A DNA stretch of 64,000 nucleotides from Synechococcus sp. Cruz-7E5 (lineage in GTDB: Bacteria > Cyanobacteriota > Cyanobacteriia > PCC-6307 > Cyanobiaceae). Position numbers and translations under genes: made by a program. Below are positions 1-64,000 of the stretch, piece by piece; position 1 is the first letter of the stretch; every line of letters begins with the position of its first letter. The DNA is taken from positions 1-64,000 of the forward strand of contig NZ_JAGQCE010000005.1 of the NCBI RefSeq assembly GCF_024345995.1, given 5' to 3'. The notes under the pieces were generated by a model. That model ran no database searches and had not been told where the DNA came from. It saw only the letters and a list, made by a program, of their open reading frames with translations.

Positions 1-143
1 CTGAGGACCCTGAATTCGAGACCTTCTACACGAAGAACATTCTTCTGAACGAAGGACTGCGTGCCTGGATGGCACCGGCCGACCAGCCGCATGAAAACTT
101 CGTATTCCCTGAAGAGGTCCTGCCCCGTGGAAACGCCCTTTAA
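1..143 (+). CDS. psbD: Photosystem II D2 protein, C-terminal end (partial)
   Basis: The window opens inside psbD. Reading from base 3 gives the last 46 residues, ending in PRGNAL before a TAA at 141-143. D2 pairs with D1 to form the photosystem II reaction centre in the thylakoid membrane and binds P680, pheophytin and plastoquinone. The visible piece, including the segment [16 protein letters not shown], matches the very conserved C-terminus of the family. The 5' part lies outside the window. Its last 17 bases overlap the start of psbC, the usual arrangement of this gene pair. Confidence 0.95.
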
Positions 144-1515
144 TTCGTCCATGGTGGCCGTCGGGGGCAAAGACCTCGACTCCACCGGTTACGCCTGGTG
201 GGCAGGTAACGCTCGCCTGATCAATCTCTCCGGTCGCCTGCTCGGCGCCCACGTGGCCCACGCGGGTCTGATGGTCTTTTGGGCCGGAGCGATGATGCTT
301 TTCGAAGTGAGTCACTTCAGCTTCGACAAGCCCATGTACGAGCAGGGCCTGATCCTGTTCCCACATGTGGCCACCCTCGGCTACGGCGTCGGCCCCGGCG
401 GCGAGGTCACCAGCCTCTATCCGTTCTTTGTGGTCGGTGTACTGCACCTGATCAGCTCCGCAGTACTTGGGCTCGGCGGCCTCTACCACGCCCTGCGCGG
501 TCCTGAAATCCTGGAGAACTATTCCTCGTTCTTCTCCCAGGACTGGCGCGACAAGAACCAGATGACCAACATCATCGGCTACCACCTCATCCTTCTGGGT
601 GTGGGCTGCCTGCTGCTGGTTTTCAAGGCCATGTTCTTCGGCGGCGTCTATGACACCTGGGCCCCCGGTGGCGGCGATGTGCGCATCATCACCAACCCCA
701 CCCTGAGCCCGGCTGTCATCTTCGGCTATCTCTTCAAAGCCCCCTTCGGTGGCGAGGGCTGGATCATCGGGGTCAACTCGATGGAAGACATCATCGGAGG
801 CCACATCTGGCTCGGCCTGATCTGCATCTTCGGTGGCATCTGGCACGTGATCACAAAGCCCTTCGGCTGGGTGCGTCGCGCCTTCATCTGGAACGGTGAG
901 GCCTATCTGAGCTACAGCCTCGGCGCTCTGAGCTTCATGAGCTTCATCGCCTCGGCCTACATCTGGTTCAACAACACCGCCTATCCCTCGGAGTTCTACG
1001 GCCCCACCAACGCCGAATCCTCCCAGGCGCAGAGCTTCACCTTCCTGGTGCGTGACCAACGCCTTGGCGCCAACATCGGTTCCGCCATGGGCCCCACCGG
1101 CCTTGGCAAGTACCTGATGCGCTCCCCCACCGGTGAAATCATCTTCGGCGGTGAAACCATGCGCTTCTGGGATTTCCGCGGTCCCTGGCTCGAGCCCCTG
1201 CGCGGCCCTAACGGCCTCAGCCTCGACAAGCTCCAGAACGACATTCAGCCCTGGCAAGTACGCCGCGCGGCTGAATACATGACCCACGCTCCCAATGCCT
1301 CCCTCAACTCCGTGGGCGGCATCATCACAGAGCCCAACTCGGTGAATTTCGTGAACGTGCGTCAGTGGCTCTCCGCCACTCAGTTCGTGCTGGCCTTCTT
1401 CTTCCTGGTCGGTCACCTCTGGCACGCCGGTCGAGCCCGCGCCGCTGCAGCCGGTTTCGAGAAAGGTATCGACCGTCAGGCCGAGCCCACCCTGGCCATG
1501 CCGGATCTCGACTGA
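127..1515 (+). CDS. psbC: Photosystem II CP43 chlorophyll-binding protein
   Basis: CP43 is a six-helix thylakoid inner antenna protein that passes excitation to the reaction centre and whose large lumenal loop contributes to the Mn4CaO5 cluster. I start it at the GTG at 127, giving 462 residues that begin (M)ETPFNSS, the family N-terminus. An AGAGG lies nine bases upstream inside psbD. An in-frame ATG at 61 would add 22 residues of psbD sequence read in another frame and is unlikely. The block [10 protein letters not shown] follows at about residues 25-34, and the C-terminus ends LAMPDLD. The GTG start and 17-base overlap with psbD imply translational coupling. Confidence 0.97.
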
Positions 1516-1551
1516 TTCTTTGCTGCCGCTTCACCACGGCATCACCCCTAA

Positions 1552-1579
1552 CCCTCCCGCGATCGCGGGAGGGTTTTTT
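1552..1579 (+). terminator. Rho-independent terminator of psbDC
   Basis: A perfect 22-base palindrome at 1552-1573 (CCCTCCCGC, then GATC, then GCGGGAGGG) is followed directly by six T residues. It lies 36 bases after the psbC stop codon. Its centre contains a HIP1 octamer, GCGATCGC. Confidence 0.93.
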
Positions 1580-1695
1580 ATGGGCAAAGACATGCCAGAC
1601 CAGCCTTGTCATCCCCACAGGCCGGACAGAAACAGTCGAGACATGCTTGGGCGAATGGATCGTTCCTACGTTTGAGCTACCGACGAGGTCATCCC

Positions 1696-2493
1696 TTGGA
1701 CATCCAGACATTCACCGGCCGCGCCCTTTCCCGTGCGGCCCTTCCCCTGGCTTTACTGCCCATGGTCGCCGGGGCGCTGCCTGTGGCCGCCCAGAGCAAC
1801 ACGGTCGACTTTCCTCGCCAAGGCGTGGTCTGCGACCTGCCCACAAAGAGGTGCTTCAACTCCGAAGGCGTTTCCGTGCCGCTCACCCGCGAGTTTTTCG
1901 GCAGCTACGCCGAGCGTGATCTGATTCCCACGCTGTCGGGCAACAGACGGCCCACCCAGTTCGCGTTGAGCGATGGGAAAGCCTGCGACGTGCGGCGGCA
2001 AACCTGCTGGGATGACGGCCAGGCTGGCAAGAACGTGAGCAAATCGCTGACCACACAGCTGTTCGGCAACAGGGGCGCCTGGAACAACAACGGATCCGGC
2101 AGCAGCGGCTGGGGAAACAACAACAACTGGCAGCAACCCGAGCAAGCCACCAGCTCCTGTGAACTTCGCCAGGGGAACCGTCGTCTTTTCGAGGGCAATT
2201 GCCTGCTGAATCGACGCGAGTCGTCCAACGGCGTTGCTTACAACGTCGAGCTCGCTGATGGCCAGCGATACAGCTTCTACAACCGTCAAGGCAGGCTCGT
2301 GCTCCAGGATTCATCTGGCTTGTGGCCAGTCCAGATCAGCAACCGCAACGGCGACGTTAACTTCCGCTGGGCCGACCGGCAACTGGTGACACGCGACCGC
2401 CGCTGGGCAAACCAGGGGCCGCAGGGGGGAAGCAGCGATTTCAACCCGACGGGCAACTTCCTCCAGGACCTGTTCAACACCATGTTCCGCTGA
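1696..2493 (+). CDS. Secreted YcgJ-like (Fels-1 type) protein, copy A
   Basis: A 265-residue exported protein of unknown function. I start it at the TTG at 1696, which has GAGG seven bases upstream and opens directly on a signal peptide (hydrophobic stretch about residues 13-32, cleavage near AAQ-S). The in-frame ATG at 1606 would put 30 charged residues before the signal. Residues 43-106 carry two paired-cysteine modules, GVVCDLPTKRC (C46, C53) and KACDVRRQTC (C97, C104), like the YcgJ/Fels-1 prophage protein family. An Asn/Gly/Ser/Trp-rich linker (about 128-148) leads to a second domain with C155 and C169. The next gene is a diverged tandem copy. Family membership is from motif recall; function is unknown. 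Confidence 0.72.
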   Translation: MDIQTFTGRALSRAALPLALLPMVAGALPVAAQSNTVDFPRQGVVCDLPTKRCFNSEGVSVPLTREFFGSYAERDLIPTLSGNRRPTQFALSDGKACDVRRQTCWDDGQAGKNVSKSLTTQLFGNRGAWNNNGSGSSGWGNNNNWQQPEQATSSCELRQGNRRLFEGNCLLNRRESSNGVAYNVELADGQRYSFYNRQGRLVLQDSSGLWPVQISNRNGDVNFRWADRQLVTRDRRWANQGPQGGSSDFNPTGNFLQDLFNTMFR

Positions 2494-2579
2494 CAGTCGC
2501 ACCTCAACAGCGGCTGCCCAGGGCTCTTGTGCTGCCAGCCAGCGGGCACGAAGTCAGCGATTTCCGCGTCGCTGAGTTA

Positions 2580-2601
2580 GGTGAAACTCACCCAGTTTTT
2601 T
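2580..2601 (+). terminator. Possible weak terminator after copy A
   Basis: GGTGA (2580-2584), a three-base loop, TCACC (2588-2592), then CAG and six T residues at 2596-2601. The five-pair stem is short, so termination is only a possibility. The remainder of the 247-base gap between the two tandem genes shows nothing else I can name. Confidence 0.4.
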
Positions 2602-2740
2602 GATCACCTGAACGCTCAGATGATGCGTCAGCACTGGGCGCTTGAACCTTGTCACCTCTGGGGCGACCCCAGACAGACTCTGGTTGCACCTTCAGCGCCC
2701 ATGGCCCATAGGTTGCGGGGCGACCGCTGATCGCTGACCC

Positions 2741-3625
2741 ATGACGACCAACCCCCTGATCCCATCCAGGCCTGCCCATGCCTCTCTGGCGCTGGCAGCC
2801 GGATGGCTGGCCCTGCTCACAACGGTGGTGCCCCAGCCCGGCTGGACTCAGAGCAACAGCCTCAAACTCACAGGCAACGGAATCGTCTGCGACCGCGGCA
2901 GCAGGATCTGCTACGACCGCCAGGGTCCCTCGCTGACGATGACGCGGCGTGAATTCGGGCAACGCTCCGAGCAGAACCTGCGTCGGCAGATCTCAGGCCG
3001 CCCAAACGCCTGGGATGTGCGTTTCAGCAGTGGAGAGGCCTGCGATCTGCGTCGCCAGATCTGCTGGGATGACGGCCGGAGCCGCACCAACATCAGCAAG
3101 CGCCTCAGCCGCCAGCTGTTCGGTGACAACGGCGACTGGGCGAGGGCCAACGGCAAGGGAAACAACGGCTGGAGCAACAACAGCTGGGAAAACAATGGCC
3201 GTGGCAAGAACGGTTGGGGAACCAACAATTGGGAGAACAACAATTGGGGAAGCAACAGCTGGGGTCAACCCACCGCTCTTAACTCCGGGTTCTGTGAACT
3301 CAACCAACGCGGCAGACGGATCTTCTCGGGCAACTGCGACCTGCAACAACGTTCCACCGCAAATGGCACGGCCTATCTCGTCAACCTCGGCAATGGACGC
3401 GAGTACAGCTTCTACGACCGGCGGGGCCAGCTAATAATGGCCAATCGCAACGGAACCTGGCCCGTGGCTTACCGCCGCAGGGGGACCGGGGGCGAATTTC
3501 GCTGGTCGGACATGGAACTCTCGGCCCGCCGCGGCGGAGCTGGATCCTGGTCTGACGGAGGCACCCCGCTGGTCAACCCCTCCGGGCAGGTGCTGTTCGA
3601 CCTGATCAACAATCTGTTCCGCTGA
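2741..3625 (+). CDS. Secreted YcgJ-like (Fels-1 type) protein, copy B
   Basis: A 294-residue paralogue of the gene just upstream. It has an N-terminal hydrophobic signal (about residues 14-36), the paired-cysteine modules GIVCDRGSRIC (C50, C57) and EACDLRRQICWDD, a linker, and a C-terminal domain whose FCELNQRGRRIFSGNC and REYSFYDRRGQL match CELRQGNRRLFEGNC and QRYSFYNRQGRL in copy A. The linker (about residues 130-176) is much longer than in copy A and is a low-complexity Asn/Gly/Trp/Ser run built from NNGW, NNSW and NNW units. Both copies end in a similar L-F-N-x-(M/L)-F-R. The pair looks like a tandem duplication with linker expansion. Function unknown; probably periplasmic or extracellular. 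Confidence 0.72.
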   Translation: MTTNPLIPSRPAHASLALAAGWLALLTTVVPQPGWTQSNSLKLTGNGIVCDRGSRICYDRQGPSLTMTRREFGQRSEQNLRRQISGRPNAWDVRFSSGEACDLRRQICWDDGRSRTNISKRLSRQLFGDNGDWARANGKGNNGWSNNSWENNGRGKNGWGTNNWENNNWGSNSWGQPTALNSGFCELNQRGRRIFSGNCDLQQRSTANGTAYLVNLGNGREYSFYDRRGQLIMANRNGTWPVAYRRRGTGGEFRWSDMELSARRGGAGSWSDGGTPLVNPSGQVLFDLINNLFR

Positions 3626-3673
3626 TCCCTGCGGAACCGGGCACAGCGGTGAATGCAGCAAGTTCCGATAACG

Positions 3674-5422
3674 TCACGACAGCACTGACGACAGCTGTGA
3701 CGACGCCAGAGCCACGCCCTCGCGCTCCAGGCGTCGAACCAGGCGACCCAGCAATTCCCGCTCCACCGCCCACTGCTGACCGGCTTTAGTGAGCACCAGG
3801 ATGCTCAGCTCCACAGCCAACGGCGTGACCCGGCGCACGCCACGCACGATGGGATCTTTGAGCAAAAGGTCCTTCCAGACTGGATCGGCGGCAAAGCCCT
3901 CACATTCCTGCCGCACGAGAGCCACCACCTCATCCAGGCGCGGGCAGGCCGGATCGAGGGGCAGGGTGAGTTCAACGCCGGAACGCAGCTTGGTGTGATT
4001 CACCAGCAACTCGAGGCGGCTGTTGCGCAACACCACCACCCGCTGATCGACGGTGCGCAGCACCGTCGCCAGCACTCCCACATCCTCCACATCACCGCCG
4101 AGGCCGTCGATCTCCACGTAATCGCCCACGGCGTAGTGGTCTTCGAACAGCACCACCAGTCCGGCCACGAAGTCGCGCAACAGGCCCTGGAACACCAGCG
4201 CCAGAGCACCGAGCACGGCACCTCCGGCAAGCCAGGTGGCCACGGGTGTTGCCTCCAGCCCGGGCAACCCTGAAACCACCCATACCACCAGAACGATTAG
4301 TCCCGAAAGGTTGATCAGGCGCCGGCCGACCTGGAGCAGATTCCGATAGCGCTGCTCGCGGCGCGCCCGTTGCTCCAGTGGCGCCGACCGGTTGCTCAGC
4401 CACTGCCACAGCAGCACATGCAGCAGCTGACGCAGCACCCATACCACCGCTGCCACCAGGATGGCTTTGATCAGCATCGTCAGCGGCTGCAGCAGCACCG
4501 CCACGGCCAGCGGCAGCCGGCCCGGCACCGCTGCCAGCCCAAGGCCCACCATCAGCACCACCTGCACGAGTGTCAGGGTCACCAGGACGTGGCTGGTGGT
4601 CTGAAGGCGGCTGGCCCTGCTGGCCTGCAGATCCTTCGAGGCTCGGGCCAGCAGCTGGTGACGGTGGAGGGCTCGCCGGCTGCGACTCCACAGCCAGAGG
4701 GATCGGGCTGTGGAGGCGGCCAGGATCAGCTGGACCACCAGCGTGATTCCCAGCCTCAGCTCCAGCTGTTCCGGCTGCATGATCCGCCGGGCATGGCGCA
4801 CTCTCCGTTCAAGCACCTCGCGCCAGTCGGCCGCGAGCTGGGTTGTCGAGAGGCCGTGGAGCTGGGCATCGGCCGCGGTGACCGTCAGCAGGGGAATCGC
4901 CACCGACCGCCCCGGCAGCCTTGCCTGCAGCATCACCGCCCCGTCCTGCAACGGCTGCGCCTCCACCCGCAGGTCCTGGCTACGACCAAGCAGGCCCCAG
5001 CGATCGCCGCTGCAGAGGAGTTGTCGACGGGGGCCACCCAGCACCAACCCCTCCAGCAGCTCCTCCGACAGGCGCTCCGAAGCAGTGCAGAGACTGCGCG
5101 GTTCGTAGAGGAGGCGCAGATTGCCCTCGATCAGCTCGGCCCGGCGGCGAGCCACCACCACAGTGCCTTCACCGTGGAGCTGGGGAGAAGCCACCACGAT
5201 GGCGGGAATGCCGAGAATCCGCACCGGAGCCACCTCGTAGCTGCCGGCTGCCATGGCCCGATCGGCCTGACTCGCTTTCGACTCCGGCGTCGGGGCGTTC
5301 GCAGCGCAGAGGGGACTCTGCAACAGGAGCACCAGCAGCGCCACAAGCACACCCCAGAGCCAACCCGTCATCAACAGAGGACCACCGCCTCTCCAGCAGC
5401 TGAACCATCGTGCGGGGCGCAT
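3674..5422 (-). CDS. Mechanosensitive ion channel family protein (MscS type), large
   Basis: A 582-residue membrane protein. Residues about 18-42 form a signal or first transmembrane segment, residues about 50-220 are a soluble, probably periplasmic, region, and several transmembrane segments start near residue 225. The MscS core lies at about 405-450: a Gly/Ala-rich pore helix (WLAGGAVLGALALVFQGLLR), then DFVAGLVVLFED and YAVGDYVEIDGLGG, the family's pore-to-beta-domain transition. MscS-type channels open on membrane tension and release solutes during hypo-osmotic shock; the long N-terminal part suggests a channel with an extra sensory region. The gene lies 9 bases downstream of maf on the same strand and is probably cotranscribed with it. 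Confidence 0.85.
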   Translation of the reverse strand: MRPARWFSCWRGGGPLLMTGWLWGVLVALLVLLLQSPLCAANAPTPESKASQADRAMAAGSYEVAPVRILGIPAIVVASPQLHGEGTVVVARRRAELIEGNLRLLYEPRSLCTASERLSEELLEGLVLGGPRRQLLCSGDRWGLLGRSQDLRVEAQPLQDGAVMLQARLPGRSVAIPLLTVTAADAQLHGLSTTQLAADWREVLERRVRHARRIMQPEQLELRLGITLVVQLILAASTARSLWLWSRSRRALHRHQLLARASKDLQASRASRLQTTSHVLVTLTLVQVVLMVGLGLAAVPGRLPLAVAVLLQPLTMLIKAILVAAVVWVLRQLLHVLLWQWLSNRSAPLEQRARREQRYRNLLQVGRRLINLSGLIVLVVWVVSGLPGLEATPVATWLAGGAVLGALALVFQGLLRDFVAGLVVLFEDHYAVGDYVEIDGLGGDVEDVGVLATVLRTVDQRVVVLRNSRLELLVNHTKLRSGVELTLPLDPACPRLDEVVALVRQECEGFAADPVWKDLLLKDPIVRGVRRVTPLAVELSILVLTKAGQQWAVERELLGRLVRRLEREGVALASSQLSSVLS

Positions 5423-5431
5423 CGGGCGGCC

Positions 5432-6034
5432 TCAGCGGAGGAAAGATTGCAGCCAACGCCGCAGCAACGGCAGGCTCAGGCCGATCACGTTCGAGAAGCA
5501 GCCGTCGATCCGCTCCACCAGCGTTCCGCCGCGCCCCTCGAGGGCAAACCCACCGGCGCACTGCAGGGGCTCACCCGTGGCCACATAGGCCTCGATCTCG
5601 GCGTCGCTGAGGCTGGCGAAGCGAACCCGCGTGGTCACCGTGGCGAGGCGTTCATGTTCCATCCAAGCGGCGGCCGCCGGCCCGGCCTGGAAACAGTGGC
5701 CGGTATGCAGTTCTCCCCAGCTGCCAGCCATCCGCCGCCAGCGGTGGATGGCCTCCGGGGCATCCACCGGCTTGCCGAACACCTCCTCCCCGAAGACCAG
5801 CACAGAATCGCAACCGAGCACGCCTGTGATATCTCGGTCGCCGGTCCGATCACGGAGCTGATCGCTCACCGCTGCCGCCTTGGCCCGCGCCAGCAGCTGG
5901 ACGAGCTGGGTCGGGTCGGTGTGGCTGATCTCCTTCTCATCCACCCCACTGGCCTGCACCCGATGGGGGATGCCGGCCTGCTCGAGCAGGCGGCGACGGG
6001 CCGGGGAAGCGGAAGCGAGCAGCAGCGGAAGCAT
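5432..6034 (-). CDS. maf: Maf-type nucleotide pyrophosphatase
   Basis: Maf proteins hydrolyse non-canonical or modified nucleoside triphosphates to monophosphates. I use the ATG at 6034, which yields 200 residues opening [14 protein letters not shown], the family's substrate-binding SxSxxR start; the in-frame ATG at 6106 would add 24 unlike residues. Also visible are VDEKE (31-35), GCDSVLVF with the likely catalytic Asp76, GKPVDAPEA, and the HTGHCF block near residue 110. It is followed 9 bases later by the MscS-type channel gene and lies divergent to the small gene at 6090. Confidence 0.93.
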
Positions 6035-6089
6035 CGGCGGGAGAGAGATCCACCCCCATCCTCCGGTGGCATGCGGGAGAATCGCCGGC

Positions 6090-6461
6090 ATGGATGCGAG
6101 CATCAACGACCACCGCTCCCTGGAGCGGGCGGCCAGTGCCCTGTGCTGCCTGCCGTTCCGGCGGGCCTTTTACGAACTGCTCAGCGGCGAGGCGATCAGC
6201 AGCGAGGAGCTCCACCGACGGGACGACCAGGCGCAGCTCAGCTTCGCCCCCCTGACGAGTGACCGGGCCGAAGACCATTTCATCTGGCTGATCCGGGTTG
6301 GGGTGCTGCGTCGGGAGGTGGATGGCCAGGGGCTGACGGAGCGGGTGCGGCTGACACCAATGGGCCGGGAACTGCTCAGCCGCTGGAGCGGGGAGATTCC
6401 CAGGGCCGCTCCACTGGAGCGGATCCGCCATGGCCTGCGCCGTCGCTGGCCGCGCCTGTGA
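6090..6461 (+). CDS. Conserved cyanobacterial protein upstream of cobQ (Npun_F0494-like)
   Basis: A 123-residue soluble protein. The ATG at 6090 was chosen because the sequence becomes protein-like there ([10 protein letters not shown]); earlier in-frame codons read maf backwards. The central segment [18 protein letters not shown], followed by [10 protein letters not shown], looks like a small winged-helix-type fold and resembles, from memory, the uncharacterised cyanobacterial family sometimes labelled Npun_F0494. Its stop overlaps the GTG of cobQ by four bases (GTGA), so the two are translationally coupled. No enzymatic motif is visible; a DNA-binding or cobalamin-related role would be inference only. 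Confidence 0.7.
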
Positions 6462-8014
6462 GCCCAGACCGGCTTGAACACCCGGCACTGATGGTGCTCG
6501 GAACCAGCAGTGGCGCGGGCAAATCGCTGATGGCAGCAGCCCTCTGCCGGGTGCTGCTGCGACGGGGCGAGACGCCCCTGCCCTTCAAGGGCCAGAACAT
6601 GAGCCTCAATGCATGGGTGGATGCCGCTGGCGGCGAGATGGCCTACAGCCAGGCCCTGCAGGCCTGGGCGGCGGGCCTGGAGCCGGCGGTGGCGATGAAT
6701 CCCGTGCTGCTCAAGCCCCAGGGCGACAGCACGAGCGAGGTGATCCACCTGGGGCGCTCCGTGGGAGTGTGCCGCGCCGAGCACTACTACCGCGACTGGT
6801 TCCGCCCGGGCTGGGCCGCGATCCGTCAGGGTCTGGGCGATCTGCAGGCCCGCCATCCCAACGGTCGTCTGGTGCTGGAAGGGGCCGGCAGCCCCGTGGA
6901 GGTGAATCTGCAGGCCCGGGATCTCACCAACCTGCGCCTGGCCCAGTTCCTGCGGGCTCGCTGCCTGCTGGTCGCCGACATCGAGCGTGGGGGAGTCTTC
7001 GCGCAGATCGTGGGCACCCTGGCCCTGCTGCGCCCGGTGGAGCGGCCCCTGATCCGGGGCATCCTGATCAACCGCTTCCGCGGCCGACGGGAGCTGTTCG
7101 ATGAGGGCCGCACCTGGCTGGAGCGCCACACCGGCCTGCCTGTGCTGGGGGTGATGCCCTGGCTCGATGAACTCTTCCCTCCCGAGGATTCGCTTGACCT
7201 GCTGGAGCGCAAGGCACGCAAACCCGATGCCGAGCTGGAGATCGCCGTGCTGCGCCTGCCCTCGATCAGCAATTTCTCCGATCTCGATCCGCTCGAAGCG
7301 GAACCCAGCGTGCGGCTGCGCTGGGTTCGCCCCGGCGAGGCGCTCGGCAGCCCCGATGCCGTGGTGATCCCCGGCAGCAAGCAGACCTTGCGCGACCTGG
7401 AGGCCCTCAACGCCAGTGGCCTGGCCACCGACCTGCGTCGCCATCTGGCCAGCGGCGGCCATCTCTTCGGTCTCTGCGGCGGCCTGCAGATGCTGGGCCG
7501 GCGTCTGTTGGACCCCCACGGGCTCGAAGGCGATGGCGGCAGCGACTGCGACAGCAGCGACGGCGGTGGCAGCGGTGGCAGCGGCGATCACACCGGGCTG
7601 GCTCTGCTGCCCCTGGTCACCCGCTACGGCCACGACAAATCAACCCGGCAGGTCTATGCCCCGGCCCTCTGGCCGCCGGGCAGCAGCCTGGCTCTGGAGG
7701 GGTTCGAGTTGCACCGGGGTCAGAGCGAGTGCCAGGAGCCTGACCAGTGCCGGCCCATCGCCGAGCGCGAAGGCCTTGGCTGGTGGCGGGCTGAGGAGAA
7801 CGGTGCCGTGGTGGCTGGCACCTACCTGCACGGGGTGTTCGACTCGGGCCCCTGGCGGCGGCGCTGGCTGAACCAGCTGCGCCGCCGCCGCGGCCTGCCA
7901 CCCCTGGGGGAGCAGCCACCCAACCACGGTCAGCAGCGGGAGGCACTGCTCGATCGCCTCGCCGAGGCCTTCGAGACCCACGTGAACCTGGCCCCCCTGC
8001 TGAAGCCGGAATGA
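6458..8014 (+). CDS. cobQ: Cobyric acid synthase
   Basis: CobQ amidates the b, d, e and g carboxyl groups of adenosylcobyrinic a,c-diamide in cobalamin synthesis, using glutamine and ATP. The 518-residue protein has a P-loop-like GTSSGAGKS at 15-23, the family block [24 protein letters not shown] and SEVIHLG, and a class I glutaminase domain with the nucleophile Cys340 in [11 protein letters not shown]. The late HGVFD carries the active-site His region. A low-complexity Gly/Ser/Asp insertion at about 359-378 follows the glutaminase nucleophile. Start is GTG at 6458, overlapping the upstream stop; the stop overlaps the ferredoxin gene (ATGA at 8011). Confidence 0.95.
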
Positions 8015-8262
8015 CGTCCGCTGCTCCACCAGTTCATGTGCACTGGCCCGATGGAGGCAGCACCTTGGTGCCCCCAGGAACCGACTGGCTTCAGGCAGCC
8101 GCCGAGGCGGGGCTGCGGATTCCCACCGGCTGCCTGGGTGGCAGTTGCGGCGCCTGCGAAATCGAGGTGAACGGCAGGGTGGTTCGCGCCTGCATCGCAA
8201 CGGTGCCCTCCAGCCGCAGCGGTGAGCTGACGGTGGAGCTGGCCACCGATCCTTACTGGTGA
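8011..8262 (+). CDS. 2Fe-2S ferredoxin-like protein
   Basis: An 83-residue soluble protein with the plant-type cluster motif C41-x4-C46-x2-C49 in [10 protein letters not shown] and a fourth cysteine at 61 (VVRACI). The spacing between the third and fourth cysteines (11 residues) is shorter than in photosynthetic PetF and resembles the small ferredoxin domains of reductases. It probably carries single electrons, but the partner is unknown; its ATG overlaps the cobQ stop, which hints at a redox step linked to corrin synthesis or merely shared transcription. Its 3' end overlaps convergently with mnmA by 10 bases. Confidence 0.88.
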
Positions 8263-9548
8263 ACCGGATCGCTCGGGTGTCCCTGGATCAGACCGCCACC
8301 AAGCACCACCTCGCCGGCATAGAACACCGCTGCCTGGCCTGGGGTGATTGAGAACTGCTCCTCGAGGAAGACCAGCCGAGCTCGGTAGGGACGGCCCGCA
8401 GCCCCATCGGCGGCCGTGGGCTCAAGGGGGATGAGCTGGGCAGCCACCGGTGCGCTGCGATAGCGCACCTGCACCTCCAGCTCGATGGGTGCCTCGGGCG
8501 GGGGGATCGAGATCCAGTTGATCGCGCCCACGACACAGCTGCTGCGGGCTGCCTCGGAGCGGGGGGCCACCACCACCCTGTTCATCGCCCCATCGAGGCG
8601 CACCACATGCAGAGGCTCGCTCCAGGCCACCCCGAGTCCCTTGCGCTGGCCGATCGTGAAGTGCTCGATGCCGTCGTGGTCACCTACCACCGTGCCGTCG
8701 ACCAGAACGATCTGACCCTGGCGGGGCGGCAGGTAGGCATCGAGAAAGGCCTTCATCGAGCCGTGGTGGTCGGCCAGGCAGAGATCCTGACTTTCGGGCT
8801 TGCGGGCGGTGCGCAGCCCGAGGGCCTCAGCCTCGAGGCGGGTGTCGGCCTTGGTGAGTTCACCGAGGGGAAACACCAGCCTGGAGAGCACCTCCTGGGG
8901 GAGGTCGTAGAGGAAATAGCTCTGGTCCTTGTGGCCATCAAGACCCCGCAGCAACTGGTGGCGGCCGGCCGGCGCGCCGGGGTCAGCCAGACGGACCCGG
9001 GCGTAGTGACCGGTGGCGAGGCGGCCGATGCCAAGTTCAGCCTCGGCCCACTCCAGCATCGGCGAGAACTTCACCTCACGATTGCAGCGGGAGCAGGGCA
9101 GCGGGGTGACCCCGCCCCCATAGCCCTCCACCAGAAAGTCGACGATCTGCTGCTGAAAGCGCTCGCGGCTGTCGACCACATGGTGCGGGACCCCGAGCTG
9201 CTCACAGAGGCCGGCGGCGTCCACCAAGCCCTCAGCGCAGCAGGCCCCCTTGCCGCTCATCAGCCAGAGGGTGAGGCCCTCCACCTGCCAACCGGCCGCC
9301 ACCAGCAGCGCGGCGGTCAGGGAGCTGTCCACCCCCCCGGAGAGCCCCACAGCCAGCCGATGCTCTCCGGGCCAGGCGCGCAAGCGCTCGAGTGCCTCTG
9401 CACCGGCGGCGGTGACGGCTCCGCTGGCAGCAGAGAGAGAGGAATGGGCGCAACCGGCGGAACCTGGGCCGGCAGCAGGGGCGGTGGTGGTCAAAACCGG
9501 AACCCTCCGGAGCGGGGGAGGAACACGACAGGACGAAGTTCCCATCAT
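8253..9548 (-). CDS. mnmA: tRNA-specific 2-thiouridylase MnmA
   Basis: MnmA adds sulfur to C2 of the wobble uridine of Lys, Glu and Gln tRNAs, using ATP and a relayed persulfide. The PP-loop SGGVDSS is at residues 70-76, the first catalytic Cys is in [13 protein letters not shown], and the second is in ESQDLC. The C-terminal beta domain ends near [11 protein letters not shown]. The N-terminus is about 60 residues longer than the E. coli enzyme and is Ala/Pro/Ser-rich, so the true start may be internal, for instance the TTG at 9494. It is divergent from the NAD(P)HX repair gene. Confidence 0.93.
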
Positions 9549-9601
9549 GGGGCCAGGGACCCGGCGGCGGGCGCCCCGCCATCTCCTCGCCCTGGAGCCC
9601 C

Positions 9602-11146
9602 TTGAGCAGCAGCCCCCCGATCGCCTGGCCCCGCCGGGATGCCGCCCATCTGCTGGTGAGCTCCGAGCAGATGGCGCAGCTGGAGCAGCAGCTGTTCGCC
9701 AGCGGACTGCCGGTGGAAGCCCTGATGGAGAAAGCCGCCCTGGCGATCAGTGCCCGACTGCTGCGTGAGCCCGAAGCCCTGCGCCAGGGGGTGCTGCTGC
9801 TGGTGGGCCCGGGGCACAACGGCGGAGATGCCCTGGTGGTGGCCCGGGAACTGCACCTGGCCGGGGTGCGGGTCCGGCTCTGGAGCCCCTTCGAGCGCCA
9901 TAAACCGCTCACCGACTCCCATTGGCGCCACGCCCGCTGGCTGGGGATCGAGCGACTGAGCTCCAGCCCTGATCCCGCCGAGGGCACCCTCTGGATCGAT
10001 GGTCTGTTCGGCATCGGCCAGCGGCGCTCTCCTGGGGAGACGATCGAGGCCCTGCTGGGCGATCGGGCGCGGCTGAGGCCCGATCAGCTGGTGGCCATCG
10101 ACACACCCACCGGCCTCTGCGCCGACAGCGGCAGGCTGCTGGGGAGCTGGGCCGCCCGGGCCCGCAGCACCTACTGCCTGGGCCTGCTCAAACAGGGGCT
10201 GGTCCAGGATCGTGCCCTGGCCTGGGTGGGGCAGCTGGTGCGGCTCGACCTGGGCCTGCCGCCGGCTCTGCTGGAACAACTGCCGCCAACTCAGCCCCTC
10301 GGTCTGAGCGGCCTGGATCAGATCAGCGCCCCACCCCTGGAGCCGGCGCCAGAGGCAGCCAAGTATGGCCGTGGCCGCCTGCTGGTGGTGAGCGGCAGCG
10401 CCGCCTATCCCGGTGCTGCCCTGCTCAGCCTGCTGGGGGCAAGCGCCAGCGGTTGCGGCAGCCTGCGGGCGGCCGTGCCCGAGCCAGTGGCCCAGCAGCT
10501 CTGGAGCCTGCTGCCCCATGTGGTTCTGGGGCCGCCCCCAGGGGAGCCGGGCGCCCTCGATCGCTTCGATGCCGTGCTTATTGGCCCGGGCCTGGGAGCA
10601 GCAGCCACAGCGGAGCGGCCTGCCACCCAGCCGCTCTGGGAGGCCCTGCAGGTCTTCGCGGGTCTGGTGGTGATCGATGCAGATGGCCTCAACCAACTGG
10701 CAGCCGGGGCCTGCGGCGAGCCAATGGCCTGGCTGCAGGCGCGGCGAGGAGCCACCTGGCTGACACCCCATGGCGTTGAATTCGCCCGTCTGTTCCCCGA
10801 TCTGGCCAGCGAGCCGCCGCTTGAGGCCGCCGCCACCGCCGCCGCTCGCTGCGGCGCGGCCCTGCTGCTCAAGGGCGCCCGCAGCGTGATCGCCGCGCCC
10901 GACGGCAGGCGCTGGCAGCTGCTGGAGGCGGCGCCGGAGGCGGCGCGGGCAGGCGCCGGCGATGTACTGGCTGGATTCGCAGCGGGGCGGGGGGCCGTGG
11001 CGATGGCCGCCGGGGTCTCACCAGGGGAGGCCTCCACCCTGGCCTTGGCCGCCCTGAACCACGCCCAGGCGGGGCTGGCGGCCCGGGAGCGGCTCGGGCC
11101 AGGCCAGGTGACGCCCCAGGCTCTGGCAGCAACCCTGGGTCAGTGA
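9602..11146 (+). CDS. nnrD: Bifunctional NAD(P)H-hydrate epimerase / ADP-dependent NAD(P)H-hydrate dehydratase
   Basis: This 514-residue enzyme repairs hydrated NADH/NADPH. The N-terminal NnrE-type epimerase (about 20-225) shows [17 protein letters not shown] and the later [12 protein letters not shown]. The C-terminal ribokinase-like dehydratase (about 235-514) shows [13 protein letters not shown], the aspartate of [11 protein letters not shown], and [10 protein letters not shown] near residue 450. The start is TTG at 9602. It fits the standard fused bacterial architecture. The gene is divergent from mnmA and is followed, after 109 bases containing an 18-bp palindrome, by a sigma factor gene. 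Confidence 0.94.
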
Positions 11147-11197
11147 TGTTCAGATGGGAACAGTCCTGACGAGGATTCATTGTGTCGTTTTACTTGC

Positions 11198-11215
11198 ACA
11201 ACCTTGAAAGGTTGT
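11198..11215. promoter_or_regulatory. 18-bp palindrome, candidate operator of the sigma factor gene
   Basis: ACAACCTT (11198-11205), GA, AAGGTTGT (11208-11215): a perfect 8-bp inverted repeat with a 2-base centre, 40 bases upstream of the sigma factor ATG. Its right half overlaps a possible -35 (TTGTTG, 11212-11217), which sits 16 bases from a possible -10 (TATCTA, 11234-11239). No T-run follows, so it is unlike a terminator. Promoter and operator roles are inferred from position only. Confidence 0.45.
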
Positions 11216-11255
11216 TGAAATCACATCACTTGCTATCTAGTTCATCAGACATTGA

Positions 11256-12203
11256 ATGGACTTTCCGGATCGGCTCATGACAGCCTCCACCCTTCAGCCC
11301 CGCGAGCAGCGGCGGCGGGGGAGCGATCCAATCAGCTGGTATCTGGGCACGATCGGACGGGTGCCCCTGCTCACTCCAGCCGAGGAGATTGAACTGGGCA
11401 ACCAGGTGCAGGCCATGATGCAGCTGATCGATTCGGGTGTGGAGGATCCGCCCAGCGTTCGCCACAAGCAGCTCCTGCGCGTGGGTCGTCGCGCCAAAGA
11501 GCGCATGATGAAGGCCAACCTGCGTCTGGTGGTCAGTGTCGCCAAGAAGTACCAGGGCAAGGGACTGGAGCTTCTCGATCTGATCCAGGAAGGCTCCCTG
11601 GGCCTGGAGCGGGCCGTGGAAAAGTTCGATCCCACCCGCGGCTACAAATTCTCCACTTATGCCTTCTGGTGGATCCGCCAGAGCATGACCCGCGCGATCG
11701 CCTGCCAGTCGCGCACGATCCGTCTGCCGGTGCACCTGAGCGAACGACTCAGCGCCGTGCGCCGCGTCAGTCTGGAGCTGGCCCACAAACTCGGGGCCAT
11801 GCCCAGCCGCAGCGAGATCGCTGAAGCGATGGCGATCCCGATCGAGGAACTCGATGGGCTGCTGCGCCAGTCATTGACCACCTCCAGCCTGGATGCTCCT
11901 GTGAATGGAGAGGAGGGGCGCAGTTTCCTTGGTGATCTGATCGCCGATTCCAGCCATGACGAACCACTCGACCAGGTCGAGCGGGGCATGCACCACGAGC
12001 AGCTGGAGCGCTGGCTCAGTTACCTAACCGAGCAGGAACGGCAGGTGCTTGACCTGCGCTTCGGCCTGGATGGGCATGATCGTCACACCCTTGCTGAAAT
12101 CGGGCGCCTGCTCGAGGTGTCACGGGAGAGGGTGCGGCAGGTGGAATTGAAGGCACTGCGCAAACTGCGCGGCCTCACGAGCAGGCTGCCCAACCAGCTC
12201 TGA
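11256..12203 (+). CDS. RNA polymerase sigma factor, sigma-70 family, group 2
   Basis: A 315-residue sigma factor directing RNA polymerase to promoters. It begins with the region 1.2-like PISWYLGTIGRVPLLT, then region 2 (MMKANLRLVVSVAKKYQGKG, and region 2.3-2.4 YAFWWIRQSMTRAI at about 134-147), a short region 3, and region 4 with the helix-turn-helix TLAEIGRLLEVSRERVRQVE. It lacks the long region 1.1 of primary RpoD factors, which together with its length places it among the non-essential group 2 factors that picocyanobacteria use for light, stress and diel control. The ATG at 11256 is used; a second in-frame ATG is eight codons in. The upstream palindrome may control it. Confidence 0.93.
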   Translation: MDFPDRLMTASTLQPREQRRRGSDPISWYLGTIGRVPLLTPAEEIELGNQVQAMMQLIDSGVEDPPSVRHKQLLRVGRRAKERMMKANLRLVVSVAKKYQGKGLELLDLIQEGSLGLERAVEKFDPTRGYKFSTYAFWWIRQSMTRAIACQSRTIRLPVHLSERLSAVRRVSLELAHKLGAMPSRSEIAEAMAIPIEELDGLLRQSLTTSSLDAPVNGEEGRSFLGDLIADSSHDEPLDQVERGMHHEQLERWLSYLTEQERQVLDLRFGLDGHDRHTLAEIGRLLEVSRERVRQVELKALRKLRGLTSRLPNQL

Positions 12204-12218
12204 ATCAGCCCCGAAGTT

Positions 12219-13310
12219 TCAGTCTTCGGCCCAGATGTAGCGGGTCAGCTCACTGGGGTCGGGCTCGGGTGCAGCGACGGCGAATTGAACGGCGTCGGTC
12301 ACCTCGGCGTCGATCTCCTTCTCGATCGCTTTGAGGTCATCGGAGCTGGCCAGACCATGACTGGTGAGATGGGCTGCCAGGGACTTGAGTGGATCCCGCT
12401 TGGCCCAGAAGTCCTTCTCCGCTTCGCTGCGCAGCTCGTCGGGGTCGGCCAGGGAATGGCCGCGGAAGCGGTAGGTGAGGCACTCCAGCAAGGTGGGACC
12501 CTCTCCGGCACGGGCACGCTCCACAGCCCGCTGGGCTGCGGCGCGCACCGCCAGCACATCCATGCCGTCGACCTCTTCACCCGCCATGCCGAAGGAGGCG
12601 GCCTTGCGCCAGATCTCCGGATCACTGGTGGCGCGATCGTGGGCCATACCGATCGCCCATTTGTTGTTCTCGACGACAAACAGGATCGGCAACTTCCAGA
12701 GCGCCGCCATGTTCAGGCACTCGAAGAACTGACCGTTGTTACAGGTGCCATCGCCGAAGAACGCGGCAGTGACAGCATCACTGTCGGTCTGACCGAGGGC
12801 ATCGCGCTTGTAGCGGCTGGTGAAGGCGGCGCCGAGAGCCACCGGAATGCCTTCGCCGATGAAGGCATAACCCCCGAGGAGATGGTGCTCCTTGGAAAAC
12901 AGGTGCATGGAGCCGCCCCTGCCCTTGCTGCAGCCAGTGGCCTTGCCGAACAGCTCACTCATCACCTCGCGGGCGGGAACCCCGGCGCTGAGGGCATGGA
13001 CGTGGTCGCGGTAGGTGCTGCAGAACCAGTCGTGCTGGGCGCGCATCGCCTTGATCACCCCGGTGGAAACGGCCTCCTGGCCGTTGTAAAGGTGAACGAA
13101 GCCAAACATCTTGCCCCGGTAATACATCTCGGCGCACTTGTCCTCGAAGCGGCGACCGAGGGTCATGTCGCGGTAGAGGGTGAGCCCCTCCTCACGGCTC
13201 ACCGTGGCCGGACCCGCCGGGTAGAGCGCCGCCAGGCGTTCGGCGTGGCTGCCGGCTGCGGCTGCCCCATCGACGGCGCTCTGGAGCGTGGCGGCGATCT
13301 CCTGAGTCAT
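12219..13310 (-). CDS. pdhA: Pyruvate dehydrogenase E1 component, alpha subunit
   Basis: E1-alpha binds thiamine diphosphate and, with E1-beta, decarboxylates pyruvate and acetylates the lipoyl group of E2. The 363-residue product from the ATG at 13310 has the substrate-channel block RGGSMHLF and the ThDP/Mg motif [12 protein letters not shown] (about residues 183-194) ending in VVENNKW, then the phosphorylation-loop-like [11 protein letters not shown]. An in-frame codon at 13415 would add 35 unlike residues. E2 (pdhC) lies about 48 kb away at 61.7-63.1 kb, so the complex is not encoded as one operon. The gene is divergent from ftn2. Confidence 0.96.
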
Positions 13311-13435
13311 GGCAAAGGGAGTCGATGCTGTTGAACCCAACTGTAGGGGGAGGCCTGAGCAGGAAAGGTCAAAATCGATGCCGCTGCCTACACTCGCCCC
13401 AACGCCCAGGATCAAGGGCCCGCGAGCTGCCGGGG

Positions 13436-15352
13436 TTGGAACTGCCGATCGACCACTTCCGTCTGCTCGGCGTGAGCCCGGCGAGCGATGCCCAGAACGT
13501 GCTGCACACCCTTCAGCATCGGCTGGAGAAGGCGCCGGATCAGGGCTTCACCCTGGAAGCGATCCGGGCCCGGGCCGATCTGCTTGAGGCCAGTGCCGAC
13601 GTGCTCTCCGATCCCCAGCGCCGCGAGGCCTACGAGGCCCAGCTGATGGAGATCGAGCAGGGAAGCGAAGGGGAAGGGGTGGCAGCTGGCCTCGACGTGG
13701 CGCCATCCAAGGAACTCGGTGGCCTGATGCTGCTGCTGGAGGCGGGGATGCCGCTGGAGGCCTTCGAGGCCACCATCGCTTGCCTGCAGCCTCCCCAGGC
13801 TCCGGCCCTGGGCAGCGGCCGCGAAGCCGACCTCTGCCTGCTGGCGGCCCTGGCCTGCCGCGCCGCCGCTGCCGAGATGCGTGACCAGCGCCACTACGAG
13901 GCCGCCGCCAAGCTCCTGCAGCAAGGTCTCCAGCAACTGCAACGCATGGGCCAGTTGCCTGATCAGCGGCTGCAGCTCTCCAACGACCTGCACGCCTTGC
14001 TGCCTTTCCGGGTGCTGGGTCTGGTCAGCCGGCCTCTCACAGCCACCCAGGAGCGGGGCGAAGGTCTGGAGCTCCTCGAGAGCCTGGTGAAGCGCCGCGG
14101 AGGCCTGGAGGGCGAAGACGATCCCACCCTGCCCCGCGACGACTTCCAGGCCTTCATCAAGCAGATCCGGCTCTTCCTCACCGTCCAGGAACAGGTGGAT
14201 CTCTTCGACCGCTGGGCCCGGGGCGGCTCGGCGGCAGCGGAGTTCCTGGCCAGCTACGCCCTCACTGCCTCAGGCTTCGCCCAGCGCAAGCCCGAGCGCA
14301 TCGCTGCCGCCCAGGGCCGCCTGGAGGCCTGCGCCCAGCCCGGCATCCAGCCCCTGCTGGCCTGCCTGCATCTGCTGCTCGGCCAGATCGAGCCGGCCGT
14401 CCAGCATTTCAGCTCCGGAGCGGGGCCCGATCTCAAGGCCTGGGCAGAGGAACAGGCCGATGACCCCCTCGCCCAGCTCTGCGCTTACTGCCGCGACTGG
14501 CTGGCCCGGGACGTCCTCCCCGGCTACCGGGACATCGAGGTGGATGCCGATCTCGAGGCCTACTTCGCAGACCGCGATGTGCAGGCCTTCGTGGATCAGC
14601 AGGATCGCCGTCAGGCCCGCGGCCAGGCTGTGGGGACCAAAGCGGCGGATCCAATCGCGGCGACCGCTGCGGGCTGGGCCATGCCCGAACTTGAGCCTGG
14701 CGGCCCGGACAGACGCGAGGTACTCAGCCCCCCAGCCCTGGAGCCGCCCCCTGAAGCGGTGGTCAGCGAGCCACGGACCAGATCCACCCGGCCTCTGGCC
14801 CTGGCCGGGATCGCCCTGGCCGCTGGGGCCGCTCTGATCGCCGGCCTCTGGCTGGTGATGCGTCCCCGGCCGGCGGCAGCCCCGCCGGCTCCCGCCCCCG
14901 TCAGCGGCCAGGCCCCCACCCGCACCAGCCCGCCGCCGCCGACCGCCGCCTCCCCAGCTCCTCTCACCAGTGCCGCCCCCAGCCAAGAGGAGATGCGCCG
15001 CCTGCTGGAGGACTGGTTAGCGGCCAAGGCAACCCTTCTAGGCGGAGGCAGCAGCCAGGCCAACATCGATCAGCTCGCCCGTCCGGCCCTGGTGGCCGAT
15101 CTGCTCTCCCAGGCCCGAACACTCAAAGCCAGGGGGGAGCAGCAACAGGTGCAGGCCAGGATTCAGCAGTTCCAGGTCATCAACCAGACTCCACGGCGGA
15201 TCGAAGCCGATGTGCAGCTCGACTACAGCGAGGAGCGCCGTGCAGGCGGCAAGGTTATCCAGCCCAGAACCAAGGCCGAACTGCGCAACATCTATGTGTT
15301 CGCCCGCGATGGAGGCACCTGGAAACTGGCTGATTTCCGCAGTCGCCGCTGA
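13436..15352 (+). CDS. ftn2: Cell division protein Ftn2/ZipN (ARC6-like), J-domain and IMS domain
   Basis: Ftn2/ZipN is the cyanobacterial relative of plant ARC6; it anchors FtsZ to the membrane and recruits other divisome proteins. I start at the TTG at 13436 because the family N-terminus [14 protein letters not shown] begins there; the in-frame ATG at 13325 reads unlike protein. The order is a degenerate J-like domain (about 3-70), a long helical region with [11 protein letters not shown], a Pro/Ala-rich segment, one transmembrane helix (about 455-476), another Pro/Ala/Thr linker, and a C-terminal IMS (DUF4101) domain (about 515-638) ending [11 protein letters not shown]. 638 residues is typical for picocyanobacteria. 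Confidence 0.88.
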
Positions 15353-15444
15353 GGGTTGATGCCCTGATCGGCAGAGCCAGCTGCCTTTGTGTCAGGGTCT
15401 GGTTCAACGATCCAGCCGCCTGGGCTCATCCCTTCAACTAAGCC

Positions 15445-16914
15445 ATGTTCGACGAGCTTTCCCAGCGTTTTGAGGATGCGGTCAAGAGCCTGAAGGGCCA
15501 GGACCGGATCACGGAAAACAACGTGGAGGGGGCTCTCAAACAGGTGCGCCGCGCCCTGCTCGAGGCCGATGTGAGCCTGGAGGTGGTCAAGGGGTTCATC
15601 GAAGAGGTGCGCGCCAAGGCGGTGGGCGCCGAGGTGGTGCGTGGCGTCAGCCCCGACCAGCAGTTCATCCAGCTTGTGCATCAGGCCCTGGTTGAGGTGA
15701 TGGGCGGCGAGAACGCCCCGCTGGCGGTGGCGGATCAGGCCCCCACGGTGATTCTGATGGCGGGTCTGCAGGGGGCTGGCAAAACCACCGCCACCGCCAA
15801 GCTCGGGCTGCACCTCAAGGACCAGGGGAAACGGGCGCTGCTGGTGGCCGCCGACGTCTACCGGCCCGCCGCCATCGACCAGCTGCAGACGCTGGGGAAG
15901 CAGATCGGGGTGGAGGTATTCAGCCTCGGAGCTGACGCCAGACCCGAAGACATCGCCGCCGCCGGAATTGCCAAAGCGAAGGAGGAAGGCTTCGACACGG
16001 TGCTGGTGGACACCGCCGGCAGGCTCCAGATCGATGAATCGATGATGGAGGAGATGGTGCGCATCCGCGCTGCCTGCCAGCCCGATGAGGTGCTGCTGGT
16101 GGTGGATTCGATGATCGGCCAGGAGGCGGCTGAGCTCACCCGCGCCTTCCACGAGCAGGTGGGCCTCACCGGGGCCGTGCTCACCAAGCTCGACGGCGAC
16201 TCCCGCGGTGGAGCAGCCCTTTCGATCCGCAAGGTGAGCGGTGCTCCGATCAAGTTCATCGGCACTGGCGAGAAGGTGGAGGCGCTGCAGCCCTTTCACC
16301 CCGAGCGGATGGCCAGCCGCATCCTGGGCATGGGCGACGTGCTCACCCTGGTGGAGAAGGCCTCCAAGGAGGTGGAGCTGGCCGATGTGGAGCGGATGCA
16401 GCAGAAGCTGCAGGAAGCCTCGTTCGACTTCTCTGATTTCCTGCAGCAGATGCGCCTGATCAAGCGCATGGGGTCCCTGGGCGGCCTGATGAAGCTGATC
16501 CCGGGCATGAACAAGATCGACGACGGCATGCTCAAGCAGGGGGAAGAGCAGCTCAGGAAGATCGAGGCGATGATCGGCTCGATGACCGCGGCCGAACGGG
16601 AGCAGCCCCAACTGCTGGCGGCCCAGCCCTCACGGCGGCGGCGGATCGCGGCGGGCAGCGGCCACAGCCCCGCCGATGTCGACAAGGTGCTCGCCGACTT
16701 CCAGAAGATGCGCGGCTTCATGCAGCAGATGACCCGCGGCGGTATGCCTGGAATGCCTGGTATGGGCGGGGGGTTCCCCGGCATGGGCGGTGGCATGCCC
16801 GGAATGCCGGGGATGCCTGGAATGCCTGGAATGCCCGCCGCGGCAGGACGGGGCGGTGGCTCCCGCAAGGCCAGTCGTCCAGCCAAGAAGCGCAAGGGAT
16901 TCGGCCAGCTCTGA
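15445..16914 (+). CDS. ffh: Signal recognition particle protein Ffh (SRP54)
   Basis: Ffh binds signal sequences and SRP RNA and targets nascent membrane proteins to FtsY. The 489-residue protein has the N domain, the GTPase G domain (GLQGAGKTT at 107-115, DTAGR at 189-193, TKLDGD at 247-252) and the M domain with [20 protein letters not shown]. The C-terminus is extended by a Met/Gly/Pro repeat of GMPGMP units (about 428-470) and a basic tail [13 protein letters not shown]. The extension is characteristic of cyanobacterial Ffh but is long here. rpsP follows after 91 bases. Confidence 0.97.
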
Positions 16915-17005
16915 TAGGCGGCAAGGTATGGTCGTCAATTGGCGGGTGAACCAACCGCCAGGCGGAATTTCCGTCCACCCCATTCACCAAGTCAGCAAGG
17001 CAACG

Positions 17006-17443
17006 ATGATCAAGCTCCGCCTGAAGCGGTTCGGCAAGAAGCGGGAAGCGAGTTTCCGTCTGGTAGCCACCAACAGCACGTCCCGGCGGGACGGTCTGCC
17101 GCTTGAGGAGCTGGGCTTCTACAACCCCCGCACCAAGGAAACCCGCCTGGACGCCGAGGCCATCCGGGTGCGCCTGAGCCAAGGCGCCCAACCCACCGAC
17201 ACCGTCCGGTCTCTGCTCGAGAAGGGCGGCCTGATCGAGAAAACCATCCGTCCCGGTGAAACCGTCGGCAAGGCCAAGCAGGCCGCCGCCCGCGAGTCTG
17301 TGGTGAAGGAAGCCGCTAAGGCCGCTGCTGCTGAATCTGCCGCTGCAGCCGAGGCTGCTGCTGCCGAAGCAGCCAAGGTTGCTGAAACCGCAGCAGCGGC
17401 TGCCGCCGAGTCTGAAACCGAGGCCGTCAGCGCCGATGCCTGA
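17006..17443 (+). CDS. rpsP: 30S ribosomal protein S16
   Basis: S16 stabilises the 5' domain of 16S rRNA during 30S assembly. The core (residues 1 to about 85) starts [20 protein letters not shown] and contains [13 protein letters not shown]. The protein is 145 residues, against about 80-90 in most bacteria; the extra 60 residues form an Ala/Glu/Lys-rich tail likely to be helical. The ATG at 17006 was chosen by the family N-terminus. It lies between ffh and phoH (11-base gap to the latter), probably one transcript. Confidence 0.97.
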
Positions 17444-17454
17444 GCGGACGGCCC

Positions 17455-18453
17455 ATGGCCGGGGCTGAAACGCTTCCCTGCTTTTCGATCGATCTTCCTC
17501 ACCAGGAAGCCGCCCTTGCCCTGGCAGGTGAGGCCGAAGCCACCCTGCATCGCCTTGAGGCCCTCACCGGGGCCTCGCTGGTACTGAGGGGGCTGCAACT
17601 GGTGATCCAGGCCAAGACCCCTCAGCTGGAGCGGGCCTCGGCCCTGGTGGAGCTGTTGCGGCCCCTCTGGGCGGAGGGTCAGGCAATCGGCGCCGTGGAT
17701 CTGCAGACCGCCCTCACCGCCCTCGACACCGGCCGCAGCAGCGAGCATCGCGAACTATCTCAGCAGGTGCTGGCCCGCAGCCAGAGCGGCAAGCTGCTGC
17801 GCGCCCGCACGGTGCGCCAGAAGGCCTACGTCGAGGCGATGGAGCGCCACGATCTCACGCTCGCCCTGGGACCAGCTGGCACCGGCAAGACATTTCTGGC
17901 CACGATCCAGGCTGTACGCATGCTCCAGGAGCGGCGGGTGGAGCGATTGATCCTCACCCGGCCCGCGGTGGAGGCCGGCGAGCGACTGGGCTTCCTGCCC
18001 GGGGATCTGCAGCAGAAGGTCGACCCCTACCTCAGGCCGCTCTACGACGCCCTGCACGGGCTGCTGGGGGCGGAGCGCACCACAGCTCTGCTGGAGAAAG
18101 GGGTGATTGAGGTGGCGCCGCTGGCTTATATGCGCGGCCGCACCCTGGCCGATGCCTTCGTGATCCTTGACGAGGCCCAGAACACCACCACCGCCCAGAT
18201 GCGCATGGTGCTCACCCGGCTGGGAGAGAACTCGCGGATGGTGGTCACCGGGGATCCCACCCAGTCGGATCTGCCCAGGGACCAGCTCAGTGGCCTGGTG
18301 GAAGCCGCCGGCGTACTGGCGGATGTGGAGGGAGTGGCGATCTGCCACCTCACAGCTGCCGATGTGGTGCGTCACCCGCTGGTCCAGCGCATGGTGCACG
18401 CCTACGCCCGCCGCGATGCGGCTGCACCGGCCCGGAGTGCTCAACGGGGATAG
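17455..18453 (+). CDS. PhoH-like ATPase
   Basis: A 332-residue P-loop protein of the PhoH family, cytoplasmic NTPases associated with RNA metabolism. Walker A is GPAGTGKT at 139-146 and Walker B VILDEAQN at 236-243. LILTRPAVEAGERLGFLPGD and RMVVTGDPTQSDLP are the conserved PhoH blocks. The N-terminal 100 residues form the usual KH-like or PhoH-associated region. The exact physiological role in cyanobacteria is not settled. It follows rpsP by 11 bases. Confidence 0.92.
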   Translation: MAGAETLPCFSIDLPHQEAALALAGEAEATLHRLEALTGASLVLRGLQLVIQAKTPQLERASALVELLRPLWAEGQAIGAVDLQTALTALDTGRSSEHRELSQQVLARSQSGKLLRARTVRQKAYVEAMERHDLTLALGPAGTGKTFLATIQAVRMLQERRVERLILTRPAVEAGERLGFLPGDLQQKVDPYLRPLYDALHGLLGAERTTALLEKGVIEVAPLAYMRGRTLADAFVILDEAQNTTTAQMRMVLTRLGENSRMVVTGDPTQSDLPRDQLSGLVEAAGVLADVEGVAICHLTAADVVRHPLVQRMVHAYARRDAAAPARSAQRG

Positions 18454-18518
18454 GGAGATCCGCACACCCCCGCCCCGCCGGCACTGGCAGGATGGTGAGA
18501 ACCGAATTAACTGGTCCC

Positions 18519-19253
18519 ATGCCAGCCAGCAGCAATTTCCAGGAAGCGATCCGCGAGGCCCAGCAGGGCGCGCTGGTCGGTCCCAACGTCGTCAACAAGG
18601 CACTGCCCTACGTGGGTGGTGGCATGGTGCTCACCGCCGCCGGCGTGATGGGGGGCCTCACCCTGATGGCCAGCAGCCCGGGGCTGTTCATGCCCCTGTT
18701 CTGGGTGGCCCTGATCGGCAACTTCATCCTCTTCTTCGTGGCCCAGAACGCTGCCACCAAGGGGAACAACGGCACGGCCCTGCCGATCCTCACGGCCTAC
18801 AGCCTGATCACCGGCTTCACCCTCAGCGGGATCGTGGCCTACGCCCTCAGCGTCGCTGGAGTCGGCGCCATCGGCACCGCCACCCTGGCCACCGGCATCA
18901 CCTTCCTGATCGCCTCGGTGGTGGGACGTCGCATGAGCGACTCCATCGGTCAGGCCCTGGCCGGCGTGGTGGGCCTGGGCATCATCGGCCTGATCATCGC
19001 CATGGTCATCCAGATCGTGGGCGGCATCTTCATCCCCGGCTTCGGGGGAAGCGGCTTTGAGCTGCTGATCGCCGGCTTCGGCACCGTGCTGTTCGTGGGA
19101 GCCGCCTTCCTCGACTTCTACACCATGCCCCGCACCTACAACGACGACCAGTACCTGGCCGGCGCCCTGGGCATGTACCTCACCTACATCAACCTGTTCA
19201 TCTTCATCCTGCGGCTGATCATCGCCCTCAACGGCGGCGGTCGACGCGACTGA
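18519..19253 (+). CDS. Bax inhibitor-1/YccA family membrane protein
   Basis: A 244-residue protein with seven hydrophobic segments of the BI-1/YccA family, whose members are proposed pH-sensitive calcium leak channels or FtsH-interacting membrane proteins. Visible family features are the many Gly-rich helices (GVMGGLTLMASSPGLFMPL), TAYSLITGFTLSGIV, and the C-terminal FLDFYTMPRTYNDDQYL with the conserved acidic residues, ending in NLFIFILRLIIALNGG. I use the ATG at 18519 (MPASSNFQEAI) over the ATG at 18492, which would add only nine residues. It follows phoH on the same strand. Confidence 0.9.
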   Translation: MPASSNFQEAIREAQQGALVGPNVVNKALPYVGGGMVLTAAGVMGGLTLMASSPGLFMPLFWVALIGNFILFFVAQNAATKGNNGTALPILTAYSLITGFTLSGIVAYALSVAGVGAIGTATLATGITFLIASVVGRRMSDSIGQALAGVVGLGIIGLIIAMVIQIVGGIFIPGFGGSGFELLIAGFGTVLFVGAAFLDFYTMPRTYNDDQYLAGALGMYLTYINLFIFILRLIIALNGGGRRD

Positions 19254-19272
19254 GCCATCGAGCTCTCGGGCC

Positions 19273-19800
19273 TCAGGCGTCGGCCACCGCCAGCACCGCT
19301 GCTCGGATGGCCTGACGCTGGTCCTGGTCGTAGCCCCAGCGATCCAGGAAGGCCACATCATCCCCGGATCCCTCGGCGCCGGCCAGCAGCAGCTCCAACC
19401 GACGCTTCACCGCCACTGGCTCAAGCAGCCGCAGCAGTTCGGTGCAACGGCGGCCTACGCGAATGGATCCGGCTCGCTGGCCTTCATCACCGGCTCGCTG
19501 GTGATGAAGGGCCATGGCAGTGCTCATGGCCAGGTTGCGGGCACTGAGGTCAACCACCCCATCGCCGGCCTGGCGCAGGCTCAGCACCAGTGCCTCCGGC
19601 AGCCGGTCCATCAGGGGGGCGTCATGGGTGAGGGCCACCACGAAGAAACCACGAGCGCCATCGAGGCTGGCCACCAGCTCTCCCACCCGATCCGCCAGCA
19701 CCTCATCACTGAGCTCGCCGTTCTCCCAATGGCCCAGCCAGGCCGCCGCGATCTCCATCGCCTGGGGAAAGGTGGGGGTCGCAGGGTTGGAAGCCGTCAT
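19273..19800 (-). CDS. Conserved cyanobacterial protein of unknown function (divergent to era)
   Basis: A 175-residue soluble protein from the ATG at 19800 (MTASNPATPTFPQAMEIAAAW); the in-frame upstream codon at 19839 would overlap the era start. It contains a Glu/Asp-rich helical N-terminal region with WLGHWENGELSDEVLADRVGEL, then FFVVALTHDAPLMDRLP and a C-terminal helical part. I recognise no catalytic motif, signal or membrane segment. The pattern of helices and its position next to era match a gene I recall as conserved in marine and freshwater Synechococcus, but I can name no function. Confidence 0.68.
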   Translation of the reverse strand: MTASNPATPTFPQAMEIAAAWLGHWENGELSDEVLADRVGELVASLDGARGFFVVALTHDAPLMDRLPEALVLSLRQAGDGVVDLSARNLAMSTAMALHHQRAGDEGQRAGSIRVGRRCTELLRLLEPVAVKRRLELLLAGAEGSGDDVAFLDRWGYDQDQRQAIRAAVLAVADA

Positions 19801-19831
19801 CACGGATCGGTGGGCTGGCAGTGTTGAGGTT

Positions 19832-20863
19832 ATGGACAAGCCTGGCCCGAGCGAGACCGAACCGGATCAGCAGCTGGGCGCAGCGCTGCCTGTGCCGCTG
19901 CCTCTGCCTCTTCCGCAGCACGCCCCCGAAGGCTTTCGCTCCGGCTTCGTGGCCCTGATCGGCCGCCCCAACGTCGGCAAATCAACCCTGCTCAATCGCC
20001 TGGTGGGCGAGAAGGTGGCAATCACCTCCCCCGTTGCACAGACCACCCGCAACCGGCTGCGGGCCATCCTGACCACCCCCAGCGCCCAGCTGGTGCTGCT
20101 GGATACCCCCGGCATCCACAAGCCCCATCACCTGCTGGGGGAGCGTCTGGTGAAAACCGCTCGCGCCGCGATCGGCGATGTGGATGTGGTGCTGTTGCTG
20201 GTGGATGGCAGCGAGCCGGCAGGACGCGGCGATGGCTTCATCGTGGAGCTGCTCCGCTTCAGTCGTGCGCCGGTGCTGGTGGCACTCAACAAGATCGATC
20301 TGATGGACCCTGCCAGAGCGGCCGAACTGGAAGCCAGCTACCGGGAGCTGCTGACGCTCTCCGATCAGCGCGCCGATCCGGCCGATCCCGGTCAGCGCCG
20401 CAGCGACTGGCCGTTGTTGGCCTGCAGCGCCAGCACCGGTGCGGGCTGCGCCGAGCTGGTGGAGGCCCTGGCTACTCGGCTGCCCCTCGGCCCCCATCTC
20501 TATCCCCCGGATGCGGTCAGCGATCAACCCGAGCAACTGCTGCTGGCGGAGCTGATCCGCGAACAGGTCCTGACTCTCACCCGGGAGGAGGTGCCCCACT
20601 CCGTGGCCGTGCAGGTGGAGCGGATCGTGGAAGACGGCAAGCGCATCGCCGTGCTGGCAACGGTGCTGGTGGAGCGCTCCAGCCAGAAGGGAATCCTGAT
20701 CGGCAAGCGCGGCCAGATGCTCAAGGAGATCGGCAGCGGGGCCAGGGCCCAGATGCAGAAAGTGTTCGACGGGCCGGTGTACCTGGAACTGTTCGTGAAA
20801 GTGGTGCCCAACTGGCGGCGCAACCCGGCGCGGCTGGCAGAACTCGGCTACCGCGGCGACTGA
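19832..20863 (+). CDS. era: GTPase Era
   Basis: Era is a Ras-like GTPase with a KH domain that binds the 3' end of 16S rRNA and helps 30S maturation. The 343-residue protein has G1 GRPNVGKS at 44-51, G3 DTPG at 91-94, G4 NKID at 153-156, and a KH domain with GILIGKRGQMLKEIG near residues 285-300. The N-terminus carries about 35 extra residues, rich in Pro and Leu, compared with E. coli. The ATG at 19832 gives MDKPGPSETE; the longer frame upstream is the antisense of the neighbouring gene. Confidence 0.96.
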   Translation: MDKPGPSETEPDQQLGAALPVPLPLPLPQHAPEGFRSGFVALIGRPNVGKSTLLNRLVGEKVAITSPVAQTTRNRLRAILTTPSAQLVLLDTPGIHKPHHLLGERLVKTARAAIGDVDVVLLLVDGSEPAGRGDGFIVELLRFSRAPVLVALNKIDLMDPARAAELEASYRELLTLSDQRADPADPGQRRSDWPLLACSASTGAGCAELVEALATRLPLGPHLYPPDAVSDQPEQLLLAELIREQVLTLTREEVPHSVAVQVERIVEDGKRIAVLATVLVERSSQKGILIGKRGQMLKEIGSGARAQMQKVFDGPVYLELFVKVVPNWRRNPARLAELGYRGD

Positions 20864-20925
20864 AGGCCGCCTCTGCGGCCTGCTACGGCGACTGAGAGGA
20901 TGGAGGGCCAGAGCGCGCCCCCGCC

Positions 20926-21414
20926 GTGAACGGCACCAGCCCCGCCTTCCCCCCCGAGGACCTGCCAGCTTTTCTAGACCTCTGCGCTGGTCAGTGGATG
21001 GTGCTGCGCAGCCGGATGGAGGCCACCACGGCCGCCAGCGGGGACGATGACGCCTGGCATGACAGCAACCGCGGCGACCTGGGAGTGAGCCTGCGCCCGG
21101 GCACACCGGGCCGCTCCCTGGGCGGACTGGAGGTGACGGCTCCCGATGGCCAGGCACGACAACTCGACTTCGAGGCCGGCGGAATCCTGCTGGGCGCCGA
21201 GGGCAGCATCGGCCACTGGCAGCTGTGGCCCGACGGCAGCCTGGAGCTGGTGATCGCAAGCGGTGGTCAGGAGCAGCGCGAGCGGATCTGGTTCACCAAA
21301 CCGAACCTGCGCCTGCGCAGCGTGATCATCAACGGCGCCGATGGCCAGCCTGAGCAGGCAAGTTTCTGCTCGGAGATCCGCCGCGTCAGCCGCCCGGCCC
21401 CAGTGGAGAGCTGA
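20926..21414 (+). CDS. Phycobiliprotein lyase, CpcS/CpeS family
   Basis: CpcS/CpeS proteins are lipocalin-fold chromophore lyases that attach phycobilins to cysteines (often Cys84) of phycobiliproteins. The 162-residue product opens with [15 protein letters not shown] and ends with the family block [15 protein letters not shown] followed by [13 protein letters not shown], which carry the conserved Trp, Arg and Ser residues. Which subunit it serves cannot be told from sequence alone. Start is GTG at 20926, 63 bases after era; the trmD-ispF frame follows 5 bases later. Its presence shows the host has phycobilisomes, which excludes most Prochlorococcus. Confidence 0.85.
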
Positions 21415-21419
21415 GCGCG

Positions 21420-22649
21420 ATGCGGCTGGATGTGGTGAGCCTGGCTCCCGAGTCGTTTGCGCCGCTCACCAGCCTCGGCGTGATCGGGCGGGCCTTCAAC
21501 GCCGGGATCGCCGAACTGCATACCCACAACCCCCGCGATCACGCCAGCGATCGCTATCGCAAGGTCGACGACCAGCCCTACGGCGGCGGGGCGGGCATGG
21601 TGCTCAAGCCGGAGCCGGTGTTCGCGGCCTTCGAGTCGATCCCCGTGCTGGAGCGGCGCCGGGTGCTGCTGCTCAGCCCCCAGGGTCAGCCCCTGCGTCA
21701 GGCCGACCTGCAGCGCTGGGCCCGGGAGCACGACCAACTCGTGCTGCTGTGCGGCCACTACGAGGGCTTCGACGAGCGCATCCGCAACCTCGCTGACGAG
21801 GAGGTTTCACTGGGGGATTTCGTGCTCACCGGCGGCGAGCTGGCAGCCATGGTGCTGATCAACGGCGTGGTGCGGCTGCTGCCGGGCACGGTGGGCTGCG
21901 CCGAGTCGCTGCTGGAGGAAAGCCACAGCTCACTGTTGTTGGAGCACCCCCACTACACCCGTCCGGCCGAGTTCCGGGGCCTGGCGGTGCCTCAGGTGCT
22001 GCGCAGCGGCGACCACGGCGCCATCGCCCGCTGGCGGGCCCAGCAGCAACAGGAGCGCACGAAGCAGCGGCGCCCCGACCTGCACCGCCGCTGGCGGGAG
22101 CAACAGAGCGCGGCAGGGCTGGAGGCCGCCAACCTTCAGGATGGGGGCATGCAGATGCGGATCGGCAACGGCTACGACATCCACCGGCTGGTGCCGGGCC
22201 GCCCGCTGATCCTGGGAGGCCAGACTCTGGAACACCCCGCCGGGCTGGGCCTCGATGGCCACAGCGACGCCGACGTGCTGGTGCACGCCCTGATGGATGC
22301 CCTGCTGGGGGCACTCAGCCTGGGGGACATCGGCCAGCATTTCCCCCCGGACGACGAGCGCTGGCGCGGTGCGGACAGCCTGGTGCTGCTGGAGCAGGTG
22401 ATGGACCTGGTGCGCGAGCGCGGCTGGCAGGTGGTGAACGTGGATACGGTGGTGGTCGCCGAGCGCCCGAAGCTGCGGCCCCATATCGCCGCCATGCGCG
22501 CCGCGCTCTCCCAACGCATGGGACTCAATCCCGACCAGGTGGGCATCAAGGCCACCACCAATGAGACCCTTGGTCCCACTGGACGTGAAGAGGGAATCGC
22601 CTGCCACGCCGTGGCGTTGCTGGCGCCCTCAGGAGATGGGAATGGGTAG
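21420..22649 (+). CDS. trmD-ispF: TrmD-IspF fusion: tRNA (guanine-37-N1)-methyltransferase joined to MECDP synthase
   Basis: One uninterrupted 409-codon frame encodes two complete enzymes. Residues 1 to about 235 are TrmD, the SAM-dependent trefoil-knot enzyme making m1G37 in tRNA ([23 protein letters not shown] at 111-121, [11 protein letters not shown] at 130-140). Residues about 247-403 are IspF of the non-mevalonate isoprenoid pathway, with metal ligands D253 and H255 in [11 protein letters not shown]289 in the segment starting [11 protein letters not shown] (281), and KATTNETLG at 377-385. No stop codon lies between them; the linker is about 10 residues. Two in-frame ATGs (22149, 22155) preceded by AGGATGGGGG could also start a free IspF. 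A sequencing indel is possible. Confidence 0.9.
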
Positions 22650-23109
22650 GGTCTGGGTTCTGGCCCTGTTCATGGTGACCATGCTTCTGGGTGTGACACC
22701 CACGACCGTGGCAGCTGCAGGCGCTTCAGCGCCCCCATCCACCGTGAGCACCAGCTCCACAGACACAGCTGCCGGCGACGTTGTCGAACTGCAGGAGGTG
22801 GTGGAGATCTTGCGCCTGAAGGTGCCCGCTGCCGATCGGGAGGCCTGGCTGGTGGCTGAGCGGCAGAGCTGGGAGCCCTGGTTGCAGAAGCAGAGCGGCT
22901 TCCTTGAGCGTCGGGTTTACTGGGATTCCACCAGCGAAGAGGGAGTGCTGCTGATCCGCTGGGCCAGCCGCCAACAGTGGCAGGGCATCGCCGCCGCCGA
23001 GGTGGAGCGGGTGCAGGAACGCTTCGATCAGCTGGCGCGCCGCGGAACCGGCCGCAGCGATCCCCATCCTTTTCCATTGCTATTCAGCGGTGAGCTGATC
23101 CCCCAATGA
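22636..23109 (+). CDS. Exported cyanobacterial protein, TIGR03792-like
   Basis: A 157-residue protein with an N-terminal hydrophobic signal (about residues 4-25, ending near VAAAGA), a Ser/Thr-rich stretch, then a domain with [39 protein letters not shown] and [14 protein letters not shown]. This pattern resembles the uncharacterised cyanobacterial family TIGR03792, an antibiotic-monooxygenase-like ferredoxin fold. The ATG at 22636 overlaps the end of the trmD-ispF frame by 14 bases; an ATG at 22642 is equally possible. Its stop overlaps the larB ATG by four bases. Function is unknown. Confidence 0.75.
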
Positions 23110-23837
23110 CCCCACCCGAGCAACTGGCGCGGCTTGATCTGGGGCGGCGCGAGCGGCTGGGGATGCTGGAAGCGGTCTGGGGTGAGAACAAGGACGTCGA
23201 TCAGATCACGGTGATCCTCGAGCGCCTGCACCAGGCCGGGGAGCTCGCCCTGGTCACCCGGGTGACCGCCGAGAAAGCCGCAGCGATCGAGGAATGGCTC
23301 CAGCGCGCACGACCCCAGATCGCCGCCGACCTGGGTCACCACCGCCAGGCACGCTGTCTCACCAGCGGCATCCTGCCCAGCGCGGATCCGGCCCTGGGGC
23401 TGGTGCATGTGCTCTGCGGCGGCACCAGTGATCTGCCCGTGGCCCACGAAGCCCAGTTGGCCCTGCGCTGCCATGGAGTGCGTACCGAACTTGTGGTGGA
23501 TGTGGGTGTGGCCGGTCTGCACCGGTTACTGGATGAGCTGCCGCGGCTGCGGGGCGCCCAGGTGCTGATCGCCTGCGCCGGCATGGAAGGCGCCCTGCCA
23601 ACCGTGCTGGCGGGGCTGCTGCCCCAGCCGGTGATCGGCGTTCCGGTGTCGGTTGGCTACGGCGTGAGTGCCGGCGGAGCGGCCGCCCTCAACGGGATGC
23701 TGGCCAGCTGCGCCCCTGGGCTGAGTGTGGTGAACATCGACAATGGCTACGGGGCCGCCATGGCGGCCCTGCGCATCCTGCTGGCCCTCAGAGGTGCTGC
23801 AGCTGCGGATAGGCCGTCAGCAACTCCTCGGTGCTGA
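23106..23837 (+). CDS. larB: LarB, pyridinium-3,5-biscarboxylic acid mononucleotide synthase
   Basis: LarB carboxylates and hydrolyses nicotinic acid adenine dinucleotide, the first step to the nickel-pincer cofactor of lactate racemase-type enzymes. The 243-residue protein has the LarB N-terminal helices with DQITVILERL and an AIR-carboxylase (PurE-like) C-terminal domain with GTSDLPVAHEA and VGVPVSVGYGVSAGG, ending NIDNGYGAAMAA. The ATG at 23106 overlaps the upstream stop. LarA, LarC and LarE are not in this window. The 3' end overlaps the convergent DUF1517 gene by 50 bases, so the last residues (RGAAAADRPSATPRC) may be poorly conserved. Confidence 0.87.
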   Translation: MTPPEQLARLDLGRRERLGMLEAVWGENKDVDQITVILERLHQAGELALVTRVTAEKAAAIEEWLQRARPQIAADLGHHRQARCLTSGILPSADPALGLVHVLCGGTSDLPVAHEAQLALRCHGVRTELVVDVGVAGLHRLLDELPRLRGAQVLIACAGMEGALPTVLAGLLPQPVIGVPVSVGYGVSAGGAAALNGMLASCAPGLSVVNIDNGYGAAMAALRILLALRGAAAADRPSATPRC

Positions 23838-24774
23838 GGACTTCTCCCTTGCCCTCCGGCTGCCAGATCACCTCCAGGGCAATCAGATCTCCGACCGAAA
23901 CCGCGCCGATCACGCCAAGGGCGTCGCGCAGATCGTCGGCGCTGCTGATGGTCTTGATGGGGATGCGGCCCCGGCTGGCCACCAGCAGGGTGACGGCGAT
24001 GAAATCGCTGGTGGCATCAGTGGGGCCACTGGTGGCGGCTTCATCCTGGAAGCGCCGACCGCTCACGTTGGAGGTGACCTCACTGCGCAGCTTGCTGCGC
24101 TCGGTCATCGAGAGACGATTGAAGGTGGATTCGGCGCTGGCGAAGGGCACCTGACCCAGTTCGCTGTTGGCATAAACCCAGAGGTCGGGCTGGCGCAGCA
24201 AGGACAGGCTGGTTTCCTGCAGCAGGCGCTGCAGACCGCTGCTGCCAGTAGTGTCGGCGGTGGCGGCCAGGCGGCGCAGATCGTCCTGCAGTTCACGGGC
24301 AGAAGACAGCAGACCCACCTGCAACTGGGCAATGGTGACCGGTCCATCTGCGCGGGGAGCCGCAGCCAGGGAACCACCGCCGCCACTGGTCATGCCGCCG
24401 CCGCCGCCGCGAAGGGTGTTGACAAGGAAGCCAGCGATCGCCATCAGGATCAGGAAGCCGAACAGGCCCCCGCCACCAAAGCCGAAAATGGGGATCAGGA
24501 AGGGGAAACCGATCCCGCCCCCATAGCCACCGCGGTAACCGCCACCGCCATAGCCGCCCTGATAGCCGCCGCCACCGCCGCTGTAACTGCGAGGCATGGA
24601 GGGAGCGGAGCGGAAGCTGCCGCCACCGATGCGCCCACCGCGGGCGGCCCAGCTGGGAGCTGGCGATGACAACAGCAGCAGGCCGCTCGCCAGGAGCGGC
24701 ACCAGGACCAGCAGGGAAAGCCGGCGCAGCCTGGCGAAAGCGATCGGAAAAGGACGAGGGGACACAGGTGTCAC
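23788..24774 (-). CDS. DUF1517 family membrane protein
   Basis: A 328-residue exported or membrane protein. A signal or first helix spans about residues 17-43, ending SWAARGGRIGGG. A Gly/Tyr-rich low-complexity stretch follows (about 60-88), then a second hydrophobic segment with GFLILMAIAGFLV, another Gly run, and a soluble C-terminal domain with LSSARELQDDLRRLA and SDFIAVTLLVASRGRIP that matches DUF1517, a family shared by cyanobacteria and chloroplasts. Its role is not established. The gene lies upstream-to-downstream after thiS on the minus strand (20-base gap). Confidence 0.83.
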   Translation of the reverse strand: MTPVSPRPFPIAFARLRRLSLLVLVPLLASGLLLLSSPAPSWAARGGRIGGGSFRSAPSMPRSYSGGGGGYQGGYGGGGYRGGYGGGIGFPFLIPIFGFGGGGLFGFLILMAIAGFLVNTLRGGGGGMTSGGGGSLAAAPRADGPVTIAQLQVGLLSSARELQDDLRRLAATADTTGSSGLQRLLQETSLSLLRQPDLWVYANSELGQVPFASAESTFNRLSMTERSKLRSEVTSNVSGRRFQDEAATSGPTDATSDFIAVTLLVASRGRIPIKTISSADDLRDALGVIGAVSVGDLIALEVIWQPEGKGEVLSTEELLTAYPQLQHL

Positions 24775-24794
24775 CCGAAGCGAGTGCGCTGAAT

Positions 24795-25028
24795 CTAGGA
24801 ACCACCCCCCACGATGGTGACCACCTCCAGTACGGCCTCCTCACCAACCGCCTGCTGGGCCCAGGCCGTGCGGGGCAGGATTTCGCCGTTGAACTCCACC
24901 ACCACCAGCCGAGGTTCATAGCCGAAGTGGCGCAACACCTCCAGCAGTGGGAGCTCAGCCGGGCAGGTGCGCGCTTCCCCGTTGAGCTGGATCATGAGGC
25001 TGCCGCTGGCCCCGTGTTCCTCGCTCAT
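24795..25028 (-). CDS. thiS: Sulfur carrier protein ThiS
   Basis: ThiS is a ubiquitin-fold carrier whose C-terminal Gly-Gly is thiocarboxylated and donates sulfur to the thiazole of thiamine. The 77-residue product has MIQLNGEARTC, LEVLRHFGYEPRLVVVEFNGEI and ends TIVGGGS. The last residue is Ser, after the expected glycines, which is unusual because activation needs a free C-terminal glycine. The ATG at 25028 overlaps the thiE stop by four bases, confirming a thiamine operon. No TPP riboswitch is apparent upstream of the pair. Confidence 0.88.
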   Translation of the reverse strand: MSEEHGASGSLMIQLNGEARTCPAELPLLEVLRHFGYEPRLVVVEFNGEILPRTAWAQQAVGEEAVLEVVTIVGGGS

Positions 25029-26125
25029 GCCTCCTCCCCCAGGGTCTTGAGCAACTCGAGGCTGGCCGCGCCCGGATCGCTCGCCTCGATGATCGCTCTC
25101 ACCACCGCCACCCGGCGGCCACCGGCCGCCTGGACCGGCGCCAGCGTGGTGGCATCGATCCCTCCGATCGCGAAGAACGGAATCGGACTTTCAGCCGCTG
25201 CCTGACGCACGTAGGCCAGACCCACGGGCTCACGGCCGGGCTTGGTCGGGGTGGCGTTGATGGGGCCAACGCCCACATAATCGCAGCCATCGGCCACCGC
25301 CTGACGCAACTGCTCGATCCGATGGGTGCTGCGGCCGATCAGGCGATCCGGGCCCAGCAGGCGGCGCGCCTCTGCGGGGGGCAGATCCCCCTGGCCCAGG
25401 TGCACCCCATCGGCCTCCACTGCCATGGCCAGATCCACCCGGTCGTTGATGATGAACAGCGCGCCATGGCGTGAGCAGAGCTGACGCAGGGCACGGGCCT
25501 CCTGCCAGCGGTCCACGTCGGCGCTCTCCTTGGCGCGGTACTGGACCAGACGCACCCCCGCATCAAGGGCCGCGGCCACGGTTTCGAGCAGGTGGGTCGA
25601 TGGGGTGGTGATCAGATACAGATGGCAGCGCAGCAGCTGCTCACGGCGGCCCGCGGCAGCACCACAGGCCCGCATCAGATCCAGCTCCAGGTCGTAGAGG
25701 GCGTAGCGGATGGCTGCAGCCTCGGAGGCCAGGAGCGGATCACTGGCGCGGCCGAACTCCTCCAGCACCCTCAGGGCCTCCTGGGCACGGCCGGCATTGG
25801 CGGCCACCACCTGGGCGGGTTGCGTTCGCTCGGCCTGGGCTGGATGGGCCAGGCCCGCTCCCCCATCGCTGGCGGTGTGGCGGGCCGCCTTGTAGGCGGG
25901 GAGGTGACAGCGGCCCAGGCGCTGGCGCAGGTCCTTGAGCCGAGCCACCAGATCCTGGCGGTCGAGGCCGAAGCGGCACCAGTCTTCGAGCACCCGCAGG
26001 CCTTCGCGGGAACGGTCGAGATTGGCATCGAGCAGGCGCAGCACTGCCGGCTCAGGCGTAGTCGGGGCGGCAGTCACGGGAGCGGAACCTGCGTAAGGTG
26101 ATGGCGACTCCAGCTGGGTGGCCAT
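25025..26125 (-). CDS. thiE: ThiD2-ThiE thiamine phosphate synthase
   Basis: The 366-residue protein joins a ThiD2-type domain (about residues 25-150, LLDANLDRSREGLRVLED; an HMP-phosphate kinase-related module known in cyanobacteria) to ThiE (about 165-366), the TIM-barrel enzyme that couples HMP-PP and thiazole phosphate. ThiE hallmarks are VRLVQYRAK, FIINDRVDLA, ADGVHLGQGDLP, YVGVGPINATPTKP and FFAIGGI. The start is uncertain: ATG at 26125 shares a CATG with the opposite-strand peptide at 26124, and a GTG at 26077 is also possible. It is coupled to thiS. Confidence 0.9.
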   Translation of the reverse strand: MATQLESPSPYAGSAPVTAAPTTPEPAVLRLLDANLDRSREGLRVLEDWCRFGLDRQDLVARLKDLRQRLGRCHLPAYKAARHTASDGGAGLAHPAQAERTQPAQVVAANAGRAQEALRVLEEFGRASDPLLASEAAAIRYALYDLELDLMRACGAAAGRREQLLRCHLYLITTPSTHLLETVAAALDAGVRLVQYRAKESADVDRWQEARALRQLCSRHGALFIINDRVDLAMAVEADGVHLGQGDLPPAEARRLLGPDRLIGRSTHRIEQLRQAVADGCDYVGVGPINATPTKPGREPVGLAYVRQAAAESPIPFFAIGGIDATTLAPVQAAGGRRVAVVRAIIEASDPGAASLELLKTLGEEA

Positions 26126-26237
26126 GGATTTCGGCGGTGGTGACAGTCCGATGCTGGTGCTGATCTCAGGAATCCTGCTGCTCGGGGGCATCGCCGCCTT
26201 CATCGGCTGGGGTCTGAGCAACGCTTACGCCCCCTGA
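26124..26237 (+). CDS. Putative 37-residue single-pass membrane peptide
   Basis: A small frame between thiE and ribF, ATG at 26124 and TGA at 26235-26237. The product starts MDFGGGDSP, continues as one clear hydrophobic helix (about residues 10-30, MLVLISGILLLGGIAAFIGW) and ends SNAYAP. Size and layout resemble the small subunits of thylakoid complexes, but I cannot match it to a named Psb, Psa or Pet protein. Its ATG and the thiE ATG share one CATG on opposite strands, and its end overlaps the ribF stop by 13 bases. No strong ribosome-binding site is seen, so it is a candidate only. Confidence 0.5.
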   Translation: MDFGGGDSPMLVLISGILLLGGIAAFIGWGLSNAYAP

Positions 26238-27244
26238 GACTCCAGGGAGAGCAGGCTACGGGCCAGCGCCGCGTCCACGCCGATCTGGTGGCTGAGTTCC
26301 TCCAGGCTGGCAAAACGTTGCTGGCGGCGCAGCAGCTGCACCGGCTCCACCTCCAGATCACGGCCCACCAGCTCCAGGTCACGGTCCAGCAGGTGCACTT
26401 CCACCGCCGAAGGGGCCAGAGGGTCCACCGTGGGCTGGGGACCCAGGTTCATCACTGCAGCCATAGGAGCGCCAGAGGGCAGCAACATGTCGCCAGCATC
26501 GACGGGCCCGAGGATGCGCACCCAGGCGGCATAGACCCCCTCCTGGGGCAGAAACTTGCGGCCGTCCACCTGAAGATTGGCCGTGGGCCAACTGAGCTGC
26601 CGGCCCAGCCCCCGCCCGCGCACGACCCGGCCGCTGAAGCGGTAAGGACGCTCCAGCAGGCGGTTGGCCTCGTCGATGGCGCCGGCGGCCAGGGCCCGGC
26701 GGATGCGGCTGCTGCTGATCCGCTCGGCCCCGTCCCAAAGCATCGAGGAGACCAGCACCCGCAGGCCATGGCGCCCTCCGATCTCCCGCAGGCTGGCGGT
26801 ATCACCGGCCCGGTCATGGCCGAAACGGAAGTTCTCGCCCACGGCCACCTCCCTGGCCTGGAGCTCACCCACCAGCACTTGTTCCACGAACGCCTCAGGA
26901 CTGAGCAGGGAAAGGCCGCGGGTGAAGGGCACCAGCACCAGCTGGCGGATGCCGTAGGGCTCGAGCAGGGTCAGCTTCTCGCCGGGGAGATCGAGGCGCA
27001 GGCGCGGTTCGCCGTAAAGCAGCTCGCGCGGATGGGGCCAGAAACTCACCACCGTGGGAATCAGCCCTGGGGTGGGGGCGGCGGCGATGGCGGCGATCAC
27101 CCGGCGGTGCCCCTGGTGCAGGCCATCGAAACTGCCCAGGGCGACGGCGGTGGGGCGCATCGCGTCCTGGGGGGAGCGCAGGGGAATCAAGGAATCGGAC
27201 AGGGCCCGGCTTGGAAACCATCCTTCCATGGGGGTTCCAGCCAT
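26225..27244 (-). CDS. ribF: Bifunctional riboflavin kinase / FAD synthetase
   Basis: RibF phosphorylates riboflavin to FMN and adenylates it to FAD. The 339-residue protein has the nucleotidyltransferase motif GSFDGLHQGHRRVI at 37-50, FRFGHDRAGD, the adenylylation loop ISSSRIRRAL, and the flavokinase domain with LSWPTANLQ and EGVYAAWV. The N-terminal 30 residues precede the first conserved strand, and a start at the ATG at 27229 is also possible. It is convergent with the small peptide at 26124 and divergent to the DUF3611 gene. Confidence 0.95.
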   Translation of the reverse strand: MAGTPMEGWFPSRALSDSLIPLRSPQDAMRPTAVALGSFDGLHQGHRRVIAAIAAAPTPGLIPTVVSFWPHPRELLYGEPRLRLDLPGEKLTLLEPYGIRQLVLVPFTRGLSLLSPEAFVEQVLVGELQAREVAVGENFRFGHDRAGDTASLREIGGRHGLRVLVSSMLWDGAERISSSRIRRALAAGAIDEANRLLERPYRFSGRVVRGRGLGRQLSWPTANLQVDGRKFLPQEGVYAAWVRILGPVDAGDMLLPSGAPMAAVMNLGPQPTVDPLAPSAVEVHLLDRDLELVGRDLEVEPVQLLRRQQRFASLEELSHQIGVDAALARSLLSLESQGA

Positions 27245-27310
27245 GGGGGAGGGCCGGCGCTGCTGGCCATGGCAAGTTTGTGACGCTCCGCCCCCCGGTT
27301 CCGCGCTCAG

Positions 27311-27892
27311 ATGGTTGACCGCCTCGATCTTCAGCTGGTCTCGGCTGCCCTGCGCCGGGTGGGCTGGATCCGCTTCTGGACCCAGTTGGCCCTCGGGGTC
27401 GTGGTAGTGGGGGTGCTGTTGTTCAACAACATCGGCGGCCGCCTGGCGGCCAACAGTGCCCGCTCCCTCGGACTCGGTCCCGGCCTGTCGCTGACCACCC
27501 TGTCGTTTTTCGTGCTGCTCTGGTGCCTCTGGCAGAGCTGGCTGGTGGTGCGCTGCGGCCAGGCCCTGGCCAGCCCCGCCCGCCCCAGCCGCGGCGAAAC
27601 CAGCCGCCTGATCAAACGGGGCGCTCTGGCCGATCTGGCCGGGCTGACCCTGGCAGCGGTGGGTTATCAGGCCCTGGCCGGCAGCCTGTTCGTGCAGGCC
27701 TCCATGCAGGTCCCAGGCTTCTTCGGGGCGCAGCTGGCGGTACCGCCCGGCACCCGCGGCGGCCTGATGGGGCTGCCGATCACCTCACTCGAGATGCTCT
27801 CGGTGCTGAGCAACACCCAGGTGCTGTTCGCCCACCTGATCGGCCTGTGGATGAGCCTCTGGCTGCTGCAGCGCGTTCACCGCCCCAGCTGA
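27311..27892 (+). CDS. DUF3611 family membrane protein
   Basis: A 193-residue integral membrane protein with four predicted hydrophobic segments (about 20-40, 58-78, 105-125 and 160-188). The opening [18 protein letters not shown] is characteristic of DUF3611, a family found in cyanobacteria and chloroplasts with no assigned biochemical role. [19 protein letters not shown] and FFGAQLAV are also conserved-looking. Start is ATG at 27311. The 3' end overlaps convergently with surE by 16 bases. Confidence 0.83.
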
Positions 27893-28671
27893 ACCGGAAG
27901 GTCCTCCAGACCACCCCGCCAGAACAGCTCAGGCTGCAGCGGGGTGAGGGCAGCGCCGCCGGCATGGATCTGGGCCACGTCCGTGGGCCAGTCGCGGGGG
28001 CCGGCGGTGGCGGATTCCAGGTCATCGACCACCTCACCAGCCAGCCAGTAATAGGTGCGCCCGCGGGGGTCGGTGCGCTGGTCGAACTGGTCACGGTAGC
28101 GGCGCACAGCCGGGCGGCACCAGCGCAGGGAACCGATCCGCTCGATCGGCAGGGCCGGCACGTTGAGGTTGAGCAGCAGGCCCTCCGGCCAGGCGCCGGC
28201 CAGGGCCGCTTCGGCCACATCGAGAGCGAGCACGGCAGCCGGAGCGAACTGGCGCCAGTCGAAGCAGGCACTGCTGACCGCCAGGGCCGGCAGCCCCTCG
28301 AGGGTGCCCTCCATCGCCGCCGAAACCGTGCCGGAATAGAAGACGTCGCTGCCAAGGTTGGGGCCGTGGTTGATGCCGGAGAGCACCAGGTCGGGCGGAG
28401 TGCTCAGCAGCCGGCCCAGGGCGAGCTTGACGCAGTCGGAAGGGGTGCCGCTGCAGGCCCAGGCGGTGACGCCATCGGCGAAGAGCCGGTCGGCCCGCTC
28501 CGCCCGCAGCGGTGTCTGCATGGTGAGGCCATGGCCGGTTGCGGAACGCTCCTGGTCGGGGCAGACCACCGTGACCACATGGCCACGCCCAACCGCCTCG
28601 GCCGCCAGGGTTTGAATCCCCTCGGCGAACACCCCGTCGTCGTTGCTGATCAGGATCCGCAGGCTGGACAT
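27877..28671 (-). CDS. surE: 5'/3'-nucleotidase SurE
   Basis: SurE is a metal-dependent phosphatase acting on nucleoside monophosphates and short polyphosphates. The 264-residue product from the ATG at 28671 begins [13 protein letters not shown] (metal-binding D11 and D12), and shows [13 protein letters not shown] and the [19 protein letters not shown] core. The in-frame codon at 28704 would add 11 Pro-rich residues. It is divergent from pheS with 80 bases between them. Confidence 0.94.
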
Positions 28672-28751
28672 CGGGACCGGCAGGGGCAGGGGCGCAGGCG
28701 GCAACTTAGGCAGGCTCGCTCCGTACAGTCGATCGTTACCGCCCCCGATTC

Positions 28752-29759
28752 GTGAGCGCCACGATCAGCCTGCAGCAGCTCACCGACCAGCTCGATGCTC
28801 TCGAAGCCGAAGCGGCGGCCTCGATCGCCGCAGCAGCAGACACCACTGAGCTGGAAGGGCTGCGGGTGGGACTGCTGGGCAAGAAGGGGCGCCTCTCGGC
28901 GGTGCTGGGGGCCATGGGCAAGCTCGATGCGTCCGAGCGGCCCCTGGTGGGCCAGCGGGCCAACGTGCTCAAGGAGCAGGTGCAGGCGCTGATGGGCCAG
29001 CGGCTGGAGGGGCTGCGGGGCGCCGCCATGGCCGAAAAGCTGGCGGGGGAACGGCTTGATGTGACTGCCCCGAGCCGCTACGTGCCGGTGGGGCATCGCC
29101 ACCCGCTGATCCGAACGATCGAGGAGATCGTCGACATCTTCTCCGGTCTCGGTTACCGGGTTGAAGAGGGGCCCGAGGCGGAAACCGACTACTACAACTT
29201 CACGGCCCTGAACATCCCGCCGCACCATCCGGCCCGGGACATGCAGGACACCTTCTATCTACCCGGTGACCGGCTGCTGCGCACGCATACCTCGCCGGTG
29301 CAGATCCGCCATCTGGAGAGCAACCCGCCACCGGTACGGATCGTGGCGCCCGGCCGGGTGTACCGGCGCGATGCGGTGGATGCCACCCACTCGCCCGTGT
29401 TCCACCAGGTGGAAGTGCTGGCAATCGATGAGGGGCTGGATTTCAGCCACCTGCGCGGCACCGTCACCACCTTTCTACAGCAGTTTTTCGGCGATCTGCC
29501 GGTGCGCTTCCGGGCCAGCTACTTTCCCTTCACCGAGCCTTCTGCTGAGGTGGACGTGCAATGGCGGGGGCGCTGGCTGGAGGTGATGGGCTGCGGGATG
29601 GTGGATCCGGCGGTGCTGGAGGGACTGGGGCTGGATCCCGAGCGCTGGAGCGGTTTCGCCGCTGGCCTGGGGGTGGAGAGGTTCTGCATGGTGCGCCACA
29701 GCATCGACGACATCCGCCGGCTGTTCACCAGCGACCTGCGCTTCCTGGAGCAGTTCTGA
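28752..29759 (+). CDS. pheS: Phenylalanine-tRNA ligase alpha subunit
   Basis: PheS is the catalytic subunit of the (alpha-beta)2 class II synthetase that charges tRNA-Phe. The 335-residue protein has the N-terminal coiled-coil tRNA-binding arm (about 1-85), then motif 1 ([18 protein letters not shown]), the substrate block [12 protein letters not shown], motif 2 ([20 protein letters not shown]) and motif 3 ([20 protein letters not shown]). Start is GTG at 28752. The beta subunit gene is not in the window. nadK follows 61 bases downstream. Confidence 0.96.
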
Positions 29760-29820
29760 TGGCAATCGGGCCGCGGCCGGAAGGCTCCTCATAAACTCGA
29801 CAGGTTCTCGCCTCCGACCG

Positions 29821-30771
29821 GTGCCCTGCGTCGGACTGATCGTCAACGACGGCAAGGATCTGGCCGTCAAGACGGCCGATGTCATCCAGAGCCGACTGGA
29901 AGCGGCCGGCACCAGCGTGCTGCGAGTGAGCAGCTCCGGCGGGATGGTTGGTTTCGCCAATCCCGACCACCAGTTGCGCAGCCGTGGTTTCAGCGCCTGC
30001 GTGCCGGCGAGCTTTCACCCGGACATGAGCCTGGCGGTGGTGCTGGGGGGCGACGGCACCGTGCTCTCCGCCGCGCGCCAGACCGCTCCGATCGGCGTGC
30101 CGATCCTCACGGTCAACACCGGCCACCTGGGCTTCCTGGCCGAGGCCTACCTCAGCGAGCTGGATGGGGCGATGGAGCAGCTCCTCACCGGCCGCTGGAC
30201 CGTGGAAGAACGCACGATGCTGATTGTGAGCGTCATGCGAGGCGACCAGCGCCGCTGGGAGGTGCTCTGCCTCAACGAGATGGCCCTGCACCGGGAACCG
30301 CTCACCAGCATGTGCCATTTCGAGATCGCCATCGGTCGCCACGTGCCGGTGGACATCTCCGCCGATGGGGTGATCCTCTCCACCCCCACCGGATCCACCG
30401 CCTATGCCCTCAGCGCCGGCGGACCTGTGATCACCCCCGACTGCCCGGTGCTGCAGCTCACCCCGATCGCACCCCATTCGCTCGCATCCCGCGCCCTGGT
30501 GTTCAGCGACCAGGAACCAGTGACGGTGTTTCCAGCCACCCCCGAGCGGTTGATGATGGTGGTGGACGGAAGCGCCGGCTGCTACGTGTGGCCGGAAGAT
30601 CGCGTGCTGATCCGCCGCAGCCCCCATCCAGCCCGGTTCGTGCGCCTGCAGGACCACGAGTTCTTCCAGGTGCTGCGCAACAAGCTGGGCTGGGGGCTAC
30701 CCCATGTGGCCAAGCCCGACAATGGGGAGTTAGGCGGCCGCGACGGCCCCGGCGCCGGTGCACGCCCGTGA
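29821..30771 (+). CDS. nadK: NAD kinase
   Basis: NadK makes NADP+ from NAD+ and ATP. The 316-residue protein shows the family signature [13 protein letters not shown] (GGDGT at 76-80), [10 protein letters not shown], and the NE/D-type block with [17 protein letters not shown]. Start is GTG at 29821. The last four bases overlap the GTG of the response-regulator gene, so the two are translationally coupled. Cyanobacteria typically have two NAD kinases; which one this is cannot be decided here. Confidence 0.95.
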
Positions 30772-31436
30772 ACGGACCCCTGATCCTGCTGGTTGGGGAG
30801 GAGGCCGAAGCGCTGGCGCCGCGCTTGGAGGCCTCCGGTTACCGCACCGCGCCGGTGGGTGCCCTGCCCGATCCGCCGGCGGCGGTGCTGGTGTCGGGAG
30901 CAGATGGGGTGGCCACGATTCCAACCCTGCGCATGATTCTGGAGGATGTGCCGATCCTGCTGGATCTGGTGAGCGACAGCGTCGAGGCTCGCTCCCGCTG
31001 CTTCAGCTCCGGCGCCGACGACTTCTGGCTCTCCAGTGCCGGCGGCAGTGACCTGCTGATGCGACTGCGCCTGCACCTGCAGATCCGCGGCGGCAACCGC
31101 GACCAGCTGCCGCCCCTGCAACTCGCTGATCTGCATCTGGATCCCGCCAGCAGGCAGGTGCGGCGGGGGAGGCGTCTGCTCGCGCTCACCGCCCGCGAGT
31201 ACCAGTTGCTGCTCACCCTGATGCGACAGCCGGGGATGGTGCTCAGTCGCGAGCAGATCCTCGCCGAGGTGTGGAACGACCAGGGGGGAGCCGCCAGCAA
31301 CGTGGTGGAGGTGTATGTCCGCTACCTGCGCCAGAAGCTGGAGGAACAGGGTGAGCAACGCCTGATCCACACCGTGCGCGGCCGGGGCTACTGCCTGTGC
31401 GAACGGCCGCCGAAGCCGGAGCGGCCGGCGACATGA
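30768..31436 (+). CDS. OmpR-type response regulator with degenerate receiver domain
   Basis: A 222-residue protein with a receiver-like fold (1 to about 110) and an OmpR/PhoB winged-helix DNA-binding domain (about 120-215; [49 protein letters not shown]). The receiver seems inactive: the acidic pair region is GEE (10-12), the position after the third strand that should be the phospho-accepting Asp is Ser43 in AVLVSGADG, and the usual Lys-Pro after strand five is missing ([10 protein letters not shown]). It would be a phosphorylation-independent regulator. It is coupled to nadK by a GTGA overlap. Confidence 0.88.
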
Positions 31437-31449
31437 GACGTCCTGCAGC

Positions 31450-32016
31450 GTGATGGGAAGCCCGTTGAGAGCTGGTTCCCTGCTCGCCCTCGGTTTGACG
31501 ACGGGGTTGCTGACGACCGGGCTGCTGGCGGCGGGGTTTCACACGGACCATCGGCCCGCCATGGCGGACAGCCGTTCGCCAGCCGCTCCCCCCCAGTTCC
31601 TGCCTATCGAGGCGGAATGGTGCCTGGAGCGTGCCGAGACCGCGGCGAGCACGCTGCCACCGACCTGTATCCAGCTGGAGGTGCCCCGCACCCCCCGTCA
31701 GTACGCCTGGGGCCTGATGCAGCGGCCGGCGCTGGGACGCCTGAGGGGGATGTGGTTCCGGTTTGAGCCGGCGCAGGCCGTGAGCTTCTGGATGCACCGC
31801 ACCCTCACCCCGCTCGACATGGTTTTCCTCCGCGAGGGGAGGGTGATCGCCATCCAGACCAACGTGCAACCCTGCCCGCGGCTGCCCTGCCCCAGTTACG
31901 GCCCCGGCGAACCGGCCGATGGGGTGGTGGAGCTCGACGCGGGCGAGGCGGCGGCCCTGGGCATCGGCGAGGGCAGCGCTGCTGTGATCAGGCTCCGGGA
32001 GCCGGAAGCTCCATAA
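31450..32016 (+). CDS. Exported DUF192 family protein
   Basis: A 188-residue protein with an N-terminal hydrophobic signal (about 5-30) and a DUF192 domain (about 70-185). The family signature is visible: QYAWGLMQRPALGRLRGMWF, SFWMHRTLTPLDMVFL, and the C-terminal GVVELDAGEAAALGI. DUF192 proteins are small exported or membrane-linked beta-barrel proteins of unknown biochemical role. Start GTG at 31450 or the adjacent ATG at 31453. It converges on cobL with an 8-base gap. Confidence 0.86.
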   Translation: MMGSPLRAGSLLALGLTTGLLTTGLLAAGFHTDHRPAMADSRSPAAPPQFLPIEAEWCLERAETAASTLPPTCIQLEVPRTPRQYAWGLMQRPALGRLRGMWFRFEPAQAVSFWMHRTLTPLDMVFLREGRVIAIQTNVQPCPRLPCPSYGPGEPADGVVELDAGEAAALGIGEGSAAVIRLREPEAP

Positions 32017-32024
32017 CTTCGATC

Positions 32025-33305
32025 TCAGTCTTTGCGGCCCTTAAGCACCAGCACCGGATTGAGCGGGGCCAGGCGAGTGCCATCGGCCAGAGGGGAGCCC
32101 CGCCAGGCCTGCAGCTGACTCACCTGCACCCTCAGCCCGGCCTGCTCCAGCGGCGGCCTCAACTCCGCGAGGGCTTCGAGGGTGGCCAGGGGAATCACCA
32201 CCTGTCCGAGGGGACGCAGGCGCCGCAGCACGATCTCGAGCAGGGCCAGGCGCTGGCGGCCGCCGCCACCAAGCAGCACCCGGTCGGGATCGGGGGGACC
32301 GCCCTGCTGAAGCACGGAGAGGGCATCGCCTTCGAGCACCCCCGCTGGCTCAACGTCGAGCCGCTCGGCATTGGCCCGGATCAGGGCCGCTGAACCGCCT
32401 CGCCGCTCAAGGGCCCAGAGTTCCAGGCCCGGACGCAGCCGCAGGGCCTCCAGGCCCACCGAGCCCACCCCGGCCCCCACATCCCAGAGCACGCCGCTGG
32501 CGGGCAGCTCCAGGTCAGCGAGCAACTGGATGCGCACCTCCCGCTTGGTCATCAGGCCGGGACGATCGGGCTGCTGCAGCCAGAGGCCATCATCGAGGCC
32601 GAACAGCGGCAGGCTGGCGGGATTGGGAGGCGGAGGCGGCTCGGCAATCAGCAGCACCAGGTGCAGCGGATCGAGATCGGCCGGCAGCGCCGCCCGGGGT
32701 GCAAGCCGGAGCACCCTCTCCTCGGGGTGGCCGAGCCGTTCACACAACCAGAGGGCATAGGCCGCCTCCAGACCGGAGGCGGCCAGGATCCGCCGCACCT
32801 CCTCGACCCCGCCGCGGCCTGGATCGGTGAGCACCGCCAGGGCCGCCGGACGCTGCTGCAGACGGCCCGCCAGCGGTTCGGGGTCGCGGCCATGCAGGCT
32901 CAGCCACTCCGCGTCCTGCCAGGGGCGGCCGAGGCGGGCGAAGGCCAGCTGCAGGCTGGAGGGGGCGGGATGAAAGCGAAGGCACTCGGGGGGAAAGCGA
33001 CCCAGCAGCAGGCGACCGATGCCGAACCAGAGGGGATCGCCGCTGGCGAGCAGCACCACCGCCCGACCGGCGGCCAGGGCTCGCTCCAGCTGGGGAAACA
33101 GCTGCTCCGGGCGATCACTTGCCACTAACTCCGGCGGCTTGAGCTCCTCCGCCAGGACCTGGCGCAGCCCAGGCAGCAGCCTGGCGGGTGCCGCCAGCAG
33201 ATCGGCCTGGCGCACCAGGGCCGCCGCTGCCGCTGGCAGGGAGGCCAGCCCGCCGGCGTCGCTGCCGATCACCTCGAGACGATGCTGCTGGAGCGGTTGA
33301 TGCAC
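32025..33305 (-). CDS. cobL: Precorrin-6Y C5,15-methyltransferase (decarboxylating), CbiE-CbiT fusion
   Basis: CobL methylates C5 and C15 and decarboxylates ring C in corrin synthesis. The 426-residue protein joins a CbiE-type tetrapyrrole methylase (1 to about 210; ASGDPLWFGIGRLLLGRFP) to a CbiT-type Rossmann methyltransferase (about 225-426; LMTKREVRIQLLADL and the SAM motif DVGAGVGSVGLEAL near residue 275). I start at the GTG at 33305 because GGAG lies seven bases upstream and HRLEVIGSDAGG, the CbiE N-terminus, follows. ATGs at 33344 and 33377 are alternatives, the last overlapping the divergent gene. cobQ lies 25 kb away. Confidence 0.93.
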   Translation of the reverse strand: MHQPLQQHRLEVIGSDAGGLASLPAAAAALVRQADLLAAPARLLPGLRQVLAEELKPPELVASDRPEQLFPQLERALAAGRAVVLLASGDPLWFGIGRLLLGRFPPECLRFHPAPSSLQLAFARLGRPWQDAEWLSLHGRDPEPLAGRLQQRPAALAVLTDPGRGGVEEVRRILAASGLEAAYALWLCERLGHPEERVLRLAPRAALPADLDPLHLVLLIAEPPPPPNPASLPLFGLDDGLWLQQPDRPGLMTKREVRIQLLADLELPASGVLWDVGAGVGSVGLEALRLRPGLELWALERRGGSAALIRANAERLDVEPAGVLEGDALSVLQQGGPPDPDRVLLGGGGRQRLALLEIVLRRLRPLGQVVIPLATLEALAELRPPLEQAGLRVQVSQLQAWRGSPLADGTRLAPLNPVLVLKGRKD

Positions 33306-33367
33306 GTGGCGACTCCGGTGCGGCGGCTGGCCGGGCCCCGCCATGATGCCCGCGAGTTGAAGCGCCC

Positions 33368-33613
33368 ATGGCCGCACCTGAGCCCCCCTCCCGCCGTCAG
33401 CGCGTGCATGAGCTGGCCCTGGCCCTGCTGGCGCGGCAGGCCGAGATCGAGCTGCTCAGCCCCGAAGCCACCGGCGGCGGCGGGGAGGATGCCGGCCTCT
33501 GGCTGGAGCGGAACCGGCGGGTGGTACAGCGCTACCAGGCGGTGGTGCGCTCGGCAATCACCCTTGATGCCCTGATCGAGCAGGAAGTGGCCGCCGGGGC
33601 CGGCCAGCTCTGA
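33368..33613 (+). CDS. Small cyanobacterial protein of unknown function
   Basis: An 81-residue, mostly helical, soluble protein starting MAAPEPPSRRQRVHELALAL. It has the segment LALLARQAEIELLSPEA, a Gly-rich turn, then LWLERNRRVVQRYQAVVRSA and an acidic C-terminus. No signal, cysteine motif or catalytic residue is visible. It precedes the GH116 gene by 18 bases and probably shares its transcript. I do not recognise the family. Confidence 0.6.
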   Translation: MAAPEPPSRRQRVHELALALLARQAEIELLSPEATGGGGEDAGLWLERNRRVVQRYQAVVRSAITLDALIEQEVAAGAGQL

Positions 33614-33631
33614 CAAGCTGGCGCCATCTCG

Positions 33632-36163
33632 ATGAGCACCATGGCTCCGTTCGGCCTGTCCGCCCTCTCCACGCTGTTGCGCGGGCCCGGCGCCGGTCGG
33701 CCCGCCCAGGCCCCCCCCGCCAGCTGGCAACGGCCGATCGGCCAGGGCTGGGAGGCCCCCTACAAGGTGCGCTACGCCAGCAACCTCGACGACGGTCCCA
33801 ACCACGGCGCCCCACTCGGAGGCTTCGGCGCGGGCTGCATCGGCCGCGGACCCGACGGCAACTTCAACCTCTGGCACCTCGATGGGGGTGAGCACTGGTT
33901 CGGGGTGCTGCCCGACTGCCAGTTCGCCCTGTTCGAGCACGACGGCACAGTGAGCCGGGCGCGGGCCCTGGCCATGACCCCTGAGCGCGACGACTCCAGG
34001 CCGGAGGCCAGCAAGAGCCCCCTGGGCCGCTGGCAATGGCTGGGGGCCGAAACCAGCGACGACAACGAAACCAGCGCCACGGCCGGCACCTACTCCGCCC
34101 GCTATCCGCTGCACTGGTTCGATTATCAGTCCGACTTCCGCGCCGAGGCCAGCTGCGAGGCCTTCAGCCCGATCCTCCCCGGCGACTATCAGCGCACCAG
34201 CTATCCGGTGGCGGTGTTCCGCTGGCGGCTGGCCAACCCCACCAAGGTCCCCCTGGATCTCTCGTTGCTGCTGAGCTGGCGCAACACCGTGGGTTGGTTC
34301 ACCAACACCGATCCCAGCGCCGCCGTGACGTTCCGCGACGACGGCAGCCCGGAGCACAACTACCTGCCCGCCATCGGAGCGGGGGTGGGCCAGCGCAACC
34401 GCTGGATCGACACACCGGGCCTGACGGGCGTGCTGCTGGAGGGGGCGCCGAGTCAGCCGATCGCCGAGGGGGAGGGTCAGTGGTGCCTGGCGGTCCCCGA
34501 CCAGCTGGAGGGGGTGGAGGTGATGCGCTGCAGCCGCTGGGATCCAAGCGGCGATGGCGGCGAGATCTGGGAGGCGTTTTCCCGCGACGGCTCGATCCCC
34601 AACAGCAACAACGACCGCCGCAGCACCGGCAGCGAGCAGGCCAGCGCCGCGATCGCCCTGCGGCTGAGGTTGGAGCCGGGGGCTGAAATCGAGCTACCTG
34701 TGGTGATCAGCTGGGATCTGCCAGTGACCGCCTTCGCCACAGGCACGTCCGCCCTGCGCCGCTACACGGATTTTTTCGGGGCCACCGGCACCAGCGCCAC
34801 CGCCATCGCCGCCGAGGCTCTGGGCGCGTGGCGGCAGTGGCGCGACGCCATCGAGGCCTGGCAGAAACCTGTGCTGGAGCGCAGCGACCTGCCTGAGCCC
34901 CTGCGCATGGCCCTGCTCAATGAGCTCTACGACCTGGCCAGCGGAGGCAGCCTCTGGACCGCCGCCAGCTCCACGGATCCGGTGGGCCGTTTCGGGGTGC
35001 TGGAGTGCCTCGACTACGCCTGGTACGAAAGCCTGGATGTGCGGCTGTACGGCTCCTTCGCCCTGCTGCAGCTCTGGCCAGAACTCGACAAGGCGGTGTT
35101 GAGAAGCTTCGCGCGGGCCATTCCAGCCGCCGATGCCACCCCCCGGCCGATCGGCTGGTATTTCACCCAGGGGCGGGGCCGGGTGGAAGCGGCCCGCAAG
35201 CTGGCCGGCGCCACCCCCCACGACCTGGGCGCCCCCAACGAGCGGCCCTTCGATGCCACCAACTACACCGCCTATCAAGACTGCAACCTCTGGAAGGACC
35301 TGGCCTCAGACTTCGTTCTGCAGGTCTGGCGGCTGTTCCGCCTCTCCCCATCGGGGGAAGACCTGCGCTTCCTGGCCGACTGCTGGCCGGCGGTGGTGGA
35401 GTCGCTTCGTTATCTAAAGCAGTTCGACATCAACGACGACGGCCTGCCCGACAACGGCGGCGCGCCGGATCAGACCTTTGACGACTGGCCACTGCAGGGG
35501 GTGAGCGCCTACTGCGGTGCCCTCTGGATCGCGGCCCTGGAGGCGGCCCTGGCGATGGCCCAGCGGCTGCAGCTCGACCTTGGCCTCGACACCGGCGCCG
35601 AACAGCGGGAATTCGGCAGCTGGCTGGAGCCGTCACGGGCCAACTTCGATCGGCTGCTCTGGAACGGGGAGTACTACCGGATTGATGCCAGCAGCGGCAC
35701 ACCGGTGGTGATGGCCGACCAGCTCTGCGGCGATTTCTACGCCCGCCTGCTCGGGCTGCCGCCGGTGGTGAGCGATGAGCGGGCCCTCTCCGCATTGACG
35801 GCGATTCGTGAGGCCTGCTTCGAGCGCTTCGAAGGGGGGCGGCTGGGGGTGGCCAACGGCCTGCGCCGCGACGGTACGCCGCTCGATCCCAACGGCACCC
35901 ACCCGCTGGAGATATGGACCGGCATCAATTTCGGTCTGGCGGCCTATTACCGCCTGATGGGTCAGACCGACACGGCCATGGCGATCAGCGGCGCCGTGGT
36001 GGGCCAGGTGTATGCGGGAGGTTTGCAGTTCCGCACGCCCGAGGCGATCACGGCGGTGGGCACGTTCCGGGCCTGCCACTACCTGCGGGCGATGGCGATC
36101 TGGGCGCTCTGGGCCACCCACACCCAGTGGCAGCCGATCCCTGGAGCCGAGCGCGAACCATGA
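33632..36163 (+). CDS. GH116 family glycosidase (non-lysosomal glucosylceramidase-like)
   Basis: An 843-residue soluble glycoside hydrolase of the bile-acid beta-glucosidase/GBA2 type. The N-terminal beta-sandwich domain (about 40-400) shows GAPLGGFGAGCIGRGPDG, WHLDGGEHWF and YPVAVFRWRLANP. The C-terminal (alpha/alpha)6 domain carries FGVLECLDYAWYESLDVRLYGSF with Glu458, where the family's nucleophile lies, and APDQTFDDW (P612-D617), where the acid/base Asp lies. The likely substrate is a beta-glucoside, but the natural one is unknown. No signal peptide. Its stop overlaps the DUF3122 gene by four bases. Confidence 0.9.
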   Translation: MSTMAPFGLSALSTLLRGPGAGRPAQAPPASWQRPIGQGWEAPYKVRYASNLDDGPNHGAPLGGFGAGCIGRGPDGNFNLWHLDGGEHWFGVLPDCQFALFEHDGTVSRARALAMTPERDDSRPEASKSPLGRWQWLGAETSDDNETSATAGTYSARYPLHWFDYQSDFRAEASCEAFSPILPGDYQRTSYPVAVFRWRLANPTKVPLDLSLLLSWRNTVGWFTNTDPSAAVTFRDDGSPEHNYLPAIGAGVGQRNRWIDTPGLTGVLLEGAPSQPIAEGEGQWCLAVPDQLEGVEVMRCSRWDPSGDGGEIWEAFSRDGSIPNSNNDRRSTGSEQASAAIALRLRLEPGAEIELPVVISWDLPVTAFATGTSALRRYTDFFGATGTSATAIAAEALGAWRQWRDAIEAWQKPVLERSDLPEPLRMALLNELYDLASGGSLWTAASSTDPVGRFGVLECLDYAWYESLDVRLYGSFALLQLWPELDKAVLRSFARAIPAADATPRPIGWYFTQGRGRVEAARKLAGATPHDLGAPNERPFDATNYTAYQDCNLWKDLASDFVLQVWRLFRLSPSGEDLRFLADCWPAVVESLRYLKQFDINDDGLPDNGGAPDQTFDDWPLQGVSAYCGALWIAALEAALAMAQRLQLDLGLDTGAEQREFGSWLEPSRANFDRLLWNGEYYRIDASSGTPVVMADQLCGDFYARLLGLPPVVSDERALSALTAIREACFERFEGGRLGVANGLRRDGTPLDPNGTHPLEIWTGINFGLAAYYRLMGQTDTAMAISGAVVGQVYAGGLQFRTPEAITAVGTFRACHYLRAMAIWALWATHTQWQPIPGAEREP

Positions 36164-36666
36164 GCGGGATGATCCGCCGAGCGGGTCGGCTGCTGCTGGC
36201 ACTGAGCCTGGTGCTGGCTGGCCTGTTCGCGCTGGTGGCGCCAGCGACAGCCCAGCTGCACCAACACCCCAGCGAAACCGGCAGCCCGGTGCTGCGCAGC
36301 CTGGTGAGCGTGCGCGATCTCGATGATCAGGCCTGGCAGTTGGTGGCCTTTCGCGACGGACCGCCCGGAGCTGCCCTGCGCCTGCGGGTGGTGGGCTATC
36401 CCGGCAAGGTGCGGCTCGATCACCCCACGTCGCTGCAGGTGCGCTCGGGTCCGTTCCAGTGGCAGCTGGAGGATCTCACCCTCGAGAGCCAGGCATTGAG
36501 TAACGACGGCCGCTCCGCCGCCGCTGAATTCGATCTGAGCCCTTTGCTGGCCGAACTGAGCCAGAACCGTCCGCTGCGGCTGCGGCTGCCGGGGGTGTTC
36601 ACGGAGCTGCCGGTGCCTCCGTTCGTGGTGGCCGAGTGGCGCAGCCTGGTGAGAGCTCCGGCATGA
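36160..36666 (+). CDS. Exported DUF3122 family protein
   Basis: A 168-residue protein with a signal peptide (hydrophobic about 9-30, likely cleavage after ATAQ) and a domain matching the cyanobacterial DUF3122 family: LRSLVSVRDLDDQAWQLVAF, LRLRVVGYPGKVRLDHPT, AAEFDLSPLLAEL and the ending LPVPPFVVAEWRSL. Function unknown; location is periplasmic or lumenal. It overlaps GH116 upstream and ribD downstream by four bases each (both ATGA), so all three are translated as a coupled set. Confidence 0.87.
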   Translation: MSGMIRRAGRLLLALSLVLAGLFALVAPATAQLHQHPSETGSPVLRSLVSVRDLDDQAWQLVAFRDGPPGAALRLRVVGYPGKVRLDHPTSLQVRSGPFQWQLEDLTLESQALSNDGRSAAAEFDLSPLLAELSQNRPLRLRLPGVFTELPVPPFVVAEWRSLVRAPA

Positions 36667-37757
36667 GCAGGGGGTGCCCCTGGAGCACCTGGATGGAGCG
36701 GGCCCTCGGCCTGGCCGCCCTGGCGCAGGGTCGCACCAGCCCCAATCCCCTGGTGGGTGCCCTGGTGCTCGATGCCAGCGGCCTGCTGGTGGGGGAGGGC
36801 TTCCACGTCGCTGCCGGAATGCCCCACGCCGAGGTGGGAGCCCTGGCTCAGGCGGGAGATCGGGCCCGAGGGGGCACCCTGGTGGTGACCCTGGAGCCCT
36901 GCTGTCACCACGGCCGCACGCCCCCCTGCAGCGAGGCCGTGATCACCGCCGGGATCCGGCGGGTGATCGTGGCGATGGAAGACCCCGATCCGCGGGTGGC
37001 GGGCGAAGGCATCAAGGCATTGCGCCAGGCCGGGACGGAAGTGCTGGTGGGGGTGCGCCAGGCCGAGGCCCAGAACCTGAATGCCGCCTTCTGCCATCGG
37101 GTGTGCACCGGCCGGCCACTGGGGATCCTCAAGTGGGCGATGAGCGTGGACGGACGCACGGCCCTGCCCAACGGATCAAGCCAGTGGATCAGCGGGCCAG
37201 AATCGCGGCAGAGGGTGCACGAGCTGCGAGCGCGCTGCGATGCGGTGATCGTGGGCGGCGGCACCGTGCGCTCGGATGATCCCCTGCTCACCAGCCGGGG
37301 GCGGCGCGCGATCGAGCCGCTGCGGGTGGTGATCAGCCGCGGCCTGATCATGCCGGAGCGGGCCCAGCTCTGGGACCAGCGCGCGGCTCCCACCCTGGTG
37401 GCCCATGGGCCCGAGGCCCCCGAGCCAGCACGACAGCGACTGGATGGGCTGGGTGTGGAGCGGCTGGAGCTTGCCTGCTGCGAACCGCTGGAGCTGATGC
37501 AGGCCCTGGCCCGGAGGGGCTGCAACCAGGTGCTCTGGGAGTGCGGGCCAGAGCTGGCGGCAGCGGCGCTGCGCCAGGGTTGTGTACAGCGGCTGGTGGC
37601 GGTGGTGGCCCCGAAGCTGCTGGGGGGTATCGCCGCCCGCACACCGCTGGGGGATCTGCAGCTGAGCTCGATGGCGATGGCTCCCTCCTGGCGGGAGCTG
37701 GGGCTCAGCCGCTCGGGAGCCGATCTGATCTGGGAGCTGAACGGACATGACGGCTGA
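36663..37757 (+). CDS. ribD: Riboflavin biosynthesis deaminase/reductase RibD
   Basis: RibD deaminates and then reduces the pyrimidine intermediate of riboflavin synthesis. The 364-residue protein has a cytidine-deaminase-type zinc site (H55-A-E57 in GMPHAEVGAL, C80 and C89 in EPCCHHGRTPPC) and a C-terminal reductase domain (LKWAMSVDGRTAL, DAVIVGGGTVRSDDPLLT, VLWECGPELAAAAL). The ATG at 36663 overlaps the DUF3122 stop; an in-frame ATG nine codons earlier lies inside that gene. Riboflavin genes are split in this window (ribF at 26.2 kb). Confidence 0.96.
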   Translation: MSRGCPWSTWMERALGLAALAQGRTSPNPLVGALVLDASGLLVGEGFHVAAGMPHAEVGALAQAGDRARGGTLVVTLEPCCHHGRTPPCSEAVITAGIRRVIVAMEDPDPRVAGEGIKALRQAGTEVLVGVRQAEAQNLNAAFCHRVCTGRPLGILKWAMSVDGRTALPNGSSQWISGPESRQRVHELRARCDAVIVGGGTVRSDDPLLTSRGRRAIEPLRVVISRGLIMPERAQLWDQRAAPTLVAHGPEAPEPARQRLDGLGVERLELACCEPLELMQALARRGCNQVLWECGPELAAAALRQGCVQRLVAVVAPKLLGGIAARTPLGDLQLSSMAMAPSWRELGLSRSGADLIWELNGHDG

Positions 37758-37789
37758 GGGCATTGGACGACCGTCCTTAGAGTCCGGCC

Positions 37790-38824
37790 ATGCTCAATCC
37801 CCTCCAGCTGAGCCTGCCGATTCCCCTGCTGGGGATCCTGCTGGCGGCAGGAGCCTGGCTGAGCCTGCAACTGGTTGGCAAGCGGCTTCCCAGTGAATCG
37901 CTGGGTCGCGCCCTGGTGCTGCGCAGCCGCCTCAGCCTCACGCTCACGCTCCTGGTCAGTTTCATCGCCTGGTGGCTGCTGACCCTGCTGGGCCCAGAGC
38001 TGCTGCCCATGGGCATGGGCAGCATCGACGTGCGCAATGAGCTGATCTTCATCGGCCTGATCTGGACGCTGCTGCGCTGGAAGGGCGAGATCTGGCGCAA
38101 GGCCGACACCTACTCCCAGCAGGTGTTCCCGAATCTTCCCCAGCGGGAGCGCCTGTACCTCTTCGATCTCAGCGACAAGCTGCTCACGGTGCTGGTGATG
38201 GTGATCATCAGCCTGGAGCTGCTGCGGCTGCTGGGCACCCCCACCGCCCTGCTGGCCACCGCCGGTGGCTTCGGTGCCGCTGCCCTGGGTTTCGGCGCCC
38301 GCACGATCGTGGAGAATGGACTGAGCGGCATCAGCCTTTACATCAACAGACCCTTCGTGGTGGGAGATTTCATCCGGATCCCCGCAGAAGATGTCAACGG
38401 CACCGTGCAAACAATCAGCTGGTTCTACACGGAGTTGCGTGATCCGGAGCGGCAGCCGATCTTCATCCCCAATTCGATCTTCACCGTGAAGCCGATCATC
38501 AACGTCGCCCGGATCGACAGCCGGCGGGTCTGGATCGACTTCGGCCTGCGTTACGACGACCGGGCCGCGATCGAGCCCATCATCGCCGAGCTGCGTGAGC
38601 AGCTGGATTCGAACACCAGTATTGATCACGACAAGGCAGCGGCGGTGCATTTCGTTGGCTATGGCGAATCGAGTCTCAACCTGCGCCTGCTCTGCTACGT
38701 GGCCGGTGGCGACATCCAGGCCGCCTGGGATCTGCAACAGGAGCTTTTGTTGCGCGTCGGTGAGGTGGTGGAGAAGCATCAGGCGGGAATGCCCTTCCCC
38801 ACGCGCAGCCTGATCAGGGGCTGA
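37790..38824 (+). CDS. Mechanosensitive ion channel family protein (MscS type), small
   Basis: A 344-residue membrane protein with an N-terminal helix, a second helix pair at about 42-70 and pore-region segments from about 120. The MscS core is LLATAGGFGAAALGFGARTI (about 150-169, the Gly/Ala pore helix), then VENGLSGISLYINRPFVVGD, RIPAEDVNGTVQTISWFYT and the beta-domain block IFIPNSIFTVKPIIN. It should act as a turgor-sensitive solute channel. Different enough in length and sequence from the 582-residue channel at 3.7 kb to be a separate subfamily. The PGM1-like ligase gene begins 8 bases downstream. Confidence 0.92.
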   Translation: MLNPLQLSLPIPLLGILLAAGAWLSLQLVGKRLPSESLGRALVLRSRLSLTLTLLVSFIAWWLLTLLGPELLPMGMGSIDVRNELIFIGLIWTLLRWKGEIWRKADTYSQQVFPNLPQRERLYLFDLSDKLLTVLVMVIISLELLRLLGTPTALLATAGGFGAAALGFGARTIVENGLSGISLYINRPFVVGDFIRIPAEDVNGTVQTISWFYTELRDPERQPIFIPNSIFTVKPIINVARIDSRRVWIDFGLRYDDRAAIEPIIAELREQLDSNTSIDHDKAAAVHFVGYGESSLNLRLLCYVAGGDIQAAWDLQQELLLRVGEVVEKHQAGMPFPTRSLIRG

Positions 38825-38831
38825 TTTCACC

Positions 38832-40355
38832 ATGGCCCTCAGTTTCAGCGAACTCCAGCGACAGTTGCGGCCTGAATGGGGTGAGTTCCATCCAGGCAGC
38901 GGCCAGAACAGTGGCGGCGATAGCGGCAACGAGGGCTGGGATCTGCTGGTGGTGCCCTCGCTCAGCCTCGATCACCATCAGATGGCACTGGTGACCGGGG
39001 CCCACCACTACGAGGAACGGCAGCTGTTCTCCCTGATCCGGTTGCGCGACCCCGGCGTGCGGGCGGTCTACATCACCAGCAAGCTGCTGCCTGAACTGGT
39101 GGTGGACTCCGTGCTGGAGCTGCTGCCGGGGGTGCCCGCCTCCCACGCCCGCCGGCGCCTGCATCTTTTCGACACGGACGACGCCTCCAATCGGCCCCTG
39201 ACCGAGAAGCTGCTGGAGCGGCCGGCGCTGCTGGGGCGCATCCGCGAGCGCCTGCGGCCCGGGCGCAGCTTCATGACCTGCTTCAACGTGACGGAGCAGG
39301 AGAAGCAACTCTCCGAGCGCCTGCAGGTGCCGTTGCTGGGCACTGATCCAGCCCTGAGTCACTGGGGCGGCAAAGCCGGCAGCCGCGAGCTGTTCCGCCG
39401 CTGCGCTGTGCCCCATCCGCCCGGCAGCGCCCTGGTCCATGACCTCGACGCCCTCGCCGAAGTCGCGGCCGAGCTGTGGGAGGCCAACCCTGAGCTGAGC
39501 CGGGTGGTGGTGAAGCTGGACCAGGGATTCAGCGGCGAAGGCAATGCTCCCCTGGAGCTGGGGCCCCTGCAACTGTCGGAGCTCAGCGGCCGGGAGCGCC
39601 GAGCTCGCCTGCGCGAGGCCCTCGAGACCCTGGCGATGCCACCACCCCAGTGGCGCCAGTTGCTGCAGGAGCAGGGGGCCCTGGTGGAGGCCTGGCTGCT
39701 GGGGGGCGACGAGCTGGCCTCACCGAGCGTGCAGGGGATGATCCACCCAGGCGGGGCGGTGGAGGTGCTCTCCACCCATGAGCAGGTACTCGGCGGTGTG
39801 AGCGGACAGACCTACCTGGGTTGCAGCTTTCCCGCCCAGACGCAGTACCGGGCCGAGCTGATGCGTCACGGGCTGGCGGTGGGTCAGGCCCTGGCGGCAG
39901 AGGGCGCCCTGGAGCGCTACGCGGTGGATTTCGTGGCGCGCCGCTTCGGGCAGCACTGGGATCTGCAGGCGATCGAGGTGAACCTGCGCAAGGGCGGCAC
40001 CACCCACCCCTACATGGCCCTGCGCTATGCCACCAACGGCCGCATCGATGGCGCCAGCGGCCTGTTCCGCTCCCCCACCGGCCAATCGCTGTTCTATGCC
40101 GCCACGGATAACCTCTGCGACCCGAGGCTGCGGGGTCTGCTGCCGGTCGACCTGATCGACATCGTGGCCGCCGCCGGGCTGCACTTCGACCCGGCCGAAC
40201 TGCACGGCAGCGTGTTCCACCTGCTGGGCTGCCTCTCGGAATTCGGCAAGCTGGGCATGACCTGCATCGGCCGCAGTCCCGAAGAAGCTGAACGCATCTA
40301 CGCGGCCACCAGGGAGCGACTGATTGCGGCGGCCGAGGAGCTGAAGCAGGCCTGA
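38832..40355 (+). CDS. PGM1-like ATP-grasp peptide ligase homologue
   Basis: A 507-residue soluble protein annotated by analogy with PGM1, the ATP-grasp ligase of pheganomycin synthesis, which couples a nonproteinogenic amino acid to a peptide. The N-terminal part (about 1-160) is a pre-ATP-grasp fold with LLVVPSLSLDHHQ. The ATP-grasp core includes RELFRRCAVPHPPGS, RVVVKLDQGFSGEGNA, ALVEAWL, YAVDFVARRFGQHWDLQAIEVNLRKGGTTHP, whose acidic and Asn residues fit Mg-ATP binding. The C-terminal domain shows CLSEFGKLGMTCIGRSPEEAE. The substrate is unknown. It follows the MscS channel by 7 bases and may be cotranscribed. Confidence 0.78.
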   Translation: MALSFSELQRQLRPEWGEFHPGSGQNSGGDSGNEGWDLLVVPSLSLDHHQMALVTGAHHYEERQLFSLIRLRDPGVRAVYITSKLLPELVVDSVLELLPGVPASHARRRLHLFDTDDASNRPLTEKLLERPALLGRIRERLRPGRSFMTCFNVTEQEKQLSERLQVPLLGTDPALSHWGGKAGSRELFRRCAVPHPPGSALVHDLDALAEVAAELWEANPELSRVVVKLDQGFSGEGNAPLELGPLQLSELSGRERRARLREALETLAMPPPQWRQLLQEQGALVEAWLLGGDELASPSVQGMIHPGGAVEVLSTHEQVLGGVSGQTYLGCSFPAQTQYRAELMRHGLAVGQALAAEGALERYAVDFVARRFGQHWDLQAIEVNLRKGGTTHPYMALRYATNGRIDGASGLFRSPTGQSLFYAATDNLCDPRLRGLLPVDLIDIVAAAGLHFDPAELHGSVFHLLGCLSEFGKLGMTCIGRSPEEAERIYAATRERLIAAAEELKQA

Positions 40356-40425
40356 GCAGATCCGCCACTGACCACCACAACGGGCTCACCTGGGCTCCAG
40401 GATGAAAGGCCTCTGCTGCCCTGCC

Positions 40426-40704
40426 ATGGAAGCCCGCTGGAACGACGCCGTGATCGCCAGCAGTGACGACATCGTGAAACTGGAAGGCAACGCCTACTTC
40501 CCCGCCGAGGCGTTGGTCAGAGAGCACCTGCGGCCTTCCTCACATCGCAGCGTCTGTGGCTGGAAGGGCGAAGCCCACTACTACGACGTGGTGGTAGGGG
40601 ATCAGGTGAACGTGAACGCCGCCTGGTTCTATCCCGAACCCAAGCAGGCCGCCAGTGAAATCAAGGGCCGGGTGGCCTTCTGGAAGGGCGTGCGCGTGAG
40701 CTGA
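40426..40704 (+). CDS. DUF427 family protein, copy 1
   Basis: A 92-residue protein consisting of one DUF427 domain: MEARWNDAVIASSDDIVKLE, YFPAEALVREHL, VCGWKGEAHYYDVVVGD, AAWFYPEPKQAASEIKGRVAFW. DUF427 is a small beta fold with the invariant WKG and YYDV segments and no settled activity. I use the ATG at 40426 by family N-terminus; an ATG at 40402 adds eight residues including two Cys. A two-domain-length relative lies 3.6 kb downstream. Confidence 0.85.
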   Translation: MEARWNDAVIASSDDIVKLEGNAYFPAEALVREHLRPSSHRSVCGWKGEAHYYDVVVGDQVNVNAAWFYPEPKQAASEIKGRVAFWKGVRVS

Positions 40705-40712
40705 TTCCGCCC

Positions 40713-41336
40713 TCAGACCAGCAGCGGCTCCGGCTGGGGCAGTCCGTTGGCGCCATAGGCACGCTCCAGCACCAGCTCCCGCCCCGGTTGGGGCCGCCAG
40801 CACAGCCTCACCGCCAGGGGGTCTCCAAAGCGGCGCTCCAGGGCGGTGGTGAGGCTGAGATCGTCCGTGAGCTGCCAGCAGCCGAGGCCTGAACCATCGC
40901 CACCCGGCAGAACAGTTGCCCGAAGGGGCGCCGCCGGAGCCGGATCCACTACCCCGGGGCGGGCCTCCACCACCACCACCACGCTCTCGAGCCGCTCGGC
41001 GCCGTGACGCACCACCAGCCGCCGCCGCCGCTGGCCATCCACCAGGCACAGCTCCATCACCGCCGGCCAGGGACCAGTCTTGTCGGGGCCGAGGCTCCAG
41101 TGTCCATCGGGGCTGATCGCCATCAAGGCCGGCGGCTCGGCGAAGCGCATCGTCGCCACCTTGCCGGTGTTCAGGTAAGTGAGAGCCGCTTCGATCTGGC
41201 CGTCCGTCTCCCGCACATGCAGGCGTGTGCCGAAGCGCTCGCTCTCGAGGCCCTGGCTATCGAGGCGAATGAAGCTGCCTTCCCAGTGGCCGGCATTGCG
41301 CGCCAGCAGGGTGGCGCGGCGATCGAAGCTGGGCAC
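40713..41336 (-). CDS. DUF3598-like lipocalin-type protein
   Basis: A 207-residue soluble protein of mainly beta character. It begins with LLARNAGHWEGSFIRLDSQG, typical of the cyanobacterial DUF3598 family, followed by LTYLNTGKVATMRF, DGHWSLGPDKTGPWPAVMEL and RRRLVVRHGAERLESVVVV. DUF3598 has a lipocalin-like fold; ligand and function are unknown. Family assignment is from recall. It converges on the DUF427 gene with an 8-base gap and is 46 bases downstream of the AI-2E-type transporter gene on the same strand. Confidence 0.65.
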   Translation of the reverse strand: MPSFDRRATLLARNAGHWEGSFIRLDSQGLESERFGTRLHVRETDGQIEAALTYLNTGKVATMRFAEPPALMAISPDGHWSLGPDKTGPWPAVMELCLVDGQRRRRLVVRHGAERLESVVVVVEARPGVVDPAPAAPLRATVLPGGDGSGLGCWQLTDDLSLTTALERRFGDPLAVRLCWRPQPGRELVLERAYGANGLPQPEPLLV

Positions 41337-41382
41337 GGGCGGGCTGTAAGCGGAAGGGTCCCGATGCTGGCAGCTTGATGGG

Positions 41383-42426
41383 CTAAGGATTGGCCGCCTG
41401 CTGGGTGGAATCCGCCTGGGCCGGAGAGTCGGCCTCCTCGTTCTCCTTGCCCCAGCCCAGGATCATGCCGGTCACGGGAATCGCCAGGAACACCCCCAGC
41501 AGACCCGCCAGCCGCTCGCCGATGAAAAGGGCAAAGAAGAGAACCACAGGCCGGATTTCCAGGGCGCGGCCCATCACCCGGGGATGGATGAAGTTGTCCT
41601 GGATCTGCTGCAGCACCACCGAGGCGATCACCACCTGCAGGGCCAGCCACTGCCCCTGGGTCAGGAAGACCAGGCTGGAGGCCACGATCACCCCAAGGGT
41701 GGCGCCGATGCCTGGAATGGCATCCAGCACTCCCACCAGGATCGCCAGGATCAGGGAGAACTTCACCCCCAGCACGGCGTACACCAGCAAACTGGCGAGG
41801 CTGAGAAAGATCATCAGCGTGATCTGACCGCGCAGAAAACCCAGCACGTTCTTCTGCACGCTGCGATCGAAGCGCTCGCGCACATCCTCCGGAAGCAGGC
41901 GCAATACCTGGCTCCAGGTGGCCCCGTTGTCGATCAGCATGTAGGCCACGATCACCAGCAGAAACACTCCGCCGAAGACGTTGGAGAAAGCGCCGCCGAT
42001 CACCCCCAGGCCCGTGCCGAGGCTGGCGCGCAACAGCTCCAGCAGTTGCTGGAGGTTGATCGTTTTCAGGAACCCGTGAAAGGGAAGATCGGGGCGTTGC
42101 AGACCCAGCACCAGATCATTGATCAGGCTGCTGCCCTGGTTGATCAGTTGGAAGCCAAGCACCGCCACGAAAAAGCTGGCCACCCCGATGCCGGCCAGCA
42201 GGGTGAGCAGGATCGCCAGCCCACGGCTGCAGCCCAGACGCCCCAGCCGCCGCACCGGATAATCCAGCACCACCGCCAGCACCGCCGCCGCGGTGAACAG
42301 GGACAGCACCACTCGGAAATAGTCGATCAGCTGCACCACCGCCCAGCCACAGGCCACAAGCAACAGGAAACGCAGCAGAACGGAGTGGCTCAGCCGCTGC
42401 CAGGCCGGGCCGTTGGGGTCGTTCAT
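41383..42426 (-). CDS. AI-2E family transporter
   Basis: A 347-residue integral membrane protein with about eight hydrophobic segments, of the AI-2E/PerM family of exporters (the family name comes from autoinducer-2, but most members have unknown substrates). Family blocks are FTAAAVLAVVLDYPVRRL, FGGVFLLVIVAYMLIDNG, LEDV-like loop LLPEDVRERFDRSV, VLDAIPGIGATLGVIVA and IQDNFIHPRVMGRALEIRP. It is divergent from the desaturase gene; the intervening 42427-42600 holds both promoters, none of which I can place confidently. Confidence 0.92.
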   Translation of the reverse strand: MNDPNGPAWQRLSHSVLLRFLLLVACGWAVVQLIDYFRVVLSLFTAAAVLAVVLDYPVRRLGRLGCSRGLAILLTLLAGIGVASFFVAVLGFQLINQGSSLINDLVLGLQRPDLPFHGFLKTINLQQLLELLRASLGTGLGVIGGAFSNVFGGVFLLVIVAYMLIDNGATWSQVLRLLPEDVRERFDRSVQKNVLGFLRGQITLMIFLSLASLLVYAVLGVKFSLILAILVGVLDAIPGIGATLGVIVASSLVFLTQGQWLALQVVIASVVLQQIQDNFIHPRVMGRALEIRPVVLFFALFIGERLAGLLGVFLAIPVTGMILGWGKENEEADSPAQADSTQQAANP

Positions 42427-42600
42427 GGAGATCGAGAGGGAGCGGCGCTGCTGCCAACCATGCTGCCGAACAGAGCCATCGGCCCAAAGTTTCCCTGAGG
42501 GCAGACGAAACCGGACACAAATGAGCGGATTGGCTTAAGACGGAGGCCCGCCAGCCCCGGAGCCCCTGCCTATGGTGTAAATCCTTACAAAGTCAGGGTT

Positions 42601-43737
42601 CTGCGCGTCTCCCCTCTGCTCGAGACTTCTCCCCCCGAGTCCCGCTCCAGCCCGTCTGCCACCGGCGTCCGGTATGGAGATTTCGTTCTCAAGCCCTTCA
42701 TCGCCAGCGACGATCGCCTCGCCACCTGGCAGATCCTGAGCACAGTCGGGGCTTACCTGCTGCTCTGGGCCGTCACCGTGGTGGTCGCTCGGCAATGGCT
42801 CTGGCTCACCCCGCCGCTGCTGCTGCTGCTGGTACTGCTCTCAGGGCGCTGCTTCTCGCTGATGCACGACTGCGGCCACTACTCCCTGTTCCGCTCGAAA
42901 CGGCTGAACAGGGCCGTGGGCTTTCTGCTGGGCGTCATCAACGCCATTCCTCAGTACCCCTGGTCGCAGGGACATGCCTACCACCACAAGCACAACGGCA
43001 ACTGGGACCTCTACCGGGGACCCTCAGCCCTGATCAGCCTGGAGCAGTACGAGCAGCTGAGCCCGCGCGGTCAATTGGTGTACCGCCTGCTGCGCCACCC
43101 ATTGATGCTCTTCCCGGGCGGCTTCTTCTATCTGGTCATCAAGCCCAGGCTGGCCCTGCTGCTGGGAACAGCCCAGTTCCTCGGCCATGTGAGCACCAGG
43201 CTCCGCGCCGACTGGCGCACACCTTGGTCCGAACTCGTCCTGTCGTTCAAATCCAGCCATTGGTACAGCGGGGCAGAATTCATCGATCTGCTGCTCAACA
43301 ACATCTGCGTGGTCGCCAGCTGGGTACTGCTGTGCCACTGGATCGGGGCCGGCCTGTTCTGGAGCCTCTATGCAGTTGTGATGGCCGCTTCAGCAGCGCT
43401 GTTCATCTGCATTTTCTTCGTTCAGCACAACTTCGAAGGGTCCTACGCCCACCGCAGCGATGGGTGGGACCCGATCGAGGGTGCGATCGCCGGTACCAGC
43501 CTGCTGGTGCTTCCAGGCATCCTGAACTGGTTCACTGCTGACATCGGCTGCCACAACATCCATCACCTCTGCGAGCGCATTCCCAACTACCACCTGCGGG
43601 CCTGTCAGGAACGCAATGCTGCCCTGCTGACTGGGGCAACGCGCCTGACCATCGCCGACATCCGACGCTGCTTCAAGTACGTGCTGTGGGACCGGGAGGG
43701 GGAAATGCTTCAGCCCATCCCCAGCTTCTCGAACTGA
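42601..43737 (+). CDS. Membrane fatty acid desaturase-family protein; start codon undecided
   Basis: A di-iron membrane desaturase or hydroxylase with three His boxes: HDCGH (89-93), HAYHHKH (125-131) and HNIHH (318-322), counted from a CTG at 42601. The frame stays open from 42499, and the segment YGDFVLKPFIASDDRLATW before the first helix matches this family, yet no ATG, GTG or TTG occurs in frame before the GTG at 42778, which would cut into the first membrane helix and give 319 residues. The start is therefore either non-canonical (CTG 42601 is a guess) or hidden by a sequence error such as in the C6 run near 42638. Substrate is unknown. Confidence 0.82.
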   Translation: MRVSPLLETSPPESRSSPSATGVRYGDFVLKPFIASDDRLATWQILSTVGAYLLLWAVTVVVARQWLWLTPPLLLLLVLLSGRCFSLMHDCGHYSLFRSKRLNRAVGFLLGVINAIPQYPWSQGHAYHHKHNGNWDLYRGPSALISLEQYEQLSPRGQLVYRLLRHPLMLFPGGFFYLVIKPRLALLLGTAQFLGHVSTRLRADWRTPWSELVLSFKSSHWYSGAEFIDLLLNNICVVASWVLLCHWIGAGLFWSLYAVVMAASAALFICIFFVQHNFEGSYAHRSDGWDPIEGAIAGTSLLVLPGILNWFTADIGCHNIHHLCERIPNYHLRACQERNAALLTGATRLTIADIRRCFKYVLWDREGEMLQPIPSFSN

Positions 43738-43739
43738 GC

Positions 43740-43778
43740 AGAGCACTGCCCCAGACCAACCGTCTGGGGCAGTGCTCT
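43740..43778. other. 17-bp perfect hairpin just after the desaturase stop
   Basis: AGAGCACTGCCCCAGAC (43740-43756), loop of five, GTCTGGGGCAGTGCTCT (43762-43778). The stem begins two bases after the TGA. It is followed by TTAAAAAAG, not a T-run, so it is not a standard terminator on the plus strand; on the minus strand the T-run precedes the stem. It may act as a terminator without U-tract or as an mRNA 3' stabiliser. Confidence 0.7.
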
Positions 43779-43854
43779 TAAAAAAGCTGTGGCATCCCTG
43801 GCCCTCAGCTGACCCCAGGGATAAGTTCTGCAGATTCCACGCACAGGAGACGCC

Positions 43855-44043
43855 ATGGGCATGGGCGAACTCTTTCTCGAGAGCCTTTCCACCGGTGTGA
43901 TCACGGAAGACGAGATCACCTGGGTGGCGGCTCAGCAGAGTGGCTTCAACCGCCAGGAGGAGGCTGCGGCGCTCAAGCTTGGGCGTCTTCTCGACTCCGG
44001 CCGCATCCAGATCGGTTGCCGCGTCCCTGCCGCCGCCGCTTGA
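43855..44043 (+). CDS. Small picocyanobacterial protein of unknown function
   Basis: A 62-residue acidic protein starting MGMGELFLESLSTGVITEDEITWV, followed by NRQEEAAALKLGRLLDSGRI and a short Cys-containing end IGCRVP. AGGAG lies six bases before the ATG, a clear ribosome-binding site. The sequence is reminiscent of a short protein widespread in marine Synechococcus, but no function is known to me. It converges on the DUF427 copy 2 gene with a 10-base gap. Confidence 0.72.
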   Translation: MGMGELFLESLSTGVITEDEITWVAAQQSGFNRQEEAAALKLGRLLDSGRIQIGCRVPAAAA

Positions 44044-44053
44044 GAGAACTGTC

Positions 44054-44551
44054 TCAGATCAGCTCGGGATGGGCCGGATCCCCCTTGAACGGCCCCTCCA
44101 CTTGGGATGTGATCCAACCCCCGTAGAACCCTCCGGGCTGGGGGATCACCGCCTCGCCGTCAAGCCAGCAGCCATCCATCAGGGCCGGGTAGAGCGCGAA
44201 CCAACCGGCTAGAGCCGCAAAAGCTGCTGTGGGCTGCGGATACGACCACACCGCCCGCTCCAGCCTGCGATCACCCACCACCACGTCGTAGTAGCGGGCC
44301 AGTCCTTTCCATTCACAGAAGCTGCGTCCTATCGCGGGCTCCAGCAGCTCCAGGCGCACGTCTTCGGGCGGCAGGTAATAGGTGGGGGGATGGAAGGTCT
44401 CGAGCACCCGCAGCGAGCGACGGGTTTCCGCCAGCAGCTTCCCCAGAGCCCGCACCTCGACCAACGCCCCGCTGGGCTCCAGCGCCGGTGGACGCGGATA
44501 GTCACAGACGCGCTCTCGTTCTTGGCTCTCCAACGGCTCGCTGCTCCCCAT
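44054..44551 (-). CDS. DUF427 family protein, copy 2
   Basis: A 165-residue protein with a DUF427 domain at about 65-145: VLETFHPPTYYLPPEDV, FCEWKGLARYYDVVVGD, RAVWSYPQP. The C-terminal GCWLDGEAVIPQPGGFYGGW is an extension absent from copy 1 and common in longer family members. The ATG at 44551 (MGSSEPLES) is used; the longer upstream frame reads the divergent rhomboid gene backwards. Function unknown. Confidence 0.82.
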   Translation of the reverse strand: MGSSEPLESQERERVCDYPRPPALEPSGALVEVRALGKLLAETRRSLRVLETFHPPTYYLPPEDVRLELLEPAIGRSFCEWKGLARYYDVVVGDRRLERAVWSYPQPTAAFAALAGWFALYPALMDGCWLDGEAVIPQPGGFYGGWITSQVEGPFKGDPAHPELI

Positions 44552-44581
44552 TCGCCGTCCCTGGCCATGACAATGGTCAGC

Positions 44582-45193
44582 ATGGCTAACCCCACACCCA
44601 TTCGCCAGCGCCCGCGCCAAGGCCTGGATCGCCTCCTGAACCGGCTCGGCGGCACCTCCATCATCCCTCTGCTGATTCTCTCGGTGGCCTGGGGCCAGGA
44701 ACTGATCGACCAGATCGTGTTCGGGGGGCGCTGGAACCTGCCGATGCTGCCCGGAGGCTCGTTCCTGGGGGTGCTCACCGCCCCGTTCAGCCACGGCGAT
44801 CTAGGCCACCTGCTGGGCAACAGCCTCTGGTTCCTGCCCCTCTCCTGGTTGGTGCTGCTCAAGAGCTGGCACGACTACCTGGCGGTCTGGGTGGGGGTGT
44901 ACGTGATGGCGATACCGGTGTGGCTGTTCTCCAGCAACGGCAACCATGGGCTCTCCGGCGTGGTCTTCGCGTTGGTGGGGTACCTGATCGTGATCGGCTT
45001 CCTGGAGCGACGCCCCCTGCCCCTGCTGCTCTCGCTGTTCAGCCTCGTGAGCTATGGCGGTTTCCTGCCAGGCCTGCTGCCCTTCTTCACCCCGGCCGGG
45101 GTGAGCTGGATCGGCCACCTCAGCGGCTTCGCCGGTGGAGTGCTCGCCGCCCTGGCGGTCTACAGGGAACCCTCCAGCTTCGCGGGGAGATGA
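44582..45193 (+). CDS. Rhomboid family intramembrane serine protease
   Basis: A 203-residue membrane protein with about six hydrophobic segments. The catalytic Ser125 lies in GLSG (123-126) and His179 in WIGHLSGFAGG; the H-x4-H-x3-N-like HGDLGHLLGN (71-80) is the helix-2 motif. Rhomboids cleave transmembrane substrates. The natural target is unknown. Start is the ATG at 44582; an in-frame ATG at 44567 is also possible. A short zinc-ribbon protein gene follows 7 bases later. Confidence 0.87.
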   Translation: MANPTPIRQRPRQGLDRLLNRLGGTSIIPLLILSVAWGQELIDQIVFGGRWNLPMLPGGSFLGVLTAPFSHGDLGHLLGNSLWFLPLSWLVLLKSWHDYLAVWVGVYVMAIPVWLFSSNGNHGLSGVVFALVGYLIVIGFLERRPLPLLLSLFSLVSYGGFLPGLLPFFTPAGVSWIGHLSGFAGGVLAALAVYREPSSFAGR

Positions 45194-45200
45194 GGCGCTG

Positions 45201-45485
45201 ATGTCCTGCCCCCGCTGCGGAAGCTGGGAAGTTCGCCGCGACCGCAGCCTGGCGGGCCGTATGGTCTGCGGCCGCTGCAGCCTGCCGCTGGGACCAGGCG
45301 CCCGCCAGGCCTCCAGTGGCCTGCGGCGCCTGAACCCGCTGGGAAGTGGTGGCCGGGGTCATCGTCGGAACTGGCTGATGCCGGTGGCGTTGCTGCTGAT
45401 CCTCAGTGCGCTGCTGGCCTGGCTGAGCGAGCAACCGCAGCCCAGGCAGATTCCCTTTGGCCAGGAGCAGGACCGTCTGCGCTGA
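45201..45485 (+). CDS. Small zinc-ribbon membrane protein
   Basis: A 94-residue protein with four cysteines arranged as a zinc ribbon (C3-x2-C6 and C23-x2-C26: SCPRCGSW and VCGRCSLPL), a basic linker, and one transmembrane helix (about 57-76, LMPVALLLILSALLAWL). The ATG at 45201 begins the ribbon. It probably sits in the membrane with the ribbon in the cytoplasm. It follows the rhomboid gene closely; function unknown. Confidence 0.72.
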   Translation: MSCPRCGSWEVRRDRSLAGRMVCGRCSLPLGPGARQASSGLRRLNPLGSGGRGHRRNWLMPVALLLILSALLAWLSEQPQPRQIPFGQEQDRLR

Positions 45486-45514
45486 CAGCGACGTCTCGGC
45501 CAGGGATGAGTCTC

Positions 45515-45760
45515 TCAGCCGGGGATGAAAGAGCGCAGCCGGCGAGCTTCCATGCCGGCTCGATGTTGCAGTTCCACGTCGCTCAGCTGGGCTTCCTCCC
45601 GCTGCTGGGCGGCCAGCACATCACGTTCTTCGAGGGGAAAACCTTCCTGCCGGGCCAGCTGCAGGAAGGCCTCCAGGTCGAGCTGTTGCTGCAGTCGCTC
45701 CTGCAGAGACGCTGAGCTGCGGGCGTGGAGCAGGAAGGCGTCCAGTTGCTCAAGGCTCAC
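45515..45760 (-). CDS. Nif11-like small protein
   Basis: An 81-residue protein from the GTG at 45760 beginning (M)SLEQLDAFLLHARSSASLQ, continuing LQQQLDLEAFLQLARQEGFPLEE. This is the Nif11-domain pattern (S-x-E-Q-L-x-x-F, then L-Q-x-x-L, then L-A-x-x-x-G-F). Nif11 domains form the leader of some cyanobacterial RiPP precursors such as prochlorosins, but here the C-terminus (HRAGMEARRLRSFIPG) has no Cys, Ser/Thr cluster or Gly-Gly, so it is more likely a free Nif11 protein. The GTG has no strong ribosome-binding site. The K+ channel-like gene is upstream on the same strand. Confidence 0.7.
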   Translation of the reverse strand: MSLEQLDAFLLHARSSASLQERLQQQLDLEAFLQLARQEGFPLEERDVLAAQQREEAQLSDVELQHRAGMEARRLRSFIPG

Positions 45761-45815
45761 GGCAAGAGATCCATATCTCCTCTGTATTAGCCCAGCCGGT
45801 GGCCCGGCGACGACT

Positions 45816-46601
45816 TCACTCGCCAGGGGGTTCGTCACGGTCACTCCGGACTGCCTTGTCTGAGGCATAGCGCCCGATCAGCAATCCCATCACGATGGCC
45901 ATGTAGATCGGGCCGATCACACTGAAGGCCACGGCACTCATCTGGGAGAAAGGAGTGGTCGGCAACACGTCACCGAAGCCCACAGTGCTCAGGCAGACAA
46001 AGGCGAAGTAGTTGAGCCGGGCAAAATGAATAGACTGCAGCTGGGAATTGGCCGTGCTGATAGGGCCAGTCGCGAACAGGGACGAAGGCGTTTCGCGCAG
46101 GTTCGCATAACTGCCGGGCTGGATCGTTTCCAGAGCCGTGAACAACAGGCCGGCAGTCAGGCCCAGCAGCAGATATCCCGAGATAGCCCCCATCAGAACA
46201 CTTCCGTTCACTTGCCGTTCCTCCGCCAGAAATCCCACCAGACGCATCACACTCCAGCCCACGAACAGGGTGGTGAGCACGAGCAGGGGCCAGCCGCTTT
46301 CGCGATGTGACAAGGGCGTGAAGTACCAGAACCACTGAGCCAACAGCGTGAGCAGACCCAGCACTCGGTAAGGCAGATCCCTGGGATTGCTCTTGCCGTC
46401 ATGGCGGATCGAGCCTTCCAGCTCCACCATCAACAGCATGGTGGCCAGGCTGTAGCCGATCCCACCGAGGCTTTGCAGGTTGCTGGGCAGTGCCAGGCAG
46501 GCCATCACGAACAGGGTGATTAGCAGCAGGTGGGCATAGAAGCGGTGACGCCGCCGCAGTCGTGCCTCGCTGGAGAGGCTGGCGCGAAGTGGGAAGCGCA
46601 A
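45816..46601 (-). CDS. Potassium channel-like membrane protein
   Basis: A 261-residue protein with about six hydrophobic segments and an ion-channel pore loop: CLSTVGFGD, selectivity filter TVGFGD at 206-211, between two helices (about 135-160 and 220-247). The four N-terminal segments do not show an obvious Arg-rich voltage sensor. It likely forms a homotetrameric K+-selective channel in the plasma membrane. Start GTG/ATG at 46601 (MRFPLRASLS). The Nif11-like gene lies 55 bases downstream. Confidence 0.87.
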   Translation of the reverse strand: MRFPLRASLSSEARLRRRHRFYAHLLLITLFVMACLALPSNLQSLGGIGYSLATMLLMVELEGSIRHDGKSNPRDLPYRVLGLLTLLAQWFWYFTPLSHRESGWPLLVLTTLFVGWSVMRLVGFLAEERQVNGSVLMGAISGYLLLGLTAGLLFTALETIQPGSYANLRETPSSLFATGPISTANSQLQSIHFARLNYFAFVCLSTVGFGDVLPTTPFSQMSAVAFSVIGPIYMAIVMGLLIGRYASDKAVRSDRDEPPGE

Positions 46602-46688
46602 AGGGATCAGCGGAGCTCCAGTGGACGGTCCGGCAGGCCGGCGGGCCTGAGTCGCATTGTGACGAAGGCACGGCGCAGAGCCAGCGGC

Positions 46689-47321
46689 TCAGGTGAAGAG
46701 GGAGAGCTGCTCCCTGGACTGCTGGGGCGGCAGCGCCTCCCAGCCGCTGGGATCCCAGCCGCTGAGCAGGGGGCCCAAAGCCCGCAGGCCCGCCCCATCG
46801 GCCGGGGCCAGCCAGGCCTGCTCAAGGCCATCGGGGAGAAGCACCGGCATGCGCTGGTGCAGGGGTTTCACCAGGGCGTTGGGGCTTGTGGTAAGTACGC
46901 AGCAGCTCTCCAGTTCGCTGCCGTCGGGGCCGATCCAGCGGTCCCAGATCCCTGCCAGCCAGAAGGGCTGGCGGTCAAGACGGCGAATCAGCCAGCCCTT
47001 CTCCAGAAAGCCATCGGCGGGAAGCAGGCAGCGGCGGTGCCGCCAGGCGCCACGGAAGGAGGCCTTCTCAGCCACGGTCTCGCTGCGGGCATTGAATGGC
47101 CTGGGCGCGTTGAGGGGATCTTTCGCCCACTCCGGCAACAGACCCCAGAGCATCAGGGCGCTGGCGATCGAAGCGTGCTCCTGGCGCAGGGCCAGCACCG
47201 GCTCGCCGGGCAGGATCAGGGGACGGGGTGCGTAGTGGCGTTCCAACTGCGCCGGCAGTTGACCAGCCAACCTCGGCAGAAGCTGATCAAGCTGGGTGGT
47301 GAGACAGAACCGACCACACAT
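46689..47321 (-). CDS. HMCES/YedK abasic-site crosslinking protein (SRAP family)
   Basis: This family shields abasic sites in single-stranded DNA by forming a thiazolidine with its N-terminal Cys. The ATG at 47321 exposes Cys2 (MCGRF) after Met removal, which fixes the start; the upstream in-frame codon at 47345 would bury it. Active-site residues match: N77 and R79 in FNARSET, E107 in LLPADGFLE, and His in LHQRMPVLL. 210 residues is typical. Its link to replication stress fits lexA lying 3 kb away, although no SOS box is obvious upstream. Confidence 0.93.
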   Translation of the reverse strand: MCGRFCLTTQLDQLLPRLAGQLPAQLERHYAPRPLILPGEPVLALRQEHASIASALMLWGLLPEWAKDPLNAPRPFNARSETVAEKASFRGAWRHRRCLLPADGFLEKGWLIRRLDRQPFWLAGIWDRWIGPDGSELESCCVLTTSPNALVKPLHQRMPVLLPDGLEQAWLAPADGAGLRALGPLLSGWDPSGWEALPPQQSREQLSLFT

Positions 47322-47444
47322 GGCGGCCAGAGAAGGCTGAAGCACACGTTAAGGCCGACGTGACGTTCGGTTCTCACCCCCGCCAGCCGGGCCGGCGCCC
47401 CGACCCCTGCGCTTAGTTTGGCTCTATCGACGTGCCCCGCCACC

Positions 47445-49325
47445 ATGGCTATCCGCCAGGACGACAACCCCCCGAACAGGCGCTTCGGGATCATCAACCT
47501 GGTGCTGATCGGCTTCGGGGTCCTGCTGCTGCTCAGCAACTTCCTGCCCAATCAGGGATCCCAGGTGCCCAGGGTGCCCTATTCCCTGTTCATCGATCAG
47601 GTGAATGATGGCCATGTGAAGCGGGCTTACATCACCCAGGACCAGATCCGCTACGAGATCACCGACGCCGAGGAAGGCGCGCCATCGGTGCTTGCCACCA
47701 CACCGATCTTCGACATGGATCTGCCCCAGCGCCTGGAGCAGAAAGGTGTGGAGTTCGCTGCCGCACCCCCGAAGCGCCCCAACTTCTTCACCACCTTGCT
47801 GAGCTGGGTGGTGCCGCCCCTGATCTTCATCCTGGTGCTCCAGTTCTTCGCCCGCCGGCAGATGGGTGGCGGTGCACAGGGTGCCCTGAGCTTCACCAAA
47901 TCCAAGGCCAAGGTCTACGTGCCTGATGAGGAGTCCCGCGTCACCTTCGCTGATGTGGCCGGTGTGGATGAGGCGAAGACCGAGCTCAACGAAATCGTCG
48001 ACTTCCTCAAGACTCCCGAGCGCTACGCCGCCATCGGCGCCCGCATCCCGAAGGGAGTGTTGCTGGTTGGTCCTCCCGGCACCGGCAAGACTCTCCTTTC
48101 CAAGGCTGTGGCCGGGGAGGCCGGTGTGCCCTTCTTCATCATCTCCGGCTCTGAGTTCGTGGAGCTGTTTGTTGGCGCCGGGGCGGCCCGGGTGCGTGAC
48201 CTGTTCGAAGAGGCCAAGAAAAAGGCTCCCTGCATCATCTTCATTGACGAACTCGACGCCATCGGCAAGAGCCGCTCGGGCTCGATGGGCGTCGTTGGCG
48301 GTAACGACGAACGCGAGCAGACCCTCAACCAGCTGCTCACCGAGATGGATGGATTCACCGGCCAGGACAAGCCGGTGATCGTGCTGGCGGCCACCAACCA
48401 GCCCGAAACCCTCGATGCCGCCCTGCTGCGCCCAGGCCGTTTCGACCGCCAGGTGCTGGTGGATCGCCCAGACCTCTCCGGCCGCAAGAAGATCCTGGAC
48501 ATCTATGCCAAGAAAGTGAAGCTGGCCGCCAGCATCGATATCGACAAAATCGCCCAGGCCACCAGCGGCTTCGCCGGAGCCGACCTGGCCAACCTCGTCA
48601 ACGAGGCGGCCCTGCTCGCGGCGCGCGCTTACCGCAAGGAGGTTGAGCAGAGCGACCTCAACGAAGCGATCGAGCGGGTGGTGGCGGGCCTCGAGAAGAA
48701 GAGCCGGGTGCTCCAGCCCGATGAAAAGAAAGTGGTTGCTTACCACGAAGTGGGCCACGCGATCGTGGGGCACCTGATGCCCGGCGGCAGCAAGGTGGCC
48801 AAGATCTCGATCGTGCCCCGCGGCATGGCGGCCCTGGGCTACACCCTGCAACTGCCCACCGAAGAGCGCTTCCTGAATTCCAAGGAAGACCTAGAAGGCC
48901 AGATCGCCACCCTGCTGGGCGGCCGCTCCGCCGAGGAGATCGTCTTCGGCGAGGTCACGACCGGTGCCGCCAACGACCTGCAACGCGCCACCGACATCGC
49001 CGAGCAGATGGTGGGCACATACGGCATGAGCGATACCCTCGGCCCTCTCGCCTACGACAAGCAGGGCGGCAGCCGCTTCCTCGGCGGCGGCAACAACCCA
49101 CGCCGCTCCGTGAGTGATGCCACAGCCCAGGCTATCGACAAGGAGGTGCGAGCCCTGGTGGACCGAGCCCACGAGCGAGCCCTGGCGATCCTGCATGGCA
49201 ACCGTGGCCTGCTCGAGGACATTGCCGGCAAGATCCTCGACAAGGAGGTGATCGAGGGGGATGAGCTCAGGGATCTGCTCGCCTCCAGCACCCTTCCCAG
49301 CGAAGCCGTCCTGGCTCCAGTCTGA
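47445..49325 (+). CDS. ftsH: ATP-dependent zinc metalloprotease FtsH
   Basis: FtsH degrades damaged membrane proteins; cyanobacterial thylakoid FtsH removes photodamaged D1. The 626-residue protein has two N-terminal membrane helices (about 17-35 and 118-137), an AAA domain (Walker A GPPGTGKT at 209-216, Walker [13 protein letters not shown], second-region homology with RPGRFDRQ) and a zinc protease domain (HEVGH at 434-438). The ATG at 47445 (MAIRQDDN) is used; an in-frame ATG nine codons upstream is less like family. Which of the usual four cyanobacterial FtsH paralogues it is cannot be said. argF follows 57 bases later. Confidence 0.96.
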
Positions 49326-49382
49326 TCCGCCCCTTGACGGGGGGGCACGTTCTCCCCGATAAGGGTTCTTTGAAATGGGGTC

Positions 49383-50354
49383 ATGGGCCCGCACTTCGCT
49401 CAGCGCTATCCCGGTCTCGCTGGGCTGCGCGGCCGGGATCTGCTGTCTTCAGCGGATCTGGCAAACGATGAAACCCTGGCGCTGCTGGAGCTCGCGGCTG
49501 ACTTCAAGAGTGGCTCTGCTCACCTCGACCTGAGCGGCAAGGCTCTGGGCCTGATCTTCACCAAGGCCTCCACCCGCACGCGCGTGAGCTTTTCCGTGGC
49601 AATGGGCCGGCTCGGGGGCCAGGTACTCGACCTCAACCCCTCCGTCACCCAGGTGGGTCGCGGTGAGCCTGTGGCCGACACCGCCCGGGTGCTCAGCCGC
49701 TACGTCGACGCCCTGGCGATCCGCACCTTCGAGCAGAAGGAGCTTGCCGATTACGCCCACTGGGCCTCGATTCCGGTGATCAATGCCCTCACCGACCTGG
49801 AGCACCCCTGCCAGGCACTGGCTGATGTGCTCACCATCCGCGAAAGCTTCGGATCCCTTTCGGGCCTCACCCTGGCCTACGTGGGAGATGGCAACAACAT
49901 GGCCCACTCGCTGATGCTCTGCGGCGCCCTGCTCGGGATGAATGTGCGGCTGGCCTGCCCGGAGGGTTTTGCTCCCGATCCCGCCGTGCTTTCAGAGGCG
50001 CAGGCACTGGCAGGCAGCGCAGCCACGATTTCGGTGCTGCATCAGCCGCTGCCGGCGGTGCGAGGCGCCGAGGTGCTCTACACCGATGTGTGGGCTTCGA
50101 TGGGCCAGGAGCAGGAACAGCAGCAGCGATTGCAGGCCTTCGCGGGCTTCTGCCTCGATGAGGCTCTGCTGGCGGAAGCCGACCCCCGCGCCATCGTTCT
50201 CCACTGCCTGCCCGCCCACCGCGGCGAGGAGATCAGCGCCGGCGTGATTGAAGGCAGCTCCAGCCGGGTGTTCGATCAAGCGGAGAACCGTCTGCATGTG
50301 CAGCAGGCCTTGCTGGCGGCCCTGCTGGCCGATCCCGAAACGCCCTGCCTCTGA
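49383..50354 (+). CDS. argF: Ornithine carbamoyltransferase
   Basis: ArgF makes citrulline from ornithine and carbamoyl phosphate in arginine synthesis. The 323-residue protein has the carbamoyl-phosphate motif STRTR (63-67), HPCQ (141-144), the ornithine-side GDGNNMAHS (168-176) and HCLP (274-277) with the active-site Cys. The ATG at 49383 gives MGPHFAQRYP. It lies between ftsH and lexA on the same strand. Confidence 0.96.
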   Translation: MGPHFAQRYPGLAGLRGRDLLSSADLANDETLALLELAADFKSGSAHLDLSGKALGLIFTKASTRTRVSFSVAMGRLGGQVLDLNPSVTQVGRGEPVADTARVLSRYVDALAIRTFEQKELADYAHWASIPVINALTDLEHPCQALADVLTIRESFGSLSGLTLAYVGDGNNMAHSLMLCGALLGMNVRLACPEGFAPDPAVLSEAQALAGSAATISVLHQPLPAVRGAEVLYTDVWASMGQEQEQQQRLQAFAGFCLDEALLAEADPRAIVLHCLPAHRGEEISAGVIEGSSSRVFDQAENRLHVQQALLAALLADPETPCL

Positions 50355-50412
50355 AGCGCCAACCTGCCTAGGGGCTGGACAACGGGCACGCCCGGGGGAA
50401 CACTGGTGTCAT

Positions 50413-50426
50413 GGTTCATGCGTACT
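50413..50426 (-). promoter_or_regulatory. Candidate LexA (SOS) box upstream of lexA
   Basis: On the minus strand this site reads AGTACGCATGAACC. The cyanobacterial LexA consensus I recall is RGTAC-N3-DGTWCB, and the site differs from it at one position. It ends four bases before the lexA GTG, overlapping where a repressor would block translation initiation or early transcription. Autoregulation would be expected but is inferred. Confidence 0.45.
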
Positions 50427-50430
50427 GCCG

Positions 50431-51087
50431 GTGATTGTCTCCTCCAGGCCAACCGCTCCCAGCGGGCAGGACCTCACCAGCGCCCAGCAGCAGCTCTACG
50501 ACTGGCTGGCGCAGTACATCCAGCACCACCGCCACAGCCCCTCGATCCGCCAGATGATGGAGGCGATGGGGCTGCGCTCCCCGGCGCCGATCCAGAGCAG
50601 GCTGCGGCACCTGCAGCAGAAGGGCTGGATCACCTGGCAGGAAGGCCAGGCCCGCACCCTGCAGCTGCTGGGTCCCGCCAGCGCCGGGGGCATTCCCGTG
50701 CTGGGCTCTGTGGCCGCCGGCGGCCTGATCGAAACCTTCGACGACGTGCGCGAGCGACTCGATCTCACACCGCTGCTGGACACCCGTGGCCTGTTCGCCC
50801 TCACCGTGAACGGCGACAGCATGGTGGATGCCCACATCGACGATGGCGACATCGTGCTGATGGAGCCTGTGAGCGATCCGGCCCGGCTCCGGCCCGGCAC
50901 GATCGTGGCCGCCCACGTGGCCGGCAGCGGCACCACCCTGAAGCACTTCAGTTGCAAGGGCGGCAAGGTGCGTCTGGAGGCGGCCAACCCCGCCTACGCC
51001 CCGATCGAGCTTGAGGCTGAGCAGGTCACCGTCCAGGGCCGCATGGTGGCGGTCTGGCGCCAGGTGGCTGCACTGCCCAGAGCCTGA
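50431..51087 (+). CDS. lexA: LexA repressor
   Basis: LexA represses SOS genes until RecA-ssDNA triggers self-cleavage. The 218-residue protein has an N-terminal winged helix (LTSAQQQLYDWLAQYIQHHR, then SIRQMMEAMGLRSPAPIQSR), the cleavage site A96-G97 in VAAGGL, and the Ser130/Lys171 dyad (NGDSM, TTLKHF), so it looks cleavage-competent. The start is GTG at 50431; earlier in-frame codons read argF. A candidate SOS box lies just upstream. Confidence 0.94.
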   Translation: MIVSSRPTAPSGQDLTSAQQQLYDWLAQYIQHHRHSPSIRQMMEAMGLRSPAPIQSRLRHLQQKGWITWQEGQARTLQLLGPASAGGIPVLGSVAAGGLIETFDDVRERLDLTPLLDTRGLFALTVNGDSMVDAHIDDGDIVLMEPVSDPARLRPGTIVAAHVAGSGTTLKHFSCKGGKVRLEAANPAYAPIELEAEQVTVQGRMVAVWRQVAALPRA

Positions 51088-51190
51088 ACCTTGGATGAGG
51101 CGAACCGCTGCGTTGTAAGCTTTCCTGTGCCAAAGCGAGGGCCCAAGGGTCCAGCCGATCGACCAGCGTTCGGTTCGCCAGGCCAACCAT

Positions 51191-51263
51191 GGGGCCATAG
51201 CTCAGCTGGTAGAGCACCTGCATGGCATGCAGGGGGTCAGCGGTTCGAATCCGCTTGGCTCCA
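51191..51263 (+). tRNA. trnA-GGC: tRNA-Ala (anticodon GGC)
   Basis: The 73-base cloverleaf has acceptor stem GGGGCCA/TGGCTCC with one G-U pair, a D-arm AGCTCAGCTGGTAGAGC, anticodon stem CCTGC/GCAGG around the loop ATGGCAT with anticodon GGC at 51224-51226, and a T-arm with GGTTCGAATCC. The discriminator base is A at 51263 and the CCA end is not encoded. It reads GCC alanine codons, abundant in this GC-rich genome. The amylase gene lies downstream on the opposite strand. Confidence 0.97.
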
Positions 51264-51448
51264 TATCATTTTCCAGGTTCTCACTTCGGGGTCAGCTCCG
51301 CTTGATGAGAACAGCTGCCAAGGATTTCCGAAGACAAGTTGTTGGCTCGCTGTCCATAACCAAAAGCGGTTGGGCCGGCAATTCTTCTAACTTGCCTGGG
51401 CAAGCCAACTCAGGATGCAGCTGCCGGCATACAAGGGCTCAAGATTGA

Positions 51449-52966
51449 TTACCTGTCTTCCAGCGCAAACCACATTCGGGCGGTGCGCGGTGGGAGATTG
51501 AAGGTGTAACTGGGGCCCACTATCTCCGGCAGCTGCGTGTCCGTGAGCATGTCGCGGTAGGGGTGATTCCACTTGAGCTTAAAGCGGGTGTCCACCGTGA
51601 TTGAGCGCTGCTGATCACATTTGTTGATGGCCACGATGCCGTCTTCCTGCCGGCGCCACAGCAGGGTGCAGGCATCAGCAGCCAGCACCTCCATGGGCTT
51701 GCCCTGCATGCGGTTGTGAAAGGCGATCATGCGGCGCATGCGATCGCTGCTCCACACATCGCGCCAGCGACCGTTGTTGGAGCGGCCATCCGACTGGTCG
51801 TCAAACACCAGGGGGGTTCCACCATCGCGGCCCATGATGTACACATAGGCCAGCCCTTCATCCACTGACGACGGCGCATCTTGATCAAAGATCAGCGACC
51901 GGAACACATCGTTGTAGGGAATATCGTGCGTGACCACCATGGTGACGGCGCGGCTGTTCTCCAGGGCATTGCCGGTGGCATAGGGAAAAGCCACATCCGA
52001 GAGAGGGCGACCAAACGAGAAGGCCTGCTTGAGCGCATTGAACAGGGGAAAGTCATAGGCACCAAACTGCGGCGGCAATTCCCGTAGGTAGGGCTCGAGA
52101 AACTGCTGATAATCACCCGAGCTGGCTCCACCCGACGTGATGATCTCGGCAAAGAGATGGGAGTTTCTGGTCACCTCGTCAGGGATGAACGAGCTGATGG
52201 CGCTATTCGGCATGTGCTTGGCCGCATCAATGCGGAAACCGCGGATGCCGAGGTCATAAAGTGCCTGTACATACTGCCTGCGCTGATCATTCACCCAGTG
52301 CCTGCCTGGGTCGGTATCAACGAGGTCGGGCAGTCCGGGATCAGGATAAGGACCGCAGATGCGATCACGAACTACCGAAATTGAGTTGCTGTAGTCGCGG
52401 ATGCAGGCTGCAGAGTGAAAATCCTGGGTTCCGAACAGCCCATCGGGAATGCCATCATCAGGCAGCACTCCATTATCTAGTACCCCATTGCCATTGCTGT
52501 CGCCATAAAGAATTTGCCTGCTCCAATACAGTGAATCATTCTGATACTGGCTCAGGCTGAGATCGCCAGGAAAGGTGGTTGCGCCGTTTCTCTCATTGGC
52601 CATGTGGTTGACCACCACATCGGCGTAGGTCTTCACGCCCCTGGCCTTGAGCGCCTGAATCGCCAGCACCAGGGATTCCTTATTGCCATCGCAATGGTCG
52701 ATCACCCGGAAATCCTGGGGCTGATAACGCAGCCACCACTCACAACTCCCTGATTTCGGTGATTTCAAGGGGGGTGTCACCAGCACCGCTTTGTAGCCGG
52801 CTGCCGAAATCGCCTCGGCTTTCTCGGCAATATCCGCGTACGACCAGTCAAAGGCATGCAGGATCACATCCGCCTTCACTTCAGGGGAGCCGACGAGCCA
52901 TCCCCCGAATCCCCCGAGCGAGAGCATCAGCCCGGTGATCGAACCTGCCAGCGAGCGGCGCTTCAT
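51449..52966 (-). CDS. Secreted GH13 alpha-amylase
   Basis: A 505-residue exported alpha-glucan hydrolase. After a signal peptide (hydrophobic about 7-26), the (beta/alpha)8 domain shows all four GH13 regions: I DVVVNH (116-121), II RIDAAKH with nucleophile Asp247, III the acid/base Glu274 in FAEII, IV HD at 347-348. A beta domain C completes it. It resembles small secreted bacterial amylases rather than cyanobacterial glycogen enzymes. Bases 52501-52560 contain only 27 G/C of 60, against 46 of 60 at 53221-53280, and the gene lies beside tRNA-Ala, both consistent with lateral acquisition. Confidence 0.93.
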   Translation of the reverse strand: MKRRSLAGSITGLMLSLGGFGGWLVGSPEVKADVILHAFDWSYADIAEKAEAISAAGYKAVLVTPPLKSPKSGSCEWWLRYQPQDFRVIDHCDGNKESLVLAIQALKARGVKTYADVVVNHMANERNGATTFPGDLSLSQYQNDSLYWSRQILYGDSNGNGVLDNGVLPDDGIPDGLFGTQDFHSAACIRDYSNSISVVRDRICGPYPDPGLPDLVDTDPGRHWVNDQRRQYVQALYDLGIRGFRIDAAKHMPNSAISSFIPDEVTRNSHLFAEIITSGGASSGDYQQFLEPYLRELPPQFGAYDFPLFNALKQAFSFGRPLSDVAFPYATGNALENSRAVTMVVTHDIPYNDVFRSLIFDQDAPSSVDEGLAYVYIMGRDGGTPLVFDDQSDGRSNNGRWRDVWSSDRMRRMIAFHNRMQGKPMEVLAADACTLLWRRQEDGIVAINKCDQQRSITVDTRFKLKWNHPYRDMLTDTQLPEIVGPSYTFNLPPRTARMWFALEDR

Positions 52967-53068
52967 CAGATCACCAGATCAACACTTCAGCGCTGGCATG
53001 CCAGAAGCAGCCTGAGGTCTCCAGGCTAAGGGCGCCGATCCGCTCCAGCAGGGAGCTTGGCCATGTTC

Positions 53069-53806
53069 TCAGGCCATCAGCAGCTGATAAGCCGCATGGA
53101 TACGGCGGAAGTCATCAACGGCTCCACCCTGGTCGGGATGGTGGGTCTTCACCAGGCGGCGGTGGGCCCGCTTGATGGCCTCGCTCGAGGCACCCCAGCG
53201 CAGACCAAGCACCGCAAAGGCGGCTGCCCGCTCTGGATCGGTGCTGTCCTCGGCCGGAGCCGGGCAGGCCGCCTGCTCCAGGGCCGCAACCCGCTCCAGC
53301 AGGTCGTCGACCACACGCAAAGGCGATTCCGAGAGCCATTCAGTTGCCCGCACGCCATACATCGCAAAGGCAACACGTATCGCCAGGCGAGCCTTGGTCT
53401 GCGGGCCGCGCAGCGCCTGTCGCAGGGCGCTGCCGAGACCTGGCAGGCGGCGATCAAGCTCCTCCTCCAGCTGGGCGCGGGGATCGCTCCACTGGCTGCT
53501 CAGATGCTCAAGCAGGCCACGCAGGCCGCTGAAGACCATCGTCTCCCCCACCCGAGCCGAGGCGCCCACCCGAAGCTCGCGCCAGCGGGGATGACGGGCG
53601 AGAGCCTGACCCCAGGCCTCCACCCGCTCGACACTGACTTCGCCCCTGAAAACGGATCCTTGGGCCTGCTGGCGAAGGAGCTGCTGCCGCAGAAGACGTA
53701 CCTCACGGCGCAGGGCTTCGTTCTCGGCGAGCAGCGCGTCAATGTTGGCGGTGACCTGGGCGCCCCGGGCCGGCGCACGGGCCCAGCTGCGCGGATCAAA
53801 TCCCAT
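53069..53806 (-). CDS. DnaJ-domain protein with N-terminal coiled coil
   Basis: A 245-residue protein. The N-terminal part has a coiled coil (IDALLAENEALRREVRLL, about 25-50), a central helical region, and a C-terminal J domain (about 195-245) with AFAVLGLRWGASSEAIKRAH and the HPD motif in KTHHPDQGG. J-domains stimulate Hsp70 ATPase; the reversed order (J domain last) differs from classic DnaJ. The ATG at 53806 (MGFDPRSW) is used instead of an in-frame codon at 53950. Specific role unknown. Confidence 0.83.
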   Translation of the reverse strand: MGFDPRSWARAPARGAQVTANIDALLAENEALRREVRLLRQQLLRQQAQGSVFRGEVSVERVEAWGQALARHPRWRELRVGASARVGETMVFSGLRGLLEHLSSQWSDPRAQLEEELDRRLPGLGSALRQALRGPQTKARLAIRVAFAMYGVRATEWLSESPLRVVDDLLERVAALEQAACPAPAEDSTDPERAAAFAVLGLRWGASSEAIKRAHRRLVKTHHPDQGGAVDDFRRIHAAYQLLMA

Positions 53807-53982
53807 CTTCAATCCGCCTGAAGTACGCCGACAGCAGGCTGCCGCAGTACGAGGCGATCGATCCTGCCGATCCTGTTGAGGGGCATCGCCTCGATAATTC
53901 GGTTGGCTTTCGCTCAAGCCTCGGATCTGAAAAATCTGACGGCGCCTCATCCGGACTTGCTGCTCGACCTAAAGCTGTCTGA

Positions 53983-54708
53983 TCAGCCGTAGGTGGAGAT
54001 GGTCGAGAGGCGCTGGAAAGAGGGACTGGCCATGCCGTCGACCCGGAAGGAGGACCAGGTGGCCGTGGTGGCCGGCTGTTCAACCTGGAGGGGGAATTCG
54101 ATCCGGCGGCGCTGATAGGTGAGTCCTACACAACTGAGATCCTCGTCATCTGCCATCAGCGACCAGAGCAGGCGTAGATCACCGCGGTCATAGGACAACG
54201 GCTGGGAGGTCGGCAATGATTCAGCCATCACCCCAGGACCAAAACGCACATCAATGGTTCGTTCCGACGCAAGGTAATCGCCATCCTCGGTTGGGTAGAA
54301 CCAGCAGGTTTCGTTGCTCAACTGCTGGAGCGGAAACGCATCGAGCCGTTTGCGTCCAAGCGGAGCATCGGTAGGCGAAACACCTTGACCGGCTTCCAGG
54401 AGGTGAACCTGCAACCAGAGGCGAGAGGCGTCAAAACGAGGAATGACGGCATCACAGAGAAGTCGTTCCCGCGCAGGACCGGTGTTGGGCATGCCGACGA
54501 AAGGATCTTCACAGCTGATCGTGGCCTGCCCAGCCTGTACGAGGGAATCGAGGCTGCCGCTCCATGCCTTGGGGCAGCGCAGGATGCGCAGTGCCCTTGC
54601 ATCACAGATGGACGACTGATGATCTGCAACTACTTGGCTCCAGCCAATGGACTCCTCCCCTTCCTGGGGAGGAGCAAGACTGAATGTGAACGCCAGGGTG
54701 GTAGTCAT
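53983..54708 (-). CDS. Hypothetical protein downstream of hli
   Basis: A 241-residue protein from the ATG at 54708 (MTTTLAFTFS); an ATG at 54729 in frame adds seven residues. It has no signal or membrane segment. Visible segments include EDPFVGMPNTGPARERLLCD, WFYPTEDGDYLASERTIDVRFGPG and LRLLWSLMADDEDLSCVGL, with a mostly beta pattern and five Cys. I do not recognise the family. It follows hli by 52 bases containing a perfect 16-bp palindrome. Confidence 0.6.
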   Translation of the reverse strand: MTTTLAFTFSLAPPQEGEESIGWSQVVADHQSSICDARALRILRCPKAWSGSLDSLVQAGQATISCEDPFVGMPNTGPARERLLCDAVIPRFDASRLWLQVHLLEAGQGVSPTDAPLGRKRLDAFPLQQLSNETCWFYPTEDGDYLASERTIDVRFGPGVMAESLPTSQPLSYDRGDLRLLWSLMADDEDLSCVGLTYQRRRIEFPLQVEQPATTATWSSFRVDGMASPSFQRLSTISTYG

Positions 54709-54720
54709 GGCCGGTGATGA

Positions 54721-54736
54721 GCCCGTCATGACGGGC
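54721..54736. repeat. 16-bp perfect palindrome between hli and the hypothetical gene
   Basis: GCCCGTCATGACGGGC reads the same on both strands. It lies 12 bases before the hypothetical gene's ATG and 24 bases after the hli stop. No T-run follows it in the minus direction. It may be a protein-binding site or part of an RNA hairpin. Confidence 0.5.
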
Positions 54737-54760
54737 ACCTGTTGCTCGTGGATGCCCCGA

Positions 54761-54904
54761 TCAGCCCAGGCCGATCTGGCCGAGGATGCCTTGGCCGGTG
54801 AGGACCTCAGTAGCCAGGCCAATCACGAAGCCAAGCATGGCCAGACGGCCATTCCAGGTTTCGGCGAACGCAACAAAACCGAAGCGGGTGGTGGAGTCAG
54901 CCAT
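54761..54904 (-). CDS. hli: High-light-inducible protein (Hli/Scp)
   Basis: A 47-residue single-helix thylakoid protein that binds chlorophyll and carotenoid and protects photosystem II assembly under stress. The ATG at 54904 begins MADSTTRFGFVAFAE; the chlorophyll-binding motif ETWNGRLAMLGFVIGL (about 15-30) is the hallmark E-x-x-N-G-R-x-A-M-x-G-F. The C-terminus is GQGILGQIGLG. The gene is probably separately transcribed from the stretch 54905-54967. Confidence 0.95.
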   Translation of the reverse strand: MADSTTRFGFVAFAETWNGRLAMLGFVIGLATEVLTGQGILGQIGLG

Positions 54905-54967
54905 TGGAGGAGAGCGAAGTGCTTTGCGAAGCGTAACACAAATCTTTGAGCATTGTTAAGAGGCGGC

Positions 54968-55246
54968 TCACGGCTCGGCGCTGCTGCCGGGATCCCGGCT
55001 CACATCCACTCCGAAGGGGGCGAAGAGAAAAACCATCTCCCCTAGTCGCTCCTGGTGCCCATCCAGAGCAAAAACCCCGCCGGAGACAAAATCCGCCGAG
55101 CGCTGGGCCTCCTCGGGTGGCATCGAACCGAAATTGAGCACAACGGTCTTGCGCTCACGCACGGCCTGAACCGCCTGCAGGACGTCCTCAAAACGGCGTG
55201 GCTCCATCAGAACGACTTCGGGAGCCAAGTCGGGAAACCGATCCAT
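54968..55246 (-). CDS. Short SepF-like cell division protein
   Basis: A 92-residue protein that is essentially only the SepF core: VVLMEPRRFEDVLQAVQAV, KTVVLNFGSMPPEEAQRSADFVSG and FALDGHQERLGEMVFLFAP. SepF binds FtsZ and tethers it to membrane through an N-terminal amphipathic helix, but the usual N-terminal helix and linker are absent. I use ATG 55246; a GTG at 55291 adds 15 residues (RRLAPLGCPWHRDG) that do not resemble the SepF amphipathic helix. The host may carry a normal SepF elsewhere. It lies 10-55 bases downstream of the PAP/fibrillin gene. Confidence 0.75.
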   Translation of the reverse strand: MDRFPDLAPEVVLMEPRRFEDVLQAVQAVRERKTVVLNFGSMPPEEAQRSADFVSGGVFALDGHQERLGEMVFLFAPFGVDVSRDPGSSAEP

Positions 55247-55300
55247 GCCATCACGGTGCCATGGGCAGCCCAGCGGCGCCAACCGCCGCACCCGCTCGGG

Positions 55301-55858
55301 TCAGGGCTGGTGCACAGGTTCAGCCAGGGCGAGCAGGTCGTCGCAGCACAGCTCTTCCCGACGGCGCAGGGCAAAGAGAGTCCCGGTCTGTCCCCGGCAG
55401 ATGCGCAACTCCTGATCCAGAACGGTGATGTCCAGCCAGGCCGGGTAGCTCTGGCTCACCTGACGCAACAGGCGCAACTGCATCGGTCCCAGCCCCGGGC
55501 CGATCCAACCTCCCCGCTCAAAGCTCACCGATACCCGCTGGGGCCCCTGAACGGCAATCCGCGCCAGCACGGCGATGCCACCCAGGCCAGAAAAGGCACC
55601 GGTGAGGCGCAGCAGGTTCATGGCACGGGCACGGGCAGGAACCAGTACCTGAAGGTTGTCAATCCAAGGGGCAACCCGCAGGTAGGGAGCCTTGCTGCTG
55701 CTCCAGCGCAACTCCCAGACCCCCTCCAGATGCTCCGGCCGCTGCAGCAGATCAGCGGGTGACTCCCGCTCAAGAGATTCGATCAGGGAGCGGATCCGCT
55801 GATCGCCGAGCGCAGCGGGGTTGCACAACCCTTCGAGCAACTGTTCACGGGGAGTCAT
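55301..55858 (-). CDS. PAP/fibrillin family protein
   Basis: A 185-residue lipid-associated protein of the plastid fibrillin (PAP) family. From the ATG at 55858 it begins MTPREQLLEGLCNPAALGD; the core has LEGVWELRWSSSKAPYL, FSGLGGIAVLARIAV and VSVSFERGGWIGPG, the lipocalin-like fold. In plants, fibrillins organise plastoglobule lipids; cyanobacterial members relate to photoprotection and quinone or lipid storage. The in-frame codon at 55945 would add a Pro-rich stretch unlike family. SepF-like follows. Confidence 0.85.
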   Translation of the reverse strand: MTPREQLLEGLCNPAALGDQRIRSLIESLERESPADLLQRPEHLEGVWELRWSSSKAPYLRVAPWIDNLQVLVPARARAMNLLRLTGAFSGLGGIAVLARIAVQGPQRVSVSFERGGWIGPGLGPMQLRLLRQVSQSYPAWLDITVLDQELRICRGQTGTLFALRRREELCCDDLLALAEPVHQP

Positions 55859-55986
55859 GGCACCAGAGGGGGTTGGAGGGGGACCTGGGGCCGGGGGCGC
55901 GTGTAGAGTGATCTTTGATTTTTCGATCACTGGTGAGAGCAACACTTCCAGCCGTCGACGGATCCGTTCAAGTTATTTAAAGTTAC

Positions 55987-56334
55987 ATGACAATCTACGT
56001 AGGCAACCTCTCGTTCGATGCCGAGCAAGAGGATCTCCGTGACCTTTTCAGTCAGTACGGAGAAGTGCGCCAGTGCAGCCTGCCCCTTGACAGGGAAACT
56101 GGACGCAAGCGCGGCTTCGCGTTCGTGGAACTCGCGAACGACGCCGAAGAGCAGAAAGCCATCGACGATCTTCAGAACGTCGAATGGATGAACCGGATGA
56201 TCCGGGTCAACAAGGCAGAGCCCCGCGGTGGTGGCGGCGGCGGCGGTGGCAATCGCGGCGGTGGCGGTGGCTACGGCGGCGGTGGCGGTGGTGGCGGCTA
56301 CGGCGGCGGCGGCGGTGGTCGCAGCCGCTACTGA
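55987..56334 (+). CDS. RRM RNA-binding protein
   Basis: A 115-residue cyanobacterial RNA-recognition-motif protein with RNP2 IYVGNL (3-8) and RNP1 RGFAFVEL (42-49), followed by a Gly-rich tail (about 80-115, GG/Y repeats). Such proteins are cold- and stress-regulated and help localise photosynthesis mRNAs near thylakoids in some species. The ATG at 55987 is preceded by an AT-rich leader (GATTTTTCGATC at about 55917). A strong terminator follows at 56385. Confidence 0.94.
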   Translation: MTIYVGNLSFDAEQEDLRDLFSQYGEVRQCSLPLDRETGRKRGFAFVELANDAEEQKAIDDLQNVEWMNRMIRVNKAEPRGGGGGGGGNRGGGGGYGGGGGGGGYGGGGGGRSRY

Positions 56335-56384
56335 GTCTTCCAAAGCCTCCAGATAAAGGTTCGCCTGACTCTGGAACTTTGATC

Positions 56385-56409
56385 AACCCCGCCAAGGCGG
56401 GGTTTTTTT
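56385..56409 (+). terminator. Rho-independent terminator of the RRM gene
   Basis: AACCCCGCC (56385-56393), AA, GGCGGGGTT (56396-56404) with a continuous T-run from 56403 to 56409. It lies 50 bases after the RRM stop codon. Confidence 0.92.
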
Positions 56410-56450
56410 GTTGGGGCACCCTCAACAGCAAGCAGGCAGGGCACCCCAAC
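56410..56450 (-). other. Imperfect stem-loop downstream of cyAbrB
   Basis: On the minus strand GTTGGGG-TG-CCCT pairs with AGGG-TG-CCCCAAC through two G-U pairs, giving a 13-pair stem around a 15-base loop. The same sequence on the plus strand has two C-A mismatches instead, so the stem is stronger in the minus transcript, which comes from cyAbrB (stop at 56474). No T-run follows directly, so its terminator role is uncertain. Confidence 0.4.
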
Positions 56451-56473
56451 TGCTCAGGCAGATGGGTAAAGGA

Positions 56474-56848
56474 TCACTCCTCACCTTCGTCTTCAGCGCC
56501 GACAGGCACCAGGCGGATCTGCTTGCGGCCGATCTTCAGCTCGAACTCATCCCCTGGCTTGAGGTCAAGCAACGCCGTGTAAGCCTTGCCCACCAGCAGG
56601 TTGCCGTTGCCTTGAACAGTGGCGATGTAGCTGAGCTTGCGTCCACCTTTGCCGGCTGCCTGACCGCCACCGCTGGAGCCGAGGTTGACGCCCTTGGCCT
56701 CCAGCAGAGCTTCGTAAAACGCCGTGAAATTCAATCGCTCACTGCCGTCCTTCTTGGTGCTGACGTAGCCGGCAGAGCGCACCAGCTCTGATTTGCTGAC
56801 CTCACCCAGCTCCTTGACCTTGGCGAGCAGATCGGCACCAGTCAACAT
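56474..56848 (-). CDS. cyAbrB family transcriptional regulator
   Basis: cyAbrB proteins are cyanobacterial DNA-binding regulators of carbon/nitrogen balance, hydrogenase and stress genes. The 124-residue product from the ATG at 56848 has MLTGADLLAKVKELGEVSKS, VRSAGYVSTKKDGSERLNF and FYEALLEAKG, then a Gly-rich linker and the AbrB-like C-terminal domain (about 72-115, LSYIATVQGNGNLLVGKAY). This is the classic cyAbrB layout. An in-frame codon at 56944 would add 32 residues with no family likeness. Confidence 0.92.
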   Translation of the reverse strand: MLTGADLLAKVKELGEVSKSELVRSAGYVSTKKDGSERLNFTAFYEALLEAKGVNLGSSGGGQAAGKGGRKLSYIATVQGNGNLLVGKAYTALLDLKPGDEFELKIGRKQIRLVPVGAEDEGEE

Positions 56849-57058
56849 GGCATTGCTTAAGAACATCACAGACAACATACTGAATGGCGTGGGTTCGTTG
56901 AGGTTGGCGGAAACAGCAACCTGGCCAGCCCAGTTCAGATCCAACGAAGATCCTGGTCATCGCACATTTCCGGTCAGGACATCCTGATTCTGATCAGGTG
57001 AGTCATGGCCCAGAAGTTGCAGGATCCTCTCTGCACTCGCAAACCCGATCTGATCCGT

Positions 57059-58513
57059 TCAGTGGGAATGACCGTGGCGAGGTCGCTGAAACCGGAACCA
57101 CCAGCTTGCCCCCCCCAGCAGAATCATCAGGATCAGGGGTGCTTCGCGCCAGATTTGATAGGTCGTGGCCCGCTTCAGCCGCTCCAGTTCGAACACCCCC
57201 AGCTCGGCCCGCCCCGGTGGCAAGGCAGCGCGAACCACCCCCTGAGCGTCGATCACCAGACTGGGGCCTGTGTTGGCGGTGCTCACCAACCAGCGGCCCA
57301 CTTCGATCGCCCGCAGCTGGGCCAGGGCCGTGAACTGATCACGCAGCAGAGCTGGATAGGGGTCGAGATTGGCGCTGGCCATCAACCAACTGGCCCCCGC
57401 CGCGGTGGCCTCGCGCAGGCCCTCGCCATTGGCCAGCTCGTAGCAGATCGCCACCGCCGGATCCGCGCCGCTGCGTCTGAGCAGCCGAGCGGGCGGCCCC
57501 GGCTCCACCCCCCCCACGGCAGACAGTCCACCCCAGCGCCAGAAGCGCGCCAGGGGCACCCATTCGCCCAGAGGCACCACCCTGGCCTTGTCGACCCAAC
57601 TGGAGGCTTCACTCGAGCTGGGCTCGAAGCGGAGGACACTGCTGCGCAACTCCTCCCCTTCAAGGCGGAAGCCACCACTGAGGACCTCCGCCTCGGCCTC
57701 GGGCATGACCTGCCCGAGCACCAACGTTCCTTCCGGCAGAAGCAGGGGCACCCCCAGGGCGGCCGCCTGCTGACGGGCCCTGGCAATCTGCACCAGCAGA
57801 TCCCGCTGGCGCTCGGGCTCGAACTTCTCCCGGGTGGGCAGCGCTGGTTGCAGCACCATCACCCGGAAGGACTCCCCCCGCTCCACCCGATCGGCCCGCA
57901 GCTGGCTCCAGCCGAGGCCATGGCTGAACAACAGCAGAGCGGCCATACCCAGGCCCCAGCCACGCCGGCTGACCGCAGGCGCCACCAAAGTGCGCCAGCA
58001 GAACCAGCCGATCAACAGCTGAACGGCAGCCACCAGGCCGGATCCGCCCACAGCCGCCAGCCCGGCCAGAGCCCGATCGGCGGGCAGGGGGGAGGCACCC
58101 AGCCCGATCCAGAACAGGGGTCCGGCGGCCAGGAGCACTTCCGCCAGCCCCCAGAGCCCGGAGGCCAGCAGCGCCGTGGCGAGGAGGCGGGGGTCAAGGC
58201 GGCGTACCAGCCAGCCCCAGATCGCCACCAGCCCCCCCCCGGCCAGACCGCAGGCCAACCAGAGCGCCAGGCAGATCGGCAGGCTCAGGGGGCCGGGGAC
58301 ACCGATCCAGTCGAGGGGATGCAACCAAAGCAGCCAGCGATGGCTGACCAGCACCGCAGCGCCCCCCCAGAGGCCGGCAGCAGCAGGAGTGGCTCCCCAG
58401 AGGGGAACCAGGGCCAGCCAGAGCAGCGGCGGCAGGCCCAGGGGTGCCAGGGAGAGCCCCGCCAGGGCACCGGCAAGGGCGGTGATCACCCTCAGGCGCC
58501 GGTCATCTCCCAT
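57059..58513 (-). CDS. lnt: Apolipoprotein N-acyltransferase
   Basis: Lnt adds the third acyl chain to lipoproteins in the inner membrane. The 484-residue protein has six or so N-terminal membrane helices and a C-terminal nitrilase domain with catalytic Glu in LLLPEGTLVLG, Lys in SWVDKARVVPLGEWVP and Cys in AVAICYELANGE. The C-terminal hydrophobic segment APLILMILLGGASWWF ends it. The ATG at 58513 (MGDDRRLRV) is used; an ATG at 58528 is equally possible. It is divergent from the phasin-like gene with 50 bases between them. Confidence 0.93.
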   Translation of the reverse strand: MGDDRRLRVITALAGALAGLSLAPLGLPPLLWLALVPLWGATPAAAGLWGGAAVLVSHRWLLWLHPLDWIGVPGPLSLPICLALWLACGLAGGGLVAIWGWLVRRLDPRLLATALLASGLWGLAEVLLAAGPLFWIGLGASPLPADRALAGLAAVGGSGLVAAVQLLIGWFCWRTLVAPAVSRRGWGLGMAALLLFSHGLGWSQLRADRVERGESFRVMVLQPALPTREKFEPERQRDLLVQIARARQQAAALGVPLLLPEGTLVLGQVMPEAEAEVLSGGFRLEGEELRSSVLRFEPSSSEASSWVDKARVVPLGEWVPLARFWRWGGLSAVGGVEPGPPARLLRRSGADPAVAICYELANGEGLREATAAGASWLMASANLDPYPALLRDQFTALAQLRAIEVGRWLVSTANTGPSLVIDAQGVVRAALPPGRAELGVFELERLKRATTYQIWREAPLILMILLGGASWWFRFQRPRHGHSH

Positions 58514-58563
58514 GGCCTGCGCAGGCATGCAACGACATCATCAGATGGTCAGCGCTTGCCGCC

Positions 58564-58905
58564 ATGGACCGGGACAATCTGCTCCAGCAACTGATCCTGC
58601 GTGGACTGGGCACCAGTTCCCTGGTGGCCGACCGTCTGCGCAACGTCACCCAGGCCTGGGTGACAAGCGGCCGCCTTGATCCCGGCGAAGCCACGGTGCT
58701 CGTCGACGACGTGATGCGCTCGCTGCGGGGGGAGAACCCCGAACTGGAGAAGCAGGCCGAGCGCACCATGGAGCGAGGCATCGATCACTTCCTTCAGGAC
58801 CTGGGGCTGGCCCGCCAGCGCGAGGTGGATGAGCTGAGGGGCCGCATCGACCGGCTGGAGCAACAGCTGCGCAGCCGACGGGAAGGGGCCGAAGTGCCCG
58901 ACTGA
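58564..58905 (+). CDS. Phasin-like coiled-coil protein
   Basis: A 113-residue protein beginning MDRDNLLQQLILRGLGTSSL with a C-terminal coiled coil (LARQREVDELRGRIDRLEQQ at about 80-99). Cyanobacterial proteins of this type are often labelled phasin family by resemblance to surface proteins of polyhydroxyalkanoate granules. No PHA synthase gene is in the window, so that role is uncertain. Start is ATG at 58564. Confidence 0.75.
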   Translation: MDRDNLLQQLILRGLGTSSLVADRLRNVTQAWVTSGRLDPGEATVLVDDVMRSLRGENPELEKQAERTMERGIDHFLQDLGLARQREVDELRGRIDRLEQQLRSRREGAEVPD

Positions 58906-58983
58906 CGCGGCACAGGAGTCGTCATCCCCGGCGCTGGCAGAATGCCTGCCAGCTCGTTCCGGCCAGGCAGCCGACACCGATCC

Positions 58984-59655
58984 ATGCGTGACATCCTGAT
59001 CAGCACCGGCGTCTGCGTCGCCTGCCTGCTGCTGGCCCTGGCCAGTCAGCTGATTTCTCCCAGCACAGTCGAGGCCAGCGGCAGCGGTGCTGTCAGCACT
59101 GCCTCCGTTGGCTCAGCTGCCGTCGCTTCGGTCAGCTCAGCCATCAATAAGGCACCTGCAGCACCCAGCGGTCGGATCGAGCTCGACCCCGACGATCCGA
59201 ATCCCTCGCTGTTCACCATGGCCTCCGACAGTCCCAACGACACCTCCGCCCTCGCCGACGCCTCCGTTGCCCAAGTGGGTGCATCCGGCCTGGGAGGCGA
59301 ATTGGTGGCCGCAAAGGAAGTGGTCACCCCCAGTGGCCTGCGTATCACCGATCTGGTGGTCGGCGAGGGTGCCGAAGCCGTGAGCGGCCAGCCCGTCCAG
59401 GTTAACTATCGCGGCACCCTCGCCAGCGGCAAGGAGTTCGACAGCAGCTACGGCCGTGGCCCCTTCTCCTTCCCGCTTGGAGCCGGTCGGGTGATCAAGG
59501 GCTGGGATGAAGGCGTGGCCGGTATGAAGGTGGGCGGCAAGCGCAAACTGGTGATCCCACCGGATCTGGCCTACGGCGAACGGGGCGCCGGCGGCGTCAT
59601 TCCCCCGAACGCAACCCTCACCTTCGAGGTGGAACTGCTCGGGGTCGGAGGCTGA
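58984..59655 (+). CDS. FKBP-type peptidyl-prolyl cis-trans isomerase, exported
   Basis: A 223-residue foldase, probably periplasmic or thylakoid-lumenal. The ATG at 58984 starts a hydrophobic signal or anchor (about 5-25), followed by a Ser/Ala-rich region and an FKBP domain (about 115-223): [58 protein letters not shown] and [16 protein letters not shown]. The FK506-site aromatic residues (Tyr, Phe, Trp, Tyr) are visible. An in-frame ATG at 58942 would add 14 basic residues. Confidence 0.94.
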
Positions 59656-59863
59656 GCCTCGCCCTGCAACTGGGCCAGGGCTCATCTCGTTAATATGAGA
59701 GCTCCGGTGGACCGCCGGTCAAGCTGTTCATGGTCACATTGGTGACAGATCCGGCTCGCCTTTTCTCGACGTGCCGCCGGGACTCAGCCACAGGCCTGTG
59801 CCATGCCGCCTCAACAAGCGGTCCCCCATGGGCTCCGCCCTTTCCCCCTTCGTTGCACTGTTC

Positions 59864-60463
59864 ATGGCCCACACGCTGCCCGCTCTCCCCTACGACATCA
59901 ACGCGCTCGAACCCCATATCTCGCAGAACACCCTCGAGTTTCATCACGGCAAGCACCACGCCGCCTACGTCACCAACCTCAACAAACTGATCGAAGGTAC
60001 CGACCTTGACGGCCAGAGCCTTGAGGAGGTGATCACAAGCGTGGCCGGAGATGCCTCCAAGGCTGGGGTGTTCAACAACGCGGCCCAGGTGTGGAACCAC
60101 AGCTTCTACTGGCAGTGCATGAAACCCGGTGGTGGCGGCCAGCCCAGCGGAGCCCTCGCCGATAAAATCAACGCCGACTTCGGCAGTTTCGATGCCTTCG
60201 TTGAGCAGTTCAAGACCGCTGGTGCCACCCAGTTCGGCAGCGGCTGGGCCTGGCTGATCCTTGATGGCGACACTCTGAAGATCACCAAGACCGCCAACGC
60301 TGATCTGCCCCTAGCCCACGGTCAGAAAGCACTCCTGACGATGGATGTCTGGGAGCATGCCTACTACCTCGACTATCAGAACAGGCGCCCGGATTACATG
60401 ACCACCTTCCTTGAGAAGCTGGTGAACTGGGACTTCGTGGCCGCCAACCTCGCCGCCGCCTGA
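59864..60463 (+). CDS. sodB: Superoxide dismutase, iron type
   Basis: The 199-residue enzyme dismutates superoxide in the cytoplasm. Metal ligands are H27 ([11 protein letters not shown]), H79 (QVWNHSFYW), D161 and H165 ([12 protein letters not shown]). Gln75 and the GSGWAWL block favour the iron class over manganese. The ATG at 59864 ([11 protein letters not shown]) is the family start. A possible -10 (TAATAT, 59691-59696) lies in the 208-base stretch upstream, which otherwise shows nothing clear. Confidence 0.96.
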
Positions 60464-60515
60464 TTCTCCCCGGCCCCTTCCCTTGGGGGCCATCCAACCG
60501 GAGGTGGCCGCCTGC

Positions 60516-61673
60516 TCAGGGGCGAGCCGCCTCCTCAACCGCTTCAGGAGCGATCCACATGGCATCGCCATAGGAGAAGAATCGGTAACCCTGCCGCTTG
60601 GCCTCCTCGTAAAGCTCCAGCAGCCGTGGCCGACCGATCAGGGCACTCACCAGCAGCAACAGCGAGCTGCGGGGCAGGTGGAAATTAGTGAGCAGTCCCT
60701 GCACCACCTGAAAGCGGAATCCAGGCTGGATCACCAGGTTGACCGGTCCACGGAAGGGCACCAGGTTGCCGTCGTGGAGCGCCGCCACACCTTCAAGGCT
60801 GCGGACGCTGGTGGTGCCGATCGCGATCACCCGCCCGCCCCGCAACCGACACGCGGCCACCGCATCCACCAGACCCTCGCTGATCTCCACCCACTCGCTG
60901 TGCAGATCCAGGCTGGAGAGGTCCTCCTCCTCCAGGGGGCGAAAGGTGCCGATGCCCACGTGCAGCGTGGCGGTTGCGATTTCCACGCCCCTGGCGCGGA
61001 TCGCCTCCAGCAGCTCATCACTAAGGTGCAGGCCCGCCGTCGGGGCGGCCACCGCTCCGGGCCTGGTGGCATAGCGGGTCTGGTAGCGGCTTTCCTGCTC
61101 AGGATCCGGATGCTGGATGTAAGGGGGCAGCGGCATCGCCCCGTAGCGCTGCAACAGAGCTTCGATCGAAGCGGCGTCGGTGCAGCCGGGGGGGAAGCGG
61201 ATCACCCGTCCACCTGTGGTCTCATCGAGCGCAACCACCTCCAGCGGCAGGGACGGCTGGCCGGCGGCTTCAAGTTGGAGCACCTCACCAGGCCGCACCC
61301 GCTTACCCGGACGCACCAGGCAGATCCAGCAGCTCTCGCTGGAAGCCGCAGCCGCCTCCCGTGGAGCGGCATTGTTGTGGGGCTGAAGCACCAGCAGCTC
61401 CACGGCACCTCCACTGGCGCGGCGGGCCTGCAGCCGGGCCTTGAGCACCCGGGTGTCGTTGACCACGAGCAGATCACCTGGTCGCAACTCCCCCTGCAGG
61501 TCCCAGACACTGAGATGTCTGACCTGCTGCTCTGCGCCTGAGCCCTCGCCAGCGGGACCCAGGGCCAGCAAGCGGGCGCTGTGGCGGGGCTCCGCGGGCG
61601 TCTGGGCGATGAACGACGGCGGCAGGTCGTAGGTGTAACTGGAGAGCCGCAGATCAGCTGACAGATCGCTCAG
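60516..61673 (-). CDS. queA: S-adenosylmethionine:tRNA ribosyltransferase-isomerase QueA; start codon undecided
   Basis: QueA transfers and rearranges the ribosyl of SAM onto 7-aminomethyl-7-deazaguanine in the anticodon of tRNAs for queuosine. Family blocks include SSYTYDLPPSFIAQTPAEP, DLLVVNDTRVLKARL, RYQTRYATRPGAVAAPTAG, VGIGTFRPL and SLLLLVSALIG. No ATG, GTG or TTG occurs in frame between the pdhC stop at 61712 and the conserved N-terminus; the next in-frame TTG is well inside. I give a CTG at 61673, a guess, with CTGs at 61664 and 61652 as alternatives; a sequence error is equally possible. Confidence 0.87.
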   Translation of the reverse strand: MSDLSADLRLSSYTYDLPPSFIAQTPAEPRHSARLLALGPAGEGSGAEQQVRHLSVWDLQGELRPGDLLVVNDTRVLKARLQARRASGGAVELLVLQPHNNAAPREAAAASSESCWICLVRPGKRVRPGEVLQLEAAGQPSLPLEVVALDETTGGRVIRFPPGCTDAASIEALLQRYGAMPLPPYIQHPDPEQESRYQTRYATRPGAVAAPTAGLHLSDELLEAIRARGVEIATATLHVGIGTFRPLEEEDLSSLDLHSEWVEISEGLVDAVAACRLRGGRVIAIGTTSVRSLEGVAALHDGNLVPFRGPVNLVIQPGFRFQVVQGLLTNFHLPRSSLLLLVSALIGRPRLLELYEEAKRQGYRFFSYGDAMWIAPEAVEEAARP

Positions 61674-61711
61674 GTGTGCAGGCCCCGGAGGGGCCGAGGA
61701 AACAACGAAAG

Positions 61712-63070
61712 TCAGAGGGCCAGGCTTTCTGGCGCCGTCTCGATCAGCTGGGCCAGATCCTTGAGGAATGCGGCGGCATGGGTGCCATAGATGACCCGGT
61801 GATCGGCCGTGAGGTTCACCTGCATCTGGCGTTTGACAGCAATGGAGCCATCCTTGCCTGCCACCACGGCTGGACGGGAAGCCGCCACGGCCAGGATCGC
61901 CCCTGTGCCCGGTGGCAGGATCGCGTCGAAGCGGTCGACGCCATACATCCCCAGATTGGAGAGGGTGAAGGTACCGGTGCTGTACTCCTCGGGCTTGAGC
62001 TGCTTGGAGCGGGAGCGAGCCACCAGGTCGGCCCACGAGCGCGAGAGGCTGTAGAGATCGGTGCGGTCGGCCGCGGCCAGTACCGGAGTGATCAGACCTC
62101 CATCATCCATGGCCACCGCCACGGCGACATTGATGGCGGGGGGATAGATCATGCCGGCCTCGCTGAAGGATGCATTGACCTGGGGGTGACGGGCTAGGAC
62201 CACACCCACCGCCTTGGCGAGCAGGGCCGTCATGGTGACACCCTTGCTCTTCACCGTCTTGGCGAACGCATCGAGCCGGTCGGTGGTGATCGTGTAGCCC
62301 ACGTGGAAACAGGGCACTGCCAGGCTGGCCAGCATGCTCCGGTTGACCGCCGCCTGCAGCGTGTTGAAAGCCACCGTGTCGCCAGGGTTGCCGAAGGTCT
62401 GACCGACGGGAGCCGGTGCCGCTGAGCCGTTGGCAGACCCGGCGGCGGCAGGCGTGGCCGAGACCGCCGGAGCAGTGCCCTCCGCCACGCGGGGCAGGCT
62501 GGCGGCCTGACCAGCGGCCCGCTCAACGTCTTCGGCCTGGATGCGGCCATGGGGGCCACTGCCCCGCAGGCTTTCAAGAGCCACACCCAGCTGAGCGGCG
62601 AGCTTGCGCGCGCGCGGGGTGGCCACCAGCCGCCCGCCGCTGGCCACAGGAGCAGCCACTGGTTCGGGCACTGCCGTAGCCACAGCAGCCGGAGCCGCTG
62701 CAGCAGCAGCGGCAGGAGCAGAAGCGGCAGCAGCCAAAGGGGCTGGGGCCTCCGCAGGTGCTGCCGCAACCGGAGCAGCCGTAGCCGGTGCCGCCGGCGC
62801 CGAAGCCTGAGCCGCCGCGATCTCTGCCTCGGTTTCAACTATCAGGCCGATGGTTTCACCGACCGGGGCGGTGCCGCCGGAGGGAAGCAGCACCGAAGCG
62901 AGGAAGCCCTCCTGAAAGGCCTCCACATCCATGTCGGCCTTGTCGGACTCCACGACCAGCACCGATTCGCCCCTCTCGACGCGATCACCGGGCTTCTTCA
63001 GCCACTCCACGATCTTGCCCTCCGTCATCGTGGAGCTCAGGGCGGGCATGAAGATTTCGTGGGTCGCCAA
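61712..63070 (-). CDS. pdhC: Pyruvate dehydrogenase E2 (dihydrolipoamide acetyltransferase)
   Basis: E2 forms the core of the pyruvate dehydrogenase complex and makes acetyl-CoA. The 452-residue protein has one lipoyl domain with Lys44 in VVESDKADMDVE, a long Ala/Pro linker, a peripheral-subunit-binding domain (about 147-183, ATPRARKLAAQLGV), and the catalytic domain ending with DHRVIYGTHAAAF (from Asp423), where the usual Asp after HRVI is Tyr, as in plastid and cyanobacterial E2. Start TTG at 63070 by the family N-terminus MATHEIFMPALSSTM. E1-alpha is at 12.2 kb. Confidence 0.94.
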   Translation of the reverse strand: MATHEIFMPALSSTMTEGKIVEWLKKPGDRVERGESVLVVESDKADMDVEAFQEGFLASVLLPSGGTAPVGETIGLIVETEAEIAAAQASAPAAPATAAPVAAAPAEAPAPLAAAASAPAAAAAAAPAAVATAVPEPVAAPVASGGRLVATPRARKLAAQLGVALESLRGSGPHGRIQAEDVERAAGQAASLPRVAEGTAPAVSATPAAAGSANGSAAPAPVGQTFGNPGDTVAFNTLQAAVNRSMLASLAVPCFHVGYTITTDRLDAFAKTVKSKGVTMTALLAKAVGVVLARHPQVNASFSEAGMIYPPAINVAVAVAMDDGGLITPVLAAADRTDLYSLSRSWADLVARSRSKQLKPEEYSTGTFTLSNLGMYGVDRFDAILPPGTGAILAVAASRPAVVAGKDGSIAVKRQMQVNLTADHRVIYGTHAAAFLKDLAQLIETAPESLAL

Positions 63071-63138
63071 AGTCCTGATCCCAATGCAGGCTGCGTCAGG
63101 ATTTTACGTGGGAACCCTCCGAGCACCGAGCCAGAAGA

Positions 63139-63582
63139 TCAGCCCCCCTCGATCGCCTCCACCACGCCGTCGCGCACCAGCACTGCCACCTGCAGCTTTT
63201 CCACCAGATTGTCGCCCACCTTGATCTTGCAGGTGCCCTCGATCTGGCCCTGGTCGACGATCTGATCGAACTCGAGATCGCGCACCTGGCGCTGCTGCTC
63301 CAGCAGGGTGCGCTTCTGGTCCTCGAACTCGGCCCGCTTGGCCGCCACCTGCTGCTGCACGGAGGCAACCTGCTCCTGTACGCGCGGATCGAGCGGGTTC
63401 AGGCTCTGTCGGCGGATCTCATCCACCAGCTGCTGGCCCTCCTGCTCCAGCTGGGAAAGCTGTTGATCACTGTTGCTCAGAGCGGCACTCAGCTCCCGCT
63501 CGGCGTCCTCCTTCCAGCGGGGGGTGACCACGGCCCGCACCGTGATCGTGCGCTTGATCGTGAGGTTGTGGCCTTCAGTCAT
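63139..63582 (-). CDS. YlqD family protein
   Basis: A 147-residue protein with an N-terminal beta segment (LTIKRTITVRAVVTPRWKED), a central coiled coil (LSQLEQEGQQLVDEIRRQ and LEQQRQVRDLEFDQI) and a C-terminal beta part with IEGTCKIKVGDNLVEKLQV. This layout matches YlqD, a small family of unknown role found in Firmicutes and cyanobacteria. The ATG at 63582 is used. It lies 69 bases upstream of pdhC on the same strand. Confidence 0.8.
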   Translation of the reverse strand: MTEGHNLTIKRTITVRAVVTPRWKEDAERELSAALSNSDQQLSQLEQEGQQLVDEIRRQSLNPLDPRVQEQVASVQQQVAAKRAEFEDQKRTLLEQQRQVRDLEFDQIVDQGQIEGTCKIKVGDNLVEKLQVAVLVRDGVVEAIEGG

Positions 63583-63650
63583 GGGAGGGGGATCGCAGAG
63601 ACCAGGCTCTCAGCCAGGCGTCCAGCGGTCAACCGCGGGGGGCGGGGAGC

Positions 63651-64000
63651 TCAGGCCTGGTAGATCGCCTCGATGGCCGCTGCGTCGCGGTCGCTGATGC
63701 GATCCCGGCGTTGCTTGAGGGTCTGGGTAAGCAGCCCATTCTCGATCGAGAAGGGCTCCACCAGGGCAACCCCTGCCAGGCGTTCATCGGGCCGCGATCC
63801 GGACCTGGCCGCCAGCAACCGGTTGAATTCACCACTGAGGGCCCTCAGCAGGGCCCGATCGGCTACTGAAACAGCTCCACCCGGGTCGGTCAGCTCCCGC
63901 GCCCTGGCGAAGGCGGCCAGCGGCTCCGGGCGGGGAACCACCAGGGCAGCGAGCTGACGGCGGTCCTGGCCCACCAGCATCACCTGCTCCACCAGAGGAT
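63651..64000 (-). CDS. Long-chain acyl-CoA/acyl-ACP synthetase, C-terminal end (partial)
   Basis: The window ends inside this gene; the visible residues are the C-terminal part and the 5' end lies beyond base 64000. They show VEQVMLVGQDRRQLAALVVP and the AMP-binding family ending EPFSIENGLLTQTLKQRRDRI, where the catalytic Lys of the C-terminal lid lies. In cyanobacteria this family includes Aas, which recycles free fatty acids onto ACP. The stop is at 63651; YlqD lies just downstream. Confidence 0.87.
   Translation of the reverse strand, partial: PLVEQVMLVGQDRRQLAALVVPRPEPLAAFARARELTDPGGAVSVADRALLRALSGEFNRLLAARSGSRPDERLAGVALVEPFSIENGLLTQTLKQRRDRISDRDAAAIEAIYQA

Follow-up and report, generated by a model that had tools for sequence, protein, structure and literature searches.

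BesA, an L-propargylglycine-L-glutamate ligase of Streptantibioticus cattleyicolor (PDB 8yi6; NF042917), acts on the gamma-carboxyl of glutamate and is the closest solved relative of an ATP-grasp ligase predicted in the DNA of Synechococcus sp. Cruz-7E5 analysed here, a stretch of 64,000 nucleotides hereafter referred to as the window. PGM1, the peptide ligase of pheganomycin synthesis according to the accessible part of its description (PMC8939145), has the PGM1_C domain in common with the window ligase, a likeness known from the domain model and not from the PGM1 sequence. No published function for the cyanobacterial gene was found in the titles and abstract openings searched.

In a survey of ten cyanobacteria, followed here in its accessible text, gamma-glutamyl dipeptides were found in nine strains and not in Calothrix PCC 7507, and no maker was assigned to them; the authors proposed an alternative, unknown gamma-glutamyltransferase (PMC3826126). 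According to the same text, the dipeptides are present in Leptolyngbya PCC 7376, from which GGT is absent, and in Halothece PCC 7418, the sole GGT form of which is without catalytic threonines and possibly inactive (PMC3826126). The nitrate-free medium used for Calothrix PCC 7507 also served for Nostoc PCC 7107, which nevertheless contained dipeptides (PMC3826126), so that the medium alone does not explain the result for Calothrix. In Synechococcus elongatus PCC 11801 dipeptide levels climb overnight and are down again by midday, and the available portion of that report names no enzyme for them (PMC7644974). The ligase described here is strictly conserved in many cyanobacteria; if it makes these dipeptides, it would fill an open metabolic gap, and if it does not, the gene would still indicate an amide product shared across the class Cyanobacteriia.

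The features of the locus are collected in the table below. A search of the organism's own genome with the ligase returned a single match. PGM1_C (PF18105) was matched with an E-value of 2.4e-16 (59.4 bits against a gathering cut-off of 22.5) and the Pfam model ATP-grasp_IQCH with 3.6e-16 (59.7 bits, cut-off 27), which bears out the preliminary description of the gene product as a PGM1-like ATP-grasp ligase; the Pfam model PreAtp-grasp scored 14.1 bits, under its cut-off of 27.5. IQCH is a eukaryotic protein, and the fit of an IQCH-like ATP-grasp model to a bacterial ligase family above cut-off hints at a common origin.

Coordinates of the ligase gene, its sequence features and its neighbours in the window
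Feature	Position	Strand	Remarks
ribD	36663..37757	+	363.8 bits against 156.35; ATG start (listed ORF opens at 36636); local neighbour
MscS-type channel gene	37790..38824	+	three MS_channel Pfam domains; local neighbour
Ligase ORF	38832..40355	+	ATG to TGA; 507 aa; predicted PGM1_C/BesA-like ATP-grasp carboxylate-amine ligase; Pfam and PDB 8yi6 match
Best ATP-grasp_IQCH stretch	39360..39626	+	residues 177-265; holds invariant K181 and K228
E286 codon	39687..39689	+	invariant in 77/77 cyanobacterial and 82/82 aligned sequences
Motif D366 ... E382-x-N384-x-R386, read as metal-binding	39927..39989	+	invariant in 77/77 and in 82/82, including BesA
K387-P393	39990..40010	+	G388-P393 invariant in the cyanobacterial group, partly different in BesA
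PGM1_C domain	40149..40307	+	residues 440-492
DUF427 protein	40402..40704	+	Pfam; local neighbour

Comparison of the ligase gene with that of locus L034 gave 36, 24 and 108 differences at the first, second and third codon positions, respectively. Differences at the third position exceeded those at the first and second among five close relatives, indicating a protein-coding frame, as expected of a real gene. An antisense ORF of 252 codons (38814-39572) overlaps the ligase ORF, and a scan of positions 37700-40800 for promoters and terminators found none. An AlphaFold2 prediction from a shallow alignment of 16 rows was unsuccessful, at a mean pLDDT of 41.6. The predicted ATP-grasp fold is supported by the match to the solved BesA structure, obtained with an E-value of 1e-39 (4e-42 with a 16-sequence profile) and aligning residues 58-493.

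Catalytic residues were examined in an alignment of 77 cyanobacterial copies, comprising the window ligase, 16 of the 17 loci of one set (L045, cut at a contig end, was left out) and 60 further loci, and in one of 82 sequences to which the homologues of Gemmatirosa, Nonomuraea, Streptomyces NBC_01237 and Robbsia and BesA of S. cattleyicolor were added. No variation at all was found at 96 positions across the 77 copies, and K181, K228, E286, H316, Q318, D366, E382, N384, R386 and H392 were invariant in the five outside relatives as well. K181 and K228 are taken here to be the ATP-binding lysines, E286 the acidic residue of the ATP site, and D366, E382 and N384 the metal ligands, with R386 in the same motif. 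The lysines and the acidic residue that mark the superfamily are thus presumably in place in every cyanobacterial copy, as are the ligands of the D ... E-x-N pattern in all the aligned sequences, and the loss of metal-binding residues that had been set as a refuting sign was not seen in the alignment. Since these putative ATP and metal ligands are invariant even in the outside relatives, the ligase is likely to be catalytically active. The adjoining K387-P393 stretch possibly lies on the substrate side.

The preliminary description had placed the gene directly behind an MscS channel gene and about 1 kb behind ribD, and on this part the ORF coordinates, the Pfam matches and the RibD scores agree: the gap to the channel gene is 7 bases (38825-38831) and the distance from the end of ribD to the ligase start about 1,075 bases. 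The neighbours scanned in the window were RibD, MscS, DUF427, DUF3598 and an AI-2E-type transporter; biosynthetic neighbours of the pheganomycin type were absent among these five, as had been noted earlier. At 30 Cyanobiaceae loci the same five were found near the ligase 12, 11, 11, 9 and 8 times, respectively, and at none of 47 loci outside the Cyanobiaceae, where the stretches examined mostly extended about 7-8 kb to each side. Their absence there shows that the MscS/ribD arrangement is a local gene order. The 11 loci linked to MscS carry ligases 75-100% identical to that of the window; no MscS match was found at L035 (91% ligase identity) or at further Cyanobiaceae loci with ligases of 68-76% identity. 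Outside the Cyanobiaceae, no cluster of neighbouring proteins was met at more than 6 of the 47 loci, and most neighbours were confined to one or a few of them, a comparison of recurrence and not of identities. A natural-product cluster was also considered and rejected, as no such neighbours occur among the scanned window genes and neighbours elsewhere mostly vary by locus.

At 13 other Cyanobiaceae loci (including L062 and L065) a long membrane protein is encoded upstream of the ligase on the same strand, which by eye looks like a 7TM-HD phosphohydrolase.

The ligase was detected (E-value of 1e-10 or lower) in 257 of the 388 Cyanobacteriia genomes drawn; a hand tally of this draw by family gave 15/64 for the Cyanobiaceae and 242/324 for the others. 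Two families were without it (f4, 0/8; f13, 0/6), which may correspond to the deep-branching Thermostichaceae and Gloeobacteraceae, and family f23 was patchy. A separate draw of the Cyanobiaceae gave 59/161, the genomes without the ligase measuring 1.3-2.6 Mb (among 20 listed) and those with it 1.5-4.0 Mb. Among genomes of family f32 at least 98% complete the ligase was present in 193 of 196 (absent in G618, G640 and G143), and in the order containing f32, a set that overlaps this count, in 343 of 390. Corresponding values were 42/44 in the family of G012, 24/26 in the family of G190 and 1/2 in the genus of G143. Of 40 Cyanobacteriia, 32 have the PGM1_C domain, as against none of 58 members from elsewhere in the phylum. 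Most genomes gave one ligase match each. The earlier view of a conserved orphan ligase holds, with the presumed catalytic residues retained.

Some irregular copies were met in the course of the survey. One Cyanobiaceae genome holds, besides an intact ligase elsewhere, a second, broken and distant copy (G332:C1:501137-502172; 38-45% identity) with two stops inside one piece. In another (G495:C1:1123587-1125079) the ligase is split over two matches that overlap and lie in different frames, which may reflect a frameshift in the assembly. The record that holds a contig with a 76% identical ligase (L043) bears the title Bifidobacterium breve and is probably a mislabelled metagenome bin.

It is very probable, from the family membership and the conserved residues, that the protein is an ATP-grasp ligase that would activate a carboxylate as an acyl phosphate using MgATP and couple it to an amine with formation of an amide bond, presumably in the cytosol. 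With 96 invariant residues and no constant partner gene, it looks like a stand-alone metabolic enzyme, and its distribution and gene order make it probable, with somewhat less assurance than for the chemistry, that it works alone in primary or storage metabolism, outside any biosynthetic cluster. As to the substrates, the ligase has a glutamate ligase, BesA, as its nearest solved relative, and it was therefore asked whether the gene tracks the gamma-glutamyl dipeptides. The substrates would then be L-glutamate, joined through its gamma-carboxyl, and a free amino acid, in most cases a hydrophobic one, and the product the cyanobacterial gamma-glutamyl dipeptide pool that accumulates at night in Synechococcus elongatus.

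Seven of the ten surveyed strains were matched to genomes (PCC 7002, 6712 and 9802 were left out), all matches being presumptive, with GC content and GGT type among the criteria. The single GGT of G618 lacks the T-[TS]-H motif (its aligned stretch starts GGTVYLAAADGD), and the GC content of this genome is 41.4% (11 samples, 31.0 to 44.7%); G615 has two GGTs with the motif and a GC content of 40.0%. On account of the GGT without the motif and the GC content, G618 appears to fit Calothrix PCC 7507 better than G615; a published genome table, going by its row order, seems to give 42.2% GC and no plasmid for this strain (PMC4549288). The ligase is absent from G618, one of only three such genomes among the 196 of f32. 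It is present in the genomes presumed to be Leptolyngbya 7376 (G781), Pleurocapsa 7327 (G896), Geitlerinema 7407 (G018), Nostoc 7107 (G691, GC from 1 kb only) and S. elongatus 6301 (G031), and the PGM1_C domain is present in an S. elongatus control genome. No ligase match was obtained in G788, presumed to be Halothece PCC 7418 (GC 43.4%, 5 samples), and the ligase is likewise absent from G327, presumed to be Dactylococcopsis salina PCC 8305, which lies outside the survey. Hence six of the seven matched strains agree with the ligase as the source of the dipeptides and one contradicts it. With two matched strains without the gene and one without dipeptides, agreement at Calothrix alone is expected by chance in 2 of 7 cases, and the strain pattern is a lead, not proof. 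As the Halothece-fitting genome is without the ligase, yet dipeptides are reported, the ligase cannot account for all of them and may contribute none.

These observations are circumstantially consistent with a gamma-glutamyl-amino-acid ligase feeding the cyanobacterial dipeptides, a tentative reading to which a probability of roughly 0.3 is assigned. The chief alternative, held at about even odds, is an active ATP-grasp amide ligase that takes other substrates and makes some other widely shared metabolite, the dipeptides arising from a side activity of GshA, from GGT or from another enzyme. BesA keeps 51 of the 96 group-invariant residues against 94 in Gemmatirosa, so that the group has its own strict set, a point which together with the Halothece-fitting genome speaks for other substrates; GshA- and GshB-dependent products are also on record for Synechocystis in the accessible part of one report (PMC10295655). 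An intact GGT nevertheless fails to account for two of the ten strains (PCC 7376 and 7418), while the ligase fails for one of the seven matched. GshA, moreover, would be expected in Calothrix PCC 7507 too, where dipeptides were not detected, and no neighbour gene points to a different substrate. Passage of ATP-grasp_IQCH over its Pfam cut-off might be taken to suggest a protein-modifying enzyme or a non-catalytic binding protein; this is improbable, as the putative ATP and metal ligands are kept in all 77 copies and are common to the small-molecule ligase BesA.

The preliminary description favoured a peptide-like compatible solute or other osmotic metabolite tied to the MscS channel. The channel gene does lie immediately upstream on the same strand, and 11 of the Cyanobiaceae loci have MscS in the vicinity of the ligase. 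Conserved linkage across Synechococcus and Cyanobium, which had been set beforehand as the test of that proposal, nevertheless failed, being seen at only those 11 of the 30 loci, and none of the 47 stretches examined outside the Cyanobiaceae held the channel; the ligase is retained in most non-Cyanobiaceae genomes whatever the neighbours, and no tested evidence favours a compatible solute. An osmotic operon with MscS is rejected on these linkage counts, the osmotic context is not upheld, and an osmotic product is considered very unlikely.

The gamma-glutamyl ligase in its strongest form, as the main dipeptide synthetase of cyanobacteria supplying a night store of hydrophobic amino acids for use by day, is doubtful, slightly more so than a contribution to the pool. 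If it were the main synthetase, the dipeptides would represent a store of nitrogen and amino acids comparable to cyanophycin, one that many picocyanobacteria have lost.

Among the other known proteins, the structures 8ynd/8ynq of the PDB ('ATP-grasp peptide ligase') formed the second match (E-value 2.6e-4, residues 119-285), far weaker than BesA and absent at an E-value of 1 or lower in the profile search. Distant relatives of the ligase occur on six plasmid records, and of 11 stretches in viral contigs that fit a pattern none proved to be a true relative. WP_320534214.1 of Robbsia andropogonis ('Peptide ligase PGM1-related protein'), encoded on a plasmid, is 26.9% identical over 92% of the query, and unlike the window ligase has amidinotransferase, aldehyde dehydrogenase and SDR genes as neighbours; this stretch of plasmid p3 (L120:5703-12051), which also holds a SIS gene, is perhaps a small biosynthetic cluster. 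The homologue of Gemmatirosa kalamazoonensis (plasmid 1, L116), though from outside the phylum, is 45.3% identical over 98%, is placed by a quick tree as the sister of the cyanobacterial copies and has no informative neighbour among the five scanned. Of the 96 group-invariant residues, for which the Gemmatirosa and BesA values are given above, Nonomuraea keeps 72, Streptomyces NBC_01237 65 and Robbsia 59.

BesA itself belongs to the same family over nearly the full length and has the putative catalytic residues in common with the window ligase. It is about 32% identical to it, and the window ligase scores 141.9 bits against the cut-off of 750 for the BesA equivalog and so falls outside it; bes-type neighbours are absent among the scanned window genes. 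Judged from the alignment, the cyanobacterial ligases form a tight group. They depart from BesA at 45 of the 96 positions, with D426 to R, K473 to F and T390 to P among the changes, and some of these 45 positions may border the substrate site.
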